DNA of 27,906 nt, from the IMG/VR virus record IMGVR_UViG_3300032116_001062, positions 1 through 27,906 of that record. One strand, 5' to 3'. The translations under genes were made by a program, and so were the position numbers. Of the stretch, positions 1 to 27,906 are shown one piece after another. This stretch comes from a virus. The first letter of the stretch is position 1. Each line of letters opens with the position of its first letter. A model generated the notes under the pieces. It worked only from the letters and a program-made list of their open reading frames with translations. It did not search any database and was not told the DNA's origin.

Positions 1-2
1 AT

Positions 3-230
3 ATGTCAGTAGAAGTCTTGCCTAAGTTCGATCCAAAGGCGGAACAGCCAGAAAATACAGTATTAGTAAGAATGACTAGAGATAACTTTAGGTATGATAT
101 TATGGGATTTACGTTCACAAAAGAACATCCATTTATTGCAATGAGTAACGAAACAGCTCAAGAAATTTTTGATAAGGAGGAGGGCTTTAGATTAGCAACT
201 CCAAGGGAAGTCCAGGAGTACTACAACTAG
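3..230 (+). CDS. Small conserved phage protein upstream of the head-tail connector (function unknown)
   Basis: A 75-residue protein with no signal peptide or membrane segment. The C-terminal half (HPF, then A-E-I-F, then GFR-A-P-EV-EYY) has the compact look of a small conserved virion-module protein. It lies 13 nt before the connector gene, where small accessory head genes commonly sit just after the capsid gene. That position is the only hint to function. The ATG is 2 nt from the left edge of the window, so an upstream start cannot be excluded. It is not recognised as a named family. Confidence 0.7.
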   Translation: MSVEVLPKFDPKAEQPENTVLVRMTRDNFRYDIMGFTFTKEHPFIAMSNETAQEIFDKEEGFRLATPREVQEYYN

Positions 231-243
231 TCTAGCCTTTTAA

Positions 244-1224
244 ATGGCAGAGATATTAATAAATTCACAATCTCCAATAACGCACAGCGTATTTTGGAAC
301 GGAGACCTGGTTCAGGCTGATTCTCTTCCAACAGTAAAGCTGTTTGACGTTACTGATGACCCAGCAATATCTCCTTCAATTAGTCCAACACAAATATTAG
401 CTGTACTTAATTCAGTTGCAGATGAAAATAATCCTGGAACATATGTAGTGTATATTCCTTATTCTTATACTAGCAGAAACAGAACTTTAAGACTTCAGTG
501 GGAATATCAAGTCAATGGAACTAACGTTGCCAGAAAAGATGAAGTTTATGTAGTCACCCCATATGTAGATTTTAACCATGTTCAGGATTTAGGATTTAGC
601 ACTGATTCTTCTGATCCAAATTACAAATCTTATAAAGAATTGATAAGAGCAGAAAAATATGCAAGAAAACAAATAGAGCAGTACACTGGACAAAAATTTT
701 ATCTATATGATGATCTATATGTGGTTTATGGCTATGGATCAGATATCCTTCCAGTTCCAGCAAAGATTAATCAGGTTCACGAACTTTATGCAAGGGATAT
801 ACTTTTAATAGATAACATAAATGAAATTAATAACTGGAACTATCCAGTTGAGATTTCTGAGAGCGGATATGGAATTAAAATTAATAGAGCAGGTCAGTTA
901 GATAATACTGTATATGTTGCAAATGGTCTAGTCCCTCCTAGCATACATGATTATTCTGGAGTATTTCAAGACGGAGTCCCATATAAAATTCAAGGCAGAT
1001 TTGGGTGGGATAACGTACCAGACAACGTAGAGCTTGCTGCAATAGAATTAATGAAAGACTATTTTTCTAAAGATACTATGTGGAGAAATAAGTATGTAAA
1101 GTCTATCTCAACATTTGACTGGGACTTTGAATATACAGGAGAAGCATATGCTGGCACTGGTAACTCTTATGCAGATCGTCTTCTAGCAGAATATGTCTTA
1201 ACAACTAAAGTAGAGATTATATAA
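244..1224 (+). CDS. Head-tail connector (adaptor) protein
   Basis: A 326-residue protein likely to form the ring joining the portal to the neck. Residues from about 130 to 230 (LIRAEKYARKQIEQYTGQ, then a VVYGYGSDILPVP stretch) look like the helical core of gp6-type head-tail connectors, which typically opens with a helix ending in an IE-x-x-T/TG motif. About 100 residues of beta-rich sequence precede this core, which is longer than minimal connectors and may be an added Ig-like domain. The gene overlaps the next by one base (TAATG). No clear Shine-Dalgarno lies directly before the ATG; the nearest purine run (aggag, 214-218) is too far, so translation may be coupled to the upstream gene. Family assignment is by position and motif, not by alignment. 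Confidence 0.7.
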   Translation: MAEILINSQSPITHSVFWNGDLVQADSLPTVKLFDVTDDPAISPSISPTQILAVLNSVADENNPGTYVVYIPYSYTSRNRTLRLQWEYQVNGTNVARKDEVYVVTPYVDFNHVQDLGFSTDSSDPNYKSYKELIRAEKYARKQIEQYTGQKFYLYDDLYVVYGYGSDILPVPAKINQVHELYARDILLIDNINEINNWNYPVEISESGYGIKINRAGQLDNTVYVANGLVPPSIHDYSGVFQDGVPYKIQGRFGWDNVPDNVELAAIELMKDYFSKDTMWRNKYVKSISTFDWDFEYTGEAYAGTGNSYADRLLAEYVLTTKVEII

Positions 1225-1652
1225 TGAACAGCATCGTAGACTCTGTCTTGTCTATGAACTTAGATGTATATAGACAGTCTGAGATTCAAGATCCTGATAC
1301 AGGAGCAATAGTAAGAGAATGGAACTACTACAAAACTGTTCCATGTCATGCTAAGGGAGTAATTAGCAACTCTGCAACTACACGCTCTAGCGACAAACAA
1401 ATATTTTCAAATAAATATTTAAACGATCAAGTTATTCAGGTTAGAACCGCAGAAAAATTAACCGCCAGAGAAAAGGTTACAAACATTAGAGACTCTGAAG
1501 GCAACACAATATGGAATGAAATTAATTACCCAAATGAAACTCCAACAGTATTTGAGGTCATGGGAACAACACCAGTAACCGATCCATTTGGGCGTGTTAT
1601 TGCATACAACTCATCTATGAAGAGATCGGAGAACCAGCAAATTGGACAATAG
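1224..1652 (+). CDS. Probable head-closure (stopper) protein
   Basis: A 142-residue protein starting on the last base of the connector stop codon (TAATG). Its size, beta-rich composition and place directly after the connector fit the head-closure proteins (SPP1 gp16-like) that plug the neck after DNA packaging. Typical for such proteins is an opening of the form LDVYR...DPDTGA...REW, which is seen in residues 13-33. No catalytic motif is visible. The 3' end overlaps the next gene by 11 nt. The call is mostly from gene order. Confidence 0.6.
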   Translation: MNSIVDSVLSMNLDVYRQSEIQDPDTGAIVREWNYYKTVPCHAKGVISNSATTRSSDKQIFSNKYLNDQVIQVRTAEKLTAREKVTNIRDSEGNTIWNEINYPNETPTVFEVMGTTPVTDPFGRVIAYNSSMKRSENQQIGQ

Positions 1653-2424
1653 CGGACTACTGGTTCAAGCATCAAGCGGACTTGAAAGAATGATGTATTC
1701 AAATCAAAGCGGACCTTTAAAAGATAGCACAGTTGCTCAGATATCAGCATATGTATATTATGAAGCAGCAGTAATATCTAAACTTACAACTAACTCTCAA
1801 TTCAAAGCTTTATTCACAAAAACAATGTTTGATCAGATAAACACAGACTTTGGAAATTATATTGATGCACTTGCTAGATCAAAGCCTAAATCTTTACACC
1901 ATGTTTATGAATGGAAGAAGGCTGGAAATAAAACAGCAAGACTTTTTAAATTAAATAAAATATCAGAAGACGGACTATCATTTAGAGTCAATTATGAATT
2001 TATGCCTTCTCGATCTATGGTGCCTGCTCCAACTGGAAGACGCAGACATATGTTTGCAAATAAAGCTTCAGTAATGGAAGAAGGAAAGCCATTAGTTATT
2101 AGACCTAAAAATGCAGAAAGATTAGTTTTTGAGATTGATGGAGAAACAGTATTTATGCCTAAAGGTAAATCGGTAACGGTTAGACGACCTGGAGGATCTG
2201 CCTCTACTAATCAATTCACACTTGCACACTCAAGATTTTTTAGCGGAAGACTGGTAAATGAGTCAATTAAGAAGTCTGGATTTCAAAAGATATTTAACTC
2301 AAGCATTACCAAAGCTCTTAGCGTCCCTTCTAATATTAAGAAGGTTCAGTATTCCTTTTCTCCAAACCTAATTAGATCTCAGGCAGATGCCGCATTAACC
2401 GCTTCATTTGGAGGTGCACTATGA
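1642..2424 (+). CDS. Neck / tail-completion protein
   Basis: A 260-residue protein in the position of HK97 gp10-type neck proteins, between head closure and tail terminator. The chosen start is TTG at 1642: a purine-rich ggagaa at 1628-1633 lies at a normal distance, and the resulting 11-nt overlap with the previous gene is typical of this cluster. The first ATGs (1690, 1693) would drop 16 or 17 residues and lack a comparable ribosome binding site. The sequence is rich in basic residues (for example TGRRRHMF near residue 132) and has no membrane segment. Functional assignment is by gene order only. Confidence 0.55.
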   Translation: MDNSGLLVQASSGLERMMYSNQSGPLKDSTVAQISAYVYYEAAVISKLTTNSQFKALFTKTMFDQINTDFGNYIDALARSKPKSLHHVYEWKKAGNKTARLFKLNKISEDGLSFRVNYEFMPSRSMVPAPTGRRRHMFANKASVMEEGKPLVIRPKNAERLVFEIDGETVFMPKGKSVTVRRPGGSASTNQFTLAHSRFFSGRLVNESIKKSGFQKIFNSSITKALSVPSNIKKVQYSFSPNLIRSQADAALTASFGGAL

Positions 2425-2933
2425 CAGCTAATTATAAATTAGATGCGATGCTAGAGCTTCGTAAATATCTATGGAAAGAGTTATATACCCGCAACATATT
2501 TGATGAGGAAGAGTACTGGTCAGATAATTTAAATGAGAATATAATTCCAATTATTCCAGTTCAGCAAGCAGCCGAAATGAATCAGTTCTTGAGCGGAAAG
2601 AAACATATTGTCTATGACAAGATAGGGTTATCATACGAAGATAATTGGCTCATCTGCTGTGAGCAGGTAATGTTTACCTTATACTCCACATCTGTAGCCG
2701 AAATAAATGAGATAAGAAATTACATGACAGATGAGTTTAGAAGGATGGATGAGTCTGCTAGGGATATCAATAGATGGACAGGATTGTCAGATAAATTTAA
2801 ATTCCACAGCATTTGGGTGGCAGATATATCTCCAACCGCCCCATCAGAAGAGCTTCAGGGATTCTTTTCCGCAGAGGTCATATTAGAGGTCAAGTATTCT
2901 AGAATTACAGATGAGGTAGGCAGGTTCCTTTAG
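2421..2933 (+). CDS. Probable tail terminator protein
   Basis: A 170-residue protein overlapping the previous gene by four bases (ATGA), with a good ribosome binding site (ggaggt, 2410-2415). It is the last gene before the major tail protein, the usual place for the protein that caps the tail tube and docks it to the head. A YDKIGLSYEDNWLICCEQVMFTLYS region around residues 70-95 followed by alternating polar and hydrophobic strands fits the alpha/beta fold of tail terminators. A possible intrinsic terminator overlaps its stop codon, suggesting the connector operon ends here. Confidence 0.6.
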   Translation: MTANYKLDAMLELRKYLWKELYTRNIFDEEEYWSDNLNENIIPIIPVQQAAEMNQFLSGKKHIVYDKIGLSYEDNWLICCEQVMFTLYSTSVAEINEIRNYMTDEFRRMDESARDINRWTGLSDKFKFHSIWVADISPTAPSEELQGFFSAEVILEVKYSRITDEVGRFL

Positions 2934-2950
2934 GGTTTGCCTTTTTACCT
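2914..2950 (+). terminator. Possible intrinsic terminator at the end of the connector operon
   Basis: AGGCA (2918-2922) pairs with TGCCT (2938-2942), extended inward by G-T wobbles and a TCC/GGG pairing around a TTTA loop; five T follow from 2942 to 2946. Flanking AGGTA (2914-2918) and TACCT (2946-2950) can extend the base. It straddles the stop codon of the upstream gene. Wobbles and a short T run make it weaker than the terminator at 3788-3813. Confidence 0.4.
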
Positions 2951-3013
2951 ATTATGGAATAAACTTATCCTAAGAGGAAAGAAGCCTAGCCAGCTTTAAT
3001 TTAAGATTTTAAC

Positions 3014-3029
3014 ATATATATATATATAT
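3014..3029. repeat. (AT)8 dinucleotide tract in the leader of the major tail protein gene
   Basis: Eight AT units lie just upstream of the ribosome binding site of the major tail protein gene, inside the 120-nt gap 2934-3053. The tract could serve as a -10 or upstream element, but no convincing -35 box was seen. Apart from the possible terminator at its left end, the tract and the binding site, nothing else was seen in the gap. Confidence 0.6.
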
Positions 3030-3053
3030 TGAAATATAGGAGGTAAGAAAACT

Positions 3054-3761
3054 ATGGCACAATCCGTAGGTAATGCTAAAAATATTCTCGTCGGTGCATC
3101 TCCGTTGTTCTTGTCAACAATTGACGTTAACGACTCAGATTACATCACAAACGCAGAAGCAGGCGTAGCAATTGCATCAGGCGCAGGAACAGTAGGCGTC
3201 CCAGCATTTGCAACAGGCGTATCATACACATCAACACTAAATGCTGTTGATCAGGAAGCAGGAAAGTTTGGATATCGTAACGTTGGTTTTACTAACAACG
3301 GTCTTCAGATCACCTATAACCCAACATACGATTCAGTAACCGTTGACCAGTTGCTTGATACAGCTAAGCTGTTCAAGTCTGCGATGGAAGTTATGATTGC
3401 AACAGAAATGTCAGAAGGTACTCTCGAGAATATCGCAGCAGTATTTGGACAGGCAGCATCAACTCTTTCAACAACAGGAACTGGAACAGGAAAGAAAGAC
3501 ACTCTCGGTCTAGAGGCAGGTGCACTTGGTGCAGCTCCAACAGAGCGTCAGCTAATTGCAGTTGGACAGGCTCCAACAGCGTCTTCAACAACATCTGAGC
3601 GTGTATATTATGCACGTCGTGTATTGTCAGTACAACAGTCACAATTCTCACTTGCTCGTACAACTCCAACCACATTCCCAGTAACATTCCGTCTTCTACC
3701 AGATGCTGCTTATGCAGGATCTGAATACGGTAAGATTATTGACCGTGTCTTGGTAGCATAA
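3054..3761 (+). CDS. Major tail (tube) protein
   Basis: A 235-residue protein that should polymerise into the tail tube. It follows the terminator-like gene and precedes the frameshifted chaperones and tape measure, the canonical place for the tube protein. The sequence is small-residue and Thr/Ser/Ala-rich, with a GLQITYNPTYDSVTVDQLLD core typical of tube proteins. Translation starts at ATG 3054 behind a near-perfect ribosome binding site (aggaggt, 3039-3045). It is set apart as its own unit, with a 120-nt leader before it and a strong terminator after it. All eight arginines are encoded by CGT, unlike the AGA-rich flanking genes, which fits high expression. Confidence 0.85.
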   Translation: MAQSVGNAKNILVGASPLFLSTIDVNDSDYITNAEAGVAIASGAGTVGVPAFATGVSYTSTLNAVDQEAGKFGYRNVGFTNNGLQITYNPTYDSVTVDQLLDTAKLFKSAMEVMIATEMSEGTLENIAAVFGQAASTLSTTGTGTGKKDTLGLEAGALGAAPTERQLIAVGQAPTASSTTSERVYYARRVLSVQQSQFSLARTTPTTFPVTFRLLPDAAYAGSEYGKIIDRVLVA

Positions 3762-3787
3762 TAGATTTAATTTATTAGCTATTCTGT

Positions 3788-3813
3788 AAAACCCCCAATT
3801 TATTGGGGGTTTT
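3788..3813 (+). terminator. Strong intrinsic terminator after the major tail protein gene
   Basis: A perfect 11-bp stem, AAAACCCCCAA (3788-3798) with TTGGGGGTTTT (3803-3813), around a four-base loop. The 3' arm ends in T4 and the 5' arm starts with A4, so it could terminate in both directions. It lies 27 nt after the stop codon. Confidence 0.9.
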
Positions 3814-3817
3814 ACGT

Positions 3818-3846
3818 TTGTATTAGTATATTCTTTTTAGTATAAT
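3818..3846 (+). promoter_or_regulatory. Putative promoter for the tail chaperone / tape measure unit
   Basis: A perfect -10 box TATAAT (3841-3846) with a weak -35 TTGTAT (3818-3823) at 17-bp spacing, placed just after the terminator. Transcription would begin near 3853, leaving a leader of about 24 nt that contains the aggagga ribosome binding site at 3864-3870. The -35 box matches consensus at only three positions. Confidence 0.55.
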
Positions 3847-3876
3847 GATTATGAATAGATCCTAGGAGGACCTAAA

Positions 3877-4209
3877 TTGGCAACAACAGTATATAACGTA
3901 GAAGAGGTACAGCTACAAAACGGACAGACCGTAAAGCTTAAGCCACTCTCAATTAAAGAACTTCGTAAGTTCATGATCGCAATCAAGAAAACTGGGGAGT
4001 CCCAGACAGAAGATGAAACTCTAAATATCCTAATTGATGCATGTGCAATTGCACTAGAAAAACAGTTACCAGAGTTGGTAGCAGACAGAGAAGCATTTGA
4101 AGATGCAATCGACGTTCCAACAATGAACCGCATTCTTGAAGTTTGCGGAGGAATTAAACTTGACGACCCAAACCTACTAGCGGCAGCGGTTCTGGCTGGT
4201 CAGAACTAG
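3877..4209 (+). CDS. Tail assembly chaperone, short form (lambda G-like)
   Basis: A 110-residue protein, the zero-frame product of the chaperone locus that coats the tape measure during tail assembly. The start is TTG 3877 with a strong ribosome binding site (aggagga, 3864-3870); an in-frame stop at 3856-3858 leaves no upstream alternative. Features seen are an acidic, helical body (LKPLSIKELRKFMIAI near residues 24-39) and a C-terminal LDDPNLLAAA segment. Gene order (tube protein, this gene, tape measure) and the frameshift signal near its 3' end support the call strongly. The stop codon at 4207-4209 lies inside the stem-loop of the frameshift element. Confidence 0.88.
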   Translation: MATTVYNVEEVQLQNGQTVKLKPLSIKELRKFMIAIKKTGESQTEDETLNILIDACAIALEKQLPELVADREAFEDAIDVPTMNRILEVCGGIKLDDPNLLAAAVLAGQN

Positions 4210-4541
4210 ACTTAGCCGCTTTAGAAGGAGAAGTTTTTCTTTTAGGACATTGGAAAAATTACGATGAACTTGAAGAAAGCTTATCAATGCCAGAACTTAT
4301 AAATACTTTAAAAGCTTTAAAGAAGAAAGATCACGAAGACAAAAAGTTCTTTGCATCTTTAAAGGGAGTAGAGATAGGTGACTATCAAGAAGATGGGAAC
4401 ACTGGTTCTAGTTTTGAAGAGATAGAGTTGAGAGCAGCAGGAATACATGCTAATCCCAACGATGTTGTTTCACTACAAGGAAGATTTGCAGCTCAGGCTG
4501 GATTCGGAATTGGAGAAGGACTAGGATACACAAAGGAGTAA
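3877..4541 (+). CDS. Tail assembly chaperone, long form made by -1 frameshift (lambda GT-like)
   Basis: The fusion joins 3877-4173 with 4173-4541 by re-reading one base, giving about 221 residues: 99 from the short form and 122 from the -1 frame. The -1 frame is closed by TGA at 4161-4163 and open from 4164, so the shift must fall after that; the heptamer at 4167-4173 sits exactly there. The extension begins PTSGSGSGWSELDLAALEGE and continues with GHWKNYDELEESLSMPELIN, a typical T-domain composition. The -1 frame has no ATG until 4287, well inside the domain, so independent initiation is unlikely to yield the full domain. The stop at 4539-4541 is 11 nt before the tape measure gene. Confidence 0.88.
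4167..4220 (+). promoter_or_regulatory. Programmed -1 ribosomal frameshift element
   Basis: The slippery heptamer C CCA AAC (4167-4173) is read in the correct zero frame. After a 5-nt spacer (4174-4178), AGCGGC (4179-4184) can pair with GCCGCT (4215-4220), enclosing a second hairpin GTTCTG (4189-4194) with CAGAAC (4201-4206) around a six-base loop. The zero-frame stop lies within the structure. Confidence 0.88.
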
Positions 4542-4552
4542 CTTAAATATAA

Positions 4553-7500
4553 ATGGCTGAAGAAACAATTAGTACCCGAATAGTCGCTAATGCCGACTTC
4601 TCAGCCCTTATTGCCGATGTGCATAAGGTTACTGCCAGCCTATCTAAATTACAAGAACAATTAGCTAACTCTAATAAGATGATGGCAAATCAGATTGCCG
4701 TCATGAACAGGTCTTTTGCGGACACTCTAAGAAGCACAGGCCAGTTCTCCACACACTTTGTAAGCCTACAATCAGATGTAGAAAAATTTGGTAAAAATCT
4801 AGATGGCGGAAAATTAAAGTTAAATCAATACTTTAATACATTTAGAGATCATGCTAGAACATCTGGCGGACTTATAAGAGAGTTAGCAAAACAGCAAGTA
4901 GCCTTACAGAACTCAGTATTACAACCGCTAGGCAGAAACGCACAAGGACTAATGCAGTTCAATGTGCATGTTCCAAGAGGGCTAGATGAAGTAAAAAATA
5001 AATCAGCAATACTAAGACAGGAAATGCAAATTCTGAATAAGGTTATTCAGGATGGTGCAACTGGACTTATTAACTGGGGTAAAAATACTCAGTGGGCAGG
5101 TCGTCAGTTAACAGTCGGATTAACTGTTCCTCTTGTAGCATTTGGAGCACAAGCTGCTAAAGCATTTAGAGAAGCAGACCAGGAGCTAGTTCGTTTAACT
5201 AAGGTTTATGGAGATGTTGCAGGAACATCAGCAGCAGAACTAGGCAGAGTTAGAAAAGAAGTATCTGCTACAGCAAAAGAAATTTCTTCGGCGATGGGTG
5301 TTTCATTTAAAGAAACTATTGGACTTGCGGCTGATATTGCAGCAACTGGTAAAACTGGAGATGAGCTATTAGGCTCAATTAAAGAAACAACAAGACTTGC
5401 AGTACTTGGTGAAGTAGACAGACAAGAAGCCATGAAAGCAACATTGGCTATTCAGTCTGCATTTAAACAAAATACAGATGAGCTTTCACAATCAATTAAC
5501 TTTCTTAACGCAGTTGAAAACCAAACTTCTACAACTCTTAACGATTTAGTAGAAGCTATTCCAAAAGCTGGTCCAGTAATTCAAGGATTAGGCGGAAGTG
5601 TACAGGATCTTGCACTATATCTAACTGCTATGCGTGAAGGTGGTATTAATGCATCAGAAGGTGCAAATGCTTTAAAGTCAGCCCTTGCATCTTTAATTAA
5701 CCCAACAGATGTTGCCGTAGGTAAATTTCAATCATTAGGTATAGATCTTTTAGGAATTGTAAATAATAACGCTGGTAATCTAACTGGCACATTGATGGCT
5801 CTGCAAGGAGCATTAGACAACTTAGATCCGCTTCAAAAACAACAGGCAATCGAGCAATTGTTTGGTAAGTTCCAGTTCTCAAGACTTAACGCTTTGTTTG
5901 AAAACTTAGGAAGACAAGGAAGCCAGACTTTACAAGTATTAGATCTCATGAAAGCATCTACTGGAGAACTAGCCTCTGTGGCAGACCGAGAGTTGGCGGC
6001 AGTAACAGAATCAGCATCTGGTAAATACCGTAGAGCGATAGAAAGTTTAAGAGCGTCATTAGCTGAAGTTGGAGAACAGTTCCTTCAGATTAATACAGTT
6101 TTAATTCAAGTTATTGACAAGGTTGTCCAGTTTGCTAATAATCTTCCAGGACCAGTAAAACAAGTACTGGCCTTGGCTGGAGGATTTACAGCAATCATTG
6201 GACCAGTAATTATGTTAACTGGTGTACTTGCTAACTTCTTCGGCTATTTGCTAAAGGGCGCATTTGCCATGAAGTCATTCCTTAAGGGTGGAGAGGGATG
6301 GAAATATTTAACTCCAGAAATGTTGGCGGCAGAAAAAGCTGGAAGATTAGTTGAACAATCATTTTATAGCGATGCCAAAGCAGCGGCGGTACTACAACAG
6401 GCACTTAGAAACCTTCTAGATGAATTTGCATTACTAGAAGCAAAAGCAAAATCAGGAGCAATGTCAGTCAATCCAGCAGTATCAACAATGGCTGGAAGCA
6501 TGATAGTAGGCGGACAAAGAATAGTAAATCCACAGCATCCTCTCGCAGGTGAACAAGGAACAAGAGCAAGTTCTCATATGGTTCCAAGATCTGGCATGAG
6601 CGAAGCACAGAGATTACAACAAACAATGTTTGGTATGGTTCCAGGATCAATTCCTGTAAATCAAAGAATCGGCCAGAACCCACAAATTTATATGAACGAG
6701 CCTTTGCCAAACGTACCTGGCCTAACAACAATTAAGGGTGTATCAACAGGTATTGTTTCTGGCGAAGCCGCTAGGTGGCATGCAATGATGGCTACTCTTG
6801 GTATGCAGTCAAAGGCAGAAATTGAAACATTAAAGAAAACAATAGCAGCAACTGGAACTGTAAGCAAAGAATTTATGATGCAGTTTGACGATATTCTACC
6901 AGTTGTTTCAAGACTTACAGACAATGCCGCAAGAGAGTCTGCAATGATTGTAGCAGAACTTCGTGCAGGTAAGTTAACAGTAGAGGCTGCTAGAGCAAAG
7001 ATTGTAGCACTTAATCTGCAAACTGAGCAAATGATTGCTTCTTCTGTTTCCGCCTCGGCGGCTTCAATGGGAAGAACAATTAATCCAACAATGGTTCCTA
7101 CATTAAATCAACCAGTTGTAGATCCTACTGGTAAGTCTAATATGAGAGAGCTATTTAAAAAAGGTAAGACAAGAGATTTTATTAATAGAATTGCTGGCGT
7201 ACTTGGAGTAAGAACATCTGGCGCTGGATATAACGTTGAGACAACTATACCTAAAAAGTTTAATAGGGGAAACATTGTTCCAGGATCTGGAAATACAGAC
7301 ACTGTTCCTGCAATGCTTACCCCTGGAGAGTTTGTTGTAAATAAAGAAGCAACTCAAAAAAATAGACCTTTGCTAGAAGCAATAAATAGTAGCACTCAGG
7401 GTGGCCTTGCTACAGTTGGAAGAGGCAATTATGGAAAGACCTCTGTCATGGCTGATTATAGTAGCAGTGATTTAGATATGCTATATCAATATTTAGATAA

Positions 7501-10500
7501 TTTAACAGATGGCGACGCTTATCAAGAAAGATTTAGACAAAATTCAATTTTAAATGATGCAACTGCTTTATTAAGCTCAGGTAAAGTTAAAGATATAGAT
7601 GACGCAATAAATATTGCCCGTAAAGATGTTGATCAAGCGCTAAAGCTTTCTCAAGGTGATGAAATAATATATCGTCAAATAAGAGATGTTCAAGCTAGAA
7701 AGAGAGGAATGAACACTGGAGTTATTGGTAAAAGAGCTGGAACAGATGCAAAGGTTAGAGACAGTATAGCAAGAGCATTAGCAAATAGGGGCTACACACA
7801 AATTCAACCATTTGCAGATAGAGCACACTTATCTTCAGTAGCATATTCAGAAACAAATAGAGGATATTACGGACAGGCAGCACACGATAGATGGAATAGA
7901 TTTTCTAATACATTGTCTCAAAGAATTCCAGAAATTCCAGATAGAGTTCCTGTTTCTGGTCCTAGTGCAATGCTTAGAGCTGACATGATTGCAAAAACTC
8001 TTGGTTTTGAGGACTATGACGATATGTTAATTAGAAGAGGAGATGTTAATGAAATTGCTAAAACTGGCAAAGCTCCTAAAGGAAAACCAGCACCTATTGG
8101 TATATTTAGATTCTTAAGAGGCGGCGCAGAAGCCGCTGTCGGCGTTGCAAGTCGTGGAAGAATTAGAATGAATGCTGGAGGAATGGTTCCAGCACAAAAC
8201 GGACAAAAGTATAATATGGGCGGAATGGTTCAAGGATACAATCGTGGCGGATTTGCCAGAAGCCTGCTTGGCAGCGCTGCAATTATTGGCGGCGGTCAAA
8301 TGCTTGGAAATCAAGTTGGCGGCGGACTTGGAACTGCTATATCATTTGGTTCTTCTATATTAGGATCTATGGTCGGATTCGGAGGAATGGGTGGCAGAGG
8401 AGATAAAACAGGTCCTGGATTCTTATCAAGACAATTAGAAAGAGCAGTAGGTCCTGACACAGCTGGTAAATTAAAAACACCAATTGGTCCACTTAATAGT
8501 TTGTCTACAGCAAGCAAAGGGCTTGCAGGAAACCTTAGCGGAATTGCTAAAGTATTTGGTCCTGTATTAAGAGGATTTTCAACATTATTAAGACTTACTA
8601 GTCCTTTAGGATTAGCAATTACTGGCGTTACCGCCGCCATTGGATTCTTCATTAAGGCTCAAAAAGAAAAGGCTGCCGCATTAGAACTTGGAAGACAAGC
8701 ATTTGGTATGGATGCTGCTGCTGCAGAAAAAGCAGGATTTAAATATACAGATTATAATACAAAGATTAAAGCTGCAATTGAAGATGCTCAAGCATTAAAA
8801 GAAAAAAACATGATGGTTTATGAAAGCATGACAAAAGCTAATGTTCCAATAAATATGACTATCGAGCAGTATAAAAAGCTTAAAGAGCAAGTTAAATCAA
8901 CTATGGGTAGCTACATAGATTTGTTTAGTCAGACAGATAGAAAAGATGTTGGTCAAGTTGCTATTCAACTAAAAGCACAATTTATGGCTGCTGGAGATAC
9001 AGCAGAAGTTGCCGCTGCTAAAATATTTACAATGATTAAGCAATCTGAAAATGCTAATATGGCAGCTTCAGCAATTAGCTCTAATGCCTTCCAAAGCATT
9101 CAAAATATGGAGCAGGCTTCTGCCCAGACAGTAAAGACATTTGAAGCAGCAATGAAAACTGGAGATGCTGAATCTCAGGCCAGAGCTTTGCATACTACAT
9201 TTATGGCAATGGATGCTACCTTAGAAGAAACTATTGCAAATCAAAAGAAGCTTGGCGAAGAAGGAAAGGCAACTGCAGATCAGGTAGGTAGTGCAATACA
9301 ACAAAAGCTAGATAAAATGAATGAATCATTTGGCAAGCAAGCAAATTTATCAAAAGATGTTATTAATGAATTAGGTAAAACAGACCCATTGTTAGCAGGC
9401 ATGTTAAACGATACAGATACACTAAATAGCGCCTGGGCTAAATATAGATTAGTTCTTCAGGGAGTAGTTCTTGATTTTGAAAACATGACTGGAGAAGCAG
9501 CAATAGCTGCTGTTTCTTTAAACGAAATAGTTAAAGCTCAAGTTCAATTAAATCCTTCTGTCGCTGCTGCAAATAAATCATATGCTGGTATGACTGCTAG
9601 AATTAAAGAGCTTGAAAAAGCCCAAAGAGGCCAGTCTGTTAAAGCTCAATATAATGCTAAAGAAGAATCAGCTAGATTACAAAAACAAATTGCAGAAATT
9701 AAAAAGGCTGCACAAGAAAAAATTGATGGAATTCGTAGAGCAACTGAGGCAGAAAATACTCAGCTAGAAATTCAAAAAGCTCAACTAAGAGCTCAGCAGG
9801 CCCTTATCCAAGGCAATATGACTGCATATGCTGAAGAGCAAATGACTGTTGAGCAATTAATGAATGAGGCTAATCGTAAAGACGCAGAAGAAGCAATTAT
9901 AGCTAAAGCAGAAATTGACATTAAACCTCTTCAAGATGCACTTGATGCTATAGCAGATAAGAATGACAAGGCTGCGAAGAAGGCAGCACTTGCGGGAGAT
10001 AGTTTGGCAGATCTTAGAACTAAGGCTAATGACTATAATACTAAGCTTCAAGAGTATACAACTAATTTAAATACTTTAATGTTTAAATATATAACAGACG
10101 TTAACTTTGCAGAAAGTAAAGAATATAAAGCAGCTTTAAAATCTTTAGATGACTTAGGAACAAAATTAAATATTAAGACTCCAGCAAAAGATATTGTCGG
10201 TGAGCTTGCCAATTCATTAAAGAATGGAATTAATGCAGCACAAGTGACAATTTATACAGACCAAATTAATGATGGAAAGATGAGAGACTATCGTGGCGCA
10301 GGAGGACTTGAAAAAATGCAGAAAGCTCTTCTTGCTGGAAACGCTAATAATGAAACCTATACAAATCCTTATGATAAGAGTGGAAAGCTTGTTGAAAAAG
10401 CTAGAGAAGCAATTATTGAAGCAGAGCAGCTAAGCTCTGGAGATATTTTTTATGACTCTAACGGAAACAAATATAAGATTTCAAAGAAAAAAATATTAGG

Positions 10501-10903
10501 TTTACCTATTGGAGAAAAGCAAGCTGTATTACAAAGTGCAATGGGCGGTGCAGTAAGAAAGTATGGAGATGGATCAATGGGCGGAGTTTGGGGTCCAGGA
10601 ACATATAACTCAGATTCAATTCCAGCAATGCTTTCAAACGGTGAGTATGTATTAAATGCAGCGGCTACTCAAAAGTTTGGAATTCCTTTATTAGATCAAA
10701 TGAATGGGTCATATAATATACCTTCTTCAACTAAATCTATGGGCACAAATATAATTAATAGCCCAAGTAGCAATAACGTATATAATATAGAGATTGCTTT
10801 AAATGGAACAAACGTCACAGCAGATGATGTTATAAATAGAATGAAACGAGAGATGGCTTTGGTTAACGCTAAAGAAGGAATAAATAGAAGGGTTGGTGCC
10901 TAA
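4553..10903 (+). CDS. Tape measure protein
   Basis: A 2116-residue protein that sets tail length and is thought to be released into the host at infection. Residues ~210-400 match the tape measure core family (TIGR01760 type): AFREADQELVRL, then SAMGVSFKETIGLAADIAA, then an NAVENQTSTTLNDLVEAIP stretch. A hydrophobic stretch follows at ~540-570, and others lie at ~1237-1285 and ~1345-1365, candidates for membrane insertion. Two copies of a P-AML-GE-V-N motif occur (residues ~916-935 and ~2024-2040) near Gly-rich GGMV segments. Residues ~964-1187 form an unassigned, less repetitive segment between such Gly-rich stretches. A charged coiled coil covers ~1690-1800. The ribosome binding site aaggag (4533-4538) lies 14 nt before the ATG. 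Confidence 0.93.
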   Translation: MAEETISTRIVANADFSALIADVHKVTASLSKLQEQLANSNKMMANQIAVMNRSFADTLRSTGQFSTHFVSLQSDVEKFGKNLDGGKLKLNQYFNTFRDHARTSGGLIRELAKQQVALQNSVLQPLGRNAQGLMQFNVHVPRGLDEVKNKSAILRQEMQILNKVIQDGATGLINWGKNTQWAGRQLTVGLTVPLVAFGAQAAKAFREADQELVRLTKVYGDVAGTSAAELGRVRKEVSATAKEISSAMGVSFKETIGLAADIAATGKTGDELLGSIKETTRLAVLGEVDRQEAMKATLAIQSAFKQNTDELSQSINFLNAVENQTSTTLNDLVEAIPKAGPVIQGLGGSVQDLALYLTAMREGGINASEGANALKSALASLINPTDVAVGKFQSLGIDLLGIVNNNAGNLTGTLMALQGALDNLDPLQKQQAIEQLFGKFQFSRLNALFENLGRQGSQTLQVLDLMKASTGELASVADRELAAVTESASGKYRRAIESLRASLAEVGEQFLQINTVLIQVIDKVVQFANNLPGPVKQVLALAGGFTAIIGPVIMLTGVLANFFGYLLKGAFAMKSFLKGGEGWKYLTPEMLAAEKAGRLVEQSFYSDAKAAAVLQQALRNLLDEFALLEAKAKSGAMSVNPAVSTMAGSMIVGGQRIVNPQHPLAGEQGTRASSHMVPRSGMSEAQRLQQTMFGMVPGSIPVNQRIGQNPQIYMNEPLPNVPGLTTIKGVSTGIVSGEAARWHAMMATLGMQSKAEIETLKKTIAATGTVSKEFMMQFDDILPVVSRLTDNAARESAMIVAELRAGKLTVEAARAKIVALNLQTEQMIASSVSASAASMGRTINPTMVPTLNQPVVDPTGKSNMRELFKKGKTRDFINRIAGVLGVRTSGAGYNVETTIPKKFNRGNIVPGSGNTDTVPAMLTPGEFVVNKEATQKNRPLLEAINSSTQGGLATVGRGNYGKTSVMADYSSSDLDMLYQYLDNLTDGDAYQERFRQNSILNDATALLSSGKVKDIDDAINIARKDVDQALKLSQGDEIIYRQIRDVQARKRGMNTGVIGKRAGTDAKVRDSIARALANRGYTQIQPFADRAHLSSVAYSETNRGYYGQAAHDRWNRFSNTLSQRIPEIPDRVPVSGPSAMLRADMIAKTLGFEDYDDMLIRRGDVNEIAKTGKAPKGKPAPIGIFRFLRGGAEAAVGVASRGRIRMNAGGMVPAQNGQKYNMGGMVQGYNRGGFARSLLGSAAIIGGGQMLGNQVGGGLGTAISFGSSILGSMVGFGGMGGRGDKTGPGFLSRQLERAVGPDTAGKLKTPIGPLNSLSTASKGLAGNLSGIAKVFGPVLRGFSTLLRLTSPLGLAITGVTAAIGFFIKAQKEKAAALELGRQAFGMDAAAAEKAGFKYTDYNTKIKAAIEDAQALKEKNMMVYESMTKANVPINMTIEQYKKLKEQVKSTMGSYIDLFSQTDRKDVGQVAIQLKAQFMAAGDTAEVAAAKIFTMIKQSENANMAASAISSNAFQSIQNMEQASAQTVKTFEAAMKTGDAESQARALHTTFMAMDATLEETIANQKKLGEEGKATADQVGSAIQQKLDKMNESFGKQANLSKDVINELGKTDPLLAGMLNDTDTLNSAWAKYRLVLQGVVLDFENMTGEAAIAAVSLNEIVKAQVQLNPSVAAANKSYAGMTARIKELEKAQRGQSVKAQYNAKEESARLQKQIAEIKKAAQEKIDGIRRATEAENTQLEIQKAQLRAQQALIQGNMTAYAEEQMTVEQLMNEANRKDAEEAIIAKAEIDIKPLQDALDAIADKNDKAAKKAALAGDSLADLRTKANDYNTKLQEYTTNLNTLMFKYITDVNFAESKEYKAALKSLDDLGTKLNIKTPAKDIVGELANSLKNGINAAQVTIYTDQINDGKMRDYRGAGGLEKMQKALLAGNANNETYTNPYDKSGKLVEKAREAIIEAEQLSSGDIFYDSNGNKYKISKKKILGLPIGEKQAVLQSAMGGAVRKYGDGSMGGVWGPGTYNSDSIPAMLSNGEYVLNAAATQKFGIPLLDQMNGSYNIPSSTKSMGTNIINSPSSNNVYNIEIALNGTNVTADDVINRMKREMALVNAKEGINRRVGA

Positions 10904-10905
10904 CC

Positions 10906-11409
10906 ATGACTACATATCTACCTAGAGGTTCGGTACTTAGTATAGAGGCTAAAGACCTTCTTGCCACCCCAGAAGGAACCACTAAGATTTGGAATAAAAT
11001 TACTGAGCATAATCGTTCAGACATTAGCATATCTATAGAAAGAATTGAAAGAACCGTAAGAACCTCTAATGGCACATTAAGAAAAAATCATATAGCAGAT
11101 AAGAGAAGGTTCTCAATGTCTTGGACTATGCTACCATCATATCGATCACTAACTGTTGACGGAGGCTGGGGAGCGGAAGATTTAAGATCTTTCTATCTAA
11201 GCGATGACGGTAAAAAAGAATTTAACATAAGAGTTAATTTAGCTAAAGGCGGAGCAGACACATCTTCATCTGGTGCAACATATACGCCAACTATGGCAAA
11301 AACATCGTCAGAATTATATACGGTGGTATTTGGAGGCTGTAATTTTTCAGTTGTAAAACGTGGTCTACAGCCACACTGGAATGTTTCTATTGAACTGGAA
11401 GAGGTATAA
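10906..11409 (+). CDS. Distal tail-type minor tail protein
   Basis: A 167-residue protein directly after the tape measure gene and before the large hub-like protein, the position of Dit or distal tail proteins that form the ring at the tube end. Residues ~62-95 (KRRFSMSWTMLPS, then DGGWGAEDLRSFY) suggest a tail-tube-like beta fold. No catalytic motif was seen. It starts two bases after the tape measure stop and overlaps the next gene by one base (TAATG), so the tail-tip genes appear translationally coupled. The Dit call rests on gene order. Confidence 0.6.
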   Translation: MTTYLPRGSVLSIEAKDLLATPEGTTKIWNKITEHNRSDISISIERIERTVRTSNGTLRKNHIADKRRFSMSWTMLPSYRSLTVDGGWGAEDLRSFYLSDDGKKEFNIRVNLAKGGADTSSSGATYTPTMAKTSSELYTVVFGGCNFSVVKRGLQPHWNVSIELEEV

Positions 11410-14400
11410 TGATTTCGTCTCCAACGGTTAAAACGCTTATTGAGCAAAATACTACAATACAAACTAACGTAGGTTGCACTATTGAATATAACATGAACTC
11501 AATGGTTGACAACATTTCCGTTACTGGAACAGATTATGTTAGAGCAGATGGCGCTAAGCCTTACCAAAAACTATTTCCAGCATCATCTGTTGTTAAAGCA
11601 TTTAGGCCAATAGGGGCGGGAGTCAAGTACGGCATATTTGGAGATGTAACTACTAATACTTGGAAAGATCCTAAGAAGGTAGAGTATCCATTAAATTTTA
11701 GAACCTATTATCCTGGCATAGATACATACTACAAATACTGGGTATCTCAAAAAGGCGTAGGCGCAAATATATCAATAACATACCCTCAAGCAGTTTTAAC
11801 TAATAAAATTGTTGTTAGATTTGAGATATCTCATTCTATTCCTGCAACATGGACTGTATATAAAGAGGGAGACTCAGTTCTTGCAACAGGCACAAGCGAT
11901 ACAATAAAACCTTTTACAACTAGCGGAACAAAGAATTATGATGCTGGAACATTAACTCTTTATTATAATGGCACTACATGGGTAACCACAGAGCCTGCAA
12001 CAATTGCAGCGCCAGTATCTATAACAGCCTTAAAGCTAATAACAGCAGGCGTTACTAATGCCCACGTCGGAGTAATTGAAGTTTCTCCTAGATGGATAAC
12101 AGATTTAACAGAACATATTGTAGATTTTTCTATAGCAAAAGAATCATCTACAAGTGCTGACGACATTTTGCCAGTAGGAAAGGTTTCAGCAAATTCAATT
12201 TCTATGGGATTGGTATCATATGAAGCCACTAGAAAAATTATTACATATGAAAAGGGAACGGCATTTGACTCATCTAAGTTATATATGTATAAGTCCGTAG
12301 AGCTAAAACCATATATAAAAGTATATAATTCTGGAGCACCATACACAGACTCAAAGGGTCAATATGAAAAAGTAAATCAAGGAACATTCTATATTGATAA
12401 CTGGAGCACATCAGAGTTTGGCGATATATCTCTAGATGCACTAGATGGAGCAAAGTATTTGCAGGATCTAATTTGTCCTGGAATGGTATCTAAAGATACA
12501 ACTGCAGTAGGAATTATTAGAAGGCTTCTAGACAATGTTGGATTTACTAATTATAACGTAAACTATAAAACAAAGGTTGAGAATGGGGCAACAGTAATAG
12601 ATGATCAATCTATTCTTAGCCCAATCTATTGGTGGACAGATGATGGCGAAAGCGTATGGAATGCTATTCAAGAACTATGCAGAGACTCTCAAATGGTCGC
12701 TACGTTTGACGAAAACAACATTCTTCAATTTTATACTAGAGACTATCTTTTTAATCAATCAACAGCACATTGGAATTTTAAATACGCAAAAGACGGAAGC
12801 ATTCTTCCTAACATTATGTCTTTACAGAAAAAAGATTTGCCAGCAGTAAATCAAGTAAAGGTTTTGTGGAATCCAGTAACATCTAGCCAATTAATTGGAG
12901 ATGGTCAACCTCTGTGGAAATCTGGAACATCCTACCTTGGAGCATATTCTTTAGTGGCAGATATTCCAGCTAGCACAAGCGGTGGCGGAGCAGGAACAGA
13001 AATAAAGTTATTTCCAATAACAGTAAACCTGGATCTTCAACAGATCATATATAACTACGCTGGATACTTGGTTATAGACTCTGAAATTATAGAGTATGAC
13101 GCAATAGAGTATCAGTATTTAGATTCTCAAGGATTACTAAAATATACTTGGGTTACTCAAATTTCTGATTTACAAAAAATAGCTAATAACTTAGACCTTA
13201 CTAGATCAGCCAACGAAATAATTAAACAGACTGGAAAAGTTAGGGTAAAAACTAGAGGCGCATTTGGAACTAGTGCAGTGGCTCACGCAAAAGATGGATC
13301 AATAATTGGATGGAATGGGTTTGATAATACTCTTAGATCTAGTGGTGAAACTTTGCCAGCAGTAAGTCAACCTAAAACTGTTACTTCTGCTACAGCATCA
13401 ATTCCTTCATTATTACAAACACCGCCTCAATCAGAAGAGCTGACAGTTGGCTCTAAAGTAATTCAAAAATCTTTATTGCAGATAACTGCTCTAGGATCTG
13501 AAAAGGAACAAAGTAAACAATATTCAATTGCTGTAAAAAATATGGGAATATCAACTTCAAGCAATTACTATAATTTTGGAACAGGTTTATTCTTCAAGGG
13601 AACAAAAGATAATACTAGGGGTTCTGGGGGTATAGCATTCTTTACAAGTCCGAACGGATTAGATGGGTATTACGTTAAACTAGAAACAACAAGCAATCAA
13701 CCAGAGAGCGGATCAGACAGACCACTATCAATTTTTAAAGTAAAGAATGGAATAATAACCAATTTACAAGATAGCCAAACAGATAAAACTAAGTCTTTGG
13801 CATATTTAGCACAGGGGGTATCTTATAAAGTAGATATCCGTGTACAGGTTAAAAATTCAGTTGTTTCTATAGATGCCTATATAAACAATTTTAAAGTAAC
13901 AGCAGTTGACTCATCAGACATAATTTCTCCAACAAGTAATATTGCTGTTTTTTCAAATTCTAATTCCACATTTTTTGACTACGTTTATTCTATTCCTCTT
14001 AACGAGCAGCAGTATACAGACGGAGTAATAGCAAATCAATATTCTGGAAGATTTGGATCTACCACTTTAGACTTTTTATATGGAGACAAGCTGTCCAGCG
14101 GATTTGAAAATAGCGGAATATCTGGTGGGGCGGTAGACGAATTTGGAACAGTTGCTAGAGAGCTTTTAAAGGTAAATATTAAATATGACTCAAGGCCAGC
14201 CTTTCCAATTATAACCAGCCTTGGCCTAAATCAATTTGTGGAACTTCTTGGGTATAGACTAAATTCTTTTGGAGCAGAGGTTTACGTTTTAAATAACGCT
14301 GGAACATTTATACCACTAGATGACTCCAGGTTTGCTTCATTTAGTGTTATCGGGAATACTCTAGTTCAATCTGGTCAAAACGAATACCTAGATAAAACAA

Positions 14401-14693
14401 TAAATGAGTTTACAGTTCCAGAGCAAGTAACATTTGAGTCAACCTGGATTCAAAGAGAGTCCGACGCAAAAAGTTTGTCAGAATGGATTAAACTCCAATG
14501 GTCAAAAAAACAATCAGTTTGTGAATTAGAAATATTTTCTAACCCCTTGATTTGTGTAGGAGATATTGTTACAATTAACTATCCGTCTAATGGGCTAGAC
14601 GGTACACAGAAATTTATAGTTTCTAGTATTAATAATTCATTTGATGGGGGGCTAAGTACCAAGATAACGACTAGATCTATTTATAGTCTATAA
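11409..14693 (+). CDS. Tail hub (Tal-like) protein with inserted carbohydrate-binding-like domains
   Basis: A 1094-residue tail-tip protein. Residues ~100-230 have a discoidin-like pattern (ISITYPQAVLTNKIVVRFEI, then IPATWTVY). Residues ~233-370 look like a baseplate hub domain: HIVDFSIA, then GTFYIDNWS, then ISLDALDGAKYLQDL. The matching closing domain is at ~1010-1090 (ESDAKSLSEWIKLQWSKKQ, then NPLICVGDIVTINYPS). Between them, ~698-858, lies a laminin G / concanavalin-like beta-sandwich pattern (FGTGLFFKG, GGIAFFTSPNG, GYYVKLE, VSYKVDIRVQVKN), a fold that often binds sugars. Ribosome binding site ggaagagg precedes ATG 11409. It probably both closes the tube and contacts the cell envelope. 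No peptidase motif was recognised. Confidence 0.75.
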   Translation: MISSPTVKTLIEQNTTIQTNVGCTIEYNMNSMVDNISVTGTDYVRADGAKPYQKLFPASSVVKAFRPIGAGVKYGIFGDVTTNTWKDPKKVEYPLNFRTYYPGIDTYYKYWVSQKGVGANISITYPQAVLTNKIVVRFEISHSIPATWTVYKEGDSVLATGTSDTIKPFTTSGTKNYDAGTLTLYYNGTTWVTTEPATIAAPVSITALKLITAGVTNAHVGVIEVSPRWITDLTEHIVDFSIAKESSTSADDILPVGKVSANSISMGLVSYEATRKIITYEKGTAFDSSKLYMYKSVELKPYIKVYNSGAPYTDSKGQYEKVNQGTFYIDNWSTSEFGDISLDALDGAKYLQDLICPGMVSKDTTAVGIIRRLLDNVGFTNYNVNYKTKVENGATVIDDQSILSPIYWWTDDGESVWNAIQELCRDSQMVATFDENNILQFYTRDYLFNQSTAHWNFKYAKDGSILPNIMSLQKKDLPAVNQVKVLWNPVTSSQLIGDGQPLWKSGTSYLGAYSLVADIPASTSGGGAGTEIKLFPITVNLDLQQIIYNYAGYLVIDSEIIEYDAIEYQYLDSQGLLKYTWVTQISDLQKIANNLDLTRSANEIIKQTGKVRVKTRGAFGTSAVAHAKDGSIIGWNGFDNTLRSSGETLPAVSQPKTVTSATASIPSLLQTPPQSEELTVGSKVIQKSLLQITALGSEKEQSKQYSIAVKNMGISTSSNYYNFGTGLFFKGTKDNTRGSGGIAFFTSPNGLDGYYVKLETTSNQPESGSDRPLSIFKVKNGIITNLQDSQTDKTKSLAYLAQGVSYKVDIRVQVKNSVVSIDAYINNFKVTAVDSSDIISPTSNIAVFSNSNSTFFDYVYSIPLNEQQYTDGVIANQYSGRFGSTTLDFLYGDKLSSGFENSGISGGAVDEFGTVARELLKVNIKYDSRPAFPIITSLGLNQFVELLGYRLNSFGAEVYVLNNAGTFIPLDDSRFASFSVIGNTLVQSGQNEYLDKTINEFTVPEQVTFESTWIQRESDAKSLSEWIKLQWSKKQSVCELEIFSNPLICVGDIVTINYPSNGLDGTQKFIVSSINNSFDGGLSTKITTRSIYSL

Positions 14694-14694
14694 A

Positions 14695-14712
14695 TGGTAT
14701 AATAAAAAAATG
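14695..14712 (+). promoter_or_regulatory. Putative extended -10 promoter giving a leaderless mRNA
   Basis: TGG followed by TATAAT (14698-14703) is a full extended -10 motif. Seven bases after it stands ATG 14710, so transcription would start on or next to the start codon. No Shine-Dalgarno precedes that ATG and no -35 box is recognisable. Confidence 0.5.
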
Positions 14713-15126
14713 GTATCCTCAGATAAAAGTAAGCCTTCAGTAAGTAGCCAGCCACATGGCGCCGCTATTGTTACAGTAGCTGGATCAGAACTAGATTTTT
14801 ATACTAATTCAAATTATCTAGCATATGAGCAACCCCAGTTTGCGGCAGCACAAAGAGAAGGTAAGCTAGGAAATGATTTAATAGATGATCCGTTAGAAGA
14901 GGGCGATGACGAAGTAACGGGCACGGACGGAGACGGAGACGGGGACGGAGAAGGGGATAGCGATGCCGTAAAAAACTCTAGGCCAAGTCTTTCAGATATT
15001 CAAGTAATTTCAAACGAAGTGGTTTTTGATGCAGCAAATAACCCTACTGCAAAAATAGTTTTTAAAGTTAAAAATAGTAGTGGAGTAGAATTAAAAGCAG
15101 TAAACGTAAGAGTGGAGAAGAAATGA
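14710..15126 (+). CDS. Minor tail protein with Asp-Gly linker (function unknown)
   Basis: A 138-residue protein between the hub and the next minor tail protein. It has three visible parts: a Ser/Pro-rich N terminus (residues 1-45), an acidic low-complexity linker (~60-85) with a run of DG pairs, and a C-terminal beta-rich domain (~92-138) with the pattern VVFDAANNPTAKIVFKVKN, like a small Ig or invasin-type fold. The linker is encoded by near-perfect hexamer repeats in a local GC-rich patch. The gene has no Shine-Dalgarno and may be translated from a leaderless transcript. It overlaps the next gene by four bases. A virion role is inferred from position. Confidence 0.65.
   Translation: MVSSDKSKPSVSSQPHGAAIVTVAGSELDFYTNSNYLAYEQPQFAAAQREGKLGNDLIDDPLEEGDDEVTGTDGDGDGDGEGDSDAVKNSRPSLSDIQVISNEVVFDAANNPTAKIVFKVKNSSGVELKAVNVRVEKK
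14919..14956 (+). repeat. Hexanucleotide repeat (GGAGAC / GGGGAC) encoding Asp-Gly pairs
   Basis: Several imperfect six-base units in a row within the linker of the 138-residue protein gene. The tract is much richer in G and C than its surroundings. Such tracts can change length by slippage in whole codon pairs without shifting the frame. Confidence 0.75.
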
Positions 15127-16049
15127 TAACAAAATTTGGCAAAAGGTTTTTAACAAGCTACCTTTCTGGAAACGAATCCTTTTCAAACAAAGAGCTAGCC
15201 TTTGGTATTGGCTCTACTGCTCCTAACGTAAAGGGTAATGACACAAAGCTAGATTTTGAGTTTTATAGAATTCCAGTAGAACTATCAAGTTTTAATGTTG
15301 TGCAAAATGGCGTTGACGGAGATGGTGATCCAATATATGATTATTCTGTTACTTATAAATCAACAATACCTCAAGATATATCTGGAGTTATTTCTGAGAT
15401 AGGCTTATATCCAGCAGGCAGACAATCTTTTAATAATTTTGACAGCAAATTTATCACATCATTTACAAATGAATTTAACTGGTTTGATGGGTCAACTAAT
15501 CCCAGCTCACAAGCAAATACACAAAATTCTAACGGAGAGTACACGTTCTTGTCTAAAGTTAGCGACAGCATGATAGAGGTTACTGTTGCTTCAGGACAAA
15601 CAAAAGAATACATTAATTCTTTAATATCAAGCGATATATCTGGATACAGTATAAATGACACAATTGCTATTGCGTATAAGAAAGCAGACAACAATGTATC
15701 TAAAATTAGAGTTAAATTTTACAGTTCTGATTTAGCATACTATTATGTAGATTTTACTCCAGAGTCTGGAACAGGAGATAAGATACAATCATTGTCTTTA
15801 GCAAATCTTTTTAATAATTATACTCCTTCTCCAAATTTGCCAGACCCATCTTCAATTATAAAAATTGGAGTAGCAACAACAGCATCAGGCGGAAGCACAA
15901 CAGTATACTTTGACGCAATCAGAATTAATGACGAAGACACCTTTGATCCAGGATATGGGCTGATTAGTAGATCTGTATTATCAACTCCATTAATTAAAAA
16001 GCCTGGTAGGCCAGTAGACATAGAATATAAGTTACAGTTGGATTTTTAA
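15123..16049 (+). CDS. Minor tail protein (tail-tip / baseplate type)
   Basis: A 308-residue protein starting within the stop codon of the gene before it, with ribosome binding site ggagaag just upstream. Residues 1-110 include KFGKRFLTSYLSG, then ELAFGIGSTAP, then ISGVISEIGLYPAG, a pattern common in phage proteins that adapt side fibers to the tail tip. A beta-sandwich-like domain follows (~120-270), with FTNEFNWFDGS and a YYVDFTPESGTGD strand, resembling carbohydrate-binding modules. It ends directly at the next start codon. No enzymatic motif was seen; the role is from context and composition. Confidence 0.65.
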   Translation: MITKFGKRFLTSYLSGNESFSNKELAFGIGSTAPNVKGNDTKLDFEFYRIPVELSSFNVVQNGVDGDGDPIYDYSVTYKSTIPQDISGVISEIGLYPAGRQSFNNFDSKFITSFTNEFNWFDGSTNPSSQANTQNSNGEYTFLSKVSDSMIEVTVASGQTKEYINSLISSDISGYSINDTIAIAYKKADNNVSKIRVKFYSSDLAYYYVDFTPESGTGDKIQSLSLANLFNNYTPSPNLPDPSSIIKIGVATTASGGSTTVYFDAIRINDEDTFDPGYGLISRSVLSTPLIKKPGRPVDIEYKLQLDF

Positions 16050-19028
16050 ATGGGACATTTAGATGAAGCCAACTGGGCAAAAAATTATCCAGATGATCTA
16101 AACAAAGACAATAAGATTAAAACTGGTCAAGATTATTTTACAATACCAGTTGTTAATTTAAAAATTGACCAGCCATATTCTTTTAATTTTCAATGGGTTT
16201 ATGCAGATGGTACAGTTAGCCCATGGTCTGATGGTTTGTCTTTAACAACCGCTAAACTTCCAACACTAGCCGCACCTAAATTTTTAAATACAGATTTAAG
16301 TTATTTTAATGGTCAGTTAATTATTACTTGGAATGGGCAAGATGCAAATGGACAACCATACACTAAAGCATTTGACAGAGTAAATATATATATAAAAGAT
16401 GAAACATTAGTAGGCTCCCCCTATAGGCTTGTAGGATTTTTAAAATCTGCTGGAACTATACGTGTAGCAGTTCCACCTCGTGCCCATAGTGTAAAGTTAA
16501 CAGTAGTTTCAGTTGATGGAGTAGAGTCTGATTTTAGTACCGCCCAATTTGAAACACCTAAATTAATTCCAAATACTTTACCAACATCAGTAACTGGATC
16601 CTGGGTAGGCACAAATTTTAAAGTTTCTTTTACTCATAATCCAGCAGAAGAATTTTTTAATTTATATAAAGTAACACTTACAGCAGGCGGAACCTCAAAG
16701 GTTTTTGATGTAGCACCAGTTCCAGGAACTTCATCTCAATCATTTACTCTTAGCCTTTCACAAAACAGAGCGGCTTTTGGAGTACCTCAAACTTCATTTA
16801 GCGGTTCAGTAAAAACTGTTAATATATATAATAACGAAGGTTCAGAGGTTACATTCTCAGCAGTAAATTATGTAAACACATTGCCTGCAGCTACTATTTT
16901 AGCAACACCAATCAGTAATGGATATAGTGTTTCTTATACAACTCCTGCAGATGCAACATTTAATACAATAGAAATAGAAGAGGTTGAGTCAACAAGCTCA
17001 ACTGCTCCAACAACTGGATTTCAAACAATATTTTCTGGATCAACCAATCCAGCAGTAGTCATTGTACCAAACACAAATAAGAGATGGGTTCGTGCAAGGT
17101 TTTCTAATAATATAGGAAGCTATGGAGTATATGGAGAAGCCGTTGCAGTTACCCCTACAAGTCCAGTTGTTGTAGATAACGATGGTCCTCCAGATGTATC
17201 ATCAGTCACAACTTCTGGAGGATTAGATAACAGCGGTACAGTCGGATTTAACGGATACGCAGATATATCTTGGCCCGCAGTAACAACTGGCGGTATTCGT
17301 GGATATAGAATTCGATATAGACCAATTACTACTCCAGAATCAAGTTATTCTTATGCAGATTCTCCAGGAAGTGGTACTTCGTACAGACTTGCTGGCTTAG
17401 GAGCAGGACTAGTATATGAGATAGCAGTTGCAACATATGATGAGTATAATAATACTTCCTCTAATTATGTTTCTGGATCTAATGTTACTGTAGGAGGAAC
17501 CCCATATATTGCAAGTACTGTAGATGTTACTGGTTATTTTAAAGCAAAAGCAAATCCTACAGATGCAGATAGTACAGCTTTTAAATTTGGTTATGGCGTA
17601 GATACTGGGAAACGAGGCTTAGTATTTAATCCTAATAATTATTGGTATATAGATTCATCTCAATCGGCTTCATTAAAAGTTGGCGGAGCTACAACAAATT
17701 ACATAGAATGGAATGGCTCCTCATTTGTTATAGATGGAGACCTAAGAGCAAAGAAAGGTTCTTTTAGCGGAAACGTAAGCATAGCAAGCGGTGCTTCTAT
17801 CTACAGCGGCTCTCTTGTAAATAATACAGTTACAGCCACAGGGGATACTGGTGGATCTTTAAGTGGAGCTGGCTACATATTAAATTCATCTGGTTTAACA
17901 TTTAGCTCTGCATCAGTTTCTGGAATAACAACAATTGATGCAACCACTGGAAAGCTCACTACTGCTAGTGCAAACATTGGAGGCTGGGATGTAAACTCAA
18001 GCACAATAAATAACACTTCAAGCAGCGGAACTGTAACACTTGATTCAAGCAATGCTCAAATAAGATTAACAAGCCCATCTTATACTGCTGGTATAGCAAC
18101 TCCAAACACAAACTCCGCTAGCGATATTGTTTTTTGGGCAGGCGGAGCTAGAAGTACTGATGCTAACTTTTATGTAAAAGCAGACGGAACTGTTGTAATG
18201 AAGTCTGCAATTATAACTGGATATGCCTCATCAGGCGATATTCCAGATGTTTCTGGATTCATTACCGCAGGACAAGTTAATGCAAATGTAACAAGTATTG
18301 ATGGAAGTAAAATAACAACAGGTATTATAAAAAGCAACAATCATTCTGGCACTAATGACGGATCTGATTTTTCTACTTCTGGAACAGCAATTAATCTAAC
18401 TGGCGGAGGAATATCAGCAAAGAACTTTAGATTAACATCTGGAGGAGACGCATTCTTTAACGGAACTGTATTTTCAAGTATATCTTTATCTGCTCCTTCT
18501 ATTACTGGTGGAACAATTGGTGGAGCAACAATTACTGTTTCAGATTCTTTTACTTCAAGTGGACTTTACTCTGCAGATGATAATTTAACAGAAGGAGCGG
18601 ATAATGATGCTAATGGCTCCGTAAGCACAATTGGAAGTGGAACAACATCTGCTACTCTTTCAATAACTGGAGGAAAAATTAGCTCTAACTCAACATTAAG
18701 ATTAGAGGGGGCAAGTTATACAGAAATTTTATCTGGCGGAACACAGTCCGCAATGTTTTCAAATACAAGATCATCTATGCAATTTAGTACTGGACTGTAC
18801 CTTGGAGACCCAACTAAATCATCTCAATCAAATGTTCAGTCTACTGGCTCAAGCAGAGTTCCATGGATAAGCTTAGACGCAAGTCTTCGTTTAAGAAAAG
18901 GAGCGCCACTACTATACCCTGGCGGAACCGCTGGTGCATATGTAAGAAATATTTATATTAAGCAAACAAGTGCTACAACTATCAGTAATACTACTGGTAA
19001 CATCGGAGATATTTATATCACATATTAG
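16050..19028 (+). CDS. Large tail adhesin with fibronectin III-type domains and a beta-helical C terminus
   Basis: A 992-residue protein whose ATG directly abuts the previous stop; no clear ribosome binding site, so coupling is likely. Residues ~30-175 and ~376-484 look like fibronectin III domains (for example ADISWPAV, GYRIRYRP, YEIAVATYDEYNN). From ~560 onward the sequence becomes Ser/Thr/Gly-rich and repetitive (SGNVSIASGASIYSGSL; IGGWDVNSSTI), typical of trimeric beta-helical fiber shafts. The C-terminal ~60 residues (WISLDASLRLRKGAP, then IYIKQTSATT) form a compact end domain suited to receptor contact. Function as receptor-binding or side-fiber protein is inferred. Confidence 0.75.
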   Translation: MGHLDEANWAKNYPDDLNKDNKIKTGQDYFTIPVVNLKIDQPYSFNFQWVYADGTVSPWSDGLSLTTAKLPTLAAPKFLNTDLSYFNGQLIITWNGQDANGQPYTKAFDRVNIYIKDETLVGSPYRLVGFLKSAGTIRVAVPPRAHSVKLTVVSVDGVESDFSTAQFETPKLIPNTLPTSVTGSWVGTNFKVSFTHNPAEEFFNLYKVTLTAGGTSKVFDVAPVPGTSSQSFTLSLSQNRAAFGVPQTSFSGSVKTVNIYNNEGSEVTFSAVNYVNTLPAATILATPISNGYSVSYTTPADATFNTIEIEEVESTSSTAPTTGFQTIFSGSTNPAVVIVPNTNKRWVRARFSNNIGSYGVYGEAVAVTPTSPVVVDNDGPPDVSSVTTSGGLDNSGTVGFNGYADISWPAVTTGGIRGYRIRYRPITTPESSYSYADSPGSGTSYRLAGLGAGLVYEIAVATYDEYNNTSSNYVSGSNVTVGGTPYIASTVDVTGYFKAKANPTDADSTAFKFGYGVDTGKRGLVFNPNNYWYIDSSQSASLKVGGATTNYIEWNGSSFVIDGDLRAKKGSFSGNVSIASGASIYSGSLVNNTVTATGDTGGSLSGAGYILNSSGLTFSSASVSGITTIDATTGKLTTASANIGGWDVNSSTINNTSSSGTVTLDSSNAQIRLTSPSYTAGIATPNTNSASDIVFWAGGARSTDANFYVKADGTVVMKSAIITGYASSGDIPDVSGFITAGQVNANVTSIDGSKITTGIIKSNNHSGTNDGSDFSTSGTAINLTGGGISAKNFRLTSGGDAFFNGTVFSSISLSAPSITGGTIGGATITVSDSFTSSGLYSADDNLTEGADNDANGSVSTIGSGTTSATLSITGGKISSNSTLRLEGASYTEILSGGTQSAMFSNTRSSMQFSTGLYLGDPTKSSQSNVQSTGSSRVPWISLDASLRLRKGAPLLYPGGTAGAYVRNIYIKQTSATTISNTTGNIGDIYITY

Positions 19029-19036
19029 GATGACAA

Positions 19037-22027
19037 ATGCCAATATACACTAAAAAATCTGACGGAACGTGGTCAACAAATGCAAAAAAGATATTTGTTA
19101 AGGCTGCCGACGGGCTATGGAAATCTGCAACCAGATTGCTTGCAAAAACTCCAAGCGGTTGGGTACAGATGTGGCCAGGAGATGCTCCAGCAAACAATCC
19201 TAATGATCCAGTTAATATAAGATTAAATAGTTATAGCGGCACAGTAGCATCAAGTCCACAATTTATAAACACTGTTTTATATGGACATGACAATAATGGA
19301 GCAAGCGTAATTGGAGCTACTCCTATAACTATTACAAATAGAAAGATGCAATTAGCAACAGATAATACTGGACAAACTGATCGATATCAGGTAGAGTCAA
19401 CAGATATTTATGATTTGACAAGCAATTCGGAGTCAAACGTTGCAGAAAAAAGATTTTATGCAGATGCATGGTGGTTGTTTTATCAGCTAGATGCAACAAA
19501 TATTTGGGGAACAACTAGAATATTTTCTGCTAATCCAATTAAAATTATAAAACAGCAACCTACATTTAGCGCAAACTCACCGTCCCTGTCTGGAGATTAT
19601 TCTGGAACAAACCCGTTTCTTTCTTTAAGCTTTTCATTCAGCGATACATGGTGGAAGTCGGCAGATCTTTCTAGATCGTATATTAAATGGTGGCAAAATA
19701 CTTCTAAAACACCAGGTGGGACACCACTTAAAACTACATATATAGACGTAATATCTGGACTTTCTACTACTAGAAGTGGCGGAGTATACGAAGATTATGA
19801 TGGCTCAGGAACAACAGTAAGCGGAAACGATTATTATACAGTAAATGGCGGTATCCCAGCTGGACAATATATCATAGCAGAAGTTGTTTTAATTAATTCA
19901 TATACAGATCATTACAACTCACCAGTATCCGCTTTTGTTTCATCTGGAGACAATCCTACGATAACAGACTTGTCAGTATTAGATGATAACGGAAATAGCG
20001 TCGTAGATAATCAATCCCCAGCTAGAATAATGTCAGATGGGTATTTAAATTTTACAGCAACAGTTTCAGATGCAGCGTCATCTACATATTATTTACTAGA
20101 ACCAAGAATGTATAACTGGGTAAACGGAAGCACTTATGAGTTTAATACGTCTACAGTAATAGGAAGCAATTCATGGCCCACCGATTTGACTCCATATTCT
20201 ACTGTACTAAATGGAACTACGGCAACTGTAAAATGGAGAATATATATTGATGCAAACACATTGTATGCTATTGGAGGTCCAACATATTCAGGAGGACAGG
20301 CTAGGTGGCAATTTGAATTTAGAGTAAGTGCACGAGCATCTTCAACTGCAACAAATGCTTCGGCTTCTTATTTTACAGGAATTGCGTCTCTTGGCGGAGA
20401 CACCGTATATCTTCAAGGACTAGATCTCCCAGCAATGGTTAATGTTCATCCGTCTTCCGCAATGACATTAAACGTAAGTTCTACAACACCATCTCTAGGA
20501 TCATCTGTAACGTTTTCTGGAACAACAGTGGGATATCCAACTTCAACATATTCGTCTTTTCCAAGAAGATATATAATAGAGTATGGAGATGGAACCGACA
20601 GTGGTTGGCAATATTTTTCAACTGGCACAAGTAATCCAAGCTTTTCTGGAATAACAAAAACATATTCTAACGCTGGCACTTATACGGCTACATTAAAATG
20701 GGAACCTCAAGGAGATCCATCTAGAAGCACACGGTCTAGAACAATTACAGTTGCTGCAGCACCTACAAAACTTGCAACACCAACAAATGTTTCGGCTACC
20801 GACACCAGAACAGATGGAGTAAATATAACCTGGAGTGCTGTTTCTGGAGCTGATTATTACGGAGTATGGTATGGTCCTCCAGCACCAAGTTATGACAGCA
20901 ACCCAGACTTTGGAGGACCAAACAACCCAAGCGTTATTACAGGAACTTCATATCTAGATACTGCTATTGGAAGTGGAGTTACAAGAGATTATTACGTTCA
21001 AGCATTTCGAACAAATAATCCAACTGGAACAAAATCAGAATGGAGTGCTGGAGATTCTGGAACAAGAGCAGTTGCTAGTACCCCTCCAAGTGGTGGTAGC
21101 GTTAGCCTAAGCCCTTCAGGAACCGTACAAGCAAGAACAACAATAACCGCAAGTGTTACTGCAATGACTGGCACTGCAACAATAACATATTTTACATCAA
21201 TTCGTAAAAGAACAGGTTCTGCTCCTACATCAATTACAGATGGGACAGAAGTGGCAAGCGGAACTGGGACTGGAAATGTTGCTACACACGTTATTACAGA
21301 CAGTGAAGCGTCTGGAACACCAGACCAATTTAGAGCTTTTACCACTGGAACAAATAGCGCTGGCAGTAATACAGTAGCATCTAATACAGTTATATCAACT
21401 CCATATGTTGAACCTGTAGTTACTCCATCAGGAGGAACCGCAACTTCTACTCCATCAACTGGAACTGCTGGAACAACAACTTATATAGGATCTACATCAG
21501 GATGGTCTGGATCACCAACGTCATATTCATACTCATGGCAATATTTTTCTCAAAGCTCATTTTCTTGGGTGGCAGTGGCTTCTGGAAGCTCGTTTTCTCC
21601 TGCATCTAATATAAATACTTTATATCCAAATTATGGTTGGCAACTATCTGTTGGAGCAACAAATTCAGCAGGTACTGGATATGCAACAACATCTATTACG
21701 GTTAATAGTCCAGCAACTCCTTCAATTCCAGCTACACCAACAAATGTTGCTGTAAGCACCAGTGGTCTCGTAACTTGGGATGCAGTTTCTGGTGCGGATA
21801 CTTATGAGGTATTAAATTATACAGATCGTTCCTCAGCCCCAGCCAACACAACTAACCGCCTTGGTCCGTATACTACTACAGGCATAACTGGAACATCTTT
21901 ACAGCTTAGCTCTACTCAAGGGTACGCAGGCTCAAATAATTATGCAAGAGCGCAGGTAAGGGCTAGAAATTCTGCTGGTGTGTCAACATATTCAGCATGG
22001 TTTCCATCAAGCACAACTTATGTATAG
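19037..22027 (+). CDS. Large tail adhesin with W-rich N-terminal anchor, PKD and fibronectin III domains
   Basis: A 996-residue protein. The first ~48 residues contain three short repeats of the form K-x-x-DG-x-W (KKSDGTW, KAADGLW, KTPSGW), probably the attachment to the tail. Residues ~475-575 match a PKD domain: SVTFSGTTVGY, then IIEYGDGTDSGW, then KTYSNAGTYTATLKW. Fibronectin III domains follow at ~578-685 (NITWSAVSGADYYGVWYG) and ~895-996 (LVTWDAVSGADTYEVLNY), with two Ig-like stretches between them. The domain chain ends without an enzymatic module. A short ribosome binding site (agga, 19028-19031) precedes the ATG. Likely a surface-exposed binding protein of the tail tip. Confidence 0.75.
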   Translation: MPIYTKKSDGTWSTNAKKIFVKAADGLWKSATRLLAKTPSGWVQMWPGDAPANNPNDPVNIRLNSYSGTVASSPQFINTVLYGHDNNGASVIGATPITITNRKMQLATDNTGQTDRYQVESTDIYDLTSNSESNVAEKRFYADAWWLFYQLDATNIWGTTRIFSANPIKIIKQQPTFSANSPSLSGDYSGTNPFLSLSFSFSDTWWKSADLSRSYIKWWQNTSKTPGGTPLKTTYIDVISGLSTTRSGGVYEDYDGSGTTVSGNDYYTVNGGIPAGQYIIAEVVLINSYTDHYNSPVSAFVSSGDNPTITDLSVLDDNGNSVVDNQSPARIMSDGYLNFTATVSDAASSTYYLLEPRMYNWVNGSTYEFNTSTVIGSNSWPTDLTPYSTVLNGTTATVKWRIYIDANTLYAIGGPTYSGGQARWQFEFRVSARASSTATNASASYFTGIASLGGDTVYLQGLDLPAMVNVHPSSAMTLNVSSTTPSLGSSVTFSGTTVGYPTSTYSSFPRRYIIEYGDGTDSGWQYFSTGTSNPSFSGITKTYSNAGTYTATLKWEPQGDPSRSTRSRTITVAAAPTKLATPTNVSATDTRTDGVNITWSAVSGADYYGVWYGPPAPSYDSNPDFGGPNNPSVITGTSYLDTAIGSGVTRDYYVQAFRTNNPTGTKSEWSAGDSGTRAVASTPPSGGSVSLSPSGTVQARTTITASVTAMTGTATITYFTSIRKRTGSAPTSITDGTEVASGTGTGNVATHVITDSEASGTPDQFRAFTTGTNSAGSNTVASNTVISTPYVEPVVTPSGGTATSTPSTGTAGTTTYIGSTSGWSGSPTSYSYSWQYFSQSSFSWVAVASGSSFSPASNINTLYPNYGWQLSVGATNSAGTGYATTSITVNSPATPSIPATPTNVAVSTSGLVTWDAVSGADTYEVLNYTDRSSAPANTTNRLGPYTTTGITGTSLQLSSTQGYAGSNNYARAQVRARNSAGVSTYSAWFPSSTTYV

Positions 22028-22035
22028 GAGAATAT

Positions 22036-22227
22036 ATGCTTACTAATGAAGAAAAAATAGATTTTATTATTAATCGCATTAATAATATAGATGCTCAAAT
22101 TAAGTCTTTTATAGATAATGCAGAACTCTGCGCTGGAAAGTATGTGATAGAAGAAGAGGTTTTAACCTGTAATATAAAAAAGAAGGCTCTAGCTCAGGAG
22201 TTAGACCTATTGACTAATCAAGGTTAA
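22036..22227 (+). CDS. Small coiled-coil protein, paralog of the next gene
   Basis: A 63-residue, mostly helical protein beginning MLTNEEKIDFIINRINN. The start at 22036 is preferred because aggaga (22026-22031) sits right before it; a longer reading from 21997 would overlap the adhesin and lack such a site. Residues 2-25 align by eye with the beginning of the next gene product (LTNEEK, then hydrophobic residues at matching spacing). Two cysteines are present. Position after the adhesins suggests a tail-fiber accessory or chaperone, but nothing shows this directly. Confidence 0.7.
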   Translation: MLTNEEKIDFIINRINNIDAQIKSFIDNAELCAGKYVIEEEVLTCNIKKKALAQELDLLTNQG

Positions 22228-22250
22228 ATGATATAATTATGAAAGGAGGT
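22210..22250 (+). promoter_or_regulatory. Strong promoter and perfect ribosome binding site before the small-protein cassette
   Basis: TTGACT (22210-22215) and TATAAT (22232-22237) are separated by 16 bp, matching the housekeeping consensus at 11 of 12 positions. The -35 overlaps the end of the upstream gene. Transcription should start near 22244, next to a full AAGGAGGT ribosome binding site (22243-22250) six bases from the ATG. Confidence 0.75.
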
Positions 22251-22255
22251 ATACC

Positions 22256-22486
22256 ATGGCTATTGAATTAACAAATGAAGAGAAGCTAAACATTGTAAAC
22301 CAGCATATTAAATCTGTAGATTACAACATTTACGGATTACAACTGGATTTACTGGAAGCTCAAGCAGTTGATGCACCAGATCAAACACAGATCTCTTCTC
22401 TAAATAGCAGAATTTCTTCTGCTAATGCACGAAGAGTAGTACTTGTCACAGAAAGAAATTCTTTGACACCTCAATCAGAAGAGTAA
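22256..22486 (+). CDS. Small coiled-coil protein, paralog of the previous gene
   Basis: A 76-residue helical protein that begins MAIELTNEEKLNIVNQHIKS. Its N-terminal helix resembles that of the preceding 63-residue protein, indicating a tandem duplication. A polar hinge (VDAPDQTQ, ~41-48) separates two helices, suggesting a helical hairpin. It has the best ribosome binding site in the window apart from the tube gene, and a near-consensus promoter, so strong expression is expected. That level fits a structural or scaffolding role better than a regulatory one. Not recognised as a named family. Confidence 0.75.
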   Translation: MAIELTNEEKLNIVNQHIKSVDYNIYGLQLDLLEAQAVDAPDQTQISSLNSRISSANARRVVLVTERNSLTPQSEE

Positions 22487-22491
22487 AATAA

Positions 22492-22698
22492 ATGTCAGAT
22501 AAAGTTCAACTAGTTATAACAGCATTACAGCAAAGAATAGGCGAACTAGTTTCTAATTACGAAACTCAAATTGCTATATTACGTGCAGACTATACAAATG
22601 CTTTAGAAGAGTTAAATAAAAAAGAGAAAGAAGCAGATGATAAATTTGAAGCGAAAGAGGCCTACTCAGAGCACCTTAGCGATCTCGCAGCCGACTAA
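22492..22698 (+). CDS. Small coiled-coil protein
   Basis: A 68-residue protein with a continuous heptad-like pattern from residue 4 to 60 (LVITALQQRIGELVSNYETQ, then a Lys/Glu-rich LNKKEKEADDKFEAKE). It starts five bases after the stop of the previous gene, with agaagag as ribosome binding site. The last 62 nt overlap the next gene in a different frame, which is unusual here. Possible roles are trimerisation or chaperone partner for the neighbouring tail proteins; none is shown by the sequence. Confidence 0.7.
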   Translation: MSDKVQLVITALQQRIGELVSNYETQIAILRADYTNALEELNKKEKEADDKFEAKEAYSEHLSDLAAD

Positions 22699-23044
22699 TT
22701 TCCCTTCAGGTATCGCTGTTAAAACAGATAAAGATACATATTGGATTAAAGACGGCAAGAGGTATAAACTGATTTCAGATAGGGCCGCCCAGTCTTGGTG
22801 CTTTACTACGGTATTAGCAACTGAGGCGGCATTATCAGGAATTAAGCTTGTGGGTAAATTAGGCTTTCGAGACGGCACCTTGATTAAGAGTGTTGCAGAT
22901 GGTAAAATGTATCTAGTATCACAGAATAAACTGAGACACATTGTAGACCCAGATTCGTTTAATCGATATGGTCTTGATAGGTCAAAAATGATCGAGGTAT
23001 CTGAAAAAGAAATCTCGGCACATGATTTAGGAGAAAATATATAA
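22637..23044 (+). CDS. Small protein with surface-repeat-like modules
   Basis: A 135-residue protein whose C-terminal ~110 residues carry two modules of a repeat seen in bacterial surface and phage tail proteins: a Tyr-hydrophobic strand, a DGKRY or NKLRH turn, then a residue pattern ending in F-x-x-YG (YWIKDGKRYKLISD; YLVSQNKLRHIVDPDSFNRYG). The start is uncertain. ATG 22637 lies 62 nt inside the previous gene with a poor ribosome binding site, and TTG 22646 is the only nearby alternative; the conserved part begins near 22700. It overlaps the next gene by one base (TAATG). Probably a virion surface component. Confidence 0.65.
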   Translation: MINLKRKRPTQSTLAISQPTNFPSGIAVKTDKDTYWIKDGKRYKLISDRAAQSWCFTTVLATEAALSGIKLVGKLGFRDGTLIKSVADGKMYLVSQNKLRHIVDPDSFNRYGLDRSKMIEVSEKEISAHDLGENI

Positions 23045-23484
23045 TGAGTGAAACTTTTAACGATGGCGATCCAATTGATGCCACCCTGCTTCAAAAATTA
23101 AAAACAGATGTGGCAAAAGCCACAGCATTGGCGGGAAGAGCAGCAAGTGCTGGGTCTACCATTAATGTTGCTGGGGATATTATCAATAAAAGTGCAGCAG
23201 AAATTGTTACTCCTAAATTTTATGGAGGCAGGACTGAGGCAAAGATTCCTTTAAAAGCTGGAGCCTATGTTCCATTTACATGCGTTTTCCCAAAAGGATT
23301 CTTCAATAAGAAACCAATTGTTACTGTTAGTCCTTATGCGCCAGGCAAGACTAAAAATGATTGTCTAGCGTATGCCCCTCAAATTCTTTCTGTTAGTTTA
23401 GATTCAGCTGAAGGTAGAGTTAGAGTCCCATCAAATACACCTGTTGGGGACATATATATGTATTTTATAGCAGTCCAGAACTAA
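23044..23484 (+). CDS. Probable small tail fiber or receptor-contact protein
   Basis: A 146-residue protein, coupled to the previous gene by TAATG. Residues 1-60 are helical with an ATLLQKLKTDVAKATALAG stretch suited to trimerisation. The rest (~65-146) is a beta domain: IPLKAGAYVPFTCVFPKGFF, then PIVTVSPYAPG, then ILSVSLDSAEGRVRV and YMYFIAVQN. This strand pattern resembles the H-type lectin-like domains found at phage fiber tips. It closes the structural block and precedes the promoter and terminator region. The function is inferred from fold-like pattern and location. Confidence 0.6.
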   Translation: MSETFNDGDPIDATLLQKLKTDVAKATALAGRAASAGSTINVAGDIINKSAAEIVTPKFYGGRTEAKIPLKAGAYVPFTCVFPKGFFNKKPIVTVSPYAPGKTKNDCLAYAPQILSVSLDSAEGRVRVPSNTPVGDIYMYFIAVQN

Positions 23485-23488
23485 CCTA

Positions 23489-23516
23489 TTGACAACCTAG
23501 TTCTATATGCTACAAT
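23489..23516 (+). promoter_or_regulatory. Strong promoter upstream of the replication-type genes
   Basis: A perfect -35 TTGACA (23489-23494) and -10 TACAAT (23511-23516) are separated by 16 bp, five bases after the stop codon of the upstream gene. The start point would be near 23523, only a few bases before the hairpin at 23529-23553. Confidence 0.7.
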
Positions 23517-23528
23517 TTGTTAAATACC

Positions 23529-23553
23529 AAGTCACGGACTCGTGACTTTTTTT
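23529..23553 (+). terminator. Intrinsic terminator (or attenuator) just after a promoter
   Basis: The arms AAGTCACG (23529-23536) and CGTGACTT (23541-23548) form a perfect 8-bp stem around GACT, followed by a T7 run (23547-23553). It can end transcripts of the structural genes. Because a strong promoter lies directly upstream, it would also end transcripts from that promoter unless read through. Confidence 0.8.
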
Positions 23554-23567
23554 ACGTAAGGAAATAA

Positions 23568-24368
23568 ATGGCTAACGATTTAAAATGGATGCTATCTTCA
23601 GATCAGCAGTTTCCATATCAAGATGATAAGATGATTGCTCTGTGGTTTAAGGTTCTTAAATGGTTTAAGCCAGATGTAGTAGACTACCTTGGAGATACTG
23701 ACGATCAGGCATGTTACAGTAAATACACAGAAGGTCGTTCAGCAGAGTTTTTAAATTTACACAAGACAGATAGTCGTGATCTTATTGTTCCTATGATGCG
23801 TCATGAAGCAAAGGGCGCTAGAGAGTTTTATACAAAGACTCGTGAGATGTTACCAGAAGCTCAACTATTTTCTGCTCTTGGAAATCACGATGTTAGAATT
23901 TTTAATTATGTAGATGCAAAACTTCCAGATTATATTAATGAAGTAACTCCAGAAGCATTGTGGGGGCTAGACTCACTGGGATATGAATATATTTATTACG
24001 ATTCTTTACCTAAGCGGAGATTTGGAGATGTTCATGTTCATCATGGAATTTCAATTGCTGCAACTGGTTCTGTTCGTAAAGACATGGAAGATCTTCAAGT
24101 ATCATTAATTCGTGGGCACTCTCACAGAATTGCATCCCACCTTGTAACTTATGAACTAAGAAACAATGGTGAAGGTGAAACGCTTCGTGGATATGAGATT
24201 GGACATATGTGTGATGAAAAGGGTCCAGGAATGAAATATACTCAACACCACGATTGGCAAAAAGGATTTGCAATAGCACATATTGTAAATGATTATCCTC
24301 ATATTCAAATGATCCACGTTGCCCCAGATTACTCATGCGTTGTTGACGGGAAAGTCTTTGCGCTATGA
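23568..24368 (+). CDS. Calcineurin-like metallophosphoesterase
   Basis: A 266-residue enzyme predicted to hydrolyse phosphoesters with two metal ions. The metal-binding motifs are in order: SDQQ (D12, Q14), LGDTDD (D43, D46), GNHD (N106, H107), VHVHHG (H156-H159) and GHSH (H184, H186). The usual D-x-H first motif is D-x-Q here. The rest of the site is complete, so activity is likely. Substrate is unknown; related phage enzymes may act on nucleic acids or nucleotides. Ribosome binding site aagga (23558-23562) precedes ATG 23568. It is the first gene of the replication-side unit and overlaps the zinc-ribbon gene by four bases. Confidence 0.85.
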   Translation: MANDLKWMLSSDQQFPYQDDKMIALWFKVLKWFKPDVVDYLGDTDDQACYSKYTEGRSAEFLNLHKTDSRDLIVPMMRHEAKGAREFYTKTREMLPEAQLFSALGNHDVRIFNYVDAKLPDYINEVTPEALWGLDSLGYEYIYYDSLPKRRFGDVHVHHGISIAATGSVRKDMEDLQVSLIRGHSHRIASHLVTYELRNNGEGETLRGYEIGHMCDEKGPGMKYTQHHDWQKGFAIAHIVNDYPHIQMIHVAPDYSCVVDGKVFAL

Positions 24369-24553
24369 TGAAATGTCAAAAGTGTAGTGGTCGAGTATTT
24401 GTTGATAGAGTATTCTCTCAAAAATTACACACAGAATTATTTTGCATCCTTTGCGGCAAGCGTTGGATGGTCAACAAGGAGACAAGTGCATTTGGTAAAT
24501 GGCTAGAGAAAACAGACAGAGATTACGCAAAAAGTTCGTCTATTTCTTCTTAA
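24365..24553 (+). CDS. Zinc-ribbon protein
   Basis: A 62-residue protein with two CxxC knuckles (CQKC at residues 4-7 and CILC near 32-35), enough to bind one zinc ion. Such tiny ribbons usually bind nucleic acid or a partner protein. It starts inside the stop codon of the phosphoesterase gene (ATGA). The 3' end overlaps the following gene by 55 nt. An alternative ATG at 24368 would shorten it by one residue. Confidence 0.7.
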   Translation: MMKCQKCSGRVFVDRVFSQKLHTELFCILCGKRWMVNKETSAFGKWLEKTDRDYAKSSSISS

Positions 24554-24981
24554 ACGGTAAAGTACATAAAGTACTAAGACTATCAAGAGCTAAAGACGAA
24601 GTGGTTGCCTGGTCCTATGTAGATAAAAAAAGAGTTATGTATTCGTATGCCCAAGTAGATAAAAATATGGAAAGGGCATATACTGTATTAGAAGCAGGCA
24701 AAATTTTAGGCAGGCATAGGGTAACAATTGAAGAATATATTTTGCAGGGCAAAATCAAACAGCCTCAAAAAGTATATCCAATTAGTAATCCAGAAAGCAC
24801 TTGGTCTAAATACATGTTGAGCGAATCGGACATTTTGGACATTCATCAATTCATTATTGATGCTGGCCACATAAGAGATCTTCCCTCAAGGGCAGAACTG
24901 CAGGCTCTTCTCAAACACAATTTAATATTGTATACTAAGACCACTGACGGTAAATTTGTCCCTGTATGGAAGGCGGAGTAA
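24499..24981 (+). CDS. Helix-turn-helix DNA-binding protein (possible regulator)
   Basis: A 160-residue protein. Residues ~55-85 (AYTVLEAGKILGRHRVTIEE, then ILQGKIKQPQKVY) have the excisionase/MerR-type winged-helix pattern: a helix entered by V-x-EAGKILG, the turn, a recognition helix, and a G-KI wing. The N-terminal 45 residues are basic. A second helical segment (SESDILDIHQFIIDAGH) follows the HTH. The ATG lies within the zinc-ribbon gene and has only a distant purine run (aaggag, 24477-24482), so the exact start is uncertain. It may regulate this phage's own promoters or assist replication. Confidence 0.7.
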   Translation: MARENRQRLRKKFVYFFLNGKVHKVLRLSRAKDEVVAWSYVDKKRVMYSYAQVDKNMERAYTVLEAGKILGRHRVTIEEYILQGKIKQPQKVYPISNPESTWSKYMLSESDILDIHQFIIDAGHIRDLPSRAELQALLKHNLILYTKTTDGKFVPVWKAE

Positions 24982-25187
24982 TGGCAGAAACAAGAGTTAA
25001 GGTAGACCTATCTTTTACACGTAACCTCGGAAATTACGAAAGCATTAGAATTAATGTTGGCGTTGAAGACGATGTTCGCAAAGGAGAAAATGTAGAGACG
25101 GCTACCGAAAGAGTGTACGCCTTTGTAGAAAACAAGCTTATTCAAAAGACTCGTGAAGTTGAAAAGGAATTGAACAGTGGCAAATGA
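24981..25187 (+). CDS. Small conserved protein of the replication cluster (function unknown)
   Basis: A 68-residue protein beginning MAETRVKVDLSFTRNLGNYE. The start at 24981 is chosen because it overlaps the previous stop (TAATG) and has a ggcggag ribosome binding site; a longer frame from 24966 would lie inside the previous gene. The N-terminal half forms a beta pattern (RVKVDLSFTRN, SIRINVGVED) and the C-terminal half one charged helix (ATERVYAFVENKLIQKTREV). This compact strand-strand-helix form could be a nucleic-acid or partner-binding protein. It is not recognised as a named family. Confidence 0.7.
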   Translation: MAETRVKVDLSFTRNLGNYESIRINVGVEDDVRKGENVETATERVYAFVENKLIQKTREVEKELNSGK

Positions 25188-25494
25188 AAAACAGCCTTAC
25201 GTTCTTATTGGGCTATATGAATCTCTTTATTTGGAAAAGTACAGCAAGAAGCCTAAGCTAAACAAGTTTAGAGAAAAGTGGGCTATGCAAGATGTTATAG
25301 ATAGTGTAGGATTTGAAAGGGCTAAACAGCTTTTGATATACTATTTCAAAACATCTAAGTACGGGCACCCACTACAATTTTTTTATTATAACTTTGATAA
25401 GATTGATAGGGTTCAGCACGACACAGAGCAGGACAAGATACACAGAAGTATTTTAAGAGAAGAAACTAAGAGAATGGTTGAGGGAGATAAATGA
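25177..25494 (+). CDS. Small protein upstream of the helicase gene; possible helicase partner
   Basis: A 105-residue, mainly helical and basic protein. The start is GTG 25177, with aagga (25163-25167) at normal distance, and an 11-nt overlap with the gene before. Its stop overlaps the helicase start (ATGA), so the two are translated as a pair. Helix-rich segments include KFREKWAMQDVIDSVGFERA and a YYFKTSKYGHPLQFFYYNFD stretch. Phages often encode a helicase loader next to their DnaB-like helicase, and such a role is possible. No loader family motif was recognised. Confidence 0.65.
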   Translation: MANEKQPYVLIGLYESLYLEKYSKKPKLNKFREKWAMQDVIDSVGFERAKQLLIYYFKTSKYGHPLQFFYYNFDKIDRVQHDTEQDKIHRSILREETKRMVEGDK

Positions 25495-26741
25495 ATACAG
25501 AGGCGGAACTAATATCTGCAGTATGCAAGAATAAAGACATAAGCACTCTTCTTGCAGATAACGTAGATGATATCTTTACATCACACCGTGACATTTGGAA
25601 CTCTTTAAAGTCATACTACTATAAATTTAAGGCTGTACCAGAAGTAGGAATCTTGGTAGAGCGCTTCAAAGACTTTGAGCCAGTTGCAACCAAAGGTGAG
25701 ACTGGTTATTATTTAGATAAACTTAAGAACGAGTATCTAACCAGTAGACTAAAATCAATTCTTATTCAATCTGGATCCGCATTAAAAGAAGATGCAGCAG
25801 CCCGTGTACTTGCAGAAATGCAGATGAAGCTTGCGTCGTTAACAAAGTTTACAAACAATGTTCGTGACGTAGATGTTATTGACCTAGAAGCAGCAGAGAA
25901 TCATTTCCTTTCAGTTAAAGAACGTTCTGCAGTTATGGGCGGAAGTCCAGGAATCCTCACAGGATTTGAAGCAATTGATGCTGCATATCCTACAGGAATG
26001 GCTCCAGGACATTTAATTGTTGCTATTGGTTGGCCAGGTCGTGGTAAGACTTGGTTTACTTCCTACCTTGCATGTAAGGCTTGGGAGCAAGGCTTCAAAC
26101 CAATGATTGTTTCTCTTGAAATGTCGCCAGAGAATATGCGTGATCGTATATATACAATGATGGGCTCTGGATTATTTAAAGCTTCTGATTTCTCAAAGGG
26201 TGATGTAGATGTTGATACATTTAAATCTTGGGGTCAGAAAAAGTTTGCTGGAAAGAATTCATTTATTCTAGTATCAAATGAGGGAACTGCAGAAGTAACA
26301 CCTGCAACTATTCAAGGAAAGATTGATCAACATAAGCCAGATCTAGTCATCCTTGATTACCATCAATTATTTAATGACAACAAGAGAAGCAACTCTGAAG
26401 TAGAGCGTAACCGCAATATCTCTCGTGAGTTTAAACTTCTAGCGGTATCAAATAACATTCCCGTAATAGATATTACCGCAGCCACAGCAGATGATATCTC
26501 AGATCAAGACAATCCTCCAATGATGAGTCAGGTTGCTTGGTCAAAGGCAATTGAGTATGATGCTGATATGGCAATGGCTATTCACAGATACCCAGGAACT
26601 AATATGATTGAAGTTGTTTCAAGAAAAAACCGTCACGGTCAAGATTTTGATTTCTATCTCGATTGGGATATTAATCGAGGTATTATTACTCCGATTTATG
26701 AAAACCTACCATCTTTAAATAATGACCCATCGAAAAATTAA
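25491..26741 (+). CDS. DnaB-like replicative helicase
   Basis: A 416-residue superfamily 4 helicase expected to unwind DNA at the phage replication fork. The N-terminal helical domain is residues ~1-100. The RecA-like core starts with a GFEAIDAAYPTGMAPGHL segment and a Walker A GWPGRGKT (~179-186). Walker B is VILDYHQL (~285-292), and a DnaB-type KNRHG motif lies near 380. Ribosome binding site gaggga precedes ATG 25491. Arginine codons are mostly CGT, as in the tube gene and unlike the tail adhesins. It sits between the possible loader and the primase gene, a common replication cluster. Confidence 0.9.
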   Translation: MNTEAELISAVCKNKDISTLLADNVDDIFTSHRDIWNSLKSYYYKFKAVPEVGILVERFKDFEPVATKGETGYYLDKLKNEYLTSRLKSILIQSGSALKEDAAARVLAEMQMKLASLTKFTNNVRDVDVIDLEAAENHFLSVKERSAVMGGSPGILTGFEAIDAAYPTGMAPGHLIVAIGWPGRGKTWFTSYLACKAWEQGFKPMIVSLEMSPENMRDRIYTMMGSGLFKASDFSKGDVDVDTFKSWGQKKFAGKNSFILVSNEGTAEVTPATIQGKIDQHKPDLVILDYHQLFNDNKRSNSEVERNRNISREFKLLAVSNNIPVIDITAATADDISDQDNPPMMSQVAWSKAIEYDADMAMAIHRYPGTNMIEVVSRKNRHGQDFDFYLDWDINRGIITPIYENLPSLNNDPSKN

Positions 26742-27024
26742 AAGGTTTCAGATTGAGGTAGAGTTTGAAGATAACTCTCAGCTAATAAGTTTACGTCCTC
26801 AATACGAAAATTTATTAACACATGACATGAGAGGAAAAGGATACGTCAGGGTACTTGACATAGACCCTGCCTTTTCGGTAGAATTTACGGGCGAGACATG
26901 GAAGTTCTTAATGAGCATTCATGGTGTTTATGTGGGAAAGAAGAAGGCATGGCAATCAGAGGGTATAACACAAGGGAAGTCGATACCACGCAGTACACGC
27001 CAGCACATATTAAATCAATCCTAA
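26722..27024 (+). CDS. Small conserved protein between helicase and primase (function unknown)
   Basis: A 100-residue protein. It overlaps the helicase gene by 20 nt and the primase gene by 76 nt, so both ends are nested in other genes. Protein-like patterns support it being real: an N-terminal beta segment (KRFQIEVEFED), a central LDIDPAFSVEFTGETWKFL stretch, and a C-terminal VYVGKKKAWQSEGITQGK segment rich in Lys and Trp. No clear ribosome binding site precedes ATG 26722. No family is recognised. The alternative is a chance open frame, less likely given its unique 207-nt stretch, which would otherwise be an unexplained gap. Confidence 0.6.
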   Translation: MTHRKIKRFQIEVEFEDNSQLISLRPQYENLLTHDMRGKGYVRVLDIDPAFSVEFTGETWKFLMSIHGVYVGKKKAWQSEGITQGKSIPRSTRQHILNQS

Positions 27025-27906
27025 AATCAATAGGGTTGGAAGTGACTGGTGAGACTAGCAATGACTTTCTATGCTACTGCCCATTTCATTCAAATAGACA
27101 CACATCAAGCTTTAGCGTAAGCCGTGAGAAAGGCGCTTTCATTTGCTTTAATCCAGCATGCGGAGAAGCAGGCACTCTTCAAGAGTTAGTTAAGCGTGTA
27201 ATGAACAAGACAGAGTTTGAAGCAATGAGATTTATATCTTCAAAGGAGGCGGAAGCCTTAGAAAACTTTGACGAGTTGCTTGCAGAGACAATGGCAGACA
27301 AACCAGTATTTGAAGAGTTTTCTAAAGAAACATTAGATAAATTACATAAAGGATTAATATCAAGCGACAAAGCAAAAGATTATTTTAAGTCTCGTGGCAT
27401 ATTATCAGAAGCATTGTCTTACTTTGAATTAGGATATTCAGAAAATATGGGCATGGTAACTGTTCCAGTTCATAGCCCAGATGGAATGGCTATAGGAATT
27501 GTTGGCAGATCTATAGAAGGTAAAGCATTTAAGAACAGTACAAATTTGCCTAAGAGCAAAACATTATTTAATATTCACCGTGCCAAAAAAATTGGAGATC
27601 AGGTAATAGTTGTAGAGTCGAGCTTTGATGCAATACGCATACATCAGGCTGGGTTTCCAAATGTTGTGGCAACACTAGGTGGGTTCTTGTCAACAGAACA
27701 ACACAATCTATTAAATAGACATTTTAATAAAATAACTATTATGACAGACAATGATGTTGCTGGCAGGGAATTAGGGTACAGCATAGCCAATAAATTAAAG
27801 TTCAAAGACCTCTTGTGGGCTTCGTACGAATATGGTAAGATATACCCTCATGGTGCAAAAGATGCTGGCGATTTAACCGACGAGGAGATAAAAGCTTGTA
27901 TTAAAA
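26949..27906 (+). CDS. DnaG-like primase, incomplete at the right edge
   Basis: The first 319 residues of a primase that makes RNA primers; the frame is open to the window end. A CHC2-type zinc-binding domain is seen as C44-x2-H47-x18-C66-x4-C71 (CPFH; CFNPAC), with an additional C42. A TOPRIM core follows: VVESSFDA (E223) and MTDNDVAG (D267, D269). The zinc region plus TOPRIM define a DnaG-type primase. ATG 26949 is preferred because it places the zinc domain at the usual distance from the N terminus and has a purine-rich aagaagg just upstream. It overlaps the small upstream gene by 76 nt. It follows the helicase, a usual replication pair. Confidence 0.9.
   Translation, partial: MAIRGYNTREVDTTQYTPAHIKSILKSIGLEVTGETSNDFLCYCPFHSNRHTSSFSVSREKGAFICFNPACGEAGTLQELVKRVMNKTEFEAMRFISSKEAEALENFDELLAETMADKPVFEEFSKETLDKLHKGLISSDKAKDYFKSRGILSEALSYFELGYSENMGMVTVPVHSPDGMAIGIVGRSIEGKAFKNSTNLPKSKTLFNIHRAKKIGDQVIVVESSFDAIRIHQAGFPNVVATLGGFLSTEQHNLLNRHFNKITIMTDNDVAGRELGYSIANKLKFKDLLWASYEYGKIYPHGAKDAGDLTDEEIKACIK

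Follow-up and report, generated by a model that had tools for sequence, protein, structure and literature searches.

A phage promoter that runs into a conserved leader hairpin, a putative transcription stop signal, ahead of the replication genes of actinobacterial phages

The Q-controlled late promoters of lambdoid phages, pR'-tR', consist of a constitutive promoter followed by a terminator; they yield a short RNA by default, and expression is controlled by readthrough. The locus that we describe here resembles them in that a phage promoter is followed by a putative terminator, with a short RNA as the predicted default product and control that would be exerted through readthrough. In the lambdoid case, however, tR' lies about 190 nt from the promoter, the genes are late genes, and both the Q protein and a pause element are defined.

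The greA leader of E. coli, GraL (PMC6829880), is likewise a leader of a few dozen nucleotides with an intrinsic terminator, whose hairpin ends most transcripts (about two thirds) and sets downstream expression. GraL's hairpin starts after about 19 nt, as against about 6 nt here; it precedes a cellular gene, with feedback by GreA, and there is no homology between the two. In vitro, a 38-bp transcription unit that joins the T7A1 promoter to lambda tR2 gave about one third termination (PMC6978380). Given these two precedents, a terminator this close to a promoter is feasible.

Short conserved motifs before start codons have been described in other actinophages: the SAS/ESAS of cluster K mycobacteriophages and cluster EF Microbacterium phages, and, in cluster EG, 18-bp inverted repeats 14–22 bp ahead of start codons, the function of both being unknown (PMC7302621). 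These motifs occur in many copies of fixed sequence per genome, whereas the element studied here is single-copy, conserved in its pairing and tied to a consensus promoter. We therefore reject an SAS/ESAS-type motif, which would be present in many near-identical copies.

Layout of the locus and the predicted promoter

The stretch of DNA that we analysed (hereafter, the window) is a virus fragment of 27,906 bases, of which one strand was read 5' to 3'. Its relevant features are as follows.

23044–23484, plus strand: last gene of the upstream tail/structural series; its stop lies 4 nt ahead of the -35
23489–23516, plus strand: sigma-70-type promoter with TTGACA, a 16-nt spacer and an extended -10, TGcTACAAT (sequence reading)
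23489–23494, plus strand: the -35 hexamer, TTGACA (sequence reading)
23507–23527, plus strand: site of a -10/+8 dyad; the window retains its left arm, ATGCTACA (the -10 itself), but has lost the right arm
23523, plus strand: predicted transcription start (A), placed by spacing only as the 7th base past the -10 hexamer
23529–23548, plus strand: leader RNA hairpin of 8 bp with loop GACT (fold, and RNA-level selection across relatives)
23547–23553, plus strand: run of seven T, the first two inside the stem; U-tract of a putative intrinsic terminator (sequence reading)
23558–23562, plus strand: ribosome-binding site AAGGA (sequence reading; AAGG or AGG at the same place in relatives)
23568–24368, plus strand: metallophosphoesterase gene, the first behind the hairpin, with its ATG at 23568 (phrog_221, PHROG E = 1.7e-53)
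24499–24981, plus strand: helix-turn-helix (HTH) protein (phrog_9440; weak HTH_17; PHROG/Pfam)
25491–26741, plus strand: DnaB-like replicative helicase (phrog_19, E = 4.2e-66)
26949–27906, plus strand: DnaG-type primase, truncated at the contig end (Toprim, CHC2 zinc finger; phrog_47, E = 5e-57)

The promoter and hairpin thus occupy the 83 bases between the tail-series gene, whose protein has no match in Pfam or PHROG, and the metallophosphoesterase gene. Behind the latter follow phrog_12850, the HTH-like protein, the DnaB helicase and the DnaG primase, so that an earlier reading of the region from sequence alone, which had placed replication genes downstream, is borne out by the PHROG assignments. 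Distant mycobacteriophage homologues of the product of 23568–24368 are annotated as metallophosphoesterase and, in some cases (Adzzy, StepMih), as recombination directionality factor.

The promoter matches the consensus hexamers at 11 of 12 positions and has an extended -10, with a spacing that falls within the 16–18 nt range. The hairpin, AAGTCACG/GACT/CGTGACTT, has the sequence characteristics of an intrinsic terminator: 8 bp, 4 of them G-C, with T7 directly after. The predicted default RNA, 23523–23553, is 31 nt long, and its fold of -10.3 kcal/mol is well below that of shuffles (z = -3.75). A search for a phage sigma factor (Sigma70_r2) found none in 20 contigs, and recognition by the host sigma factor is therefore the simpler view.

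A second consensus promoter, TTGACT-16-TATAAT, lies at 22210–22255 of the window and precedes small tail-end genes; it is followed by AAAGGAGG and an ATG at 22256, and there is no hairpin. A similar promoter is present at the corresponding place in three related contigs (G001, 67716; G002, 10547 on the minus strand; G007, 13752). More generally, the contigs L018/G002, L046/G007 and L002/G001 carry several strong promoters with an ATG about 6–9 nt past the -10 hexamer, that is, leaderless mRNAs. A leader hairpin is thus exceptional in these genomes.

Conservation of the locus and the nature of the hairpin

Taken singly, neither part of the locus stands out. The window holds 49 promoter-like sites (45.3 expected, its sequence being AT-rich) and 9 terminator-like sites (7.9 expected), both at the level of shuffles. 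We therefore scanned for their conjunction in the window and in three related contigs of 80–117 kb, taking promoter-like sites that match at least 10 of 12 positions and asking which of them have, a short way downstream, a hairpin of 7 bp or more that includes 4 G-C. Only 6 of the 195 promoter-like sites are followed by such a hairpin, and four of the six are the present locus, one per genome. In a profile search, too, each genome yields a single strong copy of the element, and no contig has more than one match to the dyad pattern described below; we accordingly reject a repeated element or regulon.

It is conservation across relatives that decides the matter, over any count of single motifs, and places the locus beyond doubt as non-chance. 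Relatives were gathered from viral contigs and cultured phages by matches to the metallophosphoesterase and to the promoter, and the DNA upstream of the gene was taken. The resulting 330 places, 211 of them distinct, come from the top 80 matches of each query or from the first 120 matches to a pattern rather than from a census, and many of the contigs are fragmentary. Among the matches listed, the promoter is present in 199 of 211 distinct upstream sequences. In these 199, the -35 is exactly TTGACA in 188, the spacer is 16 nt in 174, the TG extension is kept in 175, and the -10 reads TACAAT in 146. In 180 of the 199, the leader can form a stem of 7 bp or more that includes 3 G-C; after dinucleotide shuffling, 2.6% of the same leaders do.

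The geometry is likewise preserved. The order of promoter and then hairpin, with its spacing, is nearly invariant: the distance from the upstream stop codon to the -35 has a median of 3 nt, and the 5–95% ranges are 20–26 nt from the -10 to the loop centre and 29–33 nt from the loop centre to the ATG. The sequences of the loop and of the 5' leader, by contrast with the pairing, vary freely. The sequence-only reading had described a strong promoter running straight into a hairpin; both its coordinates and its description prove right, and the combination is conserved and above chance.

In 157 of 186 hairpin-bearing relatives, a run of at least four T comes directly behind the stem. The other 29, spread over several lineages, lack such a run, and their stems include AGGCCATGAATATTCATGGCCT, AAACTGC/GCAGTTT and GGTCATGCGAAAGCATGACC. 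The last of these is the leader hairpin of L292, which is closed by a very stable mini-hairpin, GCGAAAGC, and has no U-run.

Freshwater contigs that bear the element have metallophosphoesterases down to about 71% identical to that of the window; identity is 56–59% in Rhodococcus phages and about 42% in Streptomyces phages. The order of promoter, strong hairpin, ribosome-binding site and metallophosphoesterase recurs, with differing sequences, in Streptomyces phages that have been cultured, those of the Gilson/Comrade/Annadreamy/TunaTartare group; Comrade, Gilson, Sham and TunaTartare are among the phages with this order. The promoter is absent at the locus in the Rhodococcus phages NiceHouse, Grayson and Trina and in the Streptomyces phages Circinus, Wakanda, Faust and Ankus, while in Braelyn, Samisti12 and Bmoc a promoter is present but no clear hairpin follows it.

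As to hosts, the WhiB family is confined to Actinobacteria and their phages. A WhiB protein is found in 16 of 16 large contigs, and among 14 control genomes it was matched only in Corynebacterium; we conclude that the hosts are actinobacteria. Read from sequence, then, the arrangement is present in hundreds of lake-water actinobacterial phages and in some cultured Streptomyces phages. No relatives were found in the bacterial genomes searched, and we found no description of the arrangement in a literature search that most subscription journals lay outside.

An inverted repeat may be selected as RNA or as a DNA palindrome, and the pattern of substitutions distinguishes the two. Comparing the seven inner pairs, we find 36 kinds of stem at this one place. 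Covariation was assessed in 27 distinct gap-free windows of 22 nt; because these were chosen for having a stem, the percentage paired (97.1% of cells, against 65.9% in shuffles) is inflated, and the informative measures are how many pair types occur and how many cells are doubly changed. Cells changed on both sides number 79, compared with 21.4 in shuffles, and covariation is 0.936, compared with 0.282. Sliding the partner by 1–3 columns abolishes the pairing, the double changes and the covariation signal alike.

The departures from Watson-Crick pairing point the same way. Although the search scored G-U and A-C alike as mismatches, the hairpins contain 40 G-U pairs and 6 A-C (p = 3e-7), or 29 and 5 when only distinct cases are counted (p = 4e-5). 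A DNA palindrome would lack this bias. The excess of G-U over A-C, together with the compensatory changes, thus indicates that the hairpin is selected as plus-strand RNA and not as a protein operator, and with pairing rather than sequence kept through 36 stems we reject a DNA operator at 23529–23548.

Attenuation and its alternatives

We favour, at a probability of roughly one half, the reading that this promoter drives the replication gene series and has an intrinsic terminator built in close behind it, that is, a leader attenuator. The replication genes would then be throttled at the very start of transcription, the hairpin probably being, in most of these phages, a transcription stop signal. 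Host RNA polymerase with the housekeeping sigma factor would start near 23523, and the nascent RNA would fold the hairpin at 23529–23548 while the U-run is being transcribed. Some of the polymerases would halt at about 23550–23553 and free an RNA of about 30 nt; the remainder would continue, perhaps under regulation, into the metallophosphoesterase, HTH, helicase and primase genes. Attenuation had been one of three possibilities raised by the sequence-only reading. In its favour are the anatomy of the locus and the fact that the hairpin, together with its U-run, is conserved as RNA; the 29 of 186 hairpins without a run of four T do not fit it.

The window's leader offers no indication of how readthrough might be controlled. 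Its 45 nt fold only into the hairpin, with no alternative (antiterminator) pairing, and there is no leader peptide, since no start codon precedes 23568. Factor-dependent antitermination at the locus is possible. Upstream of the metallophosphoesterase in one relative, L229, we observed overlapping, mutually exclusive stems, TTGCGGGTA/TACCCGCAA and GAGTTGC/GCAACTT-TTTT, just past the -10; if the transcript started at a point further upstream, they would look like an antiterminator/terminator pair.

The relatives that lack a T-run, together with the short or interrupted T-runs of the Streptomyces phage versions, suggest that the hairpin may have a role that needs no termination. One such role, which we regard as a possible but less probable account of the locus, is that of a protective 5' leader hairpin. 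It would shield the replication mRNA from 5'-end-dependent decay, and the U-run would be secondary or would stop only transcripts from upstream. Protective hairpins usually leave a few unpaired nucleotides at the 5' end. The hairpin here is near the predicted 5' end (median 6 nt), and its pairing is kept, with sequence free, in the lineages without a U-run as well. The stems of those lineages tend to lie nearer the start (median 5 nt, and at most 2 nt in 11 of 29) than the stems of the main form, which are uniformly at 6–8 nt (p = 0.003). But the 6-nt unpaired stretch of the main form exceeds the usual protective length, and the retention of the U-run in 157 of 186 relatives is left unexplained. 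The literature cited in PMC3997798 offers a precedent: in E. coli, the ompA and papA mRNAs, among others, are stabilised by stem-loops at their 5' ends.

Alternatively, the hairpin might serve as an insulator that only terminates the tail operon, with polymerases from the adjacent promoter mostly passing through. Sequences near a promoter can alter termination downstream, which counts for this account. So does the lack of any other terminator between the tail stop codon and the promoter in 163 of 170 relatives examined, which makes the hairpin the only candidate stop for tail-operon transcripts; under attenuation too, the same hairpin would be the sole visible stop for transcripts coming from the tail genes. 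Although it is the sole candidate, it lies inside the new transcript. A terminator for the tail operon could equally precede the promoter, yet the order of promoter and then hairpin, and their spacing, hardly vary. Moreover, the lineages without a T-run mostly have no substitute terminator before the promoter. On balance, we consider insulation unlikely as the sole function.

Two further accounts seem improbable to us. In the first, polymerase stopped at the hairpin would stay on the DNA, slide back tens of bases and restart, so that tail traffic feeds the replication promoter. The distance from hairpin to promoter is indeed only tens of bases in practically every relative, and upstream reinitiation after intrinsic termination has been measured in vitro, at 43% with added sigma, although according to the same study an observation in vivo is still missing (PMC6978380). 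Sequence cannot tell such recycling from simple attenuation. In the second, the product would be a short stable RNA with a function of its own, either a trans-acting sRNA or a primer for DNA replication. A very short RNA, which the sequence-only reading had also raised, would follow if termination is efficient, and the hairpin RNA of about 31 nt, encoded once per genome beside the replication genes, is the predicted default product. However, the loop and 5' sequences vary freely, which makes a trans-acting role unlikely; an Rfam 15 search of the window gave nothing above any family's gathering cut-off, and a scan for origin-like repeats found none.

Least credible is an operator at 23529–23548 bound by the HTH protein or another repressor, as had also been proposed: the commonest stem, AAGTCACG/CGTGACTT, is widely shared, but stems are replaced wholesale with their pairing kept and depart towards G-U rather than A-C. 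The HTH protein itself we reject as controller, because the presence of its gene does not track that of the element. That gene is syntenic in hairpin-bearing and hairpin-less phages, and is equally present where such a hairpin is missing, in NiceHouse, Circinus, Braelyn and Bmoc. Pfam supports the HTH assignment only weakly (HTH_17, E = 0.0084, under the cut-off), while syntenic homologues in cultured phages are annotated as HTH.

A second dyad over the promoter, and what the locus may mean

A second dyad, ATGYTACA-N3..7-TGTARCAT, which was absent from the sequence-only reading, spans the -10 and the start. It is found in about 130 of the 174 relatives with a 16-nt spacer, or about three quarters. 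Its central pair is T-A in 96, C-G in 16 and discordant in 3, with about 10 paired switches on a FastTree tree of one gene, from whose history the locus may depart by recombination. In the window the dyad is degenerate, with a best score of 5/8, and it has decayed in the near relatives L002, L003, L005 and L058 as well. Across large contigs, the pattern is found in 12 of 20, with one match each, not always at the present locus.

The mismatches of this dyad show no preference for G-U (15 G-U/U-G, and 34 A-C/C-A), and the whole of its left arm precedes the start; for both reasons we reject an RNA hairpin, and the dyad would act, if at all, as DNA. It is operator-like, but with unusually variable spacing: the gap between the 8-mers is 3, 5, 6 or 7, and no fixed distance separates the half-sites. 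Comparable symmetry is seen in phage repressor operators generally and in cluster O mycobacteriophages, which have 17-bp palindromes (PMC4351075). The cluster O palindromes, however, occur in more than 30 invariant copies per genome (PMC4351075), while the dyad of these relatives has one copy, variable half-site spacing and a position always on the -10. In most relatives, it probably binds a repressor or other factor, which would be a second control of the same promoter. A reverse-strand promoter within the dyad is rejected, as TANNNT is not kept in the versions with a 7-nt gap (aligned sequences, judged by eye).

Two other features were noted next to the promoter. The Streptomyces phages carry ACCGGGCTGACCGGTTGACA (Comrade, L085, 3408–3430, and relatives), in which ACCGG is repeated about one helical turn apart and which ends at the -35; possibly it is a protein site that replaces the -10/+8 dyad. 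In the window, a 7-bp dyad, AGAACTA/TAGTTCT, flanks the -35 at 23477–23504. Near relatives keep it only in part and not consistently, and about 1% of shuffled flanks yield arms of the same length; for these reasons we reject it.

The dyad accompanies the hairpin chiefly where the hairpin has a U-run: it is present with 119 of 157 such hairpins and with 8 of the 29 that lack one (p = 1e-6, relatedness ignored). This association supports, tentatively, an extension of the attenuator reading, which we would put well below that reading itself. The two elements might form a two-step switch, in which a factor bound at the dyad holds initiation and the hairpin holds elongation until a phage or host factor permits readthrough, and which would be a widespread, undescribed module of large actinophages.

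Large phages that infect freshwater actinobacteria are numerous, yet hardly any have been cultured, and the timing of their genes is poorly understood. The locus is a precise, single-copy node between their structural and replication genes, and its recurrence in cultured Streptomyces phages makes it testable now. If the attenuator reading is true, it implies a readthrough control in actinophages that has not been described; if the hairpin is instead a 5' stabiliser, these phages would be protecting one key mRNA through structure.
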